DNA from: Anaerosolibacter sp.
GTDB lineage: Bacteria; Bacillota; Clostridia; Peptostreptococcales; Thermotaleaceae
Direction: 5' to 3'
NCBI RefSeq assembly: GCF_029240175.1
Contig: NZ_JARBTM010000002.1
Coordinates: forward strand, 124,001 to 188,000
DNA: 64,000 nt
The notes beneath the pieces were generated by a model that ran no database searches, was not told where the DNA came from, and worked only from the letters and a program-made list of their open reading frames with translations. Position numbers and translations under genes: made by a program. This document shows, one piece after another, positions 1 through 64,000 of the stretch (position 1 is its first letter; each line of letters opens with the position of its first letter).

Positions 1-1
1 A

Positions 2-739
2 AATGTTATTCTAGGCTCCAATGAAATCATTGATATGATGGTTCGAGGGATGGGAGATAAGACTGATAAAGAAAAGCTGGTTAAATATACTGCCATGATC
101 AAGCAAAATTGCTATCGACTCATTCGATTGATTAATAACTTCATTGATCGGACAAAAATTGATTCGGGTTTTATTCAAGCAGAGCGGAATAATTATGACA
201 TTGTCAGGATTGTTGAAGACATCACCTTATCTGTGGCAGAATATATCAGAAACAAGGGTGTAAACATGATTTTTGATACGAACATAGAGGAGTGTATCAT
301 GGCATGTGATCCAGATATGATTGAGAGAGTGATGCTAAACCTTCTGTCTAACGCCATTAAGTTTACGCCAGCTGGAGGGCAAATATATGTTGGGATTTCT
401 GCAGAAAATGGGCATATTCATATTTCTGTGAAAGACACTGGTGAAGGAATCCCTCAAGAAAAGCAAGATATAATCTTTCGACGGTTCATTCAAGGTGAAA
501 AGACCTTTGCAAAGAAACAGGAAGGAAGCGGGATAGGGCTATCTCTTGTAAAATCTCTGGTGGAAATGCATCATGGGCGGATTATTCTTAAGAGTGAAGT
601 AGGTAAAGGCAGTGAATTTAAAATTGAGCTGCCTGTAGAAAACATTGAAGCGGACCAAGTAAAGGAGAAAGATACCTATTATAGCACTGGAAATATTGAA
701 AGAATCCACATTGAGTTTTCAGATATATATGTAAAGTAA
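2..739 (+). CDS. Sensor histidine kinase, C-terminal part (cut by window edge)
   Basis: The frame is open from base 2, so the start lies outside the window. The visible 245 residues are a kinase core. The tail of a HisKA dimerisation helix (KQNCYRLIRLINNFIDRTKI) is followed by a HATPase_c domain with N-box MLNLLSNAIKFTPAGG, G1 box VKDTGEGIP, F-box region FRRFIQGE and G2 box GSGIGLSLVKSL. It would autophosphorylate a histidine just upstream of the visible part. The protein closely resembles the kinase at 33674-36034, and both end in the same unusual tail, RIHIEFSDIY. The input domain and partner regulator are not visible. Assignment as a histidine kinase is secure; the signal is unknown. Confidence 0.93.
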   Translation, partial: NVILGSNEIIDMMVRGMGDKTDKEKLVKYTAMIKQNCYRLIRLINNFIDRTKIDSGFIQAERNNYDIVRIVEDITLSVAEYIRNKGVNMIFDTNIEECIMACDPDMIERVMLNLLSNAIKFTPAGGQIYVGISAENGHIHISVKDTGEGIPQEKQDIIFRRFIQGEKTFAKKQEGSGIGLSLVKSLVEMHHGRIILKSEVGKGSEFKIELPVENIEADQVKEKDTYYSTGNIERIHIEFSDIYVK

Positions 740-743
740 TTAC

Positions 744-775
744 CTAAAAGGATGGCCATTTTACCATCCGTTTAG
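744..775. terminator. Hairpin between convergent kinase and recX genes
   Basis: Imperfect stem: CTAAA-A-GGATGG paired with CCATCC-G-TTTAG around an 8-nt loop, lying between two convergent stop codons. A bidirectional terminator is likely, but the T-run is short. Confidence 0.5.
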
Positions 776-779
776 GGGC

Positions 780-1424
780 TTATTTTAACAAAACATTTAA
801 AACTTTTTTAATGACATCATAGTCAAAGCCTTTTCTTTGCAGGAAACTGCCAAGCTTACGATACTGGGCATTTTTATCATCATTTCGATAGGTGGAATCC
901 AGTTTCTTTCTTCCGAGATTTAGTGCTGTTTCAAGCTCATCTTCATGGTCTATCTGTTCACTGATGGCCTCTTGAATAATATTTTTATCAATTCCTTTCT
1001 GATAAAGCTCCTGCTTAATCCGCATCTTACCAAGCTTTTGAATATTTACTTTATCACGGATATAGGATGATGCAAAATCCTCATCATTAATGTAATTGTT
1101 GCTCTGAAGAAAGGCTATAGTTTTTTCAACAACAGATGCCTCATATCCTTTTTCTTTCATCTTTATTTCCATCTCTTGTTTGGTTCTTCCGCGGTAGGAC
1201 AAAAGCTTAAAGGCATAGTTGTTTGCCTTATGTTGTTCCTCCTCTAGGATGATTTTTTCCATGGCAGAAGAATCAATTTCTTTTCCTTTCAACAATCGAA
1301 ATTTAACCAATAAATCTTCGGAAATACCAAAAGCAAATTGATGATCTACATAAACAGAGTAACGGCTTTTGTTCTTTTCTTGTTGCTCAATTTTTGTAAT
1401 GATACCCTGATGATTTTCAGACAT
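780..1424 (-). CDS. recX: Regulatory protein RecX
   Basis: This 214-residue protein has the RecX layout: an N-terminal extension followed by helical three-helix repeats. Diagnostic stretches are YAFKLLSYRGRTKQEMEIKM, then LQSNNYINDEDFASSYIRDK, and a C-terminal KLGSFLQRKGFDYDVIKKVL. RecX binds RecA filaments and modulates recombination and SOS activity in the cytoplasm. The frame is open to 1481, but the start at 1424 (MSENHQG) is chosen because GGAGGAGGT lies 6 bases before it. recA itself is not in the window. The gene stands alone, convergent with the kinase. Confidence 0.93.
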   Translation of the reverse strand: MSENHQGIITKIEQQEKNKSRYSVYVDHQFAFGISEDLLVKFRLLKGKEIDSSAMEKIILEEEQHKANNYAFKLLSYRGRTKQEMEIKMKEKGYEASVVEKTIAFLQSNNYINDEDFASSYIRDKVNIQKLGKMRIKQELYQKGIDKNIIQEAISEQIDHEDELETALNLGRKKLDSTYRNDDKNAQYRKLGSFLQRKGFDYDVIKKVLNVLLK

Positions 1425-1634
1425 CGAAACACCTCCTCCACACCAGAGATTTAATAACATTGTACTATATTTTGTCCACACTAGAGAGGAAATTTCATAA
1501 AATTATAGAGGTTGTTCACAATTTATAGTTTCGCTGCAGGGAAAATAGTAAGGACAGATCAGTAGGGTTTTAAGTAATATATAAGGTAGGTGTGTTTATA
1601 ATCTTCCTGTTTAGGGAATAATTGAAATTAGAAA

Positions 1635-1663
1635 TTGATTTCTTTTATATTATTTGATACAAT
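1635..1663 (+). promoter_or_regulatory. Sigma-A promoter for the leuS T-box transcript
   Basis: TTGATT (1635-1640), a 17-bp spacer and TACAAT (1658-1663) precede the T-box leader by about 20 bases. Confidence 0.7.
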
Positions 1664-1682
1664 ACATTCAAATGAATATGAG

Positions 1683-1905
1683 GCAAAGAAGGGAAGTAGT
1701 AGGTTGAATCGTTGCATATAGAGAGTCATCGGTTGGTGGAAGATGACAGCAAAGAAGACTGAACTCGTCCTGGAGCTATTGGGGTGAAGAAATTAGCCCT
1801 GATCGGGTAAATCCGTTATCGTTTTTGAGAGGACAGTCGTAGGCTGTCAAGTAGAGTGGTACCGCGAGTCTTTCGTCTCTATATAGGGATGAAGGGCTTT
1901 TTTAT
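1683..1905 (+). promoter_or_regulatory. T-box leader, leucine-specific, upstream of leuS
   Basis: The canonical T-box sequence AGAGTGGTACCGCG is at 1853-1866. The terminator hairpin follows, with arms GTCTTTCGTCTCT and AGGGATGAAGGGC (1868-1898), then a T-rich tail. Upstream lies the stem I region with AGAGAG near 1719, a specifier-like loop GAACTCGTCC (1761-1770) and an inner GAAATTAGCCCTGATCGGG segment. CTC (Leu) at 1764-1766 is the likely specifier codon, matching the downstream leucyl-tRNA synthetase. Uncharged tRNA-Leu would stabilise the antiterminator and switch leuS on. Confidence 0.95.
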
Positions 1906-1934
1906 TTTTAAATTTAAAAGAGGATGTGAACAGC

Positions 1935-4343
1935 ATGAAAGAGTATAATCCAAAAAACCTTGAGAAAAAGTGGCAGGACATTTGGGATGAAAAAGGAACT
2001 TTTTATGCTTCAGATGATAAGTCGAAGCCTAAATATTATGCGTTGGTAGAGTTTCCTTATCCATCGGGACAAGGGCTCCACGTGGGACATCCAAGATCCT
2101 ATACAGCACTGGACGTGGTATCCAGAAAACGTAGATTGCAGGGCTATAATGTGCTGTATCCTATGGGTTGGGATGCTTTTGGGTTGCCGACAGAAAACTT
2201 TGCAATCAAAAACAAAATTCATCCTAGAATTGTTACGGAGCAAAACATTGCCCGCTTCAAGTCACAGTTAAAGTCATTGGGCCTTTCTTTTGATTGGTCA
2301 AGAGAGGTGGATACTACAGATCCTAATTATTACAAGTGGACCCAGTGGATTTTCCTAAAGCTTTTTGAAAAGGGTTTGGCCTATAAGAAAGAAGCAGCCA
2401 TTAACTGGTGTACAGAGTGTAAGGTTGGCTTGGCCAATGAAGAGGTTGTTAATGGCGGTTGTGAGCGCTGCGGTGGGGAGGTAGTGCGAAAGATTAAAAC
2501 CCAATGGATGTTAAAAATCACCGAGTACGCAGAACGATTGATTAAGGATTTGCAAATTGTTGACTATATTGATCGTGTAAAAATTCAGCAAGAGAACTGG
2601 ATTGGACGTTCTACAGGTATGGAGATTGACTTTGCTGTAACAGGAGGTCAGCCAATCAGGGTGTATACAACTAGACCTGATACATTGTTTGGTGCCACCT
2701 ATATGGTTATCGCTCCAGAACATCCACTGATTGAGGAATTGAAGGATCAGATCACAAATCTTGATGAAATCGAAGCTTATAAGGAACAAGCCAGCAAGAA
2801 GTCTGATTTTGAGAGAACTGAACTGGTAAAGGAAAAAACGGGCGTTGAGATTAAAGGTATTAAGGCCGTCAATCCTGCCACTGAGAAGGAAATCCCAATC
2901 TTCATCTCTGACTATGTATTGATATCCTATGGTACAGGTGCCATCATGGCCGTACCAGGTCATGACACAAGGGACTGGGAATTTGCAAAGAAGTTTAATC
3001 TTCCAATCATAGAGGTTGTTGCCGGCGGCAATGTGGATGAGGCTGCCTATACAGATACAGAAAGCGGTATGTTGGTGAACTCCGGTCTCATCAATGGCTT
3101 GGATGTAAAGGAAGCGAAGGAAAAGATCAGTCACTGGCTTGAGGAAAAAGAAATTGGCCAGCGTAAAATAAACTTTAAGCTGAGAGACTGGGTATTCTCT
3201 CGTCAAAGATATTGGGGAGAACCAATTCCATTAGTTTACTGTCAGGAATGCGGATGGGTTCCTGTACCAGAGGAAGAGCTGCCAGTAGTATTACCAGAAG
3301 TGGAAAGCTATGAGCCCACAGAAAATGGAGAATCTCCATTGGCTAATATGCGAGAATGGGTAGAAACAACTTGTCCGAAGTGTGGCGGTAAGGGAGAAAG
3401 AGAAACAGATACTATGCCTCAGTGGGCAGGGTCTTCCTGGTATTTCTTGAGATACACTGATCCCCACAATGATAAAGAGTTGGCCAGCAAAGAAAACCTA
3501 GAATACTGGACACCTATCGATTGGTACAATGGTGGGATGGAGCATACAACCCTGCATCTATTGTATTCTAGATTCTGGCATAAGTTCTTGTATGATTATG
3601 GTGTAGTACCAACGGCAGAGCCCTATCAAAAGCGTACATCCCATGGGATGATCTTAGGTGAAAATAGTGAGAAAATGTCTAAGTCCAGGGGCAATGTGGT
3701 AAATCCTGATGATATCATTGAGGAGTATGGTGCAGATACCTTAAGGGTCTATGAAATGTTTATTGGAGACTTTGAAAAAAGTGTACCATGGTCACAAAAT
3801 GGTATCAAGGGTTGTAGGAGATTCTTGGATCGTTCATGGAAGCTCCAGAGTATCCTTGTGGATGGAGCTACTTTGTCTAAGGATTTAGAAAGTACGATTC
3901 ATAAGACCATTAAAAAAGTCAGTGAAGATTTTGAAAACCTGAAGTTCAACACGGCTATTGCAGCTTTGATGTCTTTGATCAATGATTTCAACGGCAAAGG
4001 CTCCATCAATAAGGCAGAGTTTAAAATATTCTTGACCTTGTTAAATCCAATTGCACCCCATATCACTGAAGAGTTATGGGAGATAAATGGATATGAAGGT
4101 ATGGTTACTGATCAATCTTGGCCACAGTGGGATGAAGCGAAAACAAAGGATGACACCATTGAAATGGCAGTACAGGTCAATGGTAAAGTTAGAGGTACCA
4201 TCGTTATCGCCGCCGATGCTTCCAAGGAAGATGCAAAGGAAAAGGCCATGGCAGATGAGAAAATTGCTGCCTTCATCGATGGAAAGTCCATTGTAAAGGA
4301 GATCTACGTACCAGGAAAGATTTTTAATATTGTAGTGAAATAA
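1935..4343 (+). CDS. leuS: Leucyl-tRNA synthetase
   Basis: This 802-residue class I synthetase, of normal length for bacterial LeuRS, charges tRNA-Leu in the cytoplasm. The HIGH-type signature reads HVGH within [17 protein letters not shown] cysteine-rich pair CTEC...CERC (near residue 155) marks a zinc-binding insertion. The CP1 editing domain spans roughly residues 220-415. KMSKS lies in [16 protein letters not shown], and the anticodon-binding and C-terminal domains follow. ATG at 1935 is preferred over GTG at 1926, because AGAGG at 1919-1923 is correctly spaced only for the ATG. Expression is controlled by the T-box leader directly upstream. Confidence 0.98.
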
Positions 4344-4354
4344 AGAAATGAATG

Positions 4355-4380
4355 CCCTAGCGAAAGCTAGGGTATTTTAT
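4355..4380 (+). terminator. leuS terminator
   Basis: Perfect 7-bp stem CCCTAGC/GCTAGGG closed by a GAAA tetraloop (4355-4372) and followed by TATTTTATTT, 12 bases after the leuS stop. Confidence 0.85.
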
Positions 4381-4398
4381 TTGGATGAAGTTGTAGAA

Positions 4399-4548
4399 TA
4401 ATGCGATACAAGATCGAGATAATCATTTAGGTTGAGGTTGTAGGGGTCGCATAGTATGCGACCCGCAGGAATGCCATGAAATCTAGGCGGGTTGCATACT
4501 ATGCAACCCCTACGTTGAAAATCTTGATCTCGACCTTACGTCGCATTC
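4399..4548. repeat. Intergenic palindromic repeat (GTAGGGG-type core, GATCGAGAT arms)
   Basis: Nested inverted repeat. The outer arms are AATGCGA and TCGCATT. Next come AAGATCGAGAT and ATCTTGATCTCGACC. The inner cores GTAGGGGTCGCATAGTATGC and GGTTGCATACTATGCAACCC are each self-palindromic. It fills most of the gap between leuS and the next gene. Related arms and cores recur at 30504, 38541 and, in part, 5583, 8538 and 20046. Confidence 0.75.
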
Positions 4549-4652
4549 TTTATCTGCTCTGATACAGGGGCTATATCCTTACAAATAAAGGAAAATCATA
4601 CTGAAAAGCGAATATAGTATCTAAGGAGCTGAAAACTGAAAGGGGAATAGCG

Positions 4653-5564
4653 ATGAAAAAGGTCTTGCTAATGGTACTCATCATACTATTAATTATTGTC
4701 AGAGTGAGTTGTCTTAAAGTTAAAGATCCTATAGATGAAGCAAAAGAAGTGGTTGAAAGCTTTATGGCTCAGATATACAATGTGGAAGATTTTACGGTGC
4801 TCAATCAAGCTGTAATGGAGAGGCAAATGGAGATGATTCTTGATCTTCATGGAAAGCTAAAGCCCTATATGACGGAACGGGGGGCGAAGACAACCTTGGC
4901 GAACCGTGATTTTGCCTTTGTTTACCATACAGCGCGAAAGAGACAGGTAAATATTGCTTTTGAAAGCGTGGACTTTGAAAGTGTTAAGCAGGAGGAGAAC
5001 AACAACTTATACGTAGACTATGTAGCAAAAATCAAGCTAACCGATCCCCATGATCAGGTTGAATATATAGATAAGCGGGGTTATATGAAACTGGTAAAGA
5101 CAGACGATGGGTGGAAGATGGATTATCATCGGGCAATCAATTATCCCTTTGAGCTTCTTGGAGGGGATGAATATACCATGGAAACAGAAAAGATAAAAAA
5201 GAGGTTCACCCTTACAACAGGAGAGGGTTCCTACAGCCAATTGGAAAGCTATATGGATGCTATGGTTTTCGCTGTCCATAATAACAATCAAGAAAAAGTT
5301 ACACTGCGGTTTCCAAATGCAAAGATCTATGAATTGATTTTGTATCAGGATGGAAAAGAGGTTTGGCAGTACGGTGATGAAATAGATTTTGATAAAAGAT
5401 CCTCTGTTGACACGTTAGAAGGGGATGCCAGTTTGATATTTTCCATTGATTATCCATGGTCCCTTTCTTCAGGGGAATATGAATTTGCGTTTTATCTCAA
5501 TGCCGAAGGATGGGAAAACAAAGAGCCCCTAAGAGGCAAGATAATAATAAATAAAGAGAATTAG
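4653..5564 (+). CDS. Exported or lipoprotein-like protein with BsuPI-like C-terminal domain
   Basis: This 303-residue protein begins with a hydrophobic export signal (residues 3-19) ending in a cysteine (IVRVSC). The preceding residues only partly fit a lipobox, so lipid attachment is uncertain. Residues 25-185 form a helical then beta-rich region without a familiar signature. The last about 110 residues (VTLRFPNAKIYELILYQDGK, then EVWQYGDEIDF) resemble the BsuPI intracellular proteinase-inhibitor fold, a beta-sandwich often found in surface proteins of Firmicutes. It is a single gene between two intergenic palindromes. A function cannot be given from the sequence. The start at 4653 has AAGGGG 9 bases upstream. 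Confidence 0.75.
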   Translation: MKKVLLMVLIILLIIVRVSCLKVKDPIDEAKEVVESFMAQIYNVEDFTVLNQAVMERQMEMILDLHGKLKPYMTERGAKTTLANRDFAFVYHTARKRQVNIAFESVDFESVKQEENNNLYVDYVAKIKLTDPHDQVEYIDKRGYMKLVKTDDGWKMDYHRAINYPFELLGGDEYTMETEKIKKRFTLTTGEGSYSQLESYMDAMVFAVHNNNQEKVTLRFPNAKIYELILYQDGKEVWQYGDEIDFDKRSSVDTLEGDASLIFSIDYPWSLSSGEYEFAFYLNAEGWENKEPLRGKIIINKEN

Positions 5565-5582
5565 AGTGAACTATGAATATTT

Positions 5583-5647
5583 TGTAGGGGTGATTCACGA
5601 ATCGCCCTAATGACAAGGATAACGAGCGATTCGTAAATCGCCCCTAA
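5583..5647. repeat. Palindromic intergenic repeat
   Basis: GTAGGGGTGATTCACGAATC and AACGAGCGATTCGTAAATCG, then CCCCTAAA, form a two-lobed palindrome. The core pairs GATTC/GAATC and the outer parts pair GTAGGGG/CCCCTAA. It shares the GTAGGGG end with the repeats at 4399 and 8538. Confidence 0.7.
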
Positions 5648-5712
5648 AATTTTTTCTAATCATTATACCTTAATCATATTGAAGTGGTTCAATGTTTGAA
5701 AGGAGTTTTACG

Positions 5713-6246
5713 ATGACGGATATTACCATAATGCTTCTTGAAGAATCGGATATGGAAGCGCTCTTTCGATTTGAGGTTGAAAATAGGGCATACTTTGAAT
5801 CCATGGTTCCTTCGAGGGGAGATGGATACTATAATTTCGAGCAGTTTAAATCTATACAGCAAGAGATTTTAAAGGAACAAAATGACGGCGCCCTCTACAT
5901 GTATCTGATTAAGGGCCATGATCACAGGATTATTGGGAGAGTAAACCTTGTTTCTATCGTAAGGGGTATCTTCAACAAGGCTGAGTTGGGGTACAGAATA
6001 GGCAAGAATCATGCTGGTAAGGGATATGCAACAAGGGCTGTTGCTTTGGTCTTACAAGAAGCAATTTGTCGCCATAAGCTTCATCGAATTGAAGCAGGAA
6101 CAGCTCTGGATAACATCGGCTCTCAGGTGGTATTGATCAAAAACGGCTTTCAATTTATGGGACGCAGTCATCAATTTATTTACCAAAATGGGGACTGGCA
6201 GGATAGTGTAAATTTTGAAAAAGTATTGGATGAGAGCTATCGATAA
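5713..6246 (+). CDS. GNAT-family N-acetyltransferase (RimJ/RimL-like)
   Basis: This 177-residue GCN5-related acetyltransferase is of the ribosomal-protein/short-substrate type. The acetyl-CoA binding motif A is ELGYRIGKNHAGKGYATRAV (QxxGxG/A type), followed by ALDNIGSQVVLIKNGFQFMG (motif B, the typical N..S..v..K.GF pattern). It would transfer acetyl from acetyl-CoA to an amino group; the substrate is not predictable. ATG at 5713 has AAAGGAG 9 bases upstream and is preferred over the ATG at 5692. The next gene begins 22 bases after the stop, so the two are probably cotranscribed. Confidence 0.9.
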   Translation: MTDITIMLLEESDMEALFRFEVENRAYFESMVPSRGDGYYNFEQFKSIQQEILKEQNDGALYMYLIKGHDHRIIGRVNLVSIVRGIFNKAELGYRIGKNHAGKGYATRAVALVLQEAICRHKLHRIEAGTALDNIGSQVVLIKNGFQFMGRSHQFIYQNGDWQDSVNFEKVLDESYR

Positions 6247-6268
6247 ATATAAGGGGGATCATCATAAA

Positions 6269-7123
6269 ATGGCTGAAAAAGAGCAGTTAATTTTAGACCT
6301 GCGTAGGATTGCAGAAAATAATTATGAATTATCAGCTGGAGAGGAACCAAGGACATATATAAGCCGGATGTTTAAATACATAGGAGACCCAGATCCAGAG
6401 CTGAGAGATGACTTGATTTATTCAACCTTTTACATGTGGATTGGAGAAAAGGAGTTTTTTTCTGAAGCTGAGCAAAAAGATATGCTGGATACTTTAATAA
6501 GTGAAAATTACTTATTATATCGCTTCGGTAATATGGGAGATGAGACTGTCTTTACCAGAACCTTCTCTATACTCGTCATCGTACTGATCTTAGCAAGGCA
6601 TCGGAAGAAGTCGTTTCTGAGTATGGATAGCTTCCTAAAGGTGAAAAATACCCTGATACGATACTATCAAGAAGAACGGGATTTACGGGGATACATAGAA
6701 GACTATGGCTGGGCCCATGGTGCGGCCCATGGCGCCGATGCCATGGATGAGTTGGCTCAATGTGAAGAAAGCGACGAAGTTATTTTACAGGAAGTTTTAG
6801 GGGCTATGCAAAAGGTTCTCTATAACGAGAAATTCCTTTTGAGTAATGAAGAGGATGAACGAATGGCTAGGGTTGTTTACAGAATGATCAAGACGAATCG
6901 AATATCCCGTGAAATGATTACCCAATGGATTGAAGGACTCAGTCAATGCTGTGAGTGGGAAAGAACCCGAAGCCAATATATTGCCCGTGTAAATACCAAG
7001 AATTTTGTTCGCTGCTTATATTTTAAACTTCTGCACAATGAGATCCCCGGATATTATCCAGATATCCTTTGCAGAGTAGAAGCAATGTTAAACAGATTTT
7101 TCGAAGTAGATAAATGTATTTAA
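6269..7123 (+). CDS. DUF2785 family protein
   Basis: This 284-residue all-helical protein carries the hallmark of DUF2785, DLRGYIEDYGWAHGAAHGAD followed by AMDELAQ, around residue 150. The many paired helices suggest a HEAT-like repeat shell. The family has no established biochemical role, and the invariant W-A-H-x-x-A-H-x-x-D cluster hints at a binding or catalytic pocket (inference). ATG at 6269 follows AAGGGGG and is chosen over the upstream in-frame ATG at 6215, which lies inside the acetyltransferase gene. It is probably cotranscribed with that gene. Confidence 0.85.
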   Translation: MAEKEQLILDLRRIAENNYELSAGEEPRTYISRMFKYIGDPDPELRDDLIYSTFYMWIGEKEFFSEAEQKDMLDTLISENYLLYRFGNMGDETVFTRTFSILVIVLILARHRKKSFLSMDSFLKVKNTLIRYYQEERDLRGYIEDYGWAHGAAHGADAMDELAQCEESDEVILQEVLGAMQKVLYNEKFLLSNEEDERMARVVYRMIKTNRISREMITQWIEGLSQCCEWERTRSQYIARVNTKNFVRCLYFKLLHNEIPGYYPDILCRVEAMLNRFFEVDKCI

Positions 7124-7129
7124 CAATAG

Positions 7130-7170
7130 GAGAAAACACAAGTATGATATGCCCATGCTTGTGTTTTCTC
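7130..7170. terminator. Bidirectional terminator between convergent genes
   Basis: Perfect 13-bp stem GAGAAAACACAAG (7130-7142) with CTTGTGTTTTCTC (7158-7170), positioned between convergent stop codons; the TTTTC and AAAA runs serve both directions. Confidence 0.85.
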
Positions 7171-7174
7171 ATAT

Positions 7175-8230
7175 CTATTCAATACAGACGATATAGGTCA
7201 GCCTATCGATCTTAATAAAGCTTAGATTCATGCTAAATCTATTAGATATATCTTTAAGCATATCGATATTGGAATAATACTCATCTTCCATTTCAGATAG
7301 TTCATCTTGGGTGAGGGTACTATATAATTCTTCTTTTTTTAGTGCATTTTCAAACATCAAATCTCCTAGAACGATTCTGCCGTCTTTCCGTAAAACTCTG
7401 ACCATCTCAGCAACAGCTATCTCCTTTTCCTCATCGGTTAAATGATGGAAGGCATAGGTAGATACAATGATATCAAAATAATTGTTAGGATAAGGAATCT
7501 TTAAAAACTCACCTATGCGAAGTCTAAGGTTAGGAAATTTTTGTTTGGCAACATTTAGCATCTCTCGGGATTGGTCGATACCAATGAACTCAAATGCTGA
7601 AGTGAGGTATCTCTTCGCTAGATTCCCTGTACCTACGCCGATTTCTAATATCTTGGAGTGAGGAGCTTTGTCCTTTATAGATTGGTCAAATACCGTGTCC
7701 AGTATTCGTTCATAATTTTTATAGATGCCCAGCCTGCCGATATTATTTTTGACAGATACGTCGTAGCTTGTTGCCCAGTCATCAAAGTTCCACCGATCTT
7801 TCCAACTATTCTTTATTTGATAAAGATTATTCATGTTTTGGGCAAAGGGCAGCAGCTGTTCAGGCAAACTATCTCCTAGCAGGGCAGGACAGTCATAAAC
7901 CGTATCCATCATTCCTTCGAGACAATTTTGAATAAGCTGTAAGCGGTGAATTTCGTCATTGATATATTTCCATTGGCTATGAAAGTGATTGATAATGTTT
8001 TCTCTTTCGTAATGGACCATCATATCTTTTACTTGTTCAATAGGGATATTCATCATTCTATAAACAAGGACGGCCTGAAGTTTAATGATGTCATCCTCCG
8101 TAAAGTACCTGTAGTTATTCTCCATATCCCGTTGAGGATGGAGAATGTTCTTCTTTTCATAGAATCTGATTTTATTTGTGGTTATTTGGAACATCTGGGC
8201 CACTTCATTGATCGTATACTTTCTCTCCAT
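7175..8230 (-). CDS. MerR-type regulator fused to a SAM-dependent methyltransferase
   Basis: This 351-residue two-domain protein begins with a MerR winged helix: MERKYTINEVAQMFQITTNK, then IRFYEKKNIL and NNYRYFTEDDIIKLQ. A dimerisation helix and a linker lead to about residue 130. Residues 180-350 are a class I methyltransferase with motif I ILEIGVGTGNLAKRY, an acidic motif II (FIGIDQSREML), FDIIVSTYAFHHL and VRVLRKDGRIVLGDL. The fusion suggests a transcription factor whose DNA binding is tied to a small-molecule methylation or SAM state (inference). Ribosome binding site AGGAGTG precedes ATG at 8230. Divergent neighbours give no clear target. Confidence 0.88.
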   Translation of the reverse strand: MERKYTINEVAQMFQITTNKIRFYEKKNILHPQRDMENNYRYFTEDDIIKLQAVLVYRMMNIPIEQVKDMMVHYERENIINHFHSQWKYINDEIHRLQLIQNCLEGMMDTVYDCPALLGDSLPEQLLPFAQNMNNLYQIKNSWKDRWNFDDWATSYDVSVKNNIGRLGIYKNYERILDTVFDQSIKDKAPHSKILEIGVGTGNLAKRYLTSAFEFIGIDQSREMLNVAKQKFPNLRLRIGEFLKIPYPNNYFDIIVSTYAFHHLTDEEKEIAVAEMVRVLRKDGRIVLGDLMFENALKKEELYSTLTQDELSEMEDEYYSNIDMLKDISNRFSMNLSFIKIDRLTYIVCIE

Positions 8231-8429
8231 ACTTTCACTCCTATAAGGGTATTTGTTTCCATTATAAACCTTAGTCTAAGGCGAAGGTCAAGTGTTAAGT
8301 CATTAAATATATTAGTTTATTTTTGAATAACGTCATAGGATCATTTTTAGAGGAAATGTATGAATTCCAGAGGACTATTTACAGGAAATTTATTGGTTTA
8401 AGGGAGGGATAATCATGTAAAATATTTCG

Positions 8430-8655
8430 TTGCCTAAACGTAAGAGCATACGATTAAAATATTATGATTATGCACACTCCGGTTATTATTTTGTGACAAT
8501 ATGCACCGAGAATAGGAAAAACATCTTCGGAGAGGTCGTAGGGGTGGACGACCCTACAAAAAATCATGCAAGGCTTTAAGTCAGTAACAACGAAAAGATG
8601 CTTTAAATATGAGTATTCAGAGATATGGCAGGAGGATGAATATTTTAAAGGTTAG
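8430..8655 (+). pseudogene. Decayed REP-associated tyrosine transposase (RAYT, Y1 family)
   Basis: Two fragments of one gene are visible. The first, from TTG at 8430, reads LPKRKSIRLKYYDYAHSGYY then FVTICTENRKNIFGEV, which matches the RAYT N-terminus. It stops at 8577-8579. The second, in another frame from 8566, reads GFKSVTTKRCFKYEYSEIWQ, resembling the RAYT C-terminal region, and stops at 8653. The catalytic centre between them is missing, and a GTAGGGG-type hairpin sits at the junction. RAYTs normally mobilise short palindromic repeats in the same genome. This copy cannot encode an active enzyme. Confidence 0.75.
8538..8557. repeat. REP-like hairpin inside the RAYT remnant
   Basis: GTAGGG-GTGGACGA-CCCTAC, a 6-bp stem with the same GTAGGGG start as other intergenic palindromes in this window. 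Confidence 0.6.
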
Positions 8656-8695
8656 GCATTTGAATTGAATAACAAGATGAAAAGAAAATAAAACG

Positions 8696-8727
8696 AAAAA
8701 CTCCTGATATGAATTCAGGAGTTTTTT
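8696..8727. terminator. Strong rho-independent terminator-like hairpin
   Basis: Perfect 12-bp stem AAAAACTCCTGA (8696-8707) with TCAGGAGTTTTT (8715-8726). It follows the RAYT remnant and precedes the activase operon. The rest of the 616-bp gap from 8231 to 8846 holds the divergent MerR upstream region and the pseudogene. Confidence 0.85.
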
Positions 8728-8846
8728 CACTACATAACAATATTGAATAATTTTGGAAGAATACGTTAATAATCTACAACGGGAATTAAGCTTGATTCTT
8801 TAGTTTTTGAAGCAGTACACTTGCATGGGTGATGGAGGGAAGCGAT

Positions 8847-9959
8847 TTGAAGATTTCATTTCCCCATATGGGAAACGTTTATATAGCATTGAAGGCTGTA
8901 TTTGAGGATTTGGGGGTGACTGTAATTCCACCGCCCAAAAGCAGCAAAAGAACTTTGGAATTGGGTACCAGACATTCTCCGGAGCAGATTTGTATTCCAT
9001 TTAAGATTACCCTGGGTAACTATATGGAAAGCATTAACCAAGGGGCAGATACCCTCTTTATGTGGGGTGGGTGTGATGCTTGCCGTATTAGTTACTATCA
9101 TATGCTTCAGGAAGAGATACTAAAAGAATTGGGATATGACATCGAGATGATCTGTGGAGAACCCTTTAAGAGCTTTGGGGAGATTATAAATTTTCTTCAG
9201 AAGCTAAAGCGGGTGGCTGGAGACAATCACTATGGAAAGATAGGGGCTTCATTTGTGAAGGCGGTCAAGATTCTCAATGAGATTGATGATTTAGATGAAT
9301 TGTTTTGTAAAGTGAGGCCTAGGGAGATAGAATCAGGGGAAACAGATAGCCTCTATCGGGCGTTTGAAGAAGGGATTAAACAAATACATGGTTCATCAAA
9401 AACCCTTCAATGGGTCCAGGAGATAAAAAATAAACTCGAAAGTATTTCTGTCGACCCCCACCGTAGGGTTATAAAAGTGGGAATCGTTGGAGAAATTTAT
9501 ACTGTGGTGGAGCCCTTTATCAATTTAAATATCATTCAAAAGCTGGGGAATATGGGAGTAGAGGTACACCGGTCCGTTATGGCTAGTGAGTTTATTAGAG
9601 AACAGTTAGATTTTTTGCCCTTTGTCCGCTCTGAAAAAGAAGAGGTTCATCGGGCAGCAGCACCATATATAGATCTTGAAATTGGTGGACACGCTCGCCA
9701 TACGGTAGGCAATGCAGTTCGATATCATGAAGAAAATTACGATGGTGTGATCCATCTCCTGCCTTTTACCTGTATGCCTGAAATCGTGGCCCAGAGCATA
9801 CTGCGGTCTGTGGAGGAAGAGAAGGATATTCCAATTTTAAAGCTGGTGTTGGATGAGATGACAGGCGAAACCGGCTATCAAACAAGGCTAGAAGCATTTA
9901 TTGAATTATTATGGAGAAGAAGGGAGAAGACCCATGAAGAAGTGTTATCTTGGAATTGA
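8847..9959 (+). CDS. Acyl-CoA dehydratase activase-related protein (DUF2229, CoA-enzyme activase partner)
   Basis: This 370-residue protein matches the DUF2229 half of large 2-hydroxyacyl-CoA dehydratase activases. Visible marks are ISFPHMGNVYIALK, SPEQICIPFK, the cysteine pair GGCDACR and, near the end, IHLLPFTCMPEIVAQSIL. Such proteins are related to the Fe-S dehydratase subunits and work with the ATP-dependent activator encoded next. TTG at 8847 is preferred because GGAGGGA is 7 bases upstream; GTG/ATG at 8829/8832 overlap that site. The gene overlaps the activase by 26 bases, indicating translational coupling. No dehydratase genes are in the window. Confidence 0.83.
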   Translation: MKISFPHMGNVYIALKAVFEDLGVTVIPPPKSSKRTLELGTRHSPEQICIPFKITLGNYMESINQGADTLFMWGGCDACRISYYHMLQEEILKELGYDIEMICGEPFKSFGEIINFLQKLKRVAGDNHYGKIGASFVKAVKILNEIDDLDELFCKVRPREIESGETDSLYRAFEEGIKQIHGSSKTLQWVQEIKNKLESISVDPHRRVIKVGIVGEIYTVVEPFINLNIIQKLGNMGVEVHRSVMASEFIREQLDFLPFVRSEKEEVHRAAAPYIDLEIGGHARHTVGNAVRYHEENYDGVIHLLPFTCMPEIVAQSILRSVEEEKDIPILKLVLDEMTGETGYQTRLEAFIELLWRRREKTHEEVLSWN

Positions 9960-10917
9960 TGTAGGTTCAGTGAGTACCAATGTTGTGGTAATGGATACAG
10001 AGGAAAACATATTGGAGAAATTGTATATTCGAACCCAGGGAAAGCCTATTCAAGCATTAAAACAAGGTTTACAGATGGTCAAAGAACGGTTAGGACAGGA
10101 TGTGGAAGTTATAGGGGTAGGAACAACGGGCAGCGGCAGACAGCTGGCATCAGTTATGGTAGGTGCTGACGTGGTGAAAAATGAAATCACTGCCCATGGC
10201 ATTGCTGCGCTCCATTGTGTACCTGATGTGAAAACGATTATTGAAATTGGCGGACAGGATTCAAAGATTATCCTTTTGAGGGATGGTATTATCTACGACT
10301 TTGCCATGAACACCGTTTGTGCAGCTGGTACAGGTTCATTTTTGGATCGACAGGCAGAACGATTGGATATTCCTATTGAAGAATTTGGTGAGCTGGCTTT
10401 AAAATCAAAAACCACAGTCCGTATCGCAGGGCGTTGTGCAGTTTTTGCCGAGTCGGATATGATTCACAAGCAGCAGTTGGGACATAATCAAGAGGATATC
10501 ATTAACGGCTTGTGCCAAGCGCTGGCTAGAAACTATTTAAATAACCTGGGCAAGGGTAAAGATATTAAATCTCCAGTCATTTTCCAGGGAGGCGTTGCTG
10601 CCAACGTAGGCATCAGAAAAGCCTTCGAAGAAATGATCGGATGTGAGATTGTTGTACCGCCCCATGCCAATGTTATGGGAGCTATTGGTGCCTGTTTATT
10701 GGCGAAGGATGAGGTGAAAAGAACAGGACAGACAAACTTTTTCGGATTTGATATCGCCGACAGCAGCTTCTATGTAAACAGCTTTGAGTGTGAAAGCTGT
10801 GCGAACATGTGTGAGGTAGTAGGTTTCCATCGGGATGCGCAATTGGTTGCCCGCTGGGGAGATAAGTGTGGCCGCTGGAGCAATATCCTAACCCCACAAA
10901 AAGAACAATTGGCTTAG
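9934..10917 (+). CDS. BadF/HgdC-type ATPase, 2-hydroxyacyl-CoA dehydratase activator
   Basis: This 327-residue member of the acetate/sugar kinase-Hsp70-actin fold contains phosphate-binding loops GIDVGSVSTNVVVMD and GTTGSGR, GGQDSKII, and CAAGTGSFLDRQAERL. A second cysteine lies in AGRCAVFAESDMIH. In the family these cysteines hold one [4Fe-4S] cluster at the dimer interface, and ATP hydrolysis drives a low-potential electron to the dehydratase. An extra C-terminal segment carries CESCANMC and WGDKCGRW, beyond the usual about 260 residues. The start at 9934 (MKKCYLG) is set by GGGAG about 8 bases upstream. It is coupled to the preceding gene, forming in two pieces what is often one large protein. 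Confidence 0.9.
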   Translation: MKKCYLGIDVGSVSTNVVVMDTEENILEKLYIRTQGKPIQALKQGLQMVKERLGQDVEVIGVGTTGSGRQLASVMVGADVVKNEITAHGIAALHCVPDVKTIIEIGGQDSKIILLRDGIIYDFAMNTVCAAGTGSFLDRQAERLDIPIEEFGELALKSKTTVRIAGRCAVFAESDMIHKQQLGHNQEDIINGLCQALARNYLNNLGKGKDIKSPVIFQGGVAANVGIRKAFEEMIGCEIVVPPHANVMGAIGACLLAKDEVKRTGQTNFFGFDIADSSFYVNSFECESCANMCEVVGFHRDAQLVARWGDKCGRWSNILTPQKEQLA

Positions 10918-10920
10918 GAT

Positions 10921-10973
10921 ATAAGTAGGAATAGGAAAGGCGGGGTATCCCTGCCTTTTCTATTCCTACTTAT
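10921..10973 (+). terminator. Long hairpin ending the activase operon
   Basis: Near-perfect 21-bp stem: ATAAGTAGGAATAGGAAAGGC with GCCTTTTCTATTCCTACTTA, loop GGGGTATCCCT. The T-run is weak, so it may act as a terminator or 3' stabiliser. Confidence 0.7.
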
Positions 10974-10984
10974 GTAAACCCGGG

Positions 10985-11030
10985 AAAAAATAGAGAATTC
11001 CAAGTGAAGGGGGGCTACACTTGGAATTCT
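10985..11030 (-). terminator. Terminator of the 40-residue minus-strand gene
   Basis: Perfect 13-bp stem AGAATTCCAAGTG (10994-11006)/CACTTGGAATTCT (11018-11030). On the minus strand it is followed by a run of six T (10985-10990), directly downstream of the small ORF at 11053-11175. Confidence 0.7.
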
Positions 11031-11052
11031 GAATATAAGGGGGGAATAGGGT

Positions 11053-11175
11053 CTATGATTGCTTAACTGACTTATTCGTTTTCTTCGTATTGGATACTTT
11101 TTGTGAATAAAGATTAGACATTAGATAACTATTTAATTTGTTTATTTTTAGATTACTTGTATTGGATTGTTTCAT
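11053..11175 (-). CDS. Small basic protein, 40 residues
   Basis: A short reading frame: ATG, 40 codons, TAG. The product starts MKQSNTSNLKINKLNSYLMS and continues to a lysine-rich end (VSNTKKTNKSVKQS). It is rich in Asn, Ser and Lys, with no Cys and no membrane helix. Upstream, AAAAGGATGG gives a plausible ribosome binding site 9-10 bases before the ATG. A perfect minus-strand terminator follows the stop. I do not recognise a family. The pairing of ribosome site, frame and terminator argues for a real gene, but coding potential over 40 codons is weak evidence. Confidence 0.45.
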   Translation of the reverse strand: MKQSNTSNLKINKLNSYLMSNLYSQKVSNTKKTNKSVKQS

Positions 11176-11358
11176 ACAATCACCATCCTTTTAGGGCAAG
11201 TAAGTGATGTTGGTTATCAAATGATTTTTCTTATTATTTATATACCACGGTTTAGATACATTAAACATTAAATTTTATAAATGTATTTAATCTATTGACA
11301 AAGGAAAGCTGTTCTTCTAAAATTTAATTAAAACTAAAAATGAATGGGTGTTTATTAT

Positions 11359-11982
11359 ATGCAAGTATTAAAGGATGATGTGAGAAACAGTATTCATGAA
11401 GCAGCGTTGATAGAGTTTCACGAAAAGGGATTCAAAGATGCATCTATGCGGTCAATCGCAGAAAAAGGCGGCATGACAGTTGGAAACCTCTATCGTTATT
11501 TTACGAACAAGGAGGATTTATTTTATTCAGTGATCAGTCCCGCCTATCATAAGGTGATTGATTTAACAAACGAAAAATTTGTTGAAATGGGTGGACTAAA
11601 AGATATTCGACAGGTCATGGCGTATATAGCCAATCAAATTGTGATGATCAATCGGGAACATCGGAGAGAATTGTTAATTTTAATGAGTGGCTGTGAGGGA
11701 ACAAAGTTTGAGCATGTTATAGAGGAAATCACCAATTTGGTGGAAAATAAATTTAAGAATCAAATCTTTCTTCAGCTGAGGGAAGATGATGTGGTGATTC
11801 CGGATGAATTCTTTGCCCATGTTCTTGCAGTAAGTCAAGTGGAAGGAATAAAAGCAATTTTAAGGCATTACGAGGATGAAGATAAGATCAAGGGATTGGT
11901 ACAGCAGTATATGCATTATCATTTTCACGACATAAAGAATAGATTTATTTCATTTGATTTAAGGAAACAGATCGTATCATAG
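11359..11982 (+). CDS. TetR-family transcriptional regulator
   Basis: The product is about 207 residues. The N-terminal TetR helix-turn-helix is clear: IHEAALIEFHEKGFKDASMR, SIAEKGGMTVGNLYRYFTNK and EDLFYSVI. The rest is the helical ligand-binding and dimer domain. It sits 80 bases before an RND efflux operon on the same strand, so it probably represses that pump and itself (inference). ATG at 11359 has a weak GGGTG site 8 bases upstream. An in-frame ATG at 11344 lacks any site but cannot be excluded. Confidence 0.9.
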   Translation: MQVLKDDVRNSIHEAALIEFHEKGFKDASMRSIAEKGGMTVGNLYRYFTNKEDLFYSVISPAYHKVIDLTNEKFVEMGGLKDIRQVMAYIANQIVMINREHRRELLILMSGCEGTKFEHVIEEITNLVENKFKNQIFLQLREDDVVIPDEFFAHVLAVSQVEGIKAILRHYEDEDKIKGLVQQYMHYHFHDIKNRFISFDLRKQIVS

Positions 11983-11989
11983 GGAAAAC

Positions 11990-12009
11990 AAATTGCCGAT
12001 AGGCAATTT
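11990..12009 (+). terminator. Small hairpin after tetR gene
   Basis: AAATTGCC-GATA-GGCAATTT followed by TTATTTAT; a weak terminator or operator-like palindrome between the regulator and the pump genes. Confidence 0.45.
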
Positions 12010-12064
12010 TATTTATGACAATAATAAACGTATGTTCACTGACACGGTAATAAGGGGGATATTT

Positions 12065-13267
12065 ATGAGAGTAAAAGTTGCAGCATTATGGATGATTGTG
12101 ATTTTGATTATGGCTACTGGATGCTCTAATGGAAATAAAGATAAAGAGCTGGCACCGAAGGCAAAACCAGTAAAGGTTCTGTCCATAAAAGAAGAGATAA
12201 GACCTGTGGTTTTGGATTATACAGGCATTGTAGGATCAGCATCTTTAAAGAAGCTGGCATTTAAAAGCGGTGGGAGAATTGAGAAGGTCCTTGTAAAGGA
12301 AGGGGAGCAAATAAAAGCAAATCAACCTTTGATTCAATTAGATACCCAGGATCTACAATATAGTCTTGAAGCTTCTCAAGGCCAGCTGGAAGCAGCCAAG
12401 TCTCAATATGATAAGGCTGTTAATGGAGCCGTGGCAGAAGATATCAAACAGGCTGAGGCAAGTGCGGAAAAGGCAGGAGCTGCATATAATTTTACCGTAG
12501 ATCAATATGAAAAGATGCAGAAGCTCCATGAAGCTGGAGCCATTTCAAAGAATGATTTTGATAAGGCTAAGCTAGAGTTGGATCTAAGAAAAGCGGACTT
12601 AAACACAGCGAAGGAAATGGAGAAAAAGATAAAGGCTGGGGCCAGGGCGGAAGATAAAGCGGCGGCCAAGGGGCAGCTGGAGCAGGCAGCTGCAGATTAC
12701 AAATACAAAATGAGCTTGGTCGAGGATGCGGTGATAAAAGCAAATTCAGACGGTTACGTGGTAGATGTGTTGTATGAAGAAGGAGAGATGGTTGGGTCAG
12801 GATATCCAGTCATAGTGGTGAGAGATGAAGAAAAAATTCTAAAGGTAGGTGTGACATCAAAGGATCTAAACGCTGTACATATTGGGATGAAGGCAAAGGT
12901 CTTGATTAATAATGAAGCGATTATGGGGGAAGTAACCAACATTGGGCAAACACCTGATGAGAAAATGCTTACGTATCCCATAGAAATTGCCCTTTCTCAG
13001 AATAGCTGGCCTATGGGCAGTGTGGGGAAAGTTGAATTAACGATCGGCGAGAAGCGGGGAGTCTGGATTCCCATATCAGCAATTTTATCCAATGGAGAAG
13101 ATTATGTATTTGTTATGAAAGATGGAAAGGCCCAACAAAAGCAAATCAAATTAGCAGAAGTTCAGAATAACTATGTTCGGATTGAAGGTCTGAATCCCAA
13201 TGAAAAACTCATTGTAGAAGGTATGAAAAAGCTGAAGGATCAGGAATCTGTTTCTGTACAGAACTAG
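12065..13267 (+). CDS. RND efflux periplasmic-adaptor (membrane fusion) lipoprotein
   Basis: This 400-residue HlyD/AcrA-type adaptor has a signal peptide ending in lipobox MATGC (Cys 20), so it is lipid-anchored outside the membrane. The biotinyl-lipoyl half-motifs GGRIEKVLVKEGEQIKANQP and ANSDGYVVDVLYEEGE flank an alpha-helical hairpin (about residues 105-235) with coiled-coil character. Beta-barrel and membrane-proximal domains follow (VGVTSKDLNAVHIGMKAKVL). Start 12065 follows AAGGGGG. The pump gene begins 14 bases after its stop, forming an operon probably under the TetR regulator. Confidence 0.93.
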   Translation: MRVKVAALWMIVILIMATGCSNGNKDKELAPKAKPVKVLSIKEEIRPVVLDYTGIVGSASLKKLAFKSGGRIEKVLVKEGEQIKANQPLIQLDTQDLQYSLEASQGQLEAAKSQYDKAVNGAVAEDIKQAEASAEKAGAAYNFTVDQYEKMQKLHEAGAISKNDFDKAKLELDLRKADLNTAKEMEKKIKAGARAEDKAAAKGQLEQAAADYKYKMSLVEDAVIKANSDGYVVDVLYEEGEMVGSGYPVIVVRDEEKILKVGVTSKDLNAVHIGMKAKVLINNEAIMGEVTNIGQTPDEKMLTYPIEIALSQNSWPMGSVGKVELTIGEKRGVWIPISAILSNGEDYVFVMKDGKAQQKQIKLAEVQNNYVRIEGLNPNEKLIVEGMKKLKDQESVSVQN

Positions 13268-13281
13268 AGGGGGAAAATATC

Positions 13282-16200
13282 GTGGGAAAAGGACTCATAC
13301 ATGGGGCGATCAAGGAAAGAAAAGTAACCCTTTTTCTGGCAGTCCTCGTCATGATTGCCGGCATTTATAGCTACTACATTACACCTAAACAGGAAAATCC
13401 AGAAATTACAGCCGCCATCGCCATCGTTACTACGATTTATCCCGGAGCATCTCCTGAGGAAGTAGAAAAACTGGTGACCAGTAAGATCGAGGACGAGGCA
13501 GCTGAGCTGAAAGGCTATGATTATGCAGAATCTCAATCAAGAAACGGGGTATCTGTGGTGGTGGTGCGCCTGGTTCAGGATGCAGATATAGAAAAATCCT
13601 GGGAAGACTTGCGGCAGAAAATGGAGGATTTACAAGGCGAACTGCCCAAGGAAGCACATCCAATACAGATCAATACAGATTTGACAGAGACAGCTGGGAT
13701 TATCATTAGTATGTCGGGGGAGAATTATTCCTACGAGGAGTTGGCAGCCTATGCTGAGGAATTCAAAAAAGAACTAGGTAAGATTAAGGGGATTGCCCGC
13801 TTTGATCTTCATGGAAAGCAGGAAAAAGAGGTAAGGGTAGAGATTGATATGGCGCAGATTAATCAATATCAATTATCCTTTGAAGATATTGTAAAGGTGC
13901 TTCAGGCCCAGAACATCGAAATCCCTTTGGGGCAGATTAAGAACGAGGGGGCACGTTTTAATGTGGCCGCCACAGGAACCTATGGAGAGTTAAAGGAAAT
14001 TGAAAATACTATTGTGGCAGGCGCTAAAGATAGTGGATCTGTTGTAAGGCTGAAAGATATAGCCAGGGTGTATATGGACTTAGAGGATTCTAACTATCTG
14101 ATTAAACAAAATGATCGAAATGCTGTACTTTTAACGGGATATTTTCAGGAGAACAAGAATATTGTCATCATCGGAAAAGAAGTTGAAGCAACAATCAATG
14201 CTTTAAAGGTGGATTTGCCAAAAGACATTTATTTCGATGAAGTACTGTATCAGCCCAAAGATGTTAGCAGAGCTGTGAACAATTTTATTATCAACCTTAT
14301 TGAAGGTATTCTATTTGTCATCATTGTGGTTTTTATTGGCATGGGTTTTAGGAATGCAGTGATCGTGTCAACTGCTATTCCTCTATCGATTTTAACCACC
14401 TTTGTTTTGATGAGGTTCTTGAACATACCTATTCACCAGATTTCTATTACGGCATTGATTATTGCCCTAGGTATGTTGGTGGATAATGCCATTGTGGTAA
14501 GTGATGCCATCCAGGTGAAAATTGATCAGGATATAGAAAGAATGAAGGCTTGTGTGGAAGGGGTAGCAGAGGTGGCTATACCTGTCTTAACCTCCACCCT
14601 TACCACTGTATTTGCCTTTATTCCATTACTGCTGCTGCCTTCCATGGCTGGGGAATATATTCAAAGCTTGCCGTTGATTATTATGGTTTCCCTATCGGCC
14701 TCATATTTGGTGGCCCTCTTGGTGACACCAACCATGGCCTTTTTGTTTTTCAAGAAAAGTGAAACCAGAGAAAGGAAGTATAAGATTCGAGGATTTTTTG
14801 ATCGAATGCTCCACATAGGGATGGCTGAAAAGAAAAAAACGATCATATCTTCTTTCTTTGTCTTCGGTATTACCATCTTACTGGCTACTCAGTTAGGACT
14901 GCAGTTCTTCCCAAAAGCAGATACAAGTATCCTCTATATTGATATGAGGACAGAGTCGGGAACGGATATTCATAAGACGGAAGTGCTGGCAGATCAAGTA
15001 GCTCAGATTCTAAAGGAACAGAAAGAAGTGGAAAGCTATACTTTGGCCATCGGGGATGGTCTGCCAAAGTTTTATAATACACTCCCCCTTTATACCCAAT
15101 CCCAAGACTTTGCTCAAATTATGTTGAAGGTTGACTTGAAAAAAGAAAAAAGGTTTAAGACAAATACGGAGTTTGCCGATGCACTACAGGAGATTTTCGA
15201 TGAACGGATTGTTGGTGGTACTGCTACCATAAAGCAATTGGAGCAGGGAGAGCCTATTGGTGCGCCAGTCCGGGTTCGTGTAACTGGAGATGACATGGAG
15301 AAGCTTGAAGCGGCAACCAGAAAGGTGAGTCAATACCTTTCGAGTATAGAGGGAACCGTTAATATCGATGATGATTTTACGGATAAGGTGTATGAATTTT
15401 ATGTAGATATAGATACGGATAAGGCAAGTTTTTATGGAGTAACCAAATATGATGTGCAAAAAGAAGTAAACATTGCACTGATGGGTAGAACCGCCTCAAT
15501 ATTTAGAAATGATGGGAATGAATATGGCATACTCGTAAAAAGCAATGTTCAGTCAAGTGAGGATTTAGGAAACATGGCCATTCAATCCTCTGTCACTGGA
15601 AATAAAGTGTTGTTAAAAGAAATCGCCAATATTGAGCTGAGACCCCAAATACCTGATATTAAGAAGCATGATCGAGAAAAATCTGTTACTATATATAGTG
15701 ATGTAAAGCCCGGTTTTAGCTCTGTTGAAATACAAAGACAACTGCAGCAGGGGTTAGGAGAGTCGGACCTAGGGGATGTGCAGATCGTGTTTGATGGAGA
15801 GAGAGAAAAAATTCAGGAACATTTTGGCAGTGTAGGTACTTTGGCTATCTTTGCATTGGTGCTGGTCTATGGAATCTTACTCATTCAGTTCAATTCATTT
15901 GTACAGCCTATAGTGATTTTACTCACCATACCGCTGTCTACCATCGGTTCTATTGTTGGTTTGTTCATATTCCGACAACCCTTGTCGTTTACTGGGCTCC
16001 TAGGTATGGTAAGTCTGTTGGGTATTGTGGTAAATAATGCCATTATGTTAATTGATTTTATCAATGGAGAGAGAAGGGCAGGAAAAGATATTAAAGAGGC
16101 ATGTCTGGAAGCCGTTGATAAGCGGTTTAGGCCTATCATGCTCAGCACTACGACCACGGTCATTGGTCTTACGCCTTTGGTGTTCACAGGCAGCGAGTTG

Positions 16201-16338
16201 TTTCAACCCATGTCTATCGCCCTTATGAGCGGACTCATGGTTTCCACACTGCTTACACTCGTGATTATTCCTGTTGTTTACAGTATGGTGGAATCCAAGA
16301 TTGAAAAAATTAAAGAAAAAAGGTTAGGAACTGAATAA
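13282..16338 (+). CDS. RND-family efflux transporter (AcrB/MexB superfamily)
   Basis: This 1018-residue protein has the full RND plan. TM1 is near residues 10-30, and a large extracytoplasmic porter domain is rich in YPGASPEEVEKLVT-type motifs. TM2-6 start at LIEGILFVIIVVFIGMG and include the proton-relay aspartates in ALGMLVDNAIVVSDAI (motif A). A second porter domain and TM8-12 include SLLGIVVNNAIMLIDFI. It would export drugs or toxic compounds using the proton gradient. It starts with GTG after GAGGGGG. No outer-membrane partner is expected in a monoderm. Confidence 0.96.
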   Translation: MGKGLIHGAIKERKVTLFLAVLVMIAGIYSYYITPKQENPEITAAIAIVTTIYPGASPEEVEKLVTSKIEDEAAELKGYDYAESQSRNGVSVVVVRLVQDADIEKSWEDLRQKMEDLQGELPKEAHPIQINTDLTETAGIIISMSGENYSYEELAAYAEEFKKELGKIKGIARFDLHGKQEKEVRVEIDMAQINQYQLSFEDIVKVLQAQNIEIPLGQIKNEGARFNVAATGTYGELKEIENTIVAGAKDSGSVVRLKDIARVYMDLEDSNYLIKQNDRNAVLLTGYFQENKNIVIIGKEVEATINALKVDLPKDIYFDEVLYQPKDVSRAVNNFIINLIEGILFVIIVVFIGMGFRNAVIVSTAIPLSILTTFVLMRFLNIPIHQISITALIIALGMLVDNAIVVSDAIQVKIDQDIERMKACVEGVAEVAIPVLTSTLTTVFAFIPLLLLPSMAGEYIQSLPLIIMVSLSASYLVALLVTPTMAFLFFKKSETRERKYKIRGFFDRMLHIGMAEKKKTIISSFFVFGITILLATQLGLQFFPKADTSILYIDMRTESGTDIHKTEVLADQVAQILKEQKEVESYTLAIGDGLPKFYNTLPLYTQSQDFAQIMLKVDLKKEKRFKTNTEFADALQEIFDERIVGGTATIKQLEQGEPIGAPVRVRVTGDDMEKLEAATRKVSQYLSSIEGTVNIDDDFTDKVYEFYVDIDTDKASFYGVTKYDVQKEVNIALMGRTASIFRNDGNEYGILVKSNVQSSEDLGNMAIQSSVTGNKVLLKEIANIELRPQIPDIKKHDREKSVTIYSDVKPGFSSVEIQRQLQQGLGESDLGDVQIVFDGEREKIQEHFGSVGTLAIFALVLVYGILLIQFNSFVQPIVILLTIPLSTIGSIVGLFIFRQPLSFTGLLGMVSLLGIVVNNAIMLIDFINGERRAGKDIKEACLEAVDKRFRPIMLSTTTTVIGLTPLVFTGSELFQPMSIALMSGLMVSTLLTLVIIPVVYSMVESKIEKIKEKRLGTE

Positions 16339-16351
16339 TATATGTGATAGA

Positions 16352-16379
16352 ACAGCAGGCTTTAGACCTGCTGTTTTTT
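16352..16379 (+). terminator. Terminator of the RND operon
   Basis: ACAGCAGG-CTTTAGA-CCTGCTGT followed by TTTTTT, 14 bases after the stop. A second palindrome, TGATATAAGA/TCTTATATCA (16381-16409), follows at once. Confidence 0.88.
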
Positions 16380-16410
16380 ATGATATAAGAACGTACTCGT
16401 CTTATATCAT

Positions 16411-16530
16411 AAAAAACAAGGGGTGCAGGGGAAGGATTCCCATGCCGCAGTCAGAGGGGTGCTCAAGCTGCTTTGCAGCTGTCGAAGGGGAACTAGGTTC
16501 CCCTAGCGAAGCACACGGAGTGTGCTTTTT
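16411..16530. other. GC-rich block of hairpins upstream of recJ
   Basis: Unlike its AT-rich surroundings, this 120-bp gap sequence contains three consecutive perfect hairpins. They are AGCTGC-TTT-GCAGCT (16466-16480), AGGGGAAC-TAG-GTTCCCCT (16486-16504) and AAGCACAC-GGA-GTGTGCTT (16509-16527), the last followed by TTTTT. The last hairpin is terminator-like. The block may be a mobile-element remnant or a structured RNA; no known family is recognised. Confidence 0.5.
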
Positions 16531-16531
16531 A

Positions 16532-16540
16532 TGGTATAAT
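16532..16540 (+). promoter_or_regulatory. Extended -10 promoter for recJ
   Basis: TGG-TATAAT (extended -10) lies 30 bases before the recJ start, with no clear -35. Confidence 0.5.
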
Positions 16541-16569
16541 AATGACAAGATAACTATGGGAGGCATACG

Positions 16570-18297
16570 ATGATTGAAACATATTGGGATATATTAGATA
16601 ACAGTGAAAATCTTTCGATGGTGGGCGAGGGCATTCATCCCATTGTACAGAAAATATTGATACATAAAGGAATTACAGATATTGAGGAAATGAATGAATT
16701 TCTTTCTGCCAAACCTCAAAGAACTTATGACCCCTTTCTCATGAAGAATATGGGGGAAGTGGTGGATGTGGTTATAGATCATATTCATAAGGGAAAGAGC
16801 ATTTGGATCTACGGCGATTATGACGTAGATGGCGTGGCTAGCATTGCGGTGCTTATGGATTTTTTAAAACGGTTTACTTCAAACCTCCATTATTATATAC
16901 CCTTAAGGGCGGAGGAGGGTTATGGTCTAAATTGTGAGGCCATTGAAGATATTAAGAAACAAGGTGCCGATTTAATTATCACGGTGGACTGTGGATCTAC
17001 CTCAGTAAAGGAAGTGCAGCTGGCGAAGGATTTAGGCATGGAGATTATTGTGACGGATCACCATAATCTATCGGATACAGTGCCTGATTGTCTGATTTTG
17101 AACCCAAAGCAAGGGGATTGCAAATATCCTTTTAAGCTGTTATGTGGTTGTGGTATTGCTTTTAAGTTGGCCCAAGGAGTTCAAAAAAAGCTCAATGCAC
17201 CCAAAAGCTATCTCAATGACTTGTTAGATGTGGTGGCCTTGGCAACGGTGGCTGATGTGGTTCCTTTGATAGATGAAAATAGAACCCTTTTAAAATATGG
17301 TCTCAAAAAGATGACCAATTGCACAAGATCAGGACTTAAGGGTCTTATACGAGCTCTCGAGCTTGAAGGTAAAGATATTACAACTACCCATATTGGGTTT
17401 ATATTAGGACCCCATTTTAATGCCAGTGGTAGAATCGATGATGCCAGAGCCGGTGTAGAGTTGCTCTTGGAAGGAGATACAAAAAAAATAGATAGTCTTA
17501 TTCGACACCTGGTAGCTTGTAATCATGAAAGAAAAACGATTCAGGATAAAGGTCTTGAGTTATGTAAGGCCAAGGTAGAAAAAAATTATTTGGAAGATTT
17601 ATTTTTAGTGGTAGATTCAGAAGGAACCCATGAAGGGGTGATTGGGATCATTGCAGGAAAAATCAGAGACCGCTATTATAAGCCTACCTTGATCGTCACA
17701 GAAGGCCATGAAGAAGGAATCATGAAAGGCAGCGGAAGAAGTATTGATGGTATGGATATTTATGAGGAACTAAAGAACTGTGCCGATTTATTTATAAAGT
17801 TTGGCGGTCATAAGAATGCCTGTGGATTTTCCATAGAAAAAGATAAGTTAGAAATCTTACGAAGACGTTTAAATGAACAGGCCAAGGTGATTAGGGAAGA
17901 ATCACCAGAGGTTTTTGTTAAGACCCTTAAGGTATATGCCGAACTAAAGCCATCTGAACTGACAGAAAGCTTGCTGCAGGAACTGGAGAGAATAGAACCC
18001 TATGGCATGGGAAATGAGAAACCTCAGTTTTTATTGAGTTGTCTGAAGGTTGACAATTCGCCCCAAGTTGTGGCTATGGGAAAAAACCATGAACATTTAA
18101 AGTTAAAAGGCCTATCTCAGAAATGGAATGAGAAAATCCCAGTACATGCGGTTGGCTTTGGTATGGCTGATTTGTATATCCAACAATTACATTGTCCAGA
18201 AGAGGTAGATATCGTAGGATTTCCAAGAATCAACGAATGGAATGGATACAGAAATATGCAGTTTATGATCAGTGATGTGAAAGCGTCGAATAGGTAG
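16570..18297 (+). CDS. recJ: Single-stranded-DNA-specific exonuclease RecJ
   Basis: This 575-residue DHH-superfamily 5'-3' exonuclease acts in recombination and mismatch repair. Metal-binding motifs are present in order: GDYDVDGVAS (motif I), TVDCGS (II), TDHHN (III, the DHH) and ALATVADVVPL (IV). GPHFNASGRIDDARAGVELL starts the DHHA1 part. GSGRSIDGMDIYEEL and KFGGHKNACGFS supply the glycine-rich substrate site, and a C-terminal OB-like domain follows. ATG at 16570 has GGGAGG 7 bases upstream. Length is normal for RecJ, and all key aspartates and histidines are present. Confidence 0.96.
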   Translation: MIETYWDILDNSENLSMVGEGIHPIVQKILIHKGITDIEEMNEFLSAKPQRTYDPFLMKNMGEVVDVVIDHIHKGKSIWIYGDYDVDGVASIAVLMDFLKRFTSNLHYYIPLRAEEGYGLNCEAIEDIKKQGADLIITVDCGSTSVKEVQLAKDLGMEIIVTDHHNLSDTVPDCLILNPKQGDCKYPFKLLCGCGIAFKLAQGVQKKLNAPKSYLNDLLDVVALATVADVVPLIDENRTLLKYGLKKMTNCTRSGLKGLIRALELEGKDITTTHIGFILGPHFNASGRIDDARAGVELLLEGDTKKIDSLIRHLVACNHERKTIQDKGLELCKAKVEKNYLEDLFLVVDSEGTHEGVIGIIAGKIRDRYYKPTLIVTEGHEEGIMKGSGRSIDGMDIYEELKNCADLFIKFGGHKNACGFSIEKDKLEILRRRLNEQAKVIREESPEVFVKTLKVYAELKPSELTESLLQELERIEPYGMGNEKPQFLLSCLKVDNSPQVVAMGKNHEHLKLKGLSQKWNEKIPVHAVGFGMADLYIQQLHCPEEVDIVGFPRINEWNGYRNMQFMISDVKASNR

Positions 18298-18336
18298 ATA
18301 AAACGCCCAATGGAATTTTCCATTGGGCGTTTTATC
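18297..18336. terminator. Bidirectional terminator between recJ and gpmI
   Basis: Perfect palindrome GATAAAACGCCCAATGGA/TCCATTGGGCGTTTTATC with TTTT/AAAA on the two sides, between convergent stops. Confidence 0.92.
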
Positions 18337-18341
18337 TGTAT

Positions 18342-19904
18342 TTATATATTGTCTGATTCTACATTAAAGGCAGGCTCCAGTAATAGGGAGCGGCCAGTCA
18401 TTTCATCAGGCTTAGGGATTCCCATCATATGAAGCAATGTAGGTGCTAAATCAGCAAGTTTTCCTTCGTCGATACCGCACTCTTCTGTGCTGTTGATGAG
18501 CAGTAATGGCACAGGATTTGTGGAGTGGGCTGTGATGATATTTCCGTCTGAGTCTAACATTTCATCGGAATTTCCATGATCAGCCGTAAGGAGAATCTGG
18601 CCACCCTTGGCAATAACAGCCTCGATGACTTTGCCAACACATGTATCCACGGTCTCTACAGCCTTAATGGCTGCATCCATGGAACCTGTATGACCGACCA
18701 TATCAGCATTCGCATAATTTACAATGATCACATCATGGATATCCTTCTGAATTTCCTCCAGTAAACGATCTGTAACTTCATAGGCGCTCATCTCCGGTTG
18801 TAAATCATAAGTGGCTACCTTTGGAGAGGGAACCAAGATACGGGTTTCTCCTTCGTAAGGCGTTTCAATACCACCGTTAAAGAAGAAGGTAACATGGGCA
18901 TATTTCTCTGTCTCTGCAATGCGAAGTTGTTTCAACCCGAGCTTTGAGATGTATTCCCCAAAGGTATTGGTTAACGCTTGGGGCTCATAGGCCACGTGAA
19001 CATTTGGCATGGTGGCATCATAACTGGTCATACATACATAATGTAATGGAAAGAAGCCCTTTGGTCTTTCAAAGTCATTAAAGGATGGGTCCACGAAAGC
19101 TCTTGTTATTTCTCTGGCACGATCAGGTCTAAAGTTAAACATGATGACAGAATCCAAAGGATTTACCGTGGCAACAGGGATATCATTTTCCGTGATGACG
19201 GTGGGAATAACAAATTCATCTACTACTTTGTTTTCATAGGAAATCTCCACTGCACTGCGGGCAGATACTGCCTTGGTACCAAGGCCTAGCGTCATGGCAT
19301 CATAGGCCAATTGCACCCTTTCCCAGCGCTTATCTCGATCCATGGCGTAGTAACGACCAGCAATGGTTGCAATTTTACCCACACCAATTTCTTGGATGTT
19401 TTTTTCTAGTTCATCAATAAAGGTCAATGCACTAGATGGAGGTACATCCCTTCCATCTAGGAATGCATGGATGTAGACCTTATCAAGGCCTGCTGCTTTT
19501 GCAAGTCTCAACAATGCATAAAGATGGGTGTTATGGCTGTGAACGCCGCCATCGGACAGTAGTCCCCACAGATGCAGTGCAGAATTGTTGTTTTTTACAT
19601 TTTCAATGGCTTCTGCGAACACAGGATTTTCAAAGAAATCTCCATCTTCAATGGCTTTTGTAATTCTCGTCAATTCCTGATACACAACACGGCCAGCACC
19701 AATATTTAGATGGCCAACCTCTGAATTCCCCATCTGTCCATGGGGTAAACCTACCTCAAGGCCGCTGGCATGGGCAATGCTTTGGGGATATAGCTCGAAG
19801 TATCTATCGAGATTCGGTGTATTCGCCTGTTTTACTGCATTTCCATAATCACTTTCATTTAAACCAAAACCGTCCAATATGATGAGTGTAGTTGGTTTTT
19901 TCAA
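18342..19904 (-). CDS. gpmI: 2,3-bisphosphoglycerate-independent phosphoglycerate mutase
   Basis: This 520-residue Mn-dependent alkaline-phosphatase-superfamily enzyme interconverts 3- and 2-phosphoglycerate in glycolysis. The N-terminal metal motif is [17 protein letters not shown]. The phosphoserine nucleophile is in [33 protein letters not shown] follows, and the C-terminal metal ligands are in [11 protein letters not shown] and [11 protein letters not shown]. Length is typical of iPGM. The start codon is TTG, with AGAGGGGGAATG upstream. It is a single gene, separated from recJ by a shared terminator. Confidence 0.97.
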
Positions 19905-20045
19905 AATACATTCCCCCTCTATCCGTTAGTGTGGAACAACGTTGCCAAACGGCAATTTGTTGATGTTCTATTCATTTATATTACCACAATATATACCCAG
20001 TAAAAATAGGATAAATACAAGATTATGTCAAACGATAGGGAGCTT

Positions 20046-20077
20046 TTGTGTCCCGCGGACGCATTGTGTCCCTACAT
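20046..20077. repeat. Short REP-like palindrome between gpmI and hydrolase gene
   Basis: TGTCCCGCGGACGCATTGTG and TCCCTAC give, on the minus strand, GTAGGGACACAATGCG then TCCGCGGGACA. It has the GTAGGG start of the window's other palindromes but only a short stem. Confidence 0.45.
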
Positions 20078-20104
20078 AATTATAATGAATACCAAAGGTG
20101 TTTG

Positions 20105-21016
20105 TCAAATCCGTTCTGAAATAACAGTCTTTAAGAATGTATCTACTGCTTCTTCGTAGGCTTTGGGTGCAGCCTCAATAGATTTGGCATGCTTTGCTCC
20201 TTCCACTAGAAGCAAATCCTTACTTCCTATTTTTTCCCTATACATCTCTATGCTCATTTCAGGGGGGATGTAAGTATCTGCAGATCCATGGATAAAAAGT
20301 ACTGGTGCTGAAATATCCTTAATTGTAGCTGCTGGAGATACATCCTGAAAGTGAGCCTTGGTTCTGAAATAGGTGATTAGACTAGATATAGGCAGCCAAG
20401 GGAACGGCTGCAGGCGGTAATCTGCTTTTAACCGGAAAGCCAACAGGGCATTGAGGTCCGAAAAAGAACAATCGGAGATATAAAAATGAACACGATGATC
20501 TATGGCCCCGTGCTGCAGCGCCGTGGCAGCACCCATGGATTCTCCATGAACACCTATGATAGAGTGGGACCCCAACCGATGAGATACCCAGTCCACCCAT
20601 GCAGTTAAATCTTGTTTTTCATAATAGCCAAGGGTGGTGAAGTGACCTCCGCTTCTGCCATGATTCCGATGATCATAGAGGAGGACATTGAAACCTCTTT
20701 CATAAAAGAGATAAAAATACTTTATGGAATGAAGAAGGTTCATCGTAATTCCATGGCATAGAATGATGGTCTTATGGGATGGACCATTGGGATAAAACCA
20801 ACCCCGCATCTTATATCCAAAAGGTGATTCCAACCAGACTTCTTCCTTAGATAGATTTTCAACTGCTGCCAGTTTAGCAGCATGCTTTTCCTGCATCATT
20901 TCAAGGACTTGCTGATCATTTAGGGTTTTAGGTTGAATAACCAGACTGGAAAAGTGATATGCGCCAATAAGAAAAACAAGACTTATAACGGATATACCTC
21001 CTAATAAATAAAACAT
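20105..21016 (-). CDS. Membrane-anchored alpha/beta hydrolase
   Basis: This 303-residue serine hydrolase has an N-terminal transmembrane anchor (LLGGISVISLVFLIGAYHF). The oxyanion motif is CHGITMN, the nucleophile elbow is GVHGESMGAATAL (GxSxG), the acid is in FIHGSADTYIP and the catalytic histidine is in GAKHAKS. It resembles the YqkD/YfhR group of extracellular-facing esterase-like hydrolases, whose substrates are mostly unknown. ATG at 21016 is 8 bases after AAAGGAG; the TTG two codons earlier is too close to that site. It is a single gene. Confidence 0.9.
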   Translation of the reverse strand: MFYLLGGISVISLVFLIGAYHFSSLVIQPKTLNDQQVLEMMQEKHAAKLAAVENLSKEEVWLESPFGYKMRGWFYPNGPSHKTIILCHGITMNLLHSIKYFYLFYERGFNVLLYDHRNHGRSGGHFTTLGYYEKQDLTAWVDWVSHRLGSHSIIGVHGESMGAATALQHGAIDHRVHFYISDCSFSDLNALLAFRLKADYRLQPFPWLPISSLITYFRTKAHFQDVSPAATIKDISAPVLFIHGSADTYIPPEMSIEMYREKIGSKDLLLVEGAKHAKSIEAAPKAYEEAVDTFLKTVISERI

Positions 21017-21254
21017 AGCCAATGCTCCTTTGCCACTGTTATGATGAAACGTTTCTATTATTATACCATAGTGTAAATATATTCCATGGAATCAAAATTA
21101 GGAATAGGAATCCTGACACAAAAATATATTTGTAAAAGCATAGACAGAAAGAAGCCTATAGAAATTCTATAAAATGGAAACAATCATCAAATAGAGAAAT
21201 ATGAAGTTTTCATGAAGCAGCGAAAGAACAAAATCAATCTAGAGAGGTGTGGAC

Positions 21255-22535
21255 ATGGCCCATCATACCATTAAATCATCCTATAAACAGTTAGAGGAAA
21301 GGCTCAACCGTTTTCCACAAGGAGCACCGCCATCGGAGACCTTGTACAAAATATTAAAGATTCTTTTTAGCGAGAAAGAGGCGCAGCTGGTTGCTCAGCT
21401 GCCGATCAAACCATTTACAGTAGAAACAGCCAGTAAAATATGGAAAATGGATAGAATTTCTACCCAAAAAGTATTGGAAGATTTAGCTGGGAGAGCGATT
21501 CTTCTAGATATGGATTATCATGGTGATCAAAAGTATGTTTTGCCTCCGCCCATGGCTGGCTTTTTTGAGTTTTCCATCATGCGTACCCGGGGGGACATAG
21601 ACCAAAAGTTATTGAGTGAGCTGTACTTTCAATATTTAAATGTGGAGGAGGATTTTATCAAAGGGCTGTTTGCCCATGGTGAGACCCAAGCAGGGCGAGT
21701 ATTTGTCCATGAACCTGTGCTTTCCAATGAAAATGCCCTTCATGTTTTAGACTATGAAAGAGCCAGTGAAGTAATTCGTACTGCAAAGCACAGGGGTATT
21801 GGCATGTGCTATTGCAGACATAAAATGGAACATGTGGGAAAGGCCTGTGATGCACCCATGGATATCTGTATGACTTTTAATGGAGCGGCAGCATCATTAA
21901 TCAAGCATGGATATGCCCGAGAAGTAGGAATTTCAGAAGGGTTAGAGCTGTTACAGCAAGCCTATGAGTATAATTTGGTACAGTTCGGTGAAAATGTACG
22001 GGAGCAGGTAAGTTTTATCTGCAATTGTTGTGGCTGCTGCTGTGAAGCCATGATTGCTGCCCGAAAATTTGGTATGTTAAACCCTGTCCATACAACCAAC
22101 TTTCTACCCAAAATTGATGAAGCAAAATGCAATGGCTGCGGCAGATGTGTTCATACTTGCCCAGTAGAAGCCATGACCATGGTATCAGCGAACAATCCCC
22201 AGCGGTACGAAAAGAAGAAGGCGAAACTCCATGAAGATATCTGCTTAGGCTGCGGCGTGTGCGTCCGAGCTTGCCCAACAAAAGCCTTAGGTTTAGTTTC
22301 TCGAAAAGAGAGGGTCATTACGCCTGTCAATTCAACCCACCGGGTCGTCATGATGGCTATTGAAAGGGGTATGCTCCAAGAACTTATTTTTGACAATCAA
22401 GCTTTTGCCAGTCATCGTGCCATGGCTGCTATTCTATCTGGAATTTTGAAACTACCACCGATCAAACAAGCCCTGGCAAGCAAACAGATGAAATCTAGAT
22501 ATCTCGAGGCACTGATAACACGATTTAAGGTATAA
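21255..22535 (+). CDS. 4Fe-4S dicluster protein with helical N-terminal region
   Basis: This 426-residue protein has three parts. Residues 1-110 are helical and winged-helix-like (VETASKIWKMDRISTQKVLE). Residues 170-270 are cysteine-rich (GMCYCRHKMEHVGKACD, and CNCCGCCCEAM). A two-cluster ferredoxin domain follows, CNGCGRCVHTCPVEA and CLGCGVCVRACPTKA. The last 80 residues are helical. It is probably a cytoplasmic electron-transfer protein of anaerobes; the extra CNCCGCCC motif suggests another cluster or metal. ATG at 21255 has AGAGAGG 7 bases upstream. No redox partner gene is adjacent, so the pathway is not assignable. Confidence 0.85.
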   Translation: MAHHTIKSSYKQLEERLNRFPQGAPPSETLYKILKILFSEKEAQLVAQLPIKPFTVETASKIWKMDRISTQKVLEDLAGRAILLDMDYHGDQKYVLPPPMAGFFEFSIMRTRGDIDQKLLSELYFQYLNVEEDFIKGLFAHGETQAGRVFVHEPVLSNENALHVLDYERASEVIRTAKHRGIGMCYCRHKMEHVGKACDAPMDICMTFNGAAASLIKHGYAREVGISEGLELLQQAYEYNLVQFGENVREQVSFICNCCGCCCEAMIAARKFGMLNPVHTTNFLPKIDEAKCNGCGRCVHTCPVEAMTMVSANNPQRYEKKKAKLHEDICLGCGVCVRACPTKALGLVSRKERVITPVNSTHRVVMMAIERGMLQELIFDNQAFASHRAMAAILSGILKLPPIKQALASKQMKSRYLEALITRFKV

Positions 22536-22536
22536 G

Positions 22537-22572
22537 AACAAAGAGCAGATAAAAAATGATCTGCTCTTTGTT
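22537..22572. terminator. Convergent terminator
   Basis: Perfect 14-bp stem AACAAAGAGCAGAT (22537-22550)/ATCTGCTCTTTGTT (22559-22572) between convergent genes. Confidence 0.85.
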
Positions 22573-22590
22573 GGGTGTATAGATTTTACC

Positions 22591-22977
22591 CTAGAAAAAG
22601 AAAGGTCTACGCCATATTGCAGCTAGTGTTAAGAACCATAACAGCAAGCTGGAACCACCCCAGAATTGTGTTTCAACCTCTGCTTGCTGAGATGGTCTAG
22701 ATATTCTAGTTTCAGCAGTCAATATATTTTTTACCATCTCAATTCTTTGTTTATGGTCATCTGTTACAAAACCCTCCATAGTAGATAAGGCATCCAGATT
22801 TTTTATATGCTGCGAAAGCACTTCCTGAGAAACCGTACCCTTTACCCTATACATTTCCCTCAAAATATATTTATCAGGGACATTACCATATTGCTCAAGA
22901 AATTTATTATACTCTTCCAATTTATCATTGGGGAGCATCACAAGATCCAAGGTATAGGCATTTTGATTGTTTTTCAT
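22591..22977 (-). CDS. Hypothetical protein, soluble with hydrophobic aromatic tail
   Basis: This 128-residue protein is charged and helical through residue 95, then ends FWGGSSLLLWFLTLAAIWRR followed by PFFF, a C-terminal membrane-anchor-like segment. AAAGGGGGTG lies upstream. ATG at 22977 and GTG at 22983 are both possible starts. I do not recognise a family. The gene lies beside two very small Gly/Phe-rich membrane-type proteins (23082-23282 and 23531-23692), whose tails share the GG-hydrophobic-FGG style. The three may belong to one surface or spore-associated group (inference). Confidence 0.7.
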   Translation of the reverse strand: MKNNQNAYTLDLVMLPNDKLEEYNKFLEQYGNVPDKYILREMYRVKGTVSQEVLSQHIKNLDALSTMEGFVTDDHKQRIEMVKNILTAETRISRPSQQAEVETQFWGGSSLLLWFLTLAAIWRRPFFF

Positions 22978-23081
22978 CGTCACTTACACCCCCTTTCGGT
23001 AGTTATCCTCTTGCGATAACATAATATGTCTTGTGGACCAAAAGGTTACAGACAAGTTGTTAAAAGAAAAGAGCAGCATCT

Positions 23082-23282
23082 TCATGTAGACACTGCCCAT
23101 TGGGAGGATAATATATGTAAGGAGCTGTCATTTCCGAAGAAACCGCCTCCAGTTCCACAGCCTACTCCGCCAAATAAACCGCCTCCAAATAATACAACGA
23201 GGAGTAGGAAGAAGAACAACAAGCTATCATTTTTGCCGCCAAACAAACCGCAGCCACATTTCTTTTCAACTGTGCCTGACAT
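23082..23282 (-). CDS. Gly/Cys-rich small membrane protein, 66 residues
   Basis: The product starts MSGTVEKKCGCGLFGGKNDS. One hydrophobic segment follows (LLFFFLLLVVLFGGGLFGGV), then GCGTGGGFFG and a polar tail. AAAGGAGG sits 7 bases before the ATG, an excellent ribosome site. This supports the minus strand over the longer proline-rich frame that runs opposite from 23026. The small size, glycine/phenylalanine runs and single membrane helix recall short spore-coat or membrane proteins of Firmicutes, but no named family can be assigned. Confidence 0.7.
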   Translation of the reverse strand: MSGTVEKKCGCGLFGGKNDSLLFFFLLLVVLFGGGLFGGVGCGTGGGFFGNDSSLHILSSQWAVST

Positions 23283-23530
23283 ATGGGAACCTCCTTTTAA
23301 TCTTCCAAATGTTTTCTTATCATTCGCCTACTTTAGAATATGTGGCTCTTTGAATACCTGTTACAAAAATCATAGGAGAAAGGAAATATCCTATAATAAA
23401 ATCTAAAAAAAATTTTATATATGGGCGAAAAGGGGTCACCCAATTGAAATCACTTAAATACTATATAGTGTAGAGATTTAATGGATAGGAAAGATTTTGA
23501 AATCAGTATACCTTAAGGAGGTAATAGAAA

Positions 23531-23692
23531 ATGAGTAAAGATCATCAGCTTCCAGCCGTTTCTGTAGCAGAAGCCCAAAGCGTTCAGAAGGAAATATTTC
23601 CAGGAATAGGGTTTGATACCCTTATTTGGATCGCCGTGCTTTTCTTTCTCTTTGGAGGAACGAGTATCTTTGGTTTAGGGACAAAAGAATAA
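23531..23692 (+). CDS. Small membrane protein, 53 residues
   Basis: ATG follows TAAGGAGGTAATAGAAA, an ideal ribosome site. The product begins MSKDHQLPAVSVAEAQSVQK, then EIFPGIGFDT, and one membrane helix (LIWIAVLFFLFGGTSIFGLG) ends in TKE. The LFFLFGG-FG pattern mirrors the neighbouring minus-strand protein LFGGGLFGG. A hairpin terminator lies about 50 bases downstream. Function unknown. Confidence 0.7.
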   Translation: MSKDHQLPAVSVAEAQSVQKEIFPGIGFDTLIWIAVLFFLFGGTSIFGLGTKE

Positions 23693-23741
23693 AAAGCATA
23701 AAAAAAGGAATTGAGAAGATAATGTTGAATTAAAATCATTA

Positions 23742-23770
23742 AAGGCTGATGAATATATCGGCCTTATTTT
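23742..23770 (+). terminator. Terminator of the 53-residue gene
   Basis: AAGGCTGAT-GAATAT-ATCGGCCTT (one G-U pair) followed by ATTTTGTGTTT. Confidence 0.7.
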
Positions 23771-23838
23771 GTGTTTATGTTTGTAATGAAAGAATAATAT
23801 AATGGGTGATTTCCATTGCTGAAAATAGCATATTTCTA

Positions 23839-23847
23839 TGATATAAT
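23839..23847 (+). promoter_or_regulatory. Extended -10 promoter for the DUF881 operon
   Basis: TGA-TATAAT at 23839-23847, about 140 bases before the first gene; no good -35 is seen. Nothing else is recognised in the 294-bp gap. Confidence 0.4.
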
Positions 23848-23986
23848 ACTTATGTTTAAAGAAATATACAAAATCTTGTAAAAATGCAAGACTAGCTAAG
23901 AAAATGGAAATACTGCTTTAGACGGATGATTATATAAAAAATACAATCCCTGTGGGGGATGAAAATGATAAAGTAGGTGATGAACA

Positions 23987-24718
23987 ATGAAAGGGATAAG
24001 GGCACAGGTTGCAGTAGGTATCGTTTGTGTTGTACTTGGGCTTTCTTTGACTTTGCAATTTAGGAGCGTACAGGCTAATTATAATGGGGCTGCACCTACT
24101 CAAACAGCAAAGGAGTTGGCGGAAGAATTAAAAAGAGTAAGGGAGGAAAAACAGAAGCTGCAGGGTGAGATTAATGATATCGAAGATCAGATTAAGGAAA
24201 TTGAAGAGGCAGAGTCAACACAAGAAGCCCTAGCGAAACAGATAAGAAGCGAAATCGAGAAATATAAAGTGATTTCAGGATTCAAGACAGTTAAAGGAAC
24301 TGGTGTGGTTATAGTGATCGATGATCCTCCCCCTGATCCAGAGTTTCCTACGGACAGAAGTGTTATCATGGATCGGTATGAACGATTATTAGAAGTGGTA
24401 AATAGATTAAACGATGCAGGTGCAGAAGCGATTTCTATCAATGAGCAGAGAATCATTTCTAGAACAGAAATAAGCTTGGCAGGAAACAATATTAATATTA
24501 ATGCAATTCCAACGGCACCGCCATTTATTATTAAAGCGATTGGAAACCCAGAAGATTTAGAGGCTGCGTTAAATATTCGTTACGGTATCGTATGGCAGAT
24601 GAAGGAGAAGGATGGTCTGCAGGTTGCGGTGAAAAAGCAGGATGAAGTCATAATTTCTGGATATAACGGTACAATAAAGTATCGTTTTGCTAAACCTATA
24701 GAAGACAACCAACAGTAG
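23987..24718 (+). CDS. DUF881 family membrane-anchored protein (first copy)
   Basis: This 243-residue protein has one N-terminal signal-anchor helix (QVAVGIVCVVLGLSLTLQF), a coiled coil (about residues 35-90, ELAEELKRVREEKQKLQGEI) and a conserved C-terminal DUF881 domain. Typical motifs include VKGTGVVIVIDD, LNDAGAEAISINEQRI and PPFIIKAIGNPEDLEAAL. Members (YlxW/YlxX in Bacillus) lie with cell-division genes in many Firmicutes and face the outside of the membrane; their role is not settled. It forms an operon with a second copy 13 bases on and the sbp gene. Confidence 0.9.
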   Translation: MKGIRAQVAVGIVCVVLGLSLTLQFRSVQANYNGAAPTQTAKELAEELKRVREEKQKLQGEINDIEDQIKEIEEAESTQEALAKQIRSEIEKYKVISGFKTVKGTGVVIVIDDPPPDPEFPTDRSVIMDRYERLLEVVNRLNDAGAEAISINEQRIISRTEISLAGNNININAIPTAPPFIIKAIGNPEDLEAALNIRYGIVWQMKEKDGLQVAVKKQDEVIISGYNGTIKYRFAKPIEDNQQ

Positions 24719-24731
24719 TTGAGGTGATAGA

Positions 24732-25457
24732 ATGAGATTTAGTCGATGGAAGTTTAACATACTGCTGTTTGCTATACTAATCGGTTTTGCGATTTCCCTT
24801 CAAGTGAAGAATGTGAAGGGGGAGTATCAATATGTGCCTTTAAAAGTAATTCATGACTATAAGGTATCTATTGAAAGCGAGGAAAAAGAGCTTGAGAATC
24901 TTCACAGAATTGTTTTAGACAAGAAAAAACAAATCCAAGAATATGAAAGAATAAAGGAAGAAGGCGGAGATATCGAAGATGCTATGCTCCGGGAATTGAA
25001 TGAGCAAAAACTGATTGCTGGTTTTGTAGATGTGGAAGGTCCAGGTGTTATATTGGTCTTAAATGATGGCACCAGGGAATTATATGAAGGAGAAGACCCA
25101 AATGCCGTGCTTGTCCATGATATTGACGTGCTGACCTTGGTGAATGATTTAAAAGAGGCTGGTGCTGAAGCGCTATCCATCAATGGACAAAGGGTGTTAT
25201 CCACTTCCGAAATGACCTGTGCGGGGTATACCATTCGCATCAACAATCAAGTGTTTGCGCAGCCGTTTATTATTAAGGCAATTGGAGATCCTAAAACATT
25301 AGAAGCAGCTTTGAAGGCTCCTGATAGTTATGCTCAAATTCTCAAGGAGTTTTATGGCCTATATCTTGAAGTCAATACAGTACTGAATATGAAGATAGAC
25401 AAATTTTCTGAGGATATTAATCATATTTATCTCACAGAAGTTAAAGAAGGTGCTTAA
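24732..25457 (+). CDS. DUF881 family membrane-anchored protein (second copy)
   Basis: This 241-residue paralog of the preceding gene has a signal anchor (ILLFAILIGFAISLQV), a coiled coil (residues 40-75) and the DUF881 domain with VEGPGVILVLNDG, LKEAGAEALSINGQRVL and QPFIIKAIGDPKTLEAAL. GAGGTG precedes the ATG. The tandem arrangement followed by a DUF1290 protein matches the ylxW-ylxX-sbp cluster of Bacillus, here without the neighbouring division genes. The downstream gene overlaps or abuts the stop, implying coupled translation. Confidence 0.9.
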   Translation: MRFSRWKFNILLFAILIGFAISLQVKNVKGEYQYVPLKVIHDYKVSIESEEKELENLHRIVLDKKKQIQEYERIKEEGGDIEDAMLRELNEQKLIAGFVDVEGPGVILVLNDGTRELYEGEDPNAVLVHDIDVLTLVNDLKEAGAEALSINGQRVLSTSEMTCAGYTIRINNQVFAQPFIIKAIGDPKTLEAALKAPDSYAQILKEFYGLYLEVNTVLNMKIDKFSEDINHIYLTEVKEGA

Positions 25458-25458
25458 G

Positions 25459-25800
25459 TTGCTTATTATTTTCATTGGATTAATTCTAGGTGTAGTCCTT
25501 GGCATGTATTTGCCAATTACGTATTCAACCTCTTACTCGTTGTATATGTCTGTGGCCATATTGGCAGCGTTGGATTCTGTATTTGGGGCCATTAGATCTC
25601 ATATGGAGAAAAAATTTAACACTGCCATATTTGTCTCAGGTTTCTTTGGCAATGCTATATTGGCTGGGTTCCTGGCTTATATTGGAGATCGACTAGGTGT
25701 ACCGTTATATTATGCGGCAATCTTTGCCTTCGGTGATCGGCTATTTCAAAATTTTGCCATTATTCGAAGGGATCTTATTGATCGATTTACCCATAAGTAA
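25459..25800 (+). CDS. sbp: Small basic membrane protein (DUF1290)
   Basis: This 113-residue integral membrane protein has three or four helices and the conserved middle AILAALDSVFGAIRSHMEKK, FVSGFFGNAILAGFLAYIG and IFAFGDRLFQNFAIIRRDL. It aligns along its whole length with Bacillus Sbp from my memory of that sequence. TTG at 25459 is chosen because it gives the family's N-terminus and follows GAAGGTG by 6 bases; GTG at 25450 is an alternative. Its role is unknown but it is linked genomically with division and DUF881 proteins. Confidence 0.88.
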   Translation: MLIIFIGLILGVVLGMYLPITYSTSYSLYMSVAILAALDSVFGAIRSHMEKKFNTAIFVSGFFGNAILAGFLAYIGDRLGVPLYYAAIFAFGDRLFQNFAIIRRDLIDRFTHK

Positions 25801-25843
25801 CATTCTAATATGAGCATCTAGCTTAGGTATTATGGGGTGAATA

Positions 25844-25872
25844 TTGTAATAAAAAACAGTATATGATATAGT
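25844..25872 (+). promoter_or_regulatory. Promoter of the Mn riboswitch transcript
   Basis: TTGTAA (25844-25849), 17-bp spacer, TATAGT (25867-25872), about 17 bases before the riboswitch aptamer. Confidence 0.6.
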
Positions 25873-25888
25873 AGTAATTGGAAAAGCA

Positions 25889-25972
25889 GTGCTAAAAGGG
25901 AGTAGCTGTGGCCCATGGGCCATAAATAGGATCAACATACTGGTGATAAACCTGGTCCTATTTGCTTCAGAA
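25889..25972 (+). promoter_or_regulatory. yybP-ykoY manganese riboswitch
   Basis: The conserved loop sequences of the yybP-ykoY class are present in order: AAAAGGGAGTAGC (25894-25906), then ATCAACATACTGG (25931-25943), then CCTGGTCCTATTTGC (25951-25965). AAATAGGA pairs with TCCTATTT, and GGCCCATGGGCC forms the variable stem. The class binds Mn2+ and turns on Mn exporters. Here it lies upstream of a UPF0016 gene, a usual partner, although the coding region starts about 290 bases later. Confidence 0.9.
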
Positions 25973-25982
25973 CGTGTTTCTA

Positions 25983-26054
25983 AAGGGGCGAGACTTTTGG
26001 CTTAATAAAGCTATTTTATAATAGTTTTATTAAGTTGAAGGTTTCGCCCTTAAT
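25983..26054 (+). terminator. Expression-platform hairpin of the Mn riboswitch
   Basis: Large nested hairpin: outer AAGGGGCGA with TTCGCCCTT, inner CTTAATAAA (26001-26009) with TTTATTAAG (26026-26034). It is followed by AATTTATT. It is probably the switchable terminator, although the T-run is impure. Confidence 0.6.
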
Positions 26055-26120
26055 TTATTCAATCCGTTCATAGACTGCGTGGAATAGATTTTTACATACT
26101 CAGTAGGGTTGTACATTTTT

Positions 26121-26176
26121 GGTTAGCAGATAGCGGTTAGCTGTATAGAAAAAACTGCTAACTGCTAACGGCTAAC
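26121..26176. repeat. Palindrome built of GTTAGC units
   Basis: GGTTAGCAGATAGCGGTTAG and CTGCTAACTGCTAACGGC then TAAC face each other around AAAAAA. Several GTTAGC/GCTAAC units can pair in alternative registers. It lies in the leader between the riboswitch and the UPF0016 start. Confidence 0.65.
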
Positions 26177-26261
26177 ATGATTCTGAAAATACTATAGAAG
26201 CAGTGAAAGAACTTTGCTACACAAAATAGTGATATGCAATTTATAGAGGGAGGTATCCATA

Positions 26262-27392
26262 ATGGTTCAGGAATTTATTCGTTCTCTATTTTTAATTTTT
26301 ATGGCTGAAATGGGTGACAAGACCCAGATACTGGCTATGGCTTTTGCTACCCAGTATAAGGTGAAGAAGGTACTATTGGGTGTCTTTCTAGGATCTCTAT
26401 TAAATCATGGCATTGCAGTAGCCGTGGGTTCTTATTTATCCAATATAATCCCTATCAACACGATACAGATTGTTGCAGGCATTTCCTTTATTGGGTTTGC
26501 CCTATGGACATTGAAAAATGATAAAGACGATGATGAAGAGGATCAGGGTAAAAGAAATTTGGGGCCGGTTTTTACTGTAGCTATGGCATTTTTCATTGGG
26601 GAACTTGGAGATAAGACTCAGTTGACTGCTATTACCCTATCAGTAGATGCAGTATATCCAGTTTTTATTTTGATGGGGACTGTTGCAGGAATGATCCTAA
26701 CTAGTGGAATAGGTATTTATGTAGGAAGTAAGATTGGAGACCGTATCCCAGAATTTACAATTAAAATTGCATCAGCATCGATTTTCATGTTTTTTGGTAT
26801 AACAAAGCTGTACAACACACTACCATCGACTTATCTTCAGCCTACATACATGGGAGGATTCTTCATAATTATTGGTATCAGTGTCTTTGTCTTACTAAAA
26901 CCTGCTTTAGAAGCAAAAAAGAGAGGCGAGCTAACACCTTTCAGAGAGGCTGCTCTTACCTTGTATGAATATACGCACCAAATCAAAGGGGCTGTAGATG
27001 AAATATGTTTAGGAGAAGGGCAGTGTGGCAAGTGTCAAGGACAAAGCTGCATTATTGGACATACCAAGATATTGCTTCATCAGGCCGTGGAAAGCGGAAA
27101 GTTTCATAAAGTAGGAGAATGGCAGGGTTTTTCTGAAAGCTTAGAAAAGAACTTCGAGGAAGGTAAAGTAATTGAAAGCCTAAGTCTCACTTTGGCAGCT
27201 TTGACCCAGCATCCTTCTCAGGAAGAGACCGTCTTTATACATACGGTGAGGCAAGCTTTAGAGATGATACTGTTCAAGGAAAAATTGCCTTACGATGATA
27301 ATTTGGATAGGTACTTTGAAGATTTAAAAAAGAGGGGAACGAAGGTAGCGCAAAAGATCATTCGGAGGGTAGAAGAGCTGACGTCAGCATAA
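26262..27392 (+). CDS. UPF0016/TMEM165 (MneA/GDT1-type) manganese exporter with C-terminal Cys domain
   Basis: This 376-residue protein carries two copies of the family signature ExGDKT, in AEMGDKTQILAMAF and GELGDKTQLTAITLS, each within three-helix repeats (six or seven helices, residues 1-215). UPF0016 proteins exchange Mn2+ or Ca2+ for protons, and the upstream Mn riboswitch supports Mn2+ efflux. An unusual 150-residue cytoplasmic extension follows, with the cluster CLGEGQCGKCQGQSC (C-x5-C-x2-C-x4-C) near residue 250 and then helices. The extension could be a metal sensor or gate (inference). Start 26262 follows GAGGGAGG. Confidence 0.9.
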   Translation: MVQEFIRSLFLIFMAEMGDKTQILAMAFATQYKVKKVLLGVFLGSLLNHGIAVAVGSYLSNIIPINTIQIVAGISFIGFALWTLKNDKDDDEEDQGKRNLGPVFTVAMAFFIGELGDKTQLTAITLSVDAVYPVFILMGTVAGMILTSGIGIYVGSKIGDRIPEFTIKIASASIFMFFGITKLYNTLPSTYLQPTYMGGFFIIIGISVFVLLKPALEAKKRGELTPFREAALTLYEYTHQIKGAVDEICLGEGQCGKCQGQSCIIGHTKILLHQAVESGKFHKVGEWQGFSESLEKNFEEGKVIESLSLTLAALTQHPSQEETVFIHTVRQALEMILFKEKLPYDDNLDRYFEDLKKRGTKVAQKIIRRVEELTSA

Positions 27393-27526
27393 TGAGTGAT
27401 TGTAGGGAATATAATATATTCTCAAAATAACTCTTTCAATTCCTTTTAGGAGTATGGTAAAGTAAAATAAACGGAAAAATATAATGCATTATGTATAAAT
27501 ATACGGATACAAGGAGGTATATTAAA

Positions 27527-28498
27527 ATGATGATAGAAATGATAAAATGCCATGGTACGGGGAATGAGTTTGTACTCATCGATGAAATCAACCATGATTA
27601 TGGTTTTACTGAAGAACAAAGGATCTCCCTTGCAAGGGAGATATGTGATCGTAAAGGGCCTATAGGTGCTGATGGCATCCTATTTGTTCTATCCAGTGAA
27701 TGGGCAGATGGGAAAATGAGGATTTTCAACGCTGATGGATCAGAACCAGAAATGTGTGGCAATGGTTTAAGGTGTGTGGGAAGATATGTGATTGAGGTGG
27801 TAGGCAAGGATGTGGTTGAAATTGAGACCATGAAAGCCAGCTATGTGGTCAGAAAGGCAGAGGAAATCCATAATGGGATTACTACGATTCAGATTACCAT
27901 CGAGACCGTTTCCTTTGATATCAATACACTGCCCATGAATGGGTCGAGAAAAGAGCACCTATTTGACAAGATTAAAGAACTATCTGAGACGTTGACGTTT
28001 AGTGCTTTAAGTATTTCCAATCCCCATGTGGTTGCTATCGTCGATCATATTGATGAGAAGGAATTGAGCATCGTAGGGGAGAAGGCCAACACTGATAGAA
28101 CTGTTTTTCCTAAGGGTGTCAATGTAAACTTCGTGAAGATATTGGATGAACAAAGTATTTATGTAAAGACCTATGAGCGGGGGGTTGGTCTGACACAGTC
28201 CTGCGGTACGGGAATGACAGCATCCAGTATCATCGTCTGTCGCAAAGATGAAAAAAGGTTTGACTCGGAGATTCGTATATTTAACGATGGTGGGATGATT
28301 AAGTGTATTGTTTCAAAAGATGAATTGGAGAAATATAAGGTTGAATTTATTGGAAATGCCTCGTATATTTATAAAGGCAGAATTGAGTTCGACTTCAGCG
28401 GGAAGAAGCCATATCAGCTAGCTGATAAAGAAATCTATGAGAAAGAGATTCAAGATTATGATGGATTCTTGACCTATGCAAAAAGTGTTTTAGCATAG
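27527..28498 (+). CDS. dapF: Diaminopimelate epimerase-type enzyme
   Basis: This 323-residue protein has the DapF two-domain symmetric fold and both catalytic cysteines. One is in NADGSEPEMCGNGLRCVGRY, the other in TQSCGTGMTASS; KCHGTGNEFVLIDE opens the protein. DapF converts LL- to meso-diaminopimelate for lysine and peptidoglycan synthesis. It is about 45 residues longer than the usual 275, with an extra C-terminal segment after the second domain. A related PLP-independent racemase on another substrate therefore cannot be excluded. ATG at 27527 has AAGGAGG upstream; the in-frame ATG at 27491 lacks a site. Confidence 0.85.
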   Translation: MMIEMIKCHGTGNEFVLIDEINHDYGFTEEQRISLAREICDRKGPIGADGILFVLSSEWADGKMRIFNADGSEPEMCGNGLRCVGRYVIEVVGKDVVEIETMKASYVVRKAEEIHNGITTIQITIETVSFDINTLPMNGSRKEHLFDKIKELSETLTFSALSISNPHVVAIVDHIDEKELSIVGEKANTDRTVFPKGVNVNFVKILDEQSIYVKTYERGVGLTQSCGTGMTASSIIVCRKDEKRFDSEIRIFNDGGMIKCIVSKDELEKYKVEFIGNASYIYKGRIEFDFSGKKPYQLADKEIYEKEIQDYDGFLTYAKSVLA

Positions 28499-28544
28499 AT
28501 TATCTTGGGTCATTTGATAATTGGACGAAGAAACATGGGATTGT

Positions 28545-28577
28545 GGAGAGGACCTTAGTCTTCTCCTATTTTTATTT
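28545..28577 (+). terminator. Terminator after dapF
   Basis: GGAGAGGAC-CTTA-GTCTTCTCC followed by TATTTTTATTT. The remaining 220 bases to the MATE start show no recognised motif. Confidence 0.85.
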
Positions 28578-28795
28578 GGTATCCTTGATTCATTAGGTTA
28601 AATGTTGCAACATGAAGAAATATCAAATAAAATGCTAATAATGTAAATGAATAAAAGGATAAGATGATATAAGTATAGAATTTTAAAAGAGGGATTTCCC
28701 AATCAACGAGGATTAAATATGGCATACTTCTATGCTTATGAAGTTTGGTGGTTACGGGTATAGATGCATCGGTGAAGAAAAGAGAGGGGTGCAGG

Positions 28796-30154
28796 ATGAA
28801 CGAAAGAAGCTATAGATTGGAAAATGAAAAAATGAGCAAGTTGTTGATGAATCTTTCATTACCAGCTACTATAGGAATGATCGTGAATGCTTTGTATAAT
28901 ATTGTGGATACCATCTTTATCGGACGAGGTGTAGGGTATCTGGCCATCGGGGGTCTAACCGTTGCATTCCCTATTCAAATGATGATAATGGCTGTTGCCC
29001 AGATGATTGGAATCGGCGCCGCATCGGCGATCTCTAGAAGCCTGGGTGCTAAGGATATTGAAAGAGCTGACCATGTGGCGGGAAATTCATTCTTGGCAGT
29101 GACGTTTTTGGGTATATTGATCTGTATTTTGGGGTCGATTTTTGTGGAACCATTGTTACGACTCTTCGGAGCCACGGATACCTTAATGCCCTATGGAAAG
29201 GAATATATTCAAGTAATCTTACTGGGAAGTATATACTTCCCCTTCGTGGTATCTGCCAATAACCTAATACGGGCGGAAGGCAATGCGAAGGCAGCCATGT
29301 TCTCAATGTTAATCGGCACCATATTGAATATATTTTTAGATTACATTTTCATTTTTCCACTAGATATGGGCATTCGGGGGGCAGCCCTGGCTACCATTGT
29401 TTCTCAATTTGTTTCGTTAATTTATGTTTTGGTGTATATCTATGGGGGAAGTAGTACATTAAAGGTAAAGTTACACCACTTGAAGCCCGATAAGGGGATT
29501 ATGATAGAGATGGTTACAGTTGGTTTTCCTGCTTTTGCCAGGCAGTTTTCAGGAAGTTTTGTGGCCATTGTTCTAAATAATTCGCTAGTGGCTTATGGCG
29601 GGGAATTGGCCATAGCTATATTTGGCGTGATTAATCGAGTGACCATGTTCTTATTTATGCCACTATTTGGGATCGTCCAAGGAATGCAGCCCATTGCAGG
29701 CTATAATTATGGTGCAAAGCGAATCGATCGCGTAAAGGAAGTATTAAAGCTGTCGATTCTTTATACCACGGTATTCGCCGCCTTTAGCACGATGATAGGC
29801 GAATTATTTCCAGGAGCTATCTTTGGGATGTTTGATGATGATCCACTGCTTATTGAAAAGGGTGTAACTGCCTTAAGAATTTCAATTGCTATGGTACCCA
29901 TCATAGGGGTACAGATTGTAGGTGCTGCTTTATTTCAATCTCTGGGGAAAGCCATGCCATCCCTGATATTATCACTGTTGAGACAAGTGTTTCTATTGAT
30001 ACCTCTGGTATTGATACTACCAAGGTTATTTGGGTTGGGACTTTTGGGTATATGGCTGTCCATTCCATTGGCAGATGTATTGTCTACTTTAATTACCATT
30101 GTCTTATTGAAGAGTGAAATGAAAAAAATCAACTTACAGTTCCAGGTTGAATAA
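28796..30154 (+). CDS. MATE-family multidrug efflux transporter
   Basis: This 452-residue protein has twelve predicted membrane helices in two homologous halves (LSLPATIGMIVNALYNIVDT at the start; MVTVGFPAFARQFSGSFVAI at the second half). The usual MATE sequences PIQMMIMAVAQMIGIG and GMQPIAGYNYGAKRIDR are present. It would export cationic compounds with Na+ or H+ antiport. ATG at 28796 has AGAGGGG 7 bases upstream, so the longer frame from 28745 is not used. A small gene overlaps its stop codon. Confidence 0.95.
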   Translation: MNERSYRLENEKMSKLLMNLSLPATIGMIVNALYNIVDTIFIGRGVGYLAIGGLTVAFPIQMMIMAVAQMIGIGAASAISRSLGAKDIERADHVAGNSFLAVTFLGILICILGSIFVEPLLRLFGATDTLMPYGKEYIQVILLGSIYFPFVVSANNLIRAEGNAKAAMFSMLIGTILNIFLDYIFIFPLDMGIRGAALATIVSQFVSLIYVLVYIYGGSSTLKVKLHHLKPDKGIMIEMVTVGFPAFARQFSGSFVAIVLNNSLVAYGGELAIAIFGVINRVTMFLFMPLFGIVQGMQPIAGYNYGAKRIDRVKEVLKLSILYTTVFAAFSTMIGELFPGAIFGMFDDDPLLIEKGVTALRISIAMVPIIGVQIVGAALFQSLGKAMPSLILSLLRQVFLLIPLVLILPRLFGLGLLGIWLSIPLADVLSTLITIVLLKSEMKKINLQFQVE

Positions 30155-30479
30155 GAGGGACTCCAGATATTTAAAGGCTTTGATGAATGGAATGATTGGT
30201 AAAAAGGCGGTGACAGAAGTGGAGTTATGGCAGGAAATCATTGAAAGTGGAATAGCAAAGAACTATATAGAAGAATACCTGAGTACCTTGGGTGGTGAAA
30301 ACTGTGGCAGCGGATTGTATAAGGGCAAGGATTGGGAAATTCAAATCCAAGAAAAGGATGATCGATGCTTTGGAAAACTTTGCTTACCCGTGAACCTTGT
30401 GATTTTCAGAGGAGAAAAATCTACATGCCTGCAACTGGTAGATAGATTTCGACTAACCTTTCTATCAGCAGGAGGTTGA
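30147..30479 (+). CDS. Hypothetical protein overlapping the MATE gene
   Basis: This is a 110-codon frame from TTG at 30147, overlapping the MATE stop by 8 bases. An ATG at 30183 (MNGMIGKKAVTEVELWQEII) with AAAGG upstream is an alternative start. The first half is helical (VELWQEIIESGIAKNYIEEY); the second is a beta-like stretch with three cysteines. No family is recognised. Position suggests cotranscription with the transporter. Coding status is uncertain. Confidence 0.5.
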   Translation: MNKRDSRYLKALMNGMIGKKAVTEVELWQEIIESGIAKNYIEEYLSTLGGENCGSGLYKGKDWEIQIQEKDDRCFGKLCLPVNLVIFRGEKSTCLQLVDRFRLTFLSAGG

Positions 30480-30503
30480 TGGAAAATGGAAAAGAAGATC
30501 GCG

Positions 30504-30617
30504 ACCAAGATTGAGATTGTAACCCAGGGTCATCCTGCCCTTTTTCTGCTGATTTCTTGGGCCTTCGGGCGGGGGAACCCCGCCCCTACTGCCTTTCCTC
30601 AATCTTGATCTTGATCT
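30504..30617. repeat. Intergenic palindromic repeat with CAAGATTGAGATT arms
   Basis: The left arm is CCAAGATTGAGATTG and the right arm is CTCAATCTTGATCTTGATCT. Between them lie CAGGGTCATCCTG and GGGCGGGGGAACCCCGCCCC then TAC, the second reading GTAGGGGCGGGGTTCC on the other strand. Same family as the repeats at 4399 and 38541. Confidence 0.75.
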
Positions 30618-30627
30618 GAATACTTTC

Positions 30628-31542
30628 CTATAACTTTGCCAGCTCTACTGCCAATTGGGCACCTACTTTGGCGTTATTATAAACCAGCTGAATATTGGAT
30701 TCTAAGCTTTTGCCCCCTGTTAATGCCTTGATTTTTGATAGAAGGAAGGGGGTTGTTTCTTTTCCCTTAATACCCGTCGATTCTGCTTCTCTTAGGGCAT
30801 CTTCAATGGCATGATGAATGGCATCATAATCCATCTCATAGGCTTCAGGGATCGGATTACCAATCACCATGCCACCCTTTAAATCAAGATCCCACTTTGC
30901 CTTTAACGCTTTGGCTAATTCTTTAGGGGTATCTACACGATAATCAGCTTGGAAACCGCTTTTGCGGGTATAAAAAGCAGGAAAATCCTCTGTTTGATAT
31001 CCTACCACGGGAACTCCATGGGTTTCTAGATACTCAAGGGTTAAACCGATATCTAGGATAGATTTGGCCCCTGCGCATACCACCGCCACATTGGTGTTGG
31101 CCAACTCAGTTAAATCTGCAGAAACATCGAAGGTTTCCTGGGCATTACGGTGAACACCGCCGATACCACCTGTGACGAATACTTTGATACCTGCTAAAGC
31201 GGCAATAATCATAGTGGAAGCCACTGTGGTAGCACCATTGAGCTGCTTAGCCACAATGAAAGGTAAATCTCTTCGGCTAACCTTTAAAATATCTTGTCCT
31301 TTTCCCATATATTCTAGTTCTTCATCGGTGAGACCTACCTTGAGCTTGCCATGAAGTATGCCGATGGTAGCTGGTACTGCACCATGTTCTCGAACGATTC
31401 CTTCAACCCTGCGTGCAGTTTCAATATTTTCAGGATAGGGCATTCCATGGGAGATAATGGTAGATTCCAAAGCAACCACTGGTTTTCCAGCAGCAAGGGC
31501 CTGTTGTACTTCGGGATGTATTTCTAAATATTGTTGATACAC
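30628..31542 (-). CDS. psuG: Pseudouridine-5'-phosphate glycosidase
   Basis: This 304-residue PsuG/IndA family enzyme cleaves pseudouridine 5'-phosphate to uracil and ribose 5-phosphate. Characteristic stretches: [77 protein letters not shown] and [14 protein letters not shown] start at 31542, with AAGGAG 8 bases upstream. It shares one base with the psuK stop, so translation is coupled. Length is normal. Confidence 0.95.
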
Positions 31543-32630
31543 TAAATCAACTCCTTCATTATATTTTGAACGTTTTTGGCTGACATCATAGGATGTATGG
31601 TGTCTTTATGGGACAAAGCGAAAATTGAAGCGGCTGTGGCAAAGCGAGCGCTTTGATCTAGGGTGTATTTTTGCAGGAAACCAAAGACCAAGCCTGCCAT
31701 AAATGCATCTCCAGCACCTGTAGCATTTACGACATGGATTTCAGGTACCGATAAGAATCGGGTATGCTGGTGATCTCCATAACATATACCGTCTTTCCCC
31801 ATGCTGATAAAGACCTGCTGTACACCCTGATTAAGAAAGTAATCACATGCTTTTTCTGCATCTAATGTGGAAACGATGGAGATCCCAGATAACACTTCTG
31901 CTTCATATTTGTTAGGTTTAATGGTATGAAAGGCTCCTATTATCTCTTTGACTTTCAGTGCTTTGCTGGTAGACACAGTATCTAAAAAGAAAAAGCAATC
32001 CTTAAAGTGGGTGATTAAGAATTCAATAGATGCTTGGGGTATGTTGGTATCTAGGACAATTAATTGTGCATTGTTAAGAATCGGTCCATGATTTTTCAAG
32101 AAATCTACAGAAAAGTTGTCGAAGATATCCATATGTGATACAGCTGCGGCCATATCACCATCATGATCTAGAATAGAAAGATAGGTAGACGTAGATGCAT
32201 TTTTCAGCATGAGACAGTGATCCATATCGATGCCTGATGATCTGGATTCTTCCATAAGCTTTTTCCCATAAACATCATCCCCTACAGCAGAAAAAAGTTT
32301 CGTTTGAATGCCGAGTTTTACAAGGTTTTCTGCGATATTCCTTCCTACACCTCCAAGGGAAATACGGACATTGCCTGGGTTGGAATCTTTGAGTATCAAA
32401 GGTTTTGACACAAATCCTTGAATATCAATATTGGCTCCTCCTACCACAGCCACGTAGTCCGCCTCCTTTAGCACATAGCCTTTGCCGGCAATAAAACCCT
32501 TTTTTACGAGATTGGTAATATGAACGGCGGCAGAGGAACGGGTTATCCCTAAGGTATCTGCCAACTCTTGCTGAGAAATCATAGGATTCCTGCGGATGAT
32601 ATCTAATATCTCTTTTTCTCTTTCGGTCAT
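31542..32630 (-). CDS. psuK: PfkB-type pseudouridine kinase with N-terminal winged helix
   Basis: The product is 362 residues. Residues 1-55 form a winged helix ([40 protein letters not shown]). The rest is a ribokinase/PfkB fold with GGANIDIQG, the glycine motif [13 protein letters not shown] and the C-terminal ATP/anion-hole signature [16 protein letters not shown]. It would phosphorylate pseudouridine for PsuG. The HTH fused to this kinase type is known among Firmicutes and may give autoregulation. ATG at 32630 is preferred; TTG at 32642 and GTG at 32639 are alternatives, since the upstream site is weak. Confidence 0.93.
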
Positions 32631-32713
32631 AATTTTCACCAACTTTTGCTTATAATATAAACATATGATTATAAATAGTATATCCTATTCTATTGTATTT
32701 AGGAATAGACATT

Positions 32714-32741
32714 AAAAAAAAATCCCATTATGGGATTTTTT
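32714..32741 (-). terminator. Ferritin gene terminator
   Basis: AAAAATCCCAT-T-ATGGGATTTTT with T-runs on both strands, immediately after the ferritin stop on the minus strand. Confidence 0.8.
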
Positions 32742-32743
32742 CT

Positions 32744-33253
32744 TTATTCAGCAGCAGGTGGTGTAAAGACTCTTTGGGCCAGCTCTGCATCTAGCATATA
32801 TAGGGCATTGGCATTGTCGCCAATCCGCTGAAGCTTTTTCACCAAGCCGTTAAACATAGATTCTTCTTCAACTTGCTCATCAATAAACCATTTTAGAAAA
32901 CTGATGGTAGCATGCTCCCTCTCTTCCATGGCTAAGTCTGTAAGGGTATAAATACGCTTTGTGACAAACTGCTCATGCGCATAGGCATATTTGAATGCAT
33001 CTAAAATGGAGGTAAAGTCACTTTTCGGTTCATCTAAGGCAGATACCTTGGCTCTTCCATTCATTTCAATGATATAGTCAAAGAATTTCATAGCATGGAA
33101 TTTTTCCTCTTCTGCCTGTACCCTGAAGAAATTTGCAAATCCCATTAAATCCTCATCGGCACAATAGGAAGCCATAGAAAGATAAAGATTTGCAGAAAAG
33201 AGTTCATGTTTAACTTGTACATTTAATTCACTCATTAGTTTTTCGCTGATCAT
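32744..33253 (-). CDS. ftnA: Ferritin (non-heme, bacterial FtnA type)
   Basis: This 169-residue four-helix ferritin stores iron in a 24-mer shell. Ferroxidase ligands are visible: Glu in NVQVKHELFSANLYLSMASY, E-x-x-H in AEEEKFHAMKFFDYI, and Glu/Gln positions in DLAMEEREHATISFLKWFID and EQVEEE. The mostly helical C-terminus LYMLDAELAQRV is typical. AAAAGGAGG precedes the ATG. It is a single gene with its own terminator, divergent from the sensor kinase. Confidence 0.95.
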   Translation of the reverse strand: MISEKLMSELNVQVKHELFSANLYLSMASYCADEDLMGFANFFRVQAEEEKFHAMKFFDYIIEMNGRAKVSALDEPKSDFTSILDAFKYAYAHEQFVTKRIYTLTDLAMEEREHATISFLKWFIDEQVEEESMFNGLVKKLQRIGDNANALYMLDAELAQRVFTPPAAE

Positions 33254-33673
33254 ATGTAATCCTCCTTTTTACTCTTATGTATTTCATACCACAAATTATT
33301 GCCATAAAACAAAAAACCGATTCCTACAAGAATATAGTTTAACATAAAAGACATATTTTGTTAATCTAAATCGACAAATATTGAGCTAAGAAGATACGAT
33401 ATAAAAATAGACATCAGTTACATTCAGAAACTTTAAATTTTAGCCCAAATATCACATCACAAGACAAAAGTAGTTAATAATCGACAAAGGGTTTATGAAG
33501 AAAAATGAAGAATTCTAACACGAATCAAACAATTTAATGATAGCAAAACCAAGTTGCCTAGATTAAAGTGTTTTTGATAAGTAGTACACTCTTATTTTTA
33601 TCCAGATCATTGGATAGAAGTGCCACCATAGTATATTGTGTCAAAAGGATTCATGATAAAAGGGGTGATTAAA
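33254..33673. other. Divergent intergenic region, no feature recognised
   Basis: 420 AT-rich bases between divergent ferritin and kinase genes. They must hold two promoters, but no convincing consensus pair, hairpin or known leader was found. Confidence 0.5.
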
Positions 33674-36034
33674 ATGAGATTCTCCTGTAATCGTAAGTTT
33701 ACATGGATTGCATTATTACTTAGCATGATCATCATTCTATATACTGTAAGAGCACCTGTTTTGGCTTTAAGGAACATAGAAAAGCATGTTTTGATTCTAA
33801 ACTCCTATCATAAGGGATATAAGTGGACCGATGATATGGTGAAGGGAATTGAAGATGTATTAAAGTCAGACCTAGAAAATATTAATTTGTCAGTGGAGTA
33901 TCTTGATGGTAAAAGAGTTCACGGGGAACTATACTTTCAGAAGATCTATGAAATCTATAAGCATAAGTATGAATCAGAAAAGTTTGATATCATATTTACT
34001 ACAGACAATGATGCGTTTTACTTTCTAAGAAACTATGGACAGGAGCTTTTTCCAGGAGTACCTATTGTTTTCTGTGGAATGAATCATTTCCAAGATACAA
34101 TGCTTGCTGAAAATCAGAACGTTACAGGTATTGCCGAAAATCCTGATATTAAGGGAACCATCGATTTGGCATTGAATCTACAGCCAAATACAAAACAGAT
34201 ATATTTTCTGTTTGATAATACCACAACAGGCAAACTCTTTAAGGCGTATACCAAAAGCCTATCCAATCAATATGAAGGAAAGGTTGAATTTATTATAGGC
34301 CATCATACCGATGTAACATCGGTTGCAAAAGAGGTCAGAGTACTCCCGAAGGATAGTATTATCTTCTTTCTCGCGTTATTGCAGGATCAAAAAGAATTTA
34401 TGAGCTATGAGAGAGGTGCACAAATCATTAAAGCAAATAGTTCCGTACCTATATACAGTGCGTGGGAATTCATGATGGATTATGGCATTTTAGGTGGGAA
34501 GATGATTCATGGATATGACCATGGGGTTCAAGCAGGAAAGTTAGGATTAAGGATACTCATGGGTGAAGTCCCGGAGAATATTTCAGTCGTCAGACATACA
34601 CCGAGCAAATATATTTTTAACTATCAGGAACTAAAAAGAGTTGGTCTTCCTATGAAGGACCTGCCACTAGGAAGCTTGATCTTGAATTTACCATCTGCTA
34701 GCTATGCCATACCAAAGAATATTATCTATATGGTAATAAGCAGTATAATCATTGCGCTAGCAAGTATTATCACTGTGCTGTTGAGATATATAAGAAAACT
34801 GCGAGAAACGAGAGAAGCCTTACGGGAAAATGAAGAACAGCTGAGAAACTTAATCAATGCCATGCCAGATTTCGTATGTTTTAAGGATGGGGAAGGACAT
34901 TGGATAGAAGTGAATCATGCTTGCCAAGAGATCTTTAGATTAGAAGGGATTGACTATAAAGGAAAACGGGATAAAGATTTGGCGGAGGAAGTAGCCTCTT
35001 GTGAAGGAGCGTTACTAACTTGTGAAAAAACAGATGAGATTGCATGGAGGAATGGAAGTATAACCTGGGACGAAGAGATGATTACAGGAAAAGATGGGGC
35101 AGAAAAAATCTATGATGTATGTAAGGTACCTCTATTTAAAGAGGATGGAAGTCGTAAAGGAATTGTTATCTTGGGGCGGGATATTACAAAACGAAAAAAG
35201 GATCATGAAAGAATACAGCAATTGAAAGAGGCGATAGAATATGACAAACTGAAGACAGAGTTTTTTGCTAATCTGTCCCATGAACTGCGAACGCCTATAA
35301 ATTTGATTTTGGGAACGGTGCAGCTTTTGGAGATGAATTTAAGAAGCAGAGAAATGTGTGACAGAGAGCCTGATATGGCGCGTCGAATGAGGATTGTGAA
35401 ACAAAATTGTTTTAGACTGCTACGATTGGTAAACAATCTCATTGACATTACAAAGGTTGATGCAGGATATTTAGAACTTGAGCTAGAAAATCAGAACATT
35501 GTAAGTATTATTGAGGATATCACCCTATCGGTTGCTGAATATACAGAACACCAAAATATACATCTTCAGTTTGATACAGAGGTTGAAGAGAAGAACATGC
35601 TTTGTGATCCTGACAAAATAGAACGTATCATGCTAAACTTGCTTTCCAATGCCATTAAGTTTTCAAAACCAGGAGGAGATATTTTCGTTAATATTTATGA
35701 TCGAGGAGAAAATATAATAATCTCTGTAAAGGATACTGGGATTGGTATTCATGCAGACAAACTGGATGTTGTGTTTGAACGGTTTCGCCAAGTGGATAAA
35801 TCCTTTACAAGAAGCCATGAAGGCAGCGGCATCGGATTGTCCCTTGTAAAATCTCTTGTGACACTTCATGGAAGAAGGATTACATTAGAAAGCGAATATG
35901 GTAAAGGCTGTGATTTTTTAATCGAGCTGCCGGTAAGAATACATGCAGGTAGGACATTTGAACAACAAGAGAGGATACCTGTGCAAAGTCGTGTGGAACG
36001 CATACATATAGAGTTTTCGGATATTTATGCCTAG
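33674..36034 (+). CDS. Sensor histidine kinase with ABC-type substrate-binding-like input and PAS domain
   Basis: Domains of the 786-residue product in order: signal-anchor helix (FTWIALLLSMIIILYTV); an extracellular domain of about 300 residues resembling the ABC_sub_bind (TrpX-like) family (KHVLILNSYHKGYKWTDDMV, IVFCGMNHFQD); a membrane helix (IIYMVISSIIIALASIITVL); PAS (LRNLINAMPDFVCFKDGEGH); HisKA with H-box FFANLSHELRTPINLIL; and HATPase_c with MLNLLSNAIKFSKPGG, VKDTGIGI and GSGIGLSLVKSL. It ends RIHIEFSDIYA, the tail shared with the kinase at 2-739. ATG at 33674 follows AAGGGGTG. No response regulator is adjacent except the next operon's AraC-type protein. Confidence 0.93.
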   Translation: MRFSCNRKFTWIALLLSMIIILYTVRAPVLALRNIEKHVLILNSYHKGYKWTDDMVKGIEDVLKSDLENINLSVEYLDGKRVHGELYFQKIYEIYKHKYESEKFDIIFTTDNDAFYFLRNYGQELFPGVPIVFCGMNHFQDTMLAENQNVTGIAENPDIKGTIDLALNLQPNTKQIYFLFDNTTTGKLFKAYTKSLSNQYEGKVEFIIGHHTDVTSVAKEVRVLPKDSIIFFLALLQDQKEFMSYERGAQIIKANSSVPIYSAWEFMMDYGILGGKMIHGYDHGVQAGKLGLRILMGEVPENISVVRHTPSKYIFNYQELKRVGLPMKDLPLGSLILNLPSASYAIPKNIIYMVISSIIIALASIITVLLRYIRKLRETREALRENEEQLRNLINAMPDFVCFKDGEGHWIEVNHACQEIFRLEGIDYKGKRDKDLAEEVASCEGALLTCEKTDEIAWRNGSITWDEEMITGKDGAEKIYDVCKVPLFKEDGSRKGIVILGRDITKRKKDHERIQQLKEAIEYDKLKTEFFANLSHELRTPINLILGTVQLLEMNLRSREMCDREPDMARRMRIVKQNCFRLLRLVNNLIDITKVDAGYLELELENQNIVSIIEDITLSVAEYTEHQNIHLQFDTEVEEKNMLCDPDKIERIMLNLLSNAIKFSKPGGDIFVNIYDRGENIIISVKDTGIGIHADKLDVVFERFRQVDKSFTRSHEGSGIGLSLVKSLVTLHGRRITLESEYGKGCDFLIELPVRIHAGRTFEQQERIPVQSRVERIHIEFSDIYA

Positions 36035-36191
36035 ATTTAGAAAAAAATGCAAATGATAAAAAATTCAGAAAATTTTAATGAATTTAAAATTATTGAGGAG
36101 AGATTGTTTTTTATCGAGAATATTTATGGTACAATGCTAATAAGTATAGAATGTGGACAAAGATTCAAAAGATCTCTTAGGGGGTGGGATA

Positions 36192-37460
36192 ATGGAGATA
36201 GTGCATCTAAGGGATATCATTGACGTAGAAATTTTACAGGAAATTCAAGACAGATTTTCTGAAGCTACGGGTATTGCGGCAGTAACTGTAGATTTTAGGG
36301 GTAAGCCTATCACCAAGTATAGTAAGTTTTCCAGATTTTGCAGCCTAATCCGTGAAGTTGGCAGATGCAGAGATGCCTGTTATCAATCCGATGCCCATGG
36401 TGGGCTAGAGGCAGCAAGGAGAGAAGAACCTTATATTTATCGATGCCATACGGGTTTGGTTGATTTTGCGATTCCCATTACGGTAAATGGACAATATATG
36501 GGATCTATCATGGCTGGACAAGCTAAGATTGAAGAAAGTGAACTCAATCGATTGGATCAGATTGTAAAGGAAGTACCAGGATGGAAAGACAAGGAAGAAA
36601 TTAAGGCAGCTTACGATGAAATTCCAGTGACTTCTTATGACAAAATTGTTGGAGCAGCTCGATTGATGTTCTTGGTTTCTAACTATATGGTAGAAAAAGA
36701 TATGATGAATTTAATGCAGGAAGAGTTGAATACGAAGAATTTGAAGCTCATGGAGCAAGTGAAGGCCCGGGCAGAATTGGAACGGGCATTAAAGGATACC
36801 GAAATAAAGGCACTCCAATCCCAGATCAATCCACATTTCTTGTTCAATGTGTTAAATACTGTCGGTAGGCTGGCCCTCATCGAGAAAGCGCCTAAGACCC
36901 AGGAAATCGTTTACGCTTTGGCAGAATTACTGCGATATATACTAAAAAATATTGATCAAATGGTGAAGTTAGAGGATGAGATTGCTCACATTGAAAGATA
37001 CCTAAAAATACAGTCCGTTAGGTTTGGTGACCGTATTCAGTATGTATTAGATATTCCAGAATCCATAAGAAATATCACTGTACCTGCCATGCTTTTACAA
37101 ACCCTCGTTGAAAACGCCATCAATCATGGATTGGAACCTAAGGAAGAACCGGGAACGATTAAGATCATTGGTTATGAATTGGAAGAGGATGCCGTGATCG
37201 AGATTATTGATGATGGCGTGGGCATGTCAAAAGAACGGCTTCATATGGTTCAAGATGAGCATCTAGATATGGGTGCCCTTAGTGAATCTACAGGCATCGG
37301 AATTAATAATGTCAACAAGCGACTCATCTATCATTATGGATCAGAGTATAAGTTGAAAATTAAGAGTAAACCCCATGGGGGAACGAAAGTAAAAGTAAGG
37401 ATCCCGATGAAAATAAGCAATAGGAGAGTTTCCCATGTGCAAAGTGCTGTTGGTCGATGA
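36192..37460 (+). CDS. PocR-domain LytS-type sensor histidine kinase
   Basis: In this 422-residue product, residues 5-170 are a PocR sensory domain with the conserved cysteine/histidine set FCSLIREVGRCRDACYQSD and YRCHTGLVDFAIPI. In the family it binds small diol or hydrocarbon-type ligands. A coiled coil leads to a His_kinase domain (QSQINPHFLFNVLNTV, with the phospho-accepting His) and HATPase_c (LVENAINHGLEP, DDGVGM, GIGINNVNKRL). No membrane helix, so sensing is cytoplasmic. ATG at 36192 has AGGGGGTGGG upstream. The response regulator overlaps its last 26 bases and the pdu operon follows, so it is the likely diol sensor (inference). Confidence 0.93.
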   Translation: MEIVHLRDIIDVEILQEIQDRFSEATGIAAVTVDFRGKPITKYSKFSRFCSLIREVGRCRDACYQSDAHGGLEAARREEPYIYRCHTGLVDFAIPITVNGQYMGSIMAGQAKIEESELNRLDQIVKEVPGWKDKEEIKAAYDEIPVTSYDKIVGAARLMFLVSNYMVEKDMMNLMQEELNTKNLKLMEQVKARAELERALKDTEIKALQSQINPHFLFNVLNTVGRLALIEKAPKTQEIVYALAELLRYILKNIDQMVKLEDEIAHIERYLKIQSVRFGDRIQYVLDIPESIRNITVPAMLLQTLVENAINHGLEPKEEPGTIKIIGYELEEDAVIEIIDDGVGMSKERLHMVQDEHLDMGALSESTGIGINNVNKRLIYHYGSEYKLKIKSKPHGGTKVKVRIPMKISNRRVSHVQSAVGR

Positions 37461-38472
37461 CGAATATTTGGAGCGGGAGGCACTGAAGATCATACTCCAT
37501 GAAGAACTAGAGGGGATAATGGTAGTTGGGGAAGCTTCTACAGGAAGAAAAGCCATAGAATTGTGTGAAACTCAGAATCCAGATATGATTTTCATGGATA
37601 TTCGAATGCCTGGAATGGATGGGCTTGAAGCAACGGAGATCATTAAAAGCCGATACCGAGAGAAAATCATCATTATTCTCACGGCCTATGATGATTTTCG
37701 ATATGCCCAGAAAGCCATAAAAGCAGGTGCGGATGATTACATATTAAAACCTGCTCGACCTGCAGATCTTGTAGAAGCTGTAAAAAAACATAAGAAATTA
37801 AAAGAGAGCTTTAAAGAAGCTCGAGCGTTGAATATTGATGAATTGATTCATCAGATTCATGCAGAGGATTATAAGAGCGCAAAAGAGAAACTGAAAGTTG
37901 TGACCCATCAATTGATTCGTTTATATGGAGAACAACAGGAGCAGCTAAAAGAAAACGCCCAGATGATTGTGAAGAAAATGTTGGAAGCTTGTGAACATAA
38001 GGGTCTAAAGCCTATGCAGCACTGGGATAAGGGAAGTAGTCCCCTTGAAGGAATCACTTTGTTTACGGTTAAAGAAAGATTGGCGCAGATATTAGATCAT
38101 GTATTTGAAGAGATTGTCCATGGAAAAGCTGTAGAAGATCATAAAGAAATTTACGCCATATTAAATTACATTGAAAAAAACATTCATCGACACATTACCT
38201 TGGAAGAAGCTGCAGAATATGTGCATTTGAGTTCCTATTACCTCAGTAAGCTTTTTAAAAAGGAACTAAACATAAATTTTATTCAGTATGTGACCGAGAG
38301 AAGGATGGAAAGAGCCAAGGAATTATTAGAACATACCGATTTACCGATTTTGAATATCGCATTGGATTTGTCTTATCATGAACCCAATTATTTTAGCAAG
38401 GTCTTTAAGAAAGTGGTAGGGATGACGCCTACGGAATATAGAGAGTCGAAAGAAAAAGAAAAAAGTCAATAA
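37435..38472 (+). CDS. AraC-type response regulator (REC + HTH_18)
   Basis: This 345-residue product has a receiver domain (VLLVDDEYLEREALK, phospho-acceptor Asp in PDMIFMDIRMPGMDG, LTAYDD, KPARPADL; residues 1-120). A helical linker follows, then two AraC helix-turn-helices near the end (ITLEEAAEYVHLSSYYLSKL and FSKVFKKVVGMTPTEYRE). It overlaps the PocR-domain kinase gene, so the two form a two-component pair. As the last regulatory gene before the pdu operon it is the probable activator of that operon. The YesM/YesN type of pair is common in Firmicutes. Confidence 0.95.
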   Translation: MCKVLLVDDEYLEREALKIILHEELEGIMVVGEASTGRKAIELCETQNPDMIFMDIRMPGMDGLEATEIIKSRYREKIIIILTAYDDFRYAQKAIKAGADDYILKPARPADLVEAVKKHKKLKESFKEARALNIDELIHQIHAEDYKSAKEKLKVVTHQLIRLYGEQQEQLKENAQMIVKKMLEACEHKGLKPMQHWDKGSSPLEGITLFTVKERLAQILDHVFEEIVHGKAVEDHKEIYAILNYIEKNIHRHITLEEAAEYVHLSSYYLSKLFKKELNINFIQYVTERRMERAKELLEHTDLPILNIALDLSYHEPNYFSKVFKKVVGMTPTEYRESKEKEKSQ

Positions 38473-38485
38473 CCAATTAGCGTTG

Positions 38486-38527
38486 AAAACACCTACAGGA
38501 TACAGTGTATCACTTAGGTGTTTTTTT
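38486..38527 (+). terminator. Terminator of the two-component operon
   Basis: AAAACACCTA with TAGGTGTTTT and an inner ATAC-AGT-GTAT, followed by TTTTTTT. Confidence 0.88.
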
Positions 38528-38540
38528 GTTGTCGAAAAAC

Positions 38541-38656
38541 TGAGATTGAGATCAAGATCGAGATTAAGGTTGTAGGGAACAGATATATCTGTTCGGCTGT
38601 AGGGCGATTTAAGAATCGCCCGCTTTTTCTCAATCTTGATCTCGATCTTAATCTTA
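38541..38656. repeat. Long intergenic inverted repeat with GAGATCAAGATCGAG arms
   Basis: The left arm (38541-38569) contains TGAGATTGAGATCAAGATCG. The right arm (38628-38656) contains TCAATCTTGATCTCGATCTT. They pair over about 27 bases with C/T-type differences only. The core holds ACAGATATATCTGT and GGGCGATTTAAGAATCGCCC. It sits between the regulator terminator and the pdu promoter region. Confidence 0.8.
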
Positions 38657-38749
38657 TTTGTACAAGATTTTACCCAATGACAGCAAAAAAATATCATGAT
38701 TTATACCATGACAAAATGTTGCCGTAATAGGGTAAAAAAATACCTGTAT

Positions 38750-38761
38750 CGTGTATACACG
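38750..38761. promoter_or_regulatory. Perfect 12-bp palindrome upstream of the pdu operon
   Basis: CGTGTATACACG lies 180 bases before the first shell gene. It may be an operator for the AraC-type regulator, though those usually bind direct repeats. No clear promoter was found in the 38660-38930 stretch. Confidence 0.35.
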
Positions 38762-38940
38762 GCCACAAATCATTGTCTGTTGAAGACAAATACGTATCAA
38801 GGCAATTGGCTCTAAAAATAGAAATTATTAATAAACATATAGCAAGTCACCATAGACGAGCTTAAAGGGCAAACGTTTTGCGGTGGGTGTATGTTAAAAA
38901 GCCATAGGGCTTAAATAAAAACAAAAAGGGGGCATTTTAA

Positions 38941-39213
38941 ATGACCAAGGAAGCATTAGGCATGGTAGAAACAAAAGGATTGGTAGGCGCTGTTGAAGCA
39001 GCTGATGCAATGGTAAAAGCAGCCAATGTTGCGTTAGTTGGCTACGAAAAAATTGGATCAGGTCTTGTAACCGTGATGGTAAGAGGTGATGTTGGTGCGG
39101 TAAAGGCTGCTACAGATGCAGGTGCTGCGGCTGCTCAAAAAGTGGGAGAGGTTGTTTCTGTCCATGTAATCCCAAGACCACACACAGACGTTGAGAAAAT
39201 ATTGCCAAGATAG
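38941..39213 (+). CDS. pduA: BMC-H hexameric shell protein (PduA/PduJ type)
   Basis: This 90-residue single BMC domain is [20 protein letters not shown] followed by [20 protein letters not shown]. The central pore loop is the KIGSG segment, typical of PduA/EutM hexamers that pass diol and aldehyde. It forms the flat facets of the microcompartment shell and is usually the most abundant protein. GGGGG lies 8 bases before the ATG. It is the first gene of the pdu operon and has a near-identical paralog at 45776-46054. Confidence 0.96.
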
Positions 39214-39245
39214 TAAACATGCAAATTTAATGGAGGTGTAAAAAA

Positions 39246-40037
39246 ATGAAAGATCAATTGATTGAAAAGATAATGGAAGAAGTAATGAAAAAGGTAGACC
39301 AGCCAAAGGCAGAAGTGAAGGCTGAAGAATGTAAGCCACAGCAAAAGTTTTGCGGATTGACAGAGTTTGTAGGTACTGCTATCGGAGATAGTATTGGTCT
39401 AGTTATTGCGAATGTAGACAATCAGCTTCATGAAGCAATGGGATTAGATAAAAAATATCGTTCTATCGGCATTTTAGGCGCCCGTACTGGAGCAGGTCCT
39501 CATATCTTAGCTGCTGATGAAGCGGTAAAAGCTACAAATACTGAAATCATCAAAATCGAGCTTGCTAGAGATACAAAGGGCGGCGCAGGCCATGGCTGTT
39601 TAATTATCTTTGGAGCAGAAGATGTTTCTGACGCAAAGAGAGCAGTTGAAGTAGCGTTAAAAGAACTAGACAGAACCTTTGGAGATGTTTATGCCAACGA
39701 CGCAGGTCACTTGGAGTTCCAATATACTGCAAGAGCCAGCTATGCATGTAACAAAGCATTTAATGCACCATTAGGAAAAGCATTTGGACTAATCGTAGGC
39801 GCTCCTGCTGCAATCGGTGTTCTTATTGCTGATACAGCTGTAAAGGCTGCCAATGTGGATGTAATCGGTTATGCTTCACCAGCAGGCGGAACGAGCTTCT
39901 CCAATGAGGTAATCCTATTCATCAGCGGAGATTCAGGTGCTGTAAGACAGTCTATCATCGCAGCGAGAGAAGTAGGCGTGAAGCTTCTTGGAACCCTTGG
40001 CGAAGAACCAAAGCCAGTAACAGTTCCTTATATATAA
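39246..40037 (+). CDS. pduB: BMC-T shell protein PduB
   Basis: The 263-residue product starts with a short amphipathic helix (DQLIEKIMEEVMKKVD), which in PduB links the core enzymes to the shell. Two tandem BMC domains follow (FVGTAIGDSIGLVIANVDNQ and KAFGLIVGAPAAIGVLIADT). Trimers make pseudo-hexamers with a gated pore. GGAGGTG precedes the ATG. It is the second gene of the operon, the usual PduA-B-C order. Confidence 0.95.
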   Translation: MKDQLIEKIMEEVMKKVDQPKAEVKAEECKPQQKFCGLTEFVGTAIGDSIGLVIANVDNQLHEAMGLDKKYRSIGILGARTGAGPHILAADEAVKATNTEIIKIELARDTKGGAGHGCLIIFGAEDVSDAKRAVEVALKELDRTFGDVYANDAGHLEFQYTARASYACNKAFNAPLGKAFGLIVGAPAAIGVLIADTAVKAANVDVIGYASPAGGTSFSNEVILFISGDSGAVRQSIIAAREVGVKLLGTLGEEPKPVTVPYI

Positions 40038-40069
40038 AAAGTCAGTAGCATATAAAGGAGGGAAAACGG

Positions 40070-40198
40070 ATGAAATCAAAACGCTTTCAAGTTTTAGCAG
40101 AGCGTCCTGAGAAGATTTTGATATGCTTGATAGCTTTATCGCAGATCATGCCATCAATCTACAAAGAGCAGAAGAGGCCATGGCCATTGATTCTCTAG
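40070..40198 (+). pseudogene. Stranded N-terminus of pduC
   Basis: GGAGGGA and ATG at 40070 open a frame that begins like every PduC/DhaB large subunit (MKSKRFQVLAERP). It then leaves the PduC frame and stops at 40196 after 42 codons. The expected VNQDG-type stretch of about 45 residues is missing. This shows a deletion plus frameshift rather than a new gene. Translation of this short frame may couple to the restart at 40123 inside it. Confidence 0.8.
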
Positions 40199-41604
40199 AG
40201 TTCGCTAGAAGACTGGTGGATATCAATATTCCTAGAGGAGAAATTGTAAAATATACGACAGCTATGACGCCTGCAAAGGTTGTAGAAGTCGTAGGAAACT
40301 TAACGGTGCTAGAAATGATGATGGCAGTGAACAAGATGAGATCAAGAAGAATTCCATCTAATCAATGTCACGTTACAAACGTAAAGGATCATCCTGTTCA
40401 AATCGCTGCCGACGCTGCGGAAGCTGCTGTGAGAGGCTTCGATGAGATGGAGACAACAGTTGGTATTACACGATATGCACCATTTAACGCCTTGGCCTTA
40501 ATGGTAGGGTCACAGGTTGGTAGACCAGGAATTCTAACTCAATGTGCCATCGAAGAAGCGACAGAGCTAATTCTTGGTATGAGAGGACTTACTGCCTATG
40601 CAGAAACCGTTTCTGTATATGGAACAGAGCAGGTATTCATCGATGGAGACGATACACCATGGTCAAAATCCTTCCTAGCATCCGCTTATGCATCTAGGGG
40701 ATTAAAAATGAGATTTACTTCAGGTACAGGTTCAGAGGTACAAATGGGCTATGCAGAAGGCAAATCCATGTTATATCTAGAAGCACGATGCCTATATGTA
40801 ACAAAGGGTGCAGGATCACAAGGAACACAAAACGGATCTGTAAGCTGTGTAGGGGTACCTGCTGGGGTTCCAGGCGGAATCAGAGCTATATTGGCAGAAA
40901 ACTTAATTGGTATGATGCTAGATCTAGAGTGTGCGTCCAGTAACGACCAAACATTTACCCACTCTGACCTAAGAAGGGTGGCAAGATCCTTGATGCAAAT
41001 GGTACCTGGAACAGACTTCATCTGTTCTGGTTATAGTGCAACACCAAACTACGACAATATGTTCGCAGGTTCAAACTGGGATGCTGACGATTATGACGAT
41101 TGGAATGTTATCCAAAGAGACTTAAGAATCGATGCAGGTCTAAGACCGGTAACTGAAGATGTTGTGGTAAAAGTAAGAAACAAGGCTGCGAAAGTTATTC
41201 AGGCGATATTTGAAGAACTGGGTCTTCCAGCCGTTACAGATCAAGAAGTTGAAGCAGCTACCTATGCCCACGGAAGTAAGGATATGCCAAACAGAAATGT
41301 GGTTGAAGACTTAAAAGCTGCTGAAGAAATGATGGCTAGAGGGGTAACAGGTCTTGACGTAGTAAAAGCCCTTTATAAGAGAGGCTTTGAAGACGTAGCT
41401 GGTAGTGTATTCTCCTTATTAAAGCAAAGAGTCGCTGGGGACTACCTTCATACTTCTGCTATTTTAGATAAAGACTTCAAGGTAATCAGCTCAGTGAACG
41501 ATCCTAACGACTATCGTGGTCCACAAACAGGATACGTCATCAGCGATGCAAGATGGGAAGAAATTAGAAATATTCCCAACGCTGTAAATCCAGAAGACTT
41601 TTAA
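40123..41604 (+). CDS. pduC: Propanediol/glycerol dehydratase large subunit, N-terminally deleted
   Basis: A 493-residue TIM-barrel subunit of the B12-dependent dehydratase that turns 1,2-propanediol into propionaldehyde. Residues after MLDSFIADHAINLQRAEEAM match the family to the end (QCHVTNVKDHPVQIAADAAE, SVYGTEQVFIDGDDTPWSKS, ASSNDQTFTHSDLRR, TYAHGSKDMPNRN). The barrel, substrate and K+ ligands therefore look intact. The family is about 555 residues; about 60 are absent here. The first 13 sit upstream in another frame (40070). ATG at 40123 has no ribosome binding site of its own, and an in-frame stop is at 40108. Activity is doubtful, or a sequencing deletion is involved. Confidence 0.88.
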   Translation: MLDSFIADHAINLQRAEEAMAIDSLEFARRLVDINIPRGEIVKYTTAMTPAKVVEVVGNLTVLEMMMAVNKMRSRRIPSNQCHVTNVKDHPVQIAADAAEAAVRGFDEMETTVGITRYAPFNALALMVGSQVGRPGILTQCAIEEATELILGMRGLTAYAETVSVYGTEQVFIDGDDTPWSKSFLASAYASRGLKMRFTSGTGSEVQMGYAEGKSMLYLEARCLYVTKGAGSQGTQNGSVSCVGVPAGVPGGIRAILAENLIGMMLDLECASSNDQTFTHSDLRRVARSLMQMVPGTDFICSGYSATPNYDNMFAGSNWDADDYDDWNVIQRDLRIDAGLRPVTEDVVVKVRNKAAKVIQAIFEELGLPAVTDQEVEAATYAHGSKDMPNRNVVEDLKAAEEMMARGVTGLDVVKALYKRGFEDVAGSVFSLLKQRVAGDYLHTSAILDKDFKVISSVNDPNDYRGPQTGYVISDARWEEIRNIPNAVNPEDF

Positions 41605-41633
41605 GAGACCAATAAGGAAAGGGGTGCAACGAA

Positions 41634-42293
41634 ATGAAATTAAATGAACAATTAATCCGTAGTGTAATAGAAGAAGTACTTAAGGATTTCAACCTAGATA
41701 CATCCAGTACAGGAAGTGCTGCTGTTTCAGTTCCAAGTAATGTTGAAGGACTTAACCTGGTAGAGAAAGGTGAGGCGAAAAAAGGTACAAAGAGCGATGA
41801 AGTTGTAATTGGTCTTGCCCCAGCCTTCGGTGTGCATCAAACAAGAACCATCATTGACATTCCTCACTATAAAGTGCTCAGAGAAATCATTGCTGGTATC
41901 GAGGAAGAGGGATTAAAAGCAAGAGTTGTTAGAGTTAACAGAACTTCTGACGTGGCTTTCATTTCCCATGATGCAGCGAAACTAAGCGGTTCTGGCGTTG
42001 GTATCGGTGTACAATCTAAAGGAACCACAGTAATCCACCAGAAGGATTTGTTCCCACTAGGAAACCTAGAGTTATTTTCTCAGGCACCACTGATTGATGA
42101 GGAAACTTATAGAGCCATTGGTAAAAATGCAGCAAAATATGCAAAGGGTGAAAGCCCAACACCAGTACCAGTAAGAAACGATCAAATGGCAAGACCTAGG
42201 TATCAAGCAAAAGCAGCATTATTGCACATCAAAGAAACAGAACACGTTCAGCTCGGCGCAAAGCCTGTTGAGTTGGATGCTCAGTTTAAATAA
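41634..42293 (+). CDS. pduD: Propanediol dehydratase medium subunit
   Basis: This 219-residue beta subunit helps bind adenosylcobalamin. The N-terminal helix [20 protein letters not shown] is the encapsulation peptide that targets the dehydratase to the shell. The body carries [35 protein letters not shown] and [27 protein letters not shown] precedes the ATG. Its stop is 15 bases before pduE. Confidence 0.95.
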
Positions 42294-42307
42294 TGGAGGT
42301 GAAGTTC

Positions 42308-42817
42308 ATGAATCAACAGCAATTAATAGAGCAAATGGTGAGAGAAATCATGGCTTCTATGGGTACAGTGGATAAAGCAAGCGAAGTAAAAAGTGCTTCT
42401 ACAAACACTGTTTCGAAGTCTGATTATCCATTAGGAGAAAAAAGACCTGAATTGTTAAAAACACCAACAGGCAAATCCATAAATGAAATTACTTTAGACA
42501 AGGTAATCGATGGAAGGGTAACCGCTGCCGATGTAAGGATTTCACCAGAAACCCTTGAACTTCAAGCCCAGGTTGCTGAGTCAGTTGGAAGAGATTCTTT
42601 TGCAAGAAATCTTAGAAGAGCAGCAGAGCTCATCGCGGTTCCAGATGAAAGAATTCTTGAAATCTACAACGCTCTGAGACCTTATCGTTCTTCAAAATCT
42701 GAGCTTCTGGATATTGCAGCTGAACTAGAAAACAAGTACAGTGCAAAGATCAATGCAGCCTTCGTTAGAGAAGCAGCAGAAGTTTATGGTATCCGAAACA
42801 GATTAAGACAAGAATAG
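42308..42817 (+). CDS. pduE: Propanediol dehydratase small subunit
   Basis: In this 169-residue gamma subunit, the N-terminal amphipathic helix (NQQQLIEQMVREIMASMG) resembles an encapsulation peptide. A conserved core follows (DYPLGEKRPELLKTPTGKS, LRRAAELIAVPDERILEIYN, ALRPYRSS). ATG at 42308 follows GGAGGTG; the ATG at 42293 overlaps that site and the pduD stop. Confidence 0.94.
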   Translation: MNQQQLIEQMVREIMASMGTVDKASEVKSASTNTVSKSDYPLGEKRPELLKTPTGKSINEITLDKVIDGRVTAADVRISPETLELQAQVAESVGRDSFARNLRRAAELIAVPDERILEIYNALRPYRSSKSELLDIAAELENKYSAKINAAFVREAAEVYGIRNRLRQE

Positions 42818-42847
42818 AGTCTTGGATAAGATCCAGGAGGTAAAAGT

Positions 42848-44677
42848 ATGAAGCTAATCGCAGGCGTAGACATTGGAAATGCCACTACAGAGGTAGCTAT
42901 AGCCAAGATATCTTCTGAAAAGGGTGTGAGCTTCCAGTCCAGTGGCACCGTATTTACAACGGGAATTAAAGGAACACGACAGAACATCCACGGTGTCTTT
43001 GCCGCTTTAAAACAAGCTTTAGATAAAATCAACCTTAAGATTGAAGATTTAGATCTGGTGAGAATTAATGAAGCTGCTCCTGTGATTGGGGATGTGGCCA
43101 TGGAAACCATTACGGAGACCATTATTACAGAGTCTACCATGATTGGTCACAACCCCTCCACACCAGGAGGAATCGGTTTAGGCATAGGAACAACCGTTGA
43201 CATAAGCAATCTTGAAAATACAAATCTGAAAGAGCCAGTTATTGTACTAATTGGAAGAGTTGTGGATTTTGCCGATGCAGCGGAGCGAATCAATCGTGCC
43301 GTTGAAAAGGGAATCCAAGTACAAGGGGCTATTGCTCAAAGAGACGATGGTGTATTGATTCATAATCGCCTCAACCAGGTAATTCCGATTATCGATGAGG
43401 TATCGCTCCTAGAAAAGGTACCCATTGGAATGAAGGCAGCAATCGAGGTAGCACCACCAGGTGGTGTAGTAGAAGTGCTTTCAAATCCCTATGGGATTGC
43501 AACGGTTTTCGGCTTAAATGGAGAGGAAACCAAGCTGATTGTACCTATAGCTAGGGCACTTATTGGAAACCGGTCTGCGGTCGTTATTAAAACACCCAAG
43601 GGGGATGTGCAGGAAAGAAGAATACCAGCGGGTCAAATACACGTTCTTGGTGAAAAACGAAAAGGTATCGTGGATGTGGATGATGGGGCTTCTAAAATTA
43701 TGGAGGTGCTAAGATCGACTGCTCCAGTAGAAGATATCAAGGGTGAGCCAGGAACCAATGCAGGGGGGATGTTAGAGCGGGTAAGACAAGTCATGTCCGA
43801 GCTTACAAAGCAGCATCCCAACGACATTAAGATTCAGGACCTTTTGGCTGTAGATACCTTTGTACCACAAAAGGTCAAGGGTGGATTGGCGGAAGAGTTT
43901 TCCATGGAGAACGCCGTTGGTATTGCAGCCATGGTAAAAGCCGACAAGCTGCAAATGCAGATGATTGCCGATGAATTGCGGAAAGAAATATTAGTAGATG
44001 TGGAGGTTGGTGGCGTAGAAGCAGATATGGCCATACGAGGTGCCTTAACCACGCCTGGAACCAACGTGCCTTTGGCCATCTTAGATATGGGTGCAGGTTC
44101 CACGGACGCTTCTATTATCAACAAGAATGGCGAAATTACTTCAATTCACCTTGCTGGTGCCGGAAACATGGTAACACTGCTAATCAATTCTGAATTAGGT
44201 CTTGAGGACTTAGCCTTGGCAGAAGATATCAAAAAATATCCCCTTGCAAAGGTAGAGAGCCTATTTCATATACGACATGAGGACGGTACGGTAGAATTTT
44301 TCGAAAAACCTCTGAATGCCAATGTGTTTGCCAGGGTTGTGATCCTGAAAGAAGGAAATATGCTGCCTATCCCAGGACAGCAGTCTATTGAGAAAATCAA
44401 ATATGTTCGTAGGGGAGCCAAAGAGAAGGTATTTGTAACCAATGCATTGAGAGCCCTGGGTATGGTTTGCCCCACTGGAAATATCCGTGACATTGAGTTT
44501 GTGGTACTGGTAGGAGGATCAGCTTTAGACTTTGAAGTACCGCAGCTTGTAACCGATGCATTGTCACAATTTGGTGTTGTGGCAGGCAGAGGAAATATCA
44601 GGGGAACGGAAGGCCCAAGAAATGCAGTGGCTACAGGACTGATATTGGCCCTAAAAGAAGGGAGAGGAATTCAGTGA
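42848..44677 (+). CDS. pduG: Diol dehydratase reactivase large subunit
   Basis: This 609-residue Hsp70/actin-fold ATPase opens with GVDIGNATTEVAIAKI and carries NPSTPGGIGLGIGTTVD, LAILDMGAGSTDASI and VVLVGGSALDFEVP. With PduH it exchanges damaged cobalamin for fresh adenosylcobalamin in an ATP-dependent way. Length matches the family. AGGAGG lies upstream. Its stop overlaps the pduH start by 4 bases. Confidence 0.97.
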   Translation: MKLIAGVDIGNATTEVAIAKISSEKGVSFQSSGTVFTTGIKGTRQNIHGVFAALKQALDKINLKIEDLDLVRINEAAPVIGDVAMETITETIITESTMIGHNPSTPGGIGLGIGTTVDISNLENTNLKEPVIVLIGRVVDFADAAERINRAVEKGIQVQGAIAQRDDGVLIHNRLNQVIPIIDEVSLLEKVPIGMKAAIEVAPPGGVVEVLSNPYGIATVFGLNGEETKLIVPIARALIGNRSAVVIKTPKGDVQERRIPAGQIHVLGEKRKGIVDVDDGASKIMEVLRSTAPVEDIKGEPGTNAGGMLERVRQVMSELTKQHPNDIKIQDLLAVDTFVPQKVKGGLAEEFSMENAVGIAAMVKADKLQMQMIADELRKEILVDVEVGGVEADMAIRGALTTPGTNVPLAILDMGAGSTDASIINKNGEITSIHLAGAGNMVTLLINSELGLEDLALAEDIKKYPLAKVESLFHIRHEDGTVEFFEKPLNANVFARVVILKEGNMLPIPGQQSIEKIKYVRRGAKEKVFVTNALRALGMVCPTGNIRDIEFVVLVGGSALDFEVPQLVTDALSQFGVVAGRGNIRGTEGPRNAVATGLILALKEGRGIQ

Positions 44678-45135
44678 AGATAAACTATGGAAGTCAACAA
44701 CCAGCAATCCATATTTATTATAGTTCACTGGGAATAAACCCCTCCCTTTTTAATCAGATGCTCTTTGGTATGGAAGAAGAAAATGTCCCTTATCTGGTAA
44801 TGCGTCAGGAAGAGAAGTCAGCTTTGAAATTAGGTTATCAAGCTGCAGACGATTCCAGCCTTGGTGTTGGCGTTGGTATCGGTGAAGATGGTACAGTAAT
44901 ACTCCACTATAAAAGGCTGAAGGAAGAGGAACCTCTTTTTCAAATCCATCTCCAAAGAGATATGAAGAAGCTTCGAAAGCTGGGTGCCAATGGGGCACGG
45001 TTGGTAAAGGGTATTCCCTTTAAGGATTTGGAAGAGCAGGAAACTGAGAGGGTTATACAGGAAGAAGGCATAACCAGAGAGGATATGGCCCTTTTAATCG
45101 CAAAGGTAATGAGCAAAATGAAGGAAATTGTATAG
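44674..45135 (+). CDS. pduH: Diol dehydratase reactivase small subunit
   Basis: This 153-residue protein is related to the medium dehydratase subunit (AIHIYYSSLGINPSLFNQML, LGVGVGIGEDGTVILHYKR). It swaps with the dehydratase during reactivation. The GTG start overlaps pduG (GTGA), a classic coupling. The C-terminal helical tail of about 40 residues (ERVIQEEGITREDMALLIAK) extends beyond shorter family members. Confidence 0.92.
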   Translation: MKINYGSQQPAIHIYYSSLGINPSLFNQMLFGMEEENVPYLVMRQEEKSALKLGYQAADDSSLGVGVGIGEDGTVILHYKRLKEEEPLFQIHLQRDMKKLRKLGANGARLVKGIPFKDLEEQETERVIQEEGITREDMALLIAKVMSKMKEIV

Positions 45136-45155
45136 ATAGATGGGAGGTGTAGACT

Positions 45156-45779
45156 TTGCCAAAGCTTGCTTTAGGATTGATTGAAACCGTGGGTTTGGCT
45201 GCAGCCATAGAGGCGGCAGATACAGCAGTAAAATCTGCCAATGTAACTTTATTGGGTTATGAAAACTCCAAAGGCGGTGGATTGATCACTGTTAAATTAG
45301 AGGGAGATGTGGGCGCTGTGAAGGCTGCTGTGGAAGCTGCCAGCGCTGCGGCCAGCAAAATCAATAAGGTTTTTAGTAAACAAGTGATTCCCAGACCCCA
45401 TGAAGAGATTGAAAAATTGGTATACACCAAAGATACAGTAGGAATGACAAAATCTGAGATCGAGACTGAGATCAAGATTGAGGAACAAGAAGCAGCTGGG
45501 ACCAAGATGAAAGACGAGGTTAAGGCTGAGGTTGAGGTTGAAGAGACAAAGATCGAAGTTGAGCCAGAGAATGAAGAAGTGGCTGAGGTTGAAGTTGAGG
45601 AACCCGTCATTGAAGTAGTAGAAGAAACCACAGACGATGATGGGGAAGAAGCCTTGGAATTTGTGAATAGTACAGAAGAAGTATGTAATTTATGCAAGGA
45701 TCCAAAATGTTCCAGACGAAAAGGTGATTTGAGAACGAATTGTATCCATTACGATGAATTGAAGGAGGTAGTATCATGA
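45156..45779 (+). CDS. pduK: PduK-like shell protein: BMC domain, acidic linker, Cys motif
   Basis: In this 207-residue product, residues 1-90 are a BMC-H domain ([40 protein letters not shown]). Residues 95-172 are a low-complexity acidic linker ([40 protein letters not shown]). The end holds [20 protein letters not shown] (C-x2-C-x4-C-x10-C), likely an Fe-S or Zn site as proposed for PduK. TTG start after GGGAGGTG. The linker DNA resembles the arms of the intergenic repeats in this window. Its stop overlaps the next shell gene. Confidence 0.88.
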
Positions 45780-46054
45780 GTGATGCACTAGGAATGATAG
45801 AAACAAAAGGTTTGGTAGGTGCTATAGAAGCCGCCGATGCCATGACAAAATCAGCAAACGTTCATTTAATTGGTTATGAAAAAATAGGATCTGGTCTGAT
45901 TACTGTTATGGTAAGAGGGGATGTAGGGGCTGTAAAAGCTGCTGTAGATGCGGGTGCAAGTGCAGCTGCAAAGGTAGGAGAATTGGTTTCCAGCCATGTT
46001 ATTGCAAGACCTCATATGGATACTGAAAAGATATTGCCTAAGACAGTGGAGTAA
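45776..46054 (+). CDS. pduJ: BMC-H hexameric shell protein, second copy (PduJ type)
   Basis: This 92-residue protein is nearly identical to the product at 38941: [40 protein letters not shown]. It keeps the same KIGSG pore loop. The start overlaps the previous gene's stop (ATGA), following GGAGG. The A/J assignment is by position; sequences alone do not separate them. Confidence 0.94.
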
Positions 46055-46057
46055 TTT

Positions 46058-46708
46058 ATGATGATAAGCAATAATCAAGGATTGGTTGAAAAAATCGTAT
46101 CAGAAATCGTAAAAAGGCTCTTATCTTATGGAGATGAGCCCTTGGTACCCATCGGAGTTTCTAACCGCCATGTCCATCTAAGTAAAGAGGATTTAGAGAT
46201 ACTCTTTGGGTCGGGATATGAACTGACAAAGATGAAGGACTTAAAGCAGCCTGGTCAGTATGCTGCCCAAGAAACCGTAATGGTAATCGGTCCTAAGGGA
46301 AAGTTTGAGAACGTTAGAATCCTCGGGCCGGTACGGAAGGAAACCCAATTAGAAATCTCTATCAGTGATGGATTTGTTTTGGGACTGAAAGCTCCTGTTC
46401 GAGAGTCTGGTAAAACCCAAGGCACACCTGGATTTATCTTGAAAGGACCAAAGGGCAGTGTGGAGAAGGAATACGGTGTGATTGCTGCTTTAAGGCACAT
46501 CCATATGCCTCCCGATTATGCAGCCCATTTTGGACTGATGGATAAAGAAATGGTAAGTGTAGAGGTGAACAGTCCGCGAAGGATTATTTTCCACGATGTA
46601 CTGATTCGAGTTTCAGACCAATATGTACTAGAGATGCATCTTGATATAGATGAGGCCAATGCAGGGGGAATCGGGAACGACGACCTAGGGAAAATCGTAA
46701 GGGATTAA
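46058..46708 (+). CDS. pduL: Phosphate propanoyltransferase
   Basis: This 216-residue enzyme converts propionyl-CoA and phosphate to propionyl-phosphate and CoA, recycling CoA inside the shell. Zinc-binding histidine motifs are visible in VSNRHVHLSKEDLEILFG and ALRHIHMPPDYAAHFGLMD. The N-terminal helix QGLVEKIVSEIVKRLLSYG looks like an encapsulation peptide. ATG at 46058 or 46061, with TGGAG 6-9 bases upstream. No acetate/propionate kinase gene is in the operon. Confidence 0.95.
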   Translation: MMISNNQGLVEKIVSEIVKRLLSYGDEPLVPIGVSNRHVHLSKEDLEILFGSGYELTKMKDLKQPGQYAAQETVMVIGPKGKFENVRILGPVRKETQLEISISDGFVLGLKAPVRESGKTQGTPGFILKGPKGSVEKEYGVIAALRHIHMPPDYAAHFGLMDKEMVSVEVNSPRRIIFHDVLIRVSDQYVLEMHLDIDEANAGGIGNDDLGKIVRD

Positions 46709-46722
46709 AGGAGAATATGTCT

Positions 46723-47544
46723 ATGGATCTAATAAGAGCAAATGACTATATAGAAAGCTTTGCCAAGCTCATAGAAGGGCAGCAGGTGAATGGATACCAA
46801 GGAAATCTAAAGGTAGGTGTCGATTTGGGAACAGCCAACATCGTACTATCTGTCCTAGATGAAATGAATCAGCCGGTGGCAGGGGCTTTATATCCTGCAT
46901 CGGTGGTAAAGGATGGCTTGGTAGTGGACTATGTGGGTGCAGTACGAATTGTTAGAAATCTAAAGCAGCAGGTGGAGAGCCTGCTTGGGGTAAGATTAAC
47001 CCACGCTGCCACCGCTGTTCCCCCTGGGACCATTGGAGGGAATGCAAAGGCCATCGCCAATGTGGTAGAATCATCGGATATGGAGGTCATCAACGTGGTG
47101 GATGAACCAACAGCAGCAGCAGCAGTATTGGGCGTAACCGATGGTGCTGTGGTTGATGTTGGGGGAGGTACCACTGGGATCAGCATTCTAAAGAATGGTG
47201 AAGTTATTTACACAGCCGACGAGGCCACAGGCGGTACCCATATGAGCTTGGTTGTGGCAGGAAACTACAAAGTTTCTTTCGAAGAAGCAGAAAAATTTAA
47301 AAAAGATCCTAGCAGGCAAAAAGAAATTTTTGTGGTGATTAAGCCAGTGGTAGAAAAAATGGCTTCCATCGTAAAAAGACATATTGCATCCTTTGATGTA
47401 AAGAAGATTTATGTGGTAGGAGGTGCCTGCTGTTTTCAAGAATTTGAAAGCGTGTTTTTTAAGGAAATAGGCGTAGAAACAGTAAAGCCTGAGCGGCCTC
47501 TCCTGGTCACACCCCTTGGTATCGCACTGAACTGTAAGAAGTGA
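46723..47544 (+). CDS. eutJ: EutJ-like Hsp70/actin-fold protein
   Basis: This 273-residue ATPase-fold protein has GVDLGTANIVLSVLDE (phosphate 1), VVDEPTAAAAVLGV, DVGGGTTGISIL (phosphate 2) and IYVVGGACCF. It matches EutJ of ethanolamine microcompartments, a putative chaperone or reactivation factor. It is also found in Firmicute pdu-type loci. ATG at 46723 gives 9-base spacing from AAGGAG; ATG at 46717 is too close. Exact role unknown. Confidence 0.9.
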   Translation: MDLIRANDYIESFAKLIEGQQVNGYQGNLKVGVDLGTANIVLSVLDEMNQPVAGALYPASVVKDGLVVDYVGAVRIVRNLKQQVESLLGVRLTHAATAVPPGTIGGNAKAIANVVESSDMEVINVVDEPTAAAAVLGVTDGAVVDVGGGTTGISILKNGEVIYTADEATGGTHMSLVVAGNYKVSFEEAEKFKKDPSRQKEIFVVIKPVVEKMASIVKRHIASFDVKKIYVVGGACCFQEFESVFFKEIGVETVKPERPLLVTPLGIALNCKK

Positions 47545-47555
47545 GGTGAAACGTA

Positions 47556-48326
47556 TTGAATGGCAATGAGGCATTAAATTGGATTATAGACGAGGTAATC
47601 CGAAGGTTAGAGGCTAGAAGAAAAACGGCTCTTGTTATTTTTACAGGAGCTGCCATTGGTTTTCAAGAGTCAGTGCCTCAATTGAAAGGGCTATTAGTGG
47701 AAGGGTGGAGCTTAAAGGTTTTACTTTCCAATAGCGCTGAATATGTATTGACACCGCAGTTGATCAAAGAACAGCTAAACATGGAAGAGGTTTATCTGGA
47801 GAGAGAAGTAAAAGGATTAAATGCCATATACAAGGATATTGGTCAAATGATTATTCCAACATTGACACTTAACACTGCGGTGAAAATTGCCCTTGGCATT
47901 GCTGATACCCTAACCACAAATGTGGTAGCCCATGGACTAATGGAGGGGATTCCTATCATCGCAGCTAAGGATGGCTGTGATTTGAAGAATCCCACACGGC
48001 TCCAGCTTGGGATGGATAAAACACCAACGGCATATTTGATGAAAATGGAGCAGCATCTAAATACTTTGGAAGATTACGGTATTCGTCTTGTGAAAGCAAG
48101 CCAACTGTACAGTGCCGCAACAAAAAACCATATAGCTATTTCTTCAAGTAAACAAAGTCAAGAACAACAGGCGGTCCATACAGTGACCAAAAGAGTTCTC
48201 AGCCGAGCAGATATTATAGATGCAAAAAGCATGGGCAATGTGCTCCAGGTATCGCCTACCACAATAATTACGTCTCTGGCTCGGGATACTGCCAAAGAGT
48301 TGGATATCCGCATTATCCAGGAGTAG
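47556..48326 (+). CDS. HFCD-type flavoprotein in the pdu operon
   Basis: This 256-residue protein has the Rossmann-like start of the flavoprotein (phosphopantothenoylcysteine decarboxylase-like) family: ALVIFTGAAIGFQESVPQLK, KVLLSNSAEYVLT, and PTLTLNTAVKIALGIADTLT, TNVVAHGLMEGIPIIAA. It probably binds FMN. The N-terminal helix NEALNWIIDEVIRRLEARRK resembles encapsulation peptides of PduP and PduD, so it may act inside the shell (inference). TTG start after GAGGTG. A role in flavin or cobalamin reduction is possible but unproven. Confidence 0.72.
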   Translation: MNGNEALNWIIDEVIRRLEARRKTALVIFTGAAIGFQESVPQLKGLLVEGWSLKVLLSNSAEYVLTPQLIKEQLNMEEVYLEREVKGLNAIYKDIGQMIIPTLTLNTAVKIALGIADTLTTNVVAHGLMEGIPIIAAKDGCDLKNPTRLQLGMDKTPTAYLMKMEQHLNTLEDYGIRLVKASQLYSAATKNHIAISSSKQSQEQQAVHTVTKRVLSRADIIDAKSMGNVLQVSPTTIITSLARDTAKELDIRIIQE

Positions 48327-48377
48327 AAAAGTTTGAAATGAAATGTACTGGATCATAGAAAGAGGCAGGTGTTATAG

Positions 48378-48647
48378 ATGTATGTTGGTAAAGTGATTGG
48401 AATGGTAGTAGCTACCAGAAAAGACGACAATCTAATAGGCAAGAAGCTAATGATCGTTCAACCCACAGATTCAAAAGGCCAACCCACTGGGAAAGAGGAA
48501 GTTGCCGTCGATTCTGTAGGAGCAGGAACCGGTGAATATGTGCTGGTATCCAAGGGCAGTTCTGCAAGGCACATATTTGGCAATCCAAGCTCTCCTATTG
48601 ATGCTGCGATTGTAGGTATTATCGACAGCATGGAAGTTCAACCGTAG
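48378..48647 (+). CDS. pduN: BMC-P pentameric vertex protein (PduN/EutN/CcmL)
   Basis: This 89-residue OB-like protein has MYVGKVIGMVVATRKDDNLI, GKKLMIVQPTD, VAVDSVGAGTGEYVLVSKGS and DAAIVGIIDSMEV, all typical. Pentamers cap the twelve shell vertices. GAGGCAGGTG lies upstream. It is followed 13 bases later by pduO. Confidence 0.96.
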   Translation: MYVGKVIGMVVATRKDDNLIGKKLMIVQPTDSKGQPTGKEEVAVDSVGAGTGEYVLVSKGSSARHIFGNPSSPIDAAIVGIIDSMEVQP

Positions 48648-48660
48648 AGGATGTGAAGCT

Positions 48661-49647
48661 ATGGGTATCTATACAAAAAAAGGTGACAAGGGAGAAACCG
48701 GCTTATTGGGCGGCAGCAGAATTCGAAAGGATGATCTCAGGGTGTCTTGCTATGGTACCTTGGATGAGGCCAATGCAGCCTTAGGTGTGGCCTACTCCTT
48801 ACTAGAAGATAAAGAAATTCAAAGAATCGTGAGGGACATTCAAAAACGACTGTTTGTGTTGGGGGCTGAACTCGCCAGTGACCATGCAGGGCGCGAATTG
48901 TTGAAAGATACGGTTCAACAAAAGGAAATAGAAGCCCTAGAAAGTATCATTGATCGATATGAAGCACAGTTAGGGCCATTGAAGGAGTTTATCATTCCTG
49001 GAGGAACAACGGCCTCGGCATCCATTCACTTGGCAAGAACCATTATAAGAAGGGCTGAGCGGCTCATTGTAGAACTCAGTGAAGGAACAGATGTGCGGCA
49101 GGATTTGATACAATATGTAAACAGACTGTCGGATACGTTGTTTATGTTGGCCCGTGGTGAAGAACAGTATAGCTTTAAGGAAGCGGTGAAGGGAAAGGTG
49201 TTAGAGCGGCTGGGATACAAAGCAAATCGTAAAAATCTAAATCTAGATTTGGCAAAGAAGATGGCGGAAGCAGTGGAAGAAAAAGCCACACAGATGGGTG
49301 TTCCCATCGTATTTTCCGTTGTGGATGCAGGGGGAAATATGATCTTACTTCATCGAATGAATGATTCTTTGCTGGTAAGCTTAGATATCGCTCAGAATAA
49401 GGCCTATACATCGGCCGCATTAAAGATTGCCACCCATGAAGTGGCGCCATTGATACAGCCCGGGGAAGTGCTGTACGGATTACAGTGGACCAACCAAAAT
49501 CGGATTGTGACCTTTGGAGGGGGATATCCTCTAAAAATTCACAACGAGATTGTAGGCGGCATTGGAGTAAGCGGCGGAACCGTAGAAGAAGACATGATCA
49601 TCGCAGCCCAAGCATTGAGAGTATTTGAATACGAAAGGGGGATCTAA
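48661..49647 (+). CDS. pduO: Cob(I)alamin adenosyltransferase PduO, two-domain
   Basis: In this 328-residue product, residues 1-180 are a PduO-type adenosyltransferase (GIYTKKGDKGETGLLGGSRI for ATP, CYGTLDEANAALG, ARTIIRRAERLIVELSE). Residues 195-328 are a HbpS/GlcG-like (DUF336) domain (ALRVFEYERG at the end; VPIVFSVVDAGGNMILLHRM). It makes adenosylcobalamin for the dehydratase from ATP and cob(I)alamin. GAGG lies upstream. The pduP start is 1 base after its stop. Confidence 0.96.
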   Translation: MGIYTKKGDKGETGLLGGSRIRKDDLRVSCYGTLDEANAALGVAYSLLEDKEIQRIVRDIQKRLFVLGAELASDHAGRELLKDTVQQKEIEALESIIDRYEAQLGPLKEFIIPGGTTASASIHLARTIIRRAERLIVELSEGTDVRQDLIQYVNRLSDTLFMLARGEEQYSFKEAVKGKVLERLGYKANRKNLNLDLAKKMAEAVEEKATQMGVPIVFSVVDAGGNMILLHRMNDSLLVSLDIAQNKAYTSAALKIATHEVAPLIQPGEVLYGLQWTNQNRIVTFGGGYPLKIHNEIVGGIGVSGGTVEEDMIIAAQALRVFEYERGI

Positions 49648-49648
49648 A

Positions 49649-51043
49649 TTGAACGTGGAAGCGTTGAAGATAGAAGAAATTGTGAAAAAAGTGTTACTAG
49701 AGATCAGCAGTAAAACGGAAACCGCTGATGAACAATATGGTATATTCCAAGATATGAACGATGCTGTAGAAGCAGCATGGCATGCGCAAAAGCAGTTGGT
49801 TAAGTTCAATCTGGAGACCAGAGGAAAGTTTATTGAAGCGATGCGAAAAGAAGCAAGGAAGCATGTGGAGCTTTTCGCAAAAATGGCCGTAGAAGAATCA
49901 GGAATGGGCAGGTACGAAGACAAAGTATTAAAGAATATTGTAGCCATTGAAAAAACACCTGGCATCGAAGATTTAAGATCTGAAGCCTATACTGGAGATG
50001 ATGGATTGACATTGATTGAATTGTCTCCTTATGGGGTGATCGGTGCCATTACGCCCACTACAAATCCAACAGAAACGGTGATTTGTAATGCCATTGGTAT
50101 GATTGCCGCAGGCAACACCGTGGTATTTAGTCCCCATCCATCTGCAAAAAACACTTCTCTAAAGTCCGTAGAAATACTAAATCGCGCCATTGTTGAAGCT
50201 GGAGGACCAAGCAATCTGTTGACAACAGTAAGCGATCCAACCTTAGAGCAAGCAGAAATCATGATGAAGCACAAGAAGGTTAATATGCTTGTGGCAACTG
50301 GCGGCCCTGGTGTGGTAAAAGCAGTATTGTCTTCAGGTAAGAAAGCTATTGGAGCAGGTGCAGGCAACCCTCCAGCTGTGGTAGATGATACAGCCGATAT
50401 TGAAAAGGCTGCAAAGGATATTATTTCAGGATGCAGCTTTGATAACAATCTTCCTTGTGTTGCGGAGAAGGAAGTTATTGTATTGGATTCAGTAGCCGAT
50501 TATTTAATTTTCAATATGAAGAAGCATGGTGCCTATGAAATAAAGGATGCAGATGTGCTAAACAGGCTGCAAGCTTTAATCTCTGACGAACGTGGTAACC
50601 CCAACAGAGACTTTGTTGGCAAAAATGCAGATTATATTTTAAGTAAAATCGGCATCGATTGCGATCCAAGCACTAAAGTAATCATCATGGAGGTCGAAAA
50701 AAGCCATCCTTTTGTCGTTGGAGAATTAATGATGCCTGTGCTGCCCATCGTTCGCGTAAAAGACATTGATGAAGCCATTGCATTGGCTGTGAAGGTAGAA
50801 CACGGATTTAGGCATACGGCCATTATGCATTCAAAAAACATTGACCATTTGACCCGTTTTGCGAAAGAAATTCAAACAACCATTTTTGTAAAGAATGGAC
50901 CATCCTATGCAGGTATTGGCGTTGGGGGCGAGGGATATACCACATTTACCATTGCTGGTCCTACTGGCGAAGGTTTAACTTCCGCCAAGAGTTTCGCCAG
51001 AACTAGACGATGTACCCTTGTAGGAGGATTCTCCATTAAATAG
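49649..51043 (+). CDS. pduP: CoA-acylating propionaldehyde dehydrogenase
   Basis: This 464-residue NAD-dependent enzyme oxidises propionaldehyde plus CoA to propionyl-CoA. The N-terminal encapsulation helix is NVEALKIEEIVKKVLLEISS. The catalytic domain shows SPYGVIGAITPTTNPTETVI, GGPGVVKAVLSSGKKAIGAG and the nucleophilic Cys in CSFDNNLPCVAEKEVIV. GNGPSYA-type active-site context is also present. TTG at 49649 is preferred, with GGGGG 8 bases upstream; the earlier TTG at 49625 lies within pduO. Confidence 0.95.
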   Translation: MNVEALKIEEIVKKVLLEISSKTETADEQYGIFQDMNDAVEAAWHAQKQLVKFNLETRGKFIEAMRKEARKHVELFAKMAVEESGMGRYEDKVLKNIVAIEKTPGIEDLRSEAYTGDDGLTLIELSPYGVIGAITPTTNPTETVICNAIGMIAAGNTVVFSPHPSAKNTSLKSVEILNRAIVEAGGPSNLLTTVSDPTLEQAEIMMKHKKVNMLVATGGPGVVKAVLSSGKKAIGAGAGNPPAVVDDTADIEKAAKDIISGCSFDNNLPCVAEKEVIVLDSVADYLIFNMKKHGAYEIKDADVLNRLQALISDERGNPNRDFVGKNADYILSKIGIDCDPSTKVIIMEVEKSHPFVVGELMMPVLPIVRVKDIDEAIALAVKVEHGFRHTAIMHSKNIDHLTRFAKEIQTTIFVKNGPSYAGIGVGGEGYTTFTIAGPTGEGLTSAKSFARTRRCTLVGGFSIK

Positions 51044-51057
51044 ATGAGGTGGAAAAC

Positions 51058-52389
51058 ATGGATAAGCAGCTAATTAATTTCATTCGTGAAGCAGGAATTG
51101 TGGGTGCAGGGGGCGCAGGATTTCCCACCCATGTGAAGGTAAATGGAAAAGCTGAATATATCGTAGTAAATGGGGCTGAATGTGAGCCCCTGCTGCGAGT
51201 AGACCAGCAATTGATGACCTTTAAAGCAGCTGAGGTTCTAGAAGGATTAAAAGCGATTGTAAAGGAAACAGGGGCCCAGAAAGGAATCATCGCTTTAAAG
51301 AAGAAATACAAATTGGCCATCGAGGCTTTAGGAAGAGAGATTCATCCAGGGGATCCCATCGAGATTTTTGAACTGGGGGACTTTTATCCGGCAGGGGATG
51401 AACAAATCACAGTATATGAAGTATTGAAACGTATTGTGCCTGAAGGCGGTATTCCTCTCCAGGTAGGCGTGATTGTTACCAATGTGGAAACCTTGTTAAA
51501 TGTCAGCAATGCCATGAAGGGAATACCTGTAACCCATAAGTACCTAACCGTTACTGGGGCAGTAAGAAAACCTGTTACAGTGAAAGTCCCTGTTGGCATA
51601 AGTATTCGAGAAGTGATCGCATTGGCTGGCGGGGCAACGGTGGATCGATTTAAGGTGATTGATGGGGGCCCTATGATGGGGAAAATTGTGGAGAATATCG
51701 ACAAACCCATTACCAAAACATCAAAGGGGATTATCGTGCTGCCAGAGGAACATTCATTGATTCAGGGCAAGGTAAGGTCTATAGAAATCATGCTCAGACA
51801 AGCAAGAACAGCCTGCTGTCACTGCTCTCTATGTACTGAAGTCTGTCCAAGAAACTTGCTTGGGCACAAGCTTCATCCGGATAAACTGATGAGAATCGCC
51901 AGCTACAATAGTACTTGCGAAAACGATGTATCCGTTACGGAAGCTTTTCTATGCTGTGAATGCGGGCTATGTGAGACTGCATGTATCATGAACCTTCAAC
52001 CTTGGAAATTAAATCAGTTTTTAAAGGGGAAATTAAGCAGTGCAGGCATTAAGAATCCTAACAACAGGCAGCCTGTGAGAACCAACGAGTTTAGAGACTA
52101 TCGAAAGTTTCCAGTGAAAAAGCTTGTTGCACGATTGGGCCTTGACTTTTATAACGTTGATGCACCACTGGTGGAAAGCGTAAACCATGAGTTCCTATGT
52201 GTTGTGTTAGATAGAAAGCAGCATATTGGGGTTAAGACAGAGCCTTTGGTGCAAGCAGGAGATGTTGTGGCATTGGGGCAGGCTGTTGCAGATGTAAAAG
52301 AGGGTCAATTGGGGGCAAAGATTCATGCCAGCATTGATGGCATCGTACAAAGGATCGATGAAAATGTGATAGAAATTTGTAAACGATAA
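51058..52389 (+). CDS. pduS: PduS, RnfC-like corrinoid reductase
   Basis: This 443-residue protein has an NADH/FMN-binding RnfC-like core (GIVGAGGAGFPTHVKVNGKA, VVNGAECEPLLRVDQQL, VTNVETLLNVSNAM, VIDGGPMMG) and two [4Fe-4S] motifs (CCHCSLCTEVCPRN, CCECGLCETACIMN). It reduces cob(II)alamin for PduO and can bind the shell protein PduT. A C-terminal biotinyl-like region follows. ATG at 51058 follows GAGGTGG. Confidence 0.94.
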   Translation: MDKQLINFIREAGIVGAGGAGFPTHVKVNGKAEYIVVNGAECEPLLRVDQQLMTFKAAEVLEGLKAIVKETGAQKGIIALKKKYKLAIEALGREIHPGDPIEIFELGDFYPAGDEQITVYEVLKRIVPEGGIPLQVGVIVTNVETLLNVSNAMKGIPVTHKYLTVTGAVRKPVTVKVPVGISIREVIALAGGATVDRFKVIDGGPMMGKIVENIDKPITKTSKGIIVLPEEHSLIQGKVRSIEIMLRQARTACCHCSLCTEVCPRNLLGHKLHPDKLMRIASYNSTCENDVSVTEAFLCCECGLCETACIMNLQPWKLNQFLKGKLSSAGIKNPNNRQPVRTNEFRDYRKFPVKKLVARLGLDFYNVDAPLVESVNHEFLCVVLDRKQHIGVKTEPLVQAGDVVALGQAVADVKEGQLGAKIHASIDGIVQRIDENVIEICKR

Positions 52390-52401
52390 GGGGGAAAAAG
52401 T

Positions 52402-53262
52402 ATGTTTAGCATGGAATTAATTTTAGCAGCTTTTGGCGGTGGTGTTTTTGGTGCTTTAATTGGGGCATTACCAGCATTTATATTCACTGGATTTGTGGGA
52501 TTGATCGGTGTTGCAGTGCTTGCATCCGGTGGTGCTGGAACAATTTTAGGCGATGTGGTTTTTGGAACGTTATTGGGACCTCATATTGCCTTTGCAGGAG
52601 GCGTAGCAGCGGCAGCCTATGCAGCCAATAAGAAGAATTATTTAGCAAGCGGCGGCGATATTTTGACGCCTCTAAAGAAAACCAATGATGTAAGTGTTAT
52701 TTTGGTAGGCGGTATTTTTGGAATTTTAGGATATATCATTAATGGTTTCTATGCTTCTATGGCATTGCCTACAGACACAGTTGCAATGACAGTGTTTACA
52801 TCAGGTATTATTGCACGATTTGCCTTCGGTCAAACGGGATTATTTGGCAAGTACAGCGCTCAAAGTGAAGTTGCTGCTACCACAGAATTAGGAAAAAGAA
52901 GCTTTGTGCCTGATTCCAAATCATTTGCTTTTATTGCGTTGTATTCCTTTGGCTTAGGTTTAGTGATTTCATATCTTGTGGATCTTACACAAATCAATGT
53001 TCTTGGTTTCTGTATCAGTGCAGCCCTTTTAATCTTTGCACAAATGGGATTTGACATGCCAGCAACCCATCACATTACTTTGATTGCAGGTTATGCTGCC
53101 ATAGCTACAGGAAACATCTTTATCGGAGCTATTTTCGCGGTGATTTCTGGTATCTTATGTGAAGTAGCGGCATTGACCTTTAACAGCTATTCAGATACCC
53201 ATATCGACCCACCTGCAACGGCTATATTTATTCTTAGCTTTATTATTTTCATATTTATCTGA
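52402..53262 (+). CDS. Polytopic membrane protein in the pdu operon (unfamiliar family)
   Basis: This 286-residue, very hydrophobic protein has about 8-9 helices. It starts MELILAAFGGGVFGALIGAL and has many small-residue runs (AVLASGGAGTILGDVVFGTL, FAGGVAAAAYAANKK, FDMPATHHITLIAGYAAIAT). It is not a PduF-type (MIP) facilitator. I do not recognise its family. Position between pduS and pduT suggests a transporter for the diol, cobalamin or an end product (inference). AGGGGG lies upstream. Its last codons and stop (TTT ATC TGA) belong to the structured repeat that begins at 53254. Confidence 0.75.
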   Translation: MFSMELILAAFGGGVFGALIGALPAFIFTGFVGLIGVAVLASGGAGTILGDVVFGTLLGPHIAFAGGVAAAAYAANKKNYLASGGDILTPLKKTNDVSVILVGGIFGILGYIINGFYASMALPTDTVAMTVFTSGIIARFAFGQTGLFGKYSAQSEVAATTELGKRSFVPDSKSFAFIALYSFGLGLVISYLVDLTQINVLGFCISAALLIFAQMGFDMPATHHITLIAGYAAIATGNIFIGAIFAVISGILCEVAALTFNSYSDTHIDPPATAIFILSFIIFIFI

Positions 53263-53400
53263 TGACTAACAGCTCTAAGATCCCCACTTACATAAGTGGG
53301 GATGAGAGCTGTAAAGTCCCTAGATAACACGACTTGGCGTTCAGGTGGAGTTACCTGTGCCCGCGGGTGCAAACTCCATCTGAACTGAGTCTTAGTTAAT
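53254..53400 (+). repeat. Structured duplicated element, copy A (inside pdu operon)
   Basis: Copy A shares with copy B (58381-58565) the order TTTATC(C/T)GATG(G/A)CTAAC, CTCTAAGA, a hairpin, GATAACACGACTTGGCGTTC, AGGTGGAGTTAC, AACTCCATCTGAA and GAGTCTTAGTT. Helices: AACAGCTCT/AGAGCTGT; TCCCCACTT/AAGTGGGGA; GTTCAGGTGGAGTT/AACTCCATCTGAAC with an extra CCCGCGGG loop. Base pairs change in a compensatory way between copies, so it acts or acted as RNA or folded single-strand DNA. Confidence 0.8.
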
Positions 53401-53433
53401 GTAAATCTTTAGATGATGAGAGAGGCGATGTCC

Positions 53434-53982
53434 ATGAAAAAGTCAATCGGGCTAGTAGAATTTAAAAGTATTGCAAAGGGAATAGAAGCAACGGATGCAA
53501 TGTTAAAAGCTGCCCACGTTGAACTGATCCTTTCTACACCAATATGTCCTGGAAAGTACGTTACATTAATCAGTGGTGATGTGGGTGCCGTAAAAAATGC
53601 TGTGGAAGTCGGAAAACAAACGGGAGACATATTTACCATCGAAAGCTATGTAATTCCCAATGTAAGTCCATCGATCTTTCCTGCTTTGACAGCCACCATG
53701 GATGTGAGCAAAGTTACCTCATTAGGTATTATAGAAACCATATCAGCCATTACCTCCATCGTAGCAGGAGATGTGGCAGTAAAAGCAGCCAATGTCCAGC
53801 TGTTGGAGATTCGGTTGGCCAGGGGATTGGGTGGAAAAGGATTTGTACTGATCTCAGGTGAGGTAGCAGCTGTGAAACAAGCTATTAAGGCCTGTGAAAA
53901 CAACCTGGAGGATACTGGCGGCATTATCAGCGCAGTGGCCATTGCTTCACCGAGCCAAGAACTTGTATCAAAGCTATTATAG
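53434..53982 (+). CDS. pduT: BMC-T shell protein PduT
   Basis: This 182-residue protein has two BMC domains (SIGLVEFKSIAKGIEATDAM and SLGIIETISAITSIVAGDVA). TPICPGKYVTLISGD carries the cysteine that, in PduT trimers, holds a central [4Fe-4S] cluster in the pore. It likely passes electrons between cytosol and lumen together with PduS. ATG at 53434 is 9 bases after GAGAGG; ATG at 53428 is possible. It is separated from pduS by the membrane gene and repeat copy A. Confidence 0.93.
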   Translation: MKKSIGLVEFKSIAKGIEATDAMLKAAHVELILSTPICPGKYVTLISGDVGAVKNAVEVGKQTGDIFTIESYVIPNVSPSIFPALTATMDVSKVTSLGIIETISAITSIVAGDVAVKAANVQLLEIRLARGLGGKGFVLISGEVAAVKQAIKACENNLEDTGGIISAVAIASPSQELVSKLL

Positions 53983-54028
53983 GATGTTTTGTCATCAGCC
54001 TTAGGGAACTATTAGTTCTCTGTGAAGA

Positions 54029-54075
54029 ACAAAAGCATTTCCTTAGAATATATAGCAGGAAATGCTTTTGTTTTT
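54029..54075 (+). terminator. Terminator between pduT and pduQ
   Basis: ACAAAAGCATTTCCT with AGGAAATGCTTTTGT (54029-54071), then TTTTGG. It probably ends the main pdu message or lowers pduQ expression. Confidence 0.85.
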
Positions 54076-54122
54076 GGATAAATTAAGGCTCAAATTTTTT
54101 AAAAGGTTGGAGGGATTATGAA

Positions 54123-55295
54123 ATGAAAAGGTTTTTAGTAAGACCAGAAATATATCATGGAAGCAATGCGCTAAGCTACCTTGAGGGAATCGAGGGAAAG
54201 CGAGCCTTTATTGTAACGGATCCCTTCATGGTAAAGCTTGGCATAGTGACGAAGGTTACGGATATTTTAGAGAAGAAGCACATCCATTATGACATTTTTG
54301 ATGAGGTGGAACCTGACCCATCTCTCGAGACAGTGAAAAAAGGTTTAAATCAAATTATCTATACAAAGCCAGACCTGTTGATTGCCATTGGTGGAGGGTC
54401 ATCCATTGATGCAGCCAAGGCCATCATGTGCTTCTGTATCCACCTAAAGGAGAAATTTGTTGATACCCATAGTATCAAGAAGCCATGGTTTGTGGCCATT
54501 CCAACGACCAGTGGTACAGGGTCTGAGGTGACTTCTTATTCAGTGGTTACAGACAAGGTCAACAATATAAAAATACCTCTGAATGAAGCCCTGATGATTC
54601 CAGATGTGGCTATTTTAGACGAGGAACTGACAAAGACGGTGCCGCCTGGGGTGACTGGTGACACAGGAATGGATGTGCTAACCCATGCTTTGGAGGCCTA
54701 TGTATCGGTTCAAGCCTGTGCCTATACGGATATTTATGCTGAAAAAGCCATTAAGAGCGTTTTCGGATATCTGTTGAGGGCTTTCAAAGATGGAAACGAC
54801 ATGGAGGCAAGGGCAAAGCTTCATAATGGATCGTGTATGGCAGGGATTGCATTTACCAATGCAACATTAGGGATCAACCATAGCCTTGCCCATGCCTTCG
54901 GTGCAAAATTTAAGCTTTCCCATGGAAGAAGTAATGCTATTTTCTTACCGTATGTAATAAACTTCAACGCAGGGCTTGTAAATGGAGTTGTGAAGAATTT
55001 GGCAGTTGCAGAAAGGTATGCATCCATTGCAAAAATATTGAACTTCCCTGCTGCAACAGCTTCAGAGGGGACAAGAAGTCTCATAGAAGGAATAAAGGTG
55101 CTGAATGCTGTCCTAGGGATTCCTGCAGCCATAAAGGATATGAATATCTCAAAGGATGAATTTGAAGGGTGTATACCTGAAATGATAGAAGGTGTTCTAC
55201 AAGATATATGTACGGGGGGGAATCCAATTCATGTGTCGGAAAAAGATATTGACGGATTATTCCGAGAAGCTTTTAAAGGCCTAGATAGGCTATAA
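54123..55295 (+). CDS. pduQ: Iron-containing 1-propanol dehydrogenase
   Basis: This 390-residue type III alcohol dehydrogenase reduces propionaldehyde to 1-propanol and regenerates NAD+. NAD motif AIGGGSSIDAAKAI, PTTSGTGSEVTSYSVV, metal ligands in DTGMDVLTHALEAYVS and GINHSLAHAFGAKFKLSHGR. It is preceded by a terminator, so it may have its own promoter. GGAGG lies 9 bases before the ATG. Confidence 0.95.
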   Translation: MKRFLVRPEIYHGSNALSYLEGIEGKRAFIVTDPFMVKLGIVTKVTDILEKKHIHYDIFDEVEPDPSLETVKKGLNQIIYTKPDLLIAIGGGSSIDAAKAIMCFCIHLKEKFVDTHSIKKPWFVAIPTTSGTGSEVTSYSVVTDKVNNIKIPLNEALMIPDVAILDEELTKTVPPGVTGDTGMDVLTHALEAYVSVQACAYTDIYAEKAIKSVFGYLLRAFKDGNDMEARAKLHNGSCMAGIAFTNATLGINHSLAHAFGAKFKLSHGRSNAIFLPYVINFNAGLVNGVVKNLAVAERYASIAKILNFPAATASEGTRSLIEGIKVLNAVLGIPAAIKDMNISKDEFEGCIPEMIEGVLQDICTGGNPIHVSEKDIDGLFREAFKGLDRL

Positions 55296-55310
55296 AGAGG
55301 ATATAAAACA

Positions 55311-55352
55311 GAGCTATCAGGATCAGTGATCAGAACCTCATAGCTCTTTTGC
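55311..55352. terminator. Terminator between pduQ and ABC-F gene
   Basis: AGAGCTAT(C) ... ATAGCTCT with an inner ATCAGTGAT and TTTTGCTTT after it; convergent genes. Confidence 0.75.
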
Positions 55353-55358
55353 TTTATT

Positions 55359-57248
55359 CTATTCTTGAAGTTGTACCCATTCCTCCATCAAACGATCTAG
55401 ATTGATCTGTAGAGCGTCCTTTTCAGCAAAGGCGATTTGGAGCTTTTCATGATTCGATGACCATTCTTGGATATATTCATCTTTTTCTTGAATGAATTTC
55501 TGTAAGATTTCTATTTCTTCTTCAATTTTTACGATGCGGCGTTCCCTGTGTTTCTGTTGATTGACAGGTTGGCGAACTGTTTCAATCACAGGCTTCTGCG
55601 TCTTATTGATCACAGGTACAGTTTGAATAGGGGAAGTTCTTTTCTCACGATAGTAGTCATAATTGCCTAGATAGTCTACCAGCTTACCTGAATCCAACGC
55701 TACGATACGATCCGCTAACTTATTGATAAAGTAGCGGTCATGGGATATAAAGAATATGGTGCCGGAAAAATCATCTAAGGCTTCCTCCAACATTTCTCTG
55801 GAATCAATATCTAAATGATTGGTAGGCTCATCCAGTATGAGGAAATGAAGGTCATGCATCATCAATTGGCACAGCTTAAGCCTAGATTTTTGTCCTCCGG
55901 ATAAATTCTCCACCTTACGAAAAACATCTTCTCCGAAAAAAAGAAACTTTGCTAATCGATGGCGTGCTTCTCCCTCAGTGATGGTCAGGCCTTCACGAAA
56001 AGCCTGGAGCACCGTGTGTTGTGGGTGAGGAAAGATGATATCCTGCTCTAAATAGCCAATTTTCACATTGGAGCCTACTTTAATCTCCCCTGCGTCAGGA
56101 ATATACTGTTGAAGAATCCCTTTAATCAATGTGGATTTACCTGAGCCATTTTTACCTAAAAGGGCCACCCGCTCACCAGACCGGATGTGTAAGTGAATAT
56201 CCTCTAAAAGCGGTTGCCCACCATATCGTTTCTTAAGGCCCTGGATTTTGACCACGTCCTTGCTGGACGATTGGGTGTTTTGAAACTGCAGCTGAATTTT
56301 CCTGCGATCCATAGTAGGTCTATCTATATGATCCATACGTGCAATTCTTTTTTCCATATTGGCTATCTTTATAAACATCTTGGGATTACCAGAGCGATTA
56401 CCCCAATCTCTGAAGCGGGCAATGGCTTCTTCCATGGCTTTTATTTTCTTTTGCTGATCTTTGAAGGCATCGAACTGTTCCATGAGCAGTCGGTCCTTTT
56501 CTGCCACATAGTAGGAGTAATTACCCCCATAAACAGCAGCCTCACCATCTTCAATCTCAATGATCTTATTCACTGCCGCATCTAGAAAATATCGATCATG
56601 GGATATGATCAAAACACTGCCCTTGTAGCTGGCAATAAAATCCTCCAGCCACTCGATGGCATCTATATCTAAATGATTGGTAGGCTCATCCAATAACAAT
56701 ATGTCAGGGTTCAGCAAGAGAATTTTACCCAATTGAACGGTAGTCTTTTCACCGCCGCTTAGGGTAGAAAATCTTCTTTTTTTGAAATTTCCGCTGATCT
56801 TTAAACCCGTACATATTTTAGAAAGGGACTCTTCAATGGTGTATCCGCCTTTCGTTTCAAATTCTAATTGTAGTTCTCCGTATCTTTTCATCGCCTGCTC
56901 TAGGGGAATATTTTGTAAAGTAGACATTTGCTCTTCTAAAATTTCCAAGTCATTTTTGATTTCCATCAAGGGAGCAAAGGCTTCATATAGAATATCATTT
57001 ACGGTAATGTGGTCTGGGTACACTGGAATTTGGTGAAGATAACCAACGGAAGCGCCTTTTCGAATGGCCAGCATGCCTCCATCATAATTCTCCAATCCGG
57101 AGATAATTTTAAAAATTGTTGTTTTTCCGGTACCATTGGCACCAACCAAGCCTACTTTTTCATGGGAAAGGACTTCAAAGCTGATGCTGTGGAGAACCTT
57201 ATGAGCCCCATAATATTTTTCTAATTCCTTTAATGCAATCTCAATCAT
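55359..57248 (-). CDS. ABC-F family ATPase (ribosome-protection/translation factor)
   Basis: This 629-residue cytoplasmic protein has two ABC domains and no membrane helices. Walker A GANGTGKTT and GKNGSGKST, signature TLSGGEKTTVQLGK and NLSGGQKSRLKL, Walker B LLLDEPTNHLD and LILDEPTNHLD. A charged interdomain linker (FKDQQKKIKAMEEAIARFRD) and a long C-terminal coiled coil (IVKIEEEIEILQKFIQEKDE) are present. ABC-F proteins bind the ribosomal E site; some give antibiotic resistance, others tune translation. ATG at 57248 has AAGGAGG 7 bases upstream. The leader holds tandem hairpins and a small ORF, typical of inducible ABC-F genes. Confidence 0.92.
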   Translation of the reverse strand: MIEIALKELEKYYGAHKVLHSISFEVLSHEKVGLVGANGTGKTTIFKIISGLENYDGGMLAIRKGASVGYLHQIPVYPDHITVNDILYEAFAPLMEIKNDLEILEEQMSTLQNIPLEQAMKRYGELQLEFETKGGYTIEESLSKICTGLKISGNFKKRRFSTLSGGEKTTVQLGKILLLNPDILLLDEPTNHLDIDAIEWLEDFIASYKGSVLIISHDRYFLDAAVNKIIEIEDGEAAVYGGNYSYYVAEKDRLLMEQFDAFKDQQKKIKAMEEAIARFRDWGNRSGNPKMFIKIANMEKRIARMDHIDRPTMDRRKIQLQFQNTQSSSKDVVKIQGLKKRYGGQPLLEDIHLHIRSGERVALLGKNGSGKSTLIKGILQQYIPDAGEIKVGSNVKIGYLEQDIIFPHPQHTVLQAFREGLTITEGEARHRLAKFLFFGEDVFRKVENLSGGQKSRLKLCQLMMHDLHFLILDEPTNHLDIDSREMLEEALDDFSGTIFFISHDRYFINKLADRIVALDSGKLVDYLGNYDYYREKRTSPIQTVPVINKTQKPVIETVRQPVNQQKHRERRIVKIEEEIEILQKFIQEKDEYIQEWSSNHEKLQIAFAEKDALQINLDRLMEEWVQLQE

Positions 57249-57275
57249 TTTTATCCTCCTTCTCTTGCTCAAAAA

Positions 57276-57308
57276 ATTAAGCCTAGACAAGTAATAATTG
57301 CCTAGACA
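57276..57308 (-). terminator. Attenuator hairpin 2, just before the ABC-F ribosome site
   Basis: On the minus strand GTCTAGGC-AATTATTACTT-GTCTAGGC then TTAATTTTTT. Stem by G-U-containing self-pairing of two GTCTAGGC boxes; 28 bases before the ABC-F start. Confidence 0.6.
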
Positions 57309-57368
57309 TAGGGATATAGGTAACAGAAGGATGCACCAATAGAAAGGGACACCAAGTCTCCAGTATAT

Positions 57369-57400
57369 AAAAAGCCTAGGCAAGTAACATCTCCCTAGGC
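57369..57400 (-). terminator. Attenuator hairpin 1 in the ABC-F leader
   Basis: On the minus strand GCCTAGG-GAGATGTTACTTG-CCTAGGC followed by TTTTT. It lies between the 42-codon ORF and the ABC-F gene. The four GCCTAGGC/GTCTAGGC boxes of the two hairpins can pair in alternative ways. Confidence 0.75.
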
Positions 57401-57436
57401 CGATCAATCGGTATAAGCATTGTAAAGATGATGTAC

Positions 57437-57565
57437 TTACTTTAAGTTAACATAATATTCGATTTTGGACAGAGTACCCCCTAAAATAGCAAAATTGAAC
57501 GTAATGCCAGAGTTTGTAACAGGTAGTCTATCTAAAATCGTGTTAACCAAAAGCTGCTTTTTCAT
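57437..57565 (-). CDS. Small ORF (42 residues) in the ABC-F leader
   Basis: AAGGAGGTG is 7 bases before the ATG, an optimal site. The product is MKKQLLVNTILDRLPVTNSG followed by ITFNFAILGGTLSKIEYYVN and LK. It is not recognised. It follows a good promoter and precedes hairpin 1 by about 37 bases. It may be a leader peptide whose translation controls attenuation of the ABC-F gene, or an independent small protein. Confidence 0.65.
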   Translation of the reverse strand: MKKQLLVNTILDRLPVTNSGITFNFAILGGTLSKIEYYVNLK

Positions 57566-57595
57566 CCTTACACCTCCTTATATAAATTCATCTAT

Positions 57596-57625
57596 ATTTT
57601 ACCACACTATTATGAAAGTTATCAA
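57596..57625 (-). promoter_or_regulatory. Promoter for the small ORF/ABC-F transcript
   Basis: On the minus strand TTGATA (57625-57620), 18-bp spacer, TAAAAT (57601-57596). It starts only 8 bases after the peroxiredoxin stop. Confidence 0.65.
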
Positions 57626-57632
57626 TGTTTTT

Positions 57633-58316
57633 TCAATATTTGCCTACATATTCCCATCCTGTGGGTATGCCTGGCTCGCCCGGCGTCCAGCCCGATGGCG
57701 CGCCCATACCTGTTCTTTCCGTATATTGCAGTCCTGCTAATATGCGTAAAATCTCATCAATATTTCTTCCTACAGGCTGTGGGTTTACAGAGAAGGCTTG
57801 AATTTTTCCTTCAGGATCAATAATAAAGGTGGCGCGATAGGCATAGCCGCCAGATTCATCGAGAATGCCATAGGTCTTTGATACCTCATGGGTACGATCA
57901 GAAAGCATTGGGAAATTGATTTTTTTCCCTGAGGGAGAGATCTCCATAAACACCTTATGGGAAAAAATACTATCAGTACTTATGGCTAGTACCACGGTGT
58001 CTAGGGCTTCGAATTGACTTTTTCGGTCAGCAACTGCTGCCAGTTCTGTAGGTCAGACATAGGTGAAATCGGAACCATAGAAAAAGAGAACCACCCATTT
58101 CCCACGATAATCTGAGAGGCTGACATCTGTGGGTTCCCCCTCAATGATGGCCTCTACTGTGAAGTCCGGGGCTTCATCTTCCAAATCAAAAAAGTCATAG
58201 AAACTTTTTTCCTGTCCTTGGCCAGGAGAGGAGGGATTCGATCTATAATAAGATATTTCGCTGCCGTACAAGGTGCGCCAATAGGGATTTACATAAGGAT
58301 ACTCAGGAAAGTGCAT
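57633..58316 (-). CDS. prxU: Selenocysteine-containing peroxiredoxin (in-frame TGA)
   Basis: This is a single peroxiredoxin reading frame of 227 residues, interrupted only by TGA at 58055-58053. The context is GSDFTYV-TGA-PTELAAV, exactly where peroxiredoxins carry the peroxidatic Cys (TYVCPTE). The rest of the fold continues in frame ([40 protein letters not shown]). Reading TGA as selenocysteine (U88) restores a full enzyme that reduces peroxides. The protein has no cysteine at all, and the usual resolving Cys position near the end is Ala (GAPSGWTPG). ATG at 58316 follows AAAGGAGG. An N-terminal extension of about 45 residues is unusual. Confidence 0.88.
58025..58041 (-). promoter_or_regulatory. 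SECIS-like hairpin after the TGA codon
   Basis: Eleven bases after the TGA the minus strand reads GGCAGCAGTTGCTGACC. Stem GG-CAGC/GCTG-A-CC with loop AGTT containing the G-U expected of bacterial SECIS loops. Confidence 0.7.
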
Positions 58317-58341
58317 AAGGAAGCCTCCTTTGGGTTTATTT

Positions 58342-58368
58342 ACTATATCATATTCCAAAGGAAGACAA
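58342..58368 (-). promoter_or_regulatory. Promoter of the peroxiredoxin gene
   Basis: On the minus strand TTGTCT (58368-58363), 15-bp spacer, and extended -10 TGA-TATAGT (58347-58342). Confidence 0.5.
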
Positions 58369-58380
58369 CTCGTTCGAGAT

Positions 58381-58565
58381 TTTATCCGATGGCTAACAAC
58401 TCTAAGACTCCCGCTTGCACGCTGTGTAAGCGATGATCAATAAATCAAAGATTTATGATCCCTGCTTATACGAGCGGGAGACAAGAGTTGTACAGCCCCT
58501 GGATAACACGACTTGGCGTTCAGGTGGAGTTACAAACTCCATCTGAATTGAGTCTTAGTTGATAT
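58381..58565 (+). repeat. Structured duplicated element, copy B
   Basis: Copy B matches copy A at 53254-53400. Helices AACAACTCT/AGAGTTGT and CTCCCGCT/AGCGGGAG replace A's AACAGCTCT/AGAGCTGT and CCCCACT/AGTGGGG by paired changes. It has an extra insert (58420-58467) in the first hairpin and a shorter loop in the GTTCAGGTGGAGTT stem. CTAAGACTC also pairs with GAGTCTTAG. It lies between the 30-residue gene and prxU. Confidence 0.8.
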
Positions 58566-58658
58566 CTATATTTTCTCATGTTTATGAAGCCAGTAGATGA
58601 GAAGAAAGCCTAAAAGAATAAATGAAAAAGTCAAGATGCTTTGCATGAGTAGTCCCAT
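58566..58658 (-). CDS. Tiny membrane protein, 30 residues
   Basis: GGGAGG lies 7 bases before ATG. The product is MGLLMQSILTFSFILLGFLL followed by IYWLHKHEKI, one membrane helix with a basic end. No family recognised. A good ribosome site supports it; no terminator is seen before repeat copy B. Confidence 0.55.
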   Translation of the reverse strand: MGLLMQSILTFSFILLGFLLIYWLHKHEKI

Positions 58659-58745
58659 AAGATATCCTCCCGTATAAAAGGTGAAAAATAATAACACATT
58701 ATTAGTATGATTGATAACCCTAGAATTATCCGAGGAGAGAAGTGT

Positions 58746-59468
58746 ATGACGGTCATTGCAGAAGTCTTTCTACAAACCATACTGGCATTTTTCACAATTC
58801 TATTTATTACAAGAATTCTAGGGCGGCAGCAGGTGGCCCAACTTACTCTTTTTGATTATATAAATGGGATTACCTTTGGTTCTATTGCTGCAACTTTGGC
58901 TACAGATTTGAATCAGAGGACATGGCATCATCTATTGGGACTCGTGCTTTTCGGCAGTTTGACTTTTATCATGCAGTATATCTGTCTAAAGCATAGAAGG
59001 GCATCGAAGATTATTCAGGGAGAGCCGGTTATCGTCATTCAGGATGGTAAAATTCTAGAAAAAAATCTTGCCAGATTCCACTATTCTGTGGATGATCTCA
59101 CCCATTTGCTTCGGAAAAAGGACATATTCGATGTCAACAGCGTTAAGTTTGGTATACTGGAAACCACTGGAGAGATCAGTGTTTTAAAGATGGCAGGGAA
59201 AGAATTTGTTCGAGCAGAAGATATAAATTTACAGACCAAGCAGGAAGATATGCCTACAGAAGTGATCGTTACAGGCAGTATTATCTATGAAAACCTTCAA
59301 AAAAGGGGATTAACCGTTAAATGGCTGGTGAGCCAGTTAAAAATGATGAACGTAGTGAATCTGAAAGACGTTTTCTATGCTACCATTGATGGAGACAATC
59401 ATCTTTTTATTGATAGAGAAGAAGATCATTTAAAAAGAGACGATAATATTACAGAAGAACAAAATTGA
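58746..59468 (+). CDS. YetF/DUF421 family membrane protein
   Basis: This 240-residue product has three N-terminal helices (VFLQTILAFFTILFITRILG; FDYINGITFGSIAATLATDL) and a conserved cytoplasmic DUF421 domain with GEPVIVIQDGKILEKNLARF, HYSVDDLTHLLRKKDIFDVN, and VKFGILETTGEISVLK. In Bacillus, YetF-type proteins are found in the spore or cell membrane. ATG at 58746 follows GGAGAG. A paralog lies at 61652-62356, on the other side of two asparaginase-type genes. Confidence 0.9.
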   Translation: MTVIAEVFLQTILAFFTILFITRILGRQQVAQLTLFDYINGITFGSIAATLATDLNQRTWHHLLGLVLFGSLTFIMQYICLKHRRASKIIQGEPVIVIQDGKILEKNLARFHYSVDDLTHLLRKKDIFDVNSVKFGILETTGEISVLKMAGKEFVRAEDINLQTKQEDMPTEVIVTGSIIYENLQKRGLTVKWLVSQLKMMNVVNLKDVFYATIDGDNHLFIDREEDHLKRDDNITEEQN

Positions 59469-59518
59469 CTTATCTAATTTATTTTGCTGGAAGTACTACG
59501 CTTACTTTGATGTTGTAA

Positions 59519-60571
59519 CTATAAAAGCTCGGTGACTTTTTTACCCATAAGATAGGGATTACGCCTAGGTTGATGAAGGTCAAACACGGGAATTATTTCA
59601 CCAATCACTTCATTCAAGTTATTCTTTAAGAGAGGACGATGCCATTGATTCAGATTCGACAGCGCTGTGCCGTTTAGCGCGCCTAAGGTCTTTAAGATCT
59701 CGATTACAACAGGATAAATAGCTCGTTCATTGCCATCTACAATCTTTACGCAAACACCTAAATTGTTTTCTTGAATGCCTAGGCAGTAAACCGCTTCTGA
59801 ACCTACTTTGCCAATAATCTTTCCGCCAGCAAACTGCATGAGTTCTGTACAAAACTCACTGTCACCACTGACCATTTCAGGAAATTGGGACATGGCATCC
59901 ACCACGGCTTTACAAGCAGCATGATATATATGTTTACGATCTTTGCCCCATTGAATAAGTCTAGCATAGGATAATGCTATTTTTTTCAGTGAAAGAAGGT
60001 AAATAGGGATACCGCAGCCATCCTTGCCCATGGGGATAGAATCCACTGCCTCATCGGTGAAATAGGCAATGGTCTCCAAAATTTCTTTCTGTACAGGATG
60101 AGAAAAATCTTCATAAGCATCAATGGAATAACCTCTATATTTGGCTAGTGCCAATATGCCAGCATGCTTTCCAGAGCAGCTGCAGTGGAGAACGGTGGGC
60201 ATTAAGGCCTCCTTCAATAATCTCTGATGCTCCGCTTCATTATATGGAAACATAATACCGCAGTGGAGATGCTCAGGTTCTAAGTGAAGTCGATTTAATA
60301 TATCGACAGCAGCTTGCTGGTGAAATTTTTGGCCGCTGTGGGACGCGCAAACCAAAGCAATATCTTGAGAGGAGAAATCGAAGGCCTTAGCAGCACCAGA
60401 GTGAAGCAGGGGGATTGCTTGAATGGGTTTTGCTGAGGATCGAAAATAAATTTCTGTATCAGGATTTCCTAGGTTATACAGTACTTTTCCTGAAGCATCT
60501 ACGATGGTGATATATCCATAATGGATACTTTCGATATAATCATTCCTTGTCACTACTGCCAATGGTTCCAT
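59519..60571 (-). CDS. L-asparaginase II-type protein (PF06089-like), copy 2
   Basis: This 350-residue product has EPLAVVTRNDYIESIHYGYI, RSSAKPIQAIPLLHSGAAKA, CASHSGQKFHQQAA and CSCSGKHAGILALAKYRG, the motifs of the asparaginase II (AnsA-like, thermophilic/rhizobial type) family. Such enzymes hydrolyse L-asparagine to aspartate. The start overlaps the upstream paralog by 19 bases; AAGGAGAG precedes the ATG. A key cluster Ser-Ala-Lys and the SGKHAG motif are kept. Confidence 0.9.
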   Translation of the reverse strand: MEPLAVVTRNDYIESIHYGYITIVDASGKVLYNLGNPDTEIYFRSSAKPIQAIPLLHSGAAKAFDFSSQDIALVCASHSGQKFHQQAAVDILNRLHLEPEHLHCGIMFPYNEAEHQRLLKEALMPTVLHCSCSGKHAGILALAKYRGYSIDAYEDFSHPVQKEILETIAYFTDEAVDSIPMGKDGCGIPIYLLSLKKIALSYARLIQWGKDRKHIYHAACKAVVDAMSQFPEMVSGDSEFCTELMQFAGGKIIGKVGSEAVYCLGIQENNLGVCVKIVDGNERAIYPVVIEILKTLGALNGTALSNLNQWHRPLLKNNLNEVIGEIIPVFDLHQPRRNPYLMGKKVTELL

Positions 60572-61626
60572 ATATACTCTCCTTCATATAAAAATTCTTC
60601 TCCAATCGCTATCTTTGGCAGCTGTCTGCCATGTAGATCGAAGACTGGAAGGGTGTAACCCACAATTTTGCCTTTATGATCTTTTACTGGGGGATAGGCC
60701 CAGGGACTTAAACCTTCAGGTAGTTCACAGTTGAGAATGCCCAATTGTCTCAGTAAGTGAACCGCTATAGGATAGACAGCCCTTTCATTACCATCATCAA
60801 CTTTGATGAGGATGCCTAAACCCATTTCGGGTACGGCAATACAGTAAATACCTTCACCCCCCACTTTTCCTATAACCTTACCCTTTGTGTGAAGCACCAG
60901 CTCAGTACAAAACTCATGATCACCGCTGATCATAACAGGGTAGGAGAGCATGGCAGTTTTGATTTGCTCCAAGGCGTCAGCGTAGGCATGGGGAAGATTA
61001 GACCCAGCAGCCAGCTGAGCATATAGGAAGGCGCCTTGTTCCATGGAAAGCATGAAATTTGGTACGCCACAGCCATCGGTCCCAAGGATGATCTGATGGA
61101 TCTCAATAGATAACAATTCAGCCACTACCTTTAGAATGAGCTGCTGAACAGGATGGGAAACATCTGTATAATTTGATATGGGAAAATTATAATATTTGCA
61201 GAGGGTCAACATTCCTGCATGTTTTCCCGAACAGCAGTTATAAAGGGGTGTAGGCTTCTCTTTTCTTTGTATTAGTAAAGCATTCATCTCTTCATTATAG
61301 GGATTACATGCACCACATGCTAAGGCATCCTCCGTTAATCCAATCTTTCTTAGAATTGATCCTACAGTGCGACGGTGAATATCTTCACCGCTGTGGGAAG
61401 AACAAATGATAGCAAGCTCTTCCATGGAAAGATTAAACTTTTCCATGGCTCTAGATGCTACAAGGGCTACAGCTTGAAATGGCTTTGCAGAGGAGCGCAT
61501 ATAAACCTTTCCCGAAGGATCTCCAATATTGGATACAATACGGCCAGATGCATCAGAAATACATATCTTTCCCCTGTGGATACTCTCAATACGTTGAGAT
61601 CGCGTTAATAGCACTAAAGAATCCAT
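60553..61626 (-). CDS. L-asparaginase II-type protein, copy 1
   Basis: This 357-residue paralog of the next gene on the minus strand has SLVLLTRSQRIESIHRGKIC, YMRSSAKPFQAVALVASRAM, CSSHSGEDIHRRT and YNCCSGKHAGMLTLCKYY. The same conserved residues suggest activity. AAGAGGTG precedes the ATG. The two genes overlap, so they are cotranscribed and perhaps form a heteromer (inference). Confidence 0.9.
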   Translation of the reverse strand: MDSLVLLTRSQRIESIHRGKICISDASGRIVSNIGDPSGKVYMRSSAKPFQAVALVASRAMEKFNLSMEELAIICSSHSGEDIHRRTVGSILRKIGLTEDALACGACNPYNEEMNALLIQRKEKPTPLYNCCSGKHAGMLTLCKYYNFPISNYTDVSHPVQQLILKVVAELLSIEIHQIILGTDGCGVPNFMLSMEQGAFLYAQLAAGSNLPHAYADALEQIKTAMLSYPVMISGDHEFCTELVLHTKGKVIGKVGGEGIYCIAVPEMGLGILIKVDDGNERAVYPIAVHLLRQLGILNCELPEGLSPWAYPPVKDHKGKIVGYTLPVFDLHGRQLPKIAIGEEFLYEGEYIWNHWQ

Positions 61627-61651
61627 AGATCACCTCTTGATATAGAATGAA

Positions 61652-62356
61652 TTATTCGATGGCATCACTTATAAGGTCGTAAGGAGAAATGCTGATGTTT
61701 CCCTGATGATCCATAGATGCGAAGAAAATCTTGCTTATGTCCGTGTAACCCTTTTGCTTCAACATTTTTAACACATAATCTTCCGTAAAATCAATCCTGG
61801 CAATATTTTTGCAGTTAAGTTGTCCTTCGAGAATAACGGTAACGGGGAGGGCGGTCTCTTTGATTGACAGATGCATGTCTTCCTTTGTCATGGGTTCATA
61901 AAGGGCTTTCTTTAGAACCGATAGATTACCGCTGGCTTCGATGATGGCATATTTCACTATGCCCACATCGAAAACATCTTTTTCTCGAAGAAGCATGAGG
62001 GCTTCCTCCACAGAATAATTTATCTTCTTTAAATTATGATGAATAAACTGGCCATCTTGTACAATGATGGTGGGCTCAAAGGTTACAGCTTTCCGAACTT
62101 TATTATTTTTGATTGCCCAGTAGCTAAGTAGGCGTTGAAAAATTGCCAGTACAACAACTGCAAAGGCAGTAGGAAGATGCTTGATTTTTGGATCAGCTAT
62201 ATCCGCACCTACAATGGCGCCCATAACAATAATGGCAAGAAAATCAAATACTGGCAGTTCTCCAATAGGCCTTTTACCCATGATCAGGAGCGTCGTGAAA
62301 AGAAGCAGAAGCATTATGGTTATGATGCGAATTAAAATCAGCAGGTATTCATTCAT
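61652..62356 (-). CDS. YetF/DUF421 family membrane protein (paralog)
   Basis: This 234-residue product has three helices (LLILIRIITIMLLLLFTTLL; FDFLAIIVMGAIVGADIADP) and the DUF421 cytoplasmic domain with FEPTIIVQDGQFIHHNLKKI, NYSVEEALMLLREKDVFDVG and KYAIIEASGNLSVLKK. ATG at 62356 follows AAAGGAG by 9 bases. It is upstream of the two asparaginase-type genes on the same strand, likely one operon of three genes. Confidence 0.9.
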   Translation of the reverse strand: MNEYLLILIRIITIMLLLLFTTLLIMGKRPIGELPVFDFLAIIVMGAIVGADIADPKIKHLPTAFAVVVLAIFQRLLSYWAIKNNKVRKAVTFEPTIIVQDGQFIHHNLKKINYSVEEALMLLREKDVFDVGIVKYAIIEASGNLSVLKKALYEPMTKEDMHLSIKETALPVTVILEGQLNCKNIARIDFTEDYVLKMLKQKGYTDISKIFFASMDHQGNISISPYDLISDAIE

Positions 62357-62515
62357 GCTACAAATCTCCTTTAGATAAGTTCTCTTTATAGGATTTGTTG
62401 AATAAAAAGGCATTATTCAATGAATCCTGTCATAGATATCATTTCTGTTGAAGTAAAGTGATTTATGATAAAATAGTTTTATAGCATGAACTTATATAGA
62501 AAAGAGGGAATAATG

Positions 62516-62764
62516 ATGTCCTATAGATTCAATCAGAATAGAGCCTGTGAATATTTTCCATGCCATAAGGTAGCTGACGATAGTAAGTTTAACTGCCTGT
62601 TTTGTTATTGCCCCCTGTATCTATTAAAAAAGGATTGTGGTGGGAACTTTAAGTACTCAGAGAATATCAAAGATTGCAGCTTTTGTTTAGTTCCCCATGG
62701 GGAAAACGGGTATGATCATATCATGGAAAAGATGGAAGAAGTTATCAAACGATGTGGTGAGTAA
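62516..62764 (+). CDS. Cysteine-rich small-domain protein
   Basis: This 82-residue protein carries the Cys_rich_small pattern: ACEYFPCHKV, NCLFCYCPLYLL, KDCGG and DCSFCLVPHGENGYDHIMEK. Nine cysteines probably bind metal (Zn or Fe-S). The family is often near cobalamin or anaerobic metabolism genes; the role is unproven. ATG at 62516 is 7 bases after AGAGGG; ATG at 62513 is just upstream. Confidence 0.85.
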   Translation: MSYRFNQNRACEYFPCHKVADDSKFNCLFCYCPLYLLKKDCGGNFKYSENIKDCSFCLVPHGENGYDHIMEKMEEVIKRCGE

Positions 62765-62803
62765 TAGCAGAGGACAGCGAATATCGCTGTCCTCTGCTAT
62801 TAC
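62761..62803. terminator. Bidirectional terminator
   Basis: Perfect 19-bp stem GTAATAGCAGAGGACAGCG/CGCTGTCCTCTGCTATTAC between convergent genes. Confidence 0.85.
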
Positions 62804-64000
62804 TAAGCTACGACACCAAAGGAAGGACGGTTTCTTAGTCGAGCCACGTAGAGTAGATCCTTGAAGAAGTCATCGATTCTACTCAGCACCGTTGTAGACA
62901 ATAGAATCGCCGCCCAGTCCATGAGATTTAATGGTACCATGGAAAATAGCGATGCAAAAGGCGGTAGATAGATAGATGCCAGCATGATGCCTGTAGATAT
63001 CATGATAGACGGCAGTAAATATTTGTTCCGTGTAATTGACATAGAACTGCACTCAAAGGCATGGAGCATTTGACAGGACACGATGTTGGCGAAGGCCATG
63101 GTTCGCGCCTTTGCTAGATTACCTGTTAGGAACATGGTGCCGCCAAATACGCCTAAAGTAGTAAGTCCTGTGGCGATGCCCCTGGTAATGATTCTATGCT
63201 TAAGCTTGCTGTCAAAGATGCTTTCTCTGGCATCCCTTGGAGGTTCCAGCATGATATCCTTTTCAGGGGGGTCTATACCTAAGGATAAAGCGGGAATGCC
63301 CTCGGTGACCAGGTTAATCATAAGGATTTGACTAGGCATGAGCGGAACAGGTATGCCAGTGACGGCAGCCGCGAATATAGCAATAACCTCCGCAAGGTTA
63401 CCGGAAAGGACATACTTGACGAATTTTTTGATATTCCGGTTGATGGTCCTGCCTTCTTCAATGGCCTTTACAATGGTTGTAAAATTGTCATCGGTTAAGA
63501 CGATGGATGAAGCCTCCTTGGTGACATCTGTCCCATTTCTACCCATGGCAATACCCACATGGGCTTCCTTGACAGCGGGGGCATCATTTACGCCATCTCC
63601 TGTCATTGCCACAATATAGCCCTTCTTTTTAAAAGCCTTGATGATCTTTAGCTTTTGCTGGGGTGATGTTCTAGCGAATATTTGAACACGATCAATGATG
63701 TGGGCCAGCGCTTCTTCATCCATGACATCTAATTCATCACCGGAGAGAACTAATCCATCCTCTGTGAGGAGGTTGACAGCATCGGCGATGGCTGATGCTG
63801 TTTTTTTATGATCCCCTGTGATCATGACTACTTTGATACCTGCACTATGACACTTTTCAATGGCAGCCTTGACTTCAGGGCGAGGTGGATCCATCATGCC
63901 TGCTAAGCCTAGGAAAATCAAGTTTCCTTCCAGATCAAGGTCATCATAAGAAGCTGGCTTTTGTGTAAGTGGCCTATATGCCAGGGCTAAGACACGCAGC
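62803..64000 (-). CDS. P-type cation-transporting ATPase (Ca2+-type), C-terminal part
   Basis: The frame continues through the window edge, so the N-terminus is outside. The visible 399 residues include LGLAGMMDPPRPEV, VMITGDHKKTASAIADA, the P-domain hinge AMTGDGVNDAPAVKEAHVGI and AMGRNGTDVTKEASSIVLTD. Four to six C-terminal helices follow (KYVLSGNLAEVIAIFAAAV, LMPSQILMINLVTEGIPALS). These are marks of PMR1/SERCA-like type II ATPases that pump Ca2+ or Mn2+ out. It converges on the Cys-rich gene, with a shared terminator. Confidence 0.95.
   Translation of the reverse strand, partial: LRVLALAYRPLTQKPASYDDLDLEGNLIFLGLAGMMDPPRPEVKAAIEKCHSAGIKVVMITGDHKKTASAIADAVNLLTEDGLVLSGDELDVMDEEALAHIIDRVQIFARTSPQQKLKIIKAFKKKGYIVAMTGDGVNDAPAVKEAHVGIAMGRNGTDVTKEASSIVLTDDNFTTIVKAIEEGRTINRNIKKFVKYVLSGNLAEVIAIFAAAVTGIPVPLMPSQILMINLVTEGIPALSLGIDPPEKDIMLEPPRDARESIFDSKLKHRIITRGIATGLTTLGVFGGTMFLTGNLAKARTMAFANIVSCQMLHAFECSSMSITRNKYLLPSIMISTGIMLASIYLPPFASLFSMVPLNLMDWAAILLSTTVLSRIDDFFKDLLYVARLRNRPSFGVVA

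Follow-up and report, generated by a model that had tools for sequence, protein, structure and literature searches.

The gene at the centre of this study almost certainly encodes a selenoprotein peroxiredoxin in which an in-frame UGA stands for selenocysteine (Sec) at the peroxidatic position, and its sequence places it in an unnamed Bacillota clade, separate from the described PrxU. It lies in the window, the whole 64,000-nucleotide stretch of Anaerosolibacter sp. DNA that was analysed, and several sequence-based findings point to late sporulation as the time at which the enzyme is made. Our favored reading, held with moderate confidence, is that it acts as a late-sporulation, spore-associated 1-Sec peroxidase that is reduced by an external thiol. 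The gene and the relevant parts of its product are as follows:

57633..58316, minus strand: Sec peroxiredoxin gene, 227 codons plus terminal TGA, with its ATG at 58316
57635-57633, minus strand: terminal TGA of this gene
58053..58055, minus strand: in-frame UGA, Sec88 at the peroxidatic position (by alignment)
58074..58076, minus strand: codon of Gly81, at the Pro position of PxxxTxxC (by row counts)
57699..57701, minus strand: codon of Ala206, in the column of the C-terminal resolving Cys (by alignment and row counts)
58176..58316, minus strand: N-terminal tail, residues 1-47, rich in Tyr, Pro, and Asn (by composition), with residues 1-39 predicted to be disordered
58324..58330, minus strand: ribosome binding site AAGGAGG, read from the sequence

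The original prediction had placed the TGA at 58055-58053 in frame at the catalytic Cys position, with about 140 residues of peroxiredoxin sequence behind it and no Cys in a 227-residue product, and our analyses bear this out. With the UGA (codon 88) read as Sec, the protein has 227 residues without a single Cys, and 139 of these are C-terminal to Sec88. In an alignment of 26 rows, Sec88 aligns with the invariant peroxidatic Cys, and of the other catalytic residues Arg161 is fully and Thr85 almost fully conserved; the column of the C-terminal resolving Cys, the residue by which typical 2-Cys peroxiredoxins are recognized, holds Ala206, again as predicted. The PxxxTxxC signature is changed to GxxxTxxU, with the Thr kept, the Pro replaced by Gly, and the Cys by Sec. 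An AhpC-TSA domain was found with 133.7 bits (Pfam), and the score for 1-cysPrx_C (PF10417) was 19.9 bits, under the cut-off of 21.1. The protein also stays under the cut-offs of all 12 NCBIfam models that it matched, including the best-matching one, the PrxU model NF040737 (190.7 bits, cut-off 270), and the gene could therefore easily be annotated as two fragments. The AlphaFold2 model has a mean pLDDT of 80, with values below 50 for residues 1-39 and for residues 85-87 just before Sec88, and its fold matches 2-Cys peroxiredoxins, the best Foldseek match being 3ztl with a TM-score of 0.94 by target length. Despite the altered signature, the domain and the modeled fold thus assign the protein to the peroxiredoxin superfamily.

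The genome contains what is needed to decode UGA as Sec. It has selA with 631.5 bits, and tRNA-Sec (selC) scored 74.1 bits (gathering score 47). On contig C24, the selD, selA, and selB frames stand in a row with tRNA-Sec downstream, the frames that we take to be selB and selD being named from their ORF translations; the selD frame has an in-frame UGA of its own in the motif SSSGUAAK. The missing Sec genes or degraded homologs that the original prediction had named as grounds against it were thus not encountered, as the homologs keep both the UGA and the sequence downstream of it. In comparison with the Anaerosolibacter carboniphilus locus L010, whose peroxiredoxin is 81% identical to that of the window, the 139 codons behind the UGA have a dN/dS of 0.082, which indicates purifying selection. 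The UGA is followed by a hairpin:

58025..58041, minus strand: SECIS-type hairpin with loop AGUU (by pairing and by covariation at synonymous positions)

This hairpin (58041-58025) starts 11 nt downstream of the UGA, exactly as had been described, and is built from GGCAGC, the loop AGUU, and GCUGACC, in which one A is bulged. Its conservation was analyzed in 69 Sec rows of clades A-D, corresponding to 67 distinct 48-mers, with positions numbered from the U of UGA. The four inner stem pairs form in 68 of the 69 rows, and the two outer pairs are present in just 52% and 78%, so that the SECIS assignment holds for the inner stem and the loop while the outer pairs vary. Both partners of pair 18-27 are third codon positions, yet they form a standard pair in 67/67 distinct rows (A-U 52, G-C 8, G-U 4, U-A 3), and positions 21-24 combine as A..U in 48, G..C in 18, and G..U in one. 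None of 2000 shuffles reached the value of either of these two. The position pairs 15-30 and 18-45, which lie outside the drawn structure and are standard pairs in 75% and 70%, also beat all 2000 shuffles, showing that relatedness inflates such pairing tests and that the shuffles alone are not decisive. Among Cys homologs, the four pairs form in 1/52, and other residues are encoded there. The gene also ends in a TGA, which argues against a general readthrough of UGA. With a UGA at a redox-active Cys site and conserved sequence on both sides, the gene has the hallmarks of a selenoprotein gene, and the protein would contain selenium.

To place the protein in its family, we scanned species genomes and retained the best 80 of the 247 relatives detected; as Cys rows we used those closest to the query plus seven from the window's order. 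The first 33 loci among the best 80 of 247 (L010-L042), carried by Bacillota according to the record titles except for one labeled Lutibacter, all encode Sec and lack the resolving Cys, and the other 47 (L043-L089) have Cys at both the peroxidatic and the resolving place. Signatures were counted in 138 rows, comprising clade A (window type, 23), clade B (L113 type, 4), clade C (Bacillaceae type, 17), PrxU-type rows (35), Sec rows with resolving Cys (5), and Cys rows (54). Rows that repeated the same gene, sequence, or statistics had been dropped (L091 and L098 for the window, L093 for L113, L125 for L092, L099, L101, L158, L159, and L161 for L010, L011, L012, L014, and L019, L104 and L115 for L134 and L143), and the other peroxiredoxin types L094-L097, L111, L112, L119-L123, and L127 are outside this count. 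Clades A, B, and C together show Sec in 44/44, a resolving Cys in 0/44, and Gly at the position of the signature Pro in 44/44 rows, which makes GxxxTxxU the clade signature. The Pro is kept in 94/94 PrxU, Sec-plus-resolving-Cys, and Cys rows, and to our knowledge it is near-universal in peroxiredoxins. In a review, PxxxTxxU is described as highly conserved in Sec peroxiredoxins (PMC13188914). In a tree of 96 rows, from which the short L024, L025, and L030 were left out and into which a hand-picked 17 of the 47 Cys loci L043-L089 were taken, clades A, B, and C form one group of 36 rows, all with Sec and without resolving Cys (SH-aLRT 98); the window type has an SH-aLRT of 98, and PrxU forms a separate 30-row group (SH-aLRT 100). 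An NCBIfam scan of all 26 alignment members yielded no model particular to the clade.

The original prediction noted the missing C-terminal resolving Cys and regarded the long N-terminal extension and the loss of all cysteines as unusual; neither the missing resolving Cys nor the loss of all cysteines is special to this protein. The resolving Cys is absent from 79/79 Sec rows of clades A-C and PrxU, and the five Sec rows that retain it, all of which also have the Pro, show that Sec does not force its loss. Among 21 clade A rows (the 23 less two fragments), 10 lack Cys altogether, one of them being the window's, and so does L113 of the same genome. This genome encodes three Sec peroxiredoxins, namely the window gene, L113 (G000:C27:33411-33965), a Cys-free protein of 186 aa without a long tail and with the relatives L114, L169, and L170, and L092/L125 (G000:C4:51628-52107), which keeps the C-terminal resolving Cys (TPVUGTE ... 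ACPANW). The other 11 of the 21 clade A rows have one to five Cys each, 17 of these 24 Cys being in the tail, and at least one tail Cys is found in 10/21. In clade C, 14/17 rows have a Cys near the N-terminus, with PFCAQ or PYCAG in six rows. The tails of the 21 clade A rows contain 16% Tyr, 11% Asn, and 9% Pro, compared with 5%, 5%, and 6% in the core, whereas the N-terminal region of PrxU has 0% Tyr and 1.5% Asn (30 rows) and thus no Tyr/Asn tail. The start codons were picked by a ribosome-site score, and the tail ends are therefore estimates. Between the window and L010, the dN/dS of the tail is about 1.1 on 33 differences, with no detectable constraint; the tail thus need not be a targeting signal, and the value speaks against a constrained one.

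PrxU was reportedly described by Sohling et al. in 2001 from Eubacterium acidaminophilum. It shares with the window protein the peroxidatic Sec, the absence of the C-terminal resolving Cys (35/35), and the position and pairing of the SECIS (30 rows), but it keeps the signature Pro in 35/35, has a Cys 10 residues before Sec (LCFYPGDFTFVU), forms its own tree group, lacks the Tyr/Asn tail, and resides mostly in SpoIVA-negative genomes (46/54). AhpC and the typical 2-Cys Prx1-4 have the fold (3ztl) and the catalytic Thr and Arg in common with the window protein, which differs from them by Sec in place of Cys, the missing resolving Cys, and Gly in place of the signature Pro. Animal Sec glutathione peroxidases, which combine Sec with the loss of the resolving Cys and use an external thiol, belong to another family and are alike in mechanism only. 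For glutathione peroxidases, it is said that the switch to Sec made the resolving Cys dispensable and that this Cys was lost later (PMC8614756), and the same logic fits the window clade.

Neither the Pro-to-Gly change nor the link to sporulation was part of the original prediction. Of the 33 loci L010-L042, 24 entered a test of their genomes, 12 with a clade A locus and 12 with a clade C locus, and both selA and SpoIVA exceeded their cut-offs in 24/24. Our search of the window's order found 17 of 393 genomes, five of which had PrxU-like matches (166-170 bits) and were excluded from the window type; all 12 remaining carriers (at least 247 bits) have SpoIVA, which was detected overall in 158/393 genomes at E 1e-60 and in 156 over the cut-off. 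PrxU is a fair control, as both kinds should need the Sec machinery, and it was over the cut-off in 54/393 genomes, with SpoIVA in 8/54 and no SpoIVA match in 46/54. When the two genomes with both kinds were removed, SpoIVA was present in 10/10 window-type versus 6/52 PrxU genomes (Fisher p 7e-8, with kinship ignored). The clostridial branch therefore looks, from its sequences, linked to sporulation.

The region upstream of the gene contains a candidate promoter:

58346..58354, minus strand: sigma-K-like -10 element AATATGATA, 5/6 of the consensus CATANNNTA, same in L010
58372..58373, minus strand: sigma-K-like -35 element AC, 17 nt before the -10 element

The -10 consensus of sigma-K is CATANNNTA, and the arrangement AAC-17-AATATGATA upstream of the window gene, which is conserved in L010, has 7/8 bases of AC plus CATANNNTA at a spacing of 17. 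In C. difficile, according to PMC3789822, the -35 element is AC for sigma-K and ATA for sigma-E, and the -10 element is common to both. We scored AC-N15..18-CATANNNTA with a threshold of 7 of 8 bases, in 15 of 20 clade A rows and 12 of 17 clade C rows; the motif had been noticed before the enrichment test. At least 7/8 bases were found in 12/15 clade A upstream regions versus 16/115 ORFs of the same loci and 5/30 PrxU. Ten of the 12 clade A matches are 21-33 nt before the start codon, and matches outside this common place are those of L019 (72 nt), L163 (54 nt), and L100 (48 nt). Three of the 15 regions stay below the threshold, as do two (L160, L162) of the three rows added later, which score 6, 6, and 7. 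Shuffled clade A upstream regions reach 7/8 in 650/3000 cases, their natural AT content exceeds that of the background (76% versus 70%), and the -10 element often begins with A, not C. A full 8/8 match was found in each of the four Fictibacillus rows examined in clade C (versus 1/71 ORFs), and the remaining 8/12 rows have only 5 or 6 of 8. Over 18 rows, the enrichment had p-values of 1.6e-7 for sigma-K, 0.06 for sigma-A, 0.04 for sigma-E, and 0.2 for sigma-G, all of them too small because of shared ancestry. Based on these motifs, the window gene may be transcribed by sigma-K.

Upstream of this promoter, a 151-base imperfect palindrome (58395-58545) has a degenerate copy at 53276-53354. It is a dispersed repeat with 28 matches in its own genome, 10 of which, itself included, are near full length with 94-100% identity. 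Its strong hairpin at 58395-58525 (fold z -5.4) was rejected as a regulator of the gene, as it is part of this repeat and missing before the gene in L010, and Rfam had no match above a gathering score in it, the single overlap (SNORD5, 18.3 bits versus 55, E 4.7) being at chance level. Elsewhere in the window, Rfam matched a T-box leader (1677-1883, 132.9 bits) and the Clostridiales-2 sRNA (16411-16492, 78 bits), and the ORFs at 51049-55295, presumably RnfC/PduS-like, BMC-domain-like, and iron-type alcohol-dehydrogenase-like by their translations, suggest a bacterial microcompartment cluster.

A conserved operon was sought and rejected: when the ORFs of 37 loci were clustered, some of them with flanks cut by contig ends, no neighbor family occurred in more than 6/37 besides ORFs antisense to the peroxiredoxin gene. 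In the Fictibacillus locus L032, gerPA/PF, gerPB, and gerPC lie within about 3.5 kb of the gene; gerP-like ORFs are near five Fictibacillus loci only, with the families confirmed in L032 alone. The window gene has a divergent neighbor:

58707..59468, plus strand: DUF421 (YetF-like) membrane protein (Pfam PF04239, 119 bits), same arrangement in L010

A DUF421 gene is next door in the window and L010 only. Beyond it, at 59519-61626 on the minus strand, two adjacent and similar ORFs, which we take from their translations to be L-asparaginase-II-like, are located between two DUF421 genes. In B. subtilis, the inner membrane of the spore contains the DUF421 proteins YetF and YdfS, although some asporogenous Firmicutes have relatives too (PMC10126465).

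In the mechanism that we propose, the Sec machinery of the genome, together with the hairpin just downstream, would decode the UGA as Sec88. Sec88 would reduce a hydroperoxide and become a selenenic acid, and an external thiol, called for because the protein has no resolving Cys, would form and then cleave a selenenylsulfide. This 1-Sec mechanism, which the original prediction had already offered, is still the best mechanistic reading. Transcription of the gene would start from the sigma-K-type promoter in the mother cell, at a late stage of sporulation, and the tailed enzyme, whose location is probably the spore's outer layers, would protect these layers or the maturing spore from peroxide. 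We infer peroxidase activity, the external thiol, the spore location, and the role of the tail from the sequence. A precedent for a thiol peroxidase in spore layers is C. difficile CotE, described as a coat peroxiredoxin/chitinase of the sigma-K regulon (PMC3789822, PMC10681294); it resembles the proposed role by this description, but unlike the window protein it has two domains.

Other readings have to be weighed against this one. That the UGA is a true stop, leaving a recent pseudogene or two genes, has in our view practically no chance of being correct: the standard code does split the frame into two ORFs, but the UGA is kept in 44/44 clade rows, the dN/dS of 0.08 after it and the conservation of the downstream sequence speak for a continuous protein, and the SECIS pairing meets a complete Sec machinery. 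Less likely than our favored reading, but with an appreciable chance, is that the same Sec peroxiredoxin works in the cytosol of vegetative cells as an ordinary thioredoxin-dependent peroxidase, much as PrxU does, and that the correlation with sporulation does no more than mirror the phylogeny of the carriers. The intact peroxiredoxin fold and catalytic Thr and Arg would suit such an enzyme, as would the lack of conserved neighbors and the fact that the best NCBIfam match (190.7 bits) is PrxU, which NCBIfam describes as thioredoxin-dependent. However, the sigma-K-like enrichment is missing in PrxU (5/30) and in other ORFs (16/115), a SpoIVA match is missing in 46/54 PrxU carriers versus 0/12 window-type carriers, and PrxU has no Tyr/Asn-rich tail.

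The N-terminal Cys of the relatives (KYCDYF in several clostridial rows, PFCAQ in Bacillaceae rows) could also be an atypical resolving Cys within an oligomer that was lost in the window's lineage. The tail Cys in 10/21 clade A rows and the Cys near the N-terminus in 14/17 clade C rows would fit this idea, which we nevertheless consider unlikely, because 10/21 clade A rows have no Cys at all, so that it cannot be needed there, and because the tail is disordered in the AlphaFold2 model. Going beyond our favored late-sporulation 1-Sec peroxidase, we tentatively suggest, as something quite conceivable but short of probable, a sigma-K-controlled, Cys-free 1-Sec GxxxTxxU peroxiredoxin in the spore coat, which might serve as a peroxide shield or might drive a cross-linking of the Tyr-rich proteins of the coat that depends on peroxide; building a spore would then consume selenium.

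Sec peroxiredoxins as such are already known. Peroxiredoxins have long been listed as a selenoprotein family, and PMC1794560 names Alkaliphilus metalliredigenes with two Sec peroxiredoxins, a pair that may include the window type; two reviews list Sec peroxiredoxin as one TxxU family beside peroxiredoxin-like ones (PMC9312934, PMC13188914). Open-literature searches for selenocysteine or selenoprotein together with spore terms gave no spore selenoprotein in the titles and abstract beginnings of the matches listed, and two C. difficile spore papers among these matches had the word "selenoprotein" in the reference list only. Besides the use of Sec, both the signature Pro and the resolving Cys, two further features by which peroxiredoxins are recognized, are altered in the clade described here. 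It thus provides a second family, after the Sec glutathione peroxidases, in which the relation between the gain of Sec and the loss of the resolving Cys can be tested, and named strains are obtainable (Anaerosolibacter carboniphilus DSM 103526, Fictibacillus). If the sporulation link is true, this would be, as far as open-literature searches show, the first selenoprotein proposed for endospores.
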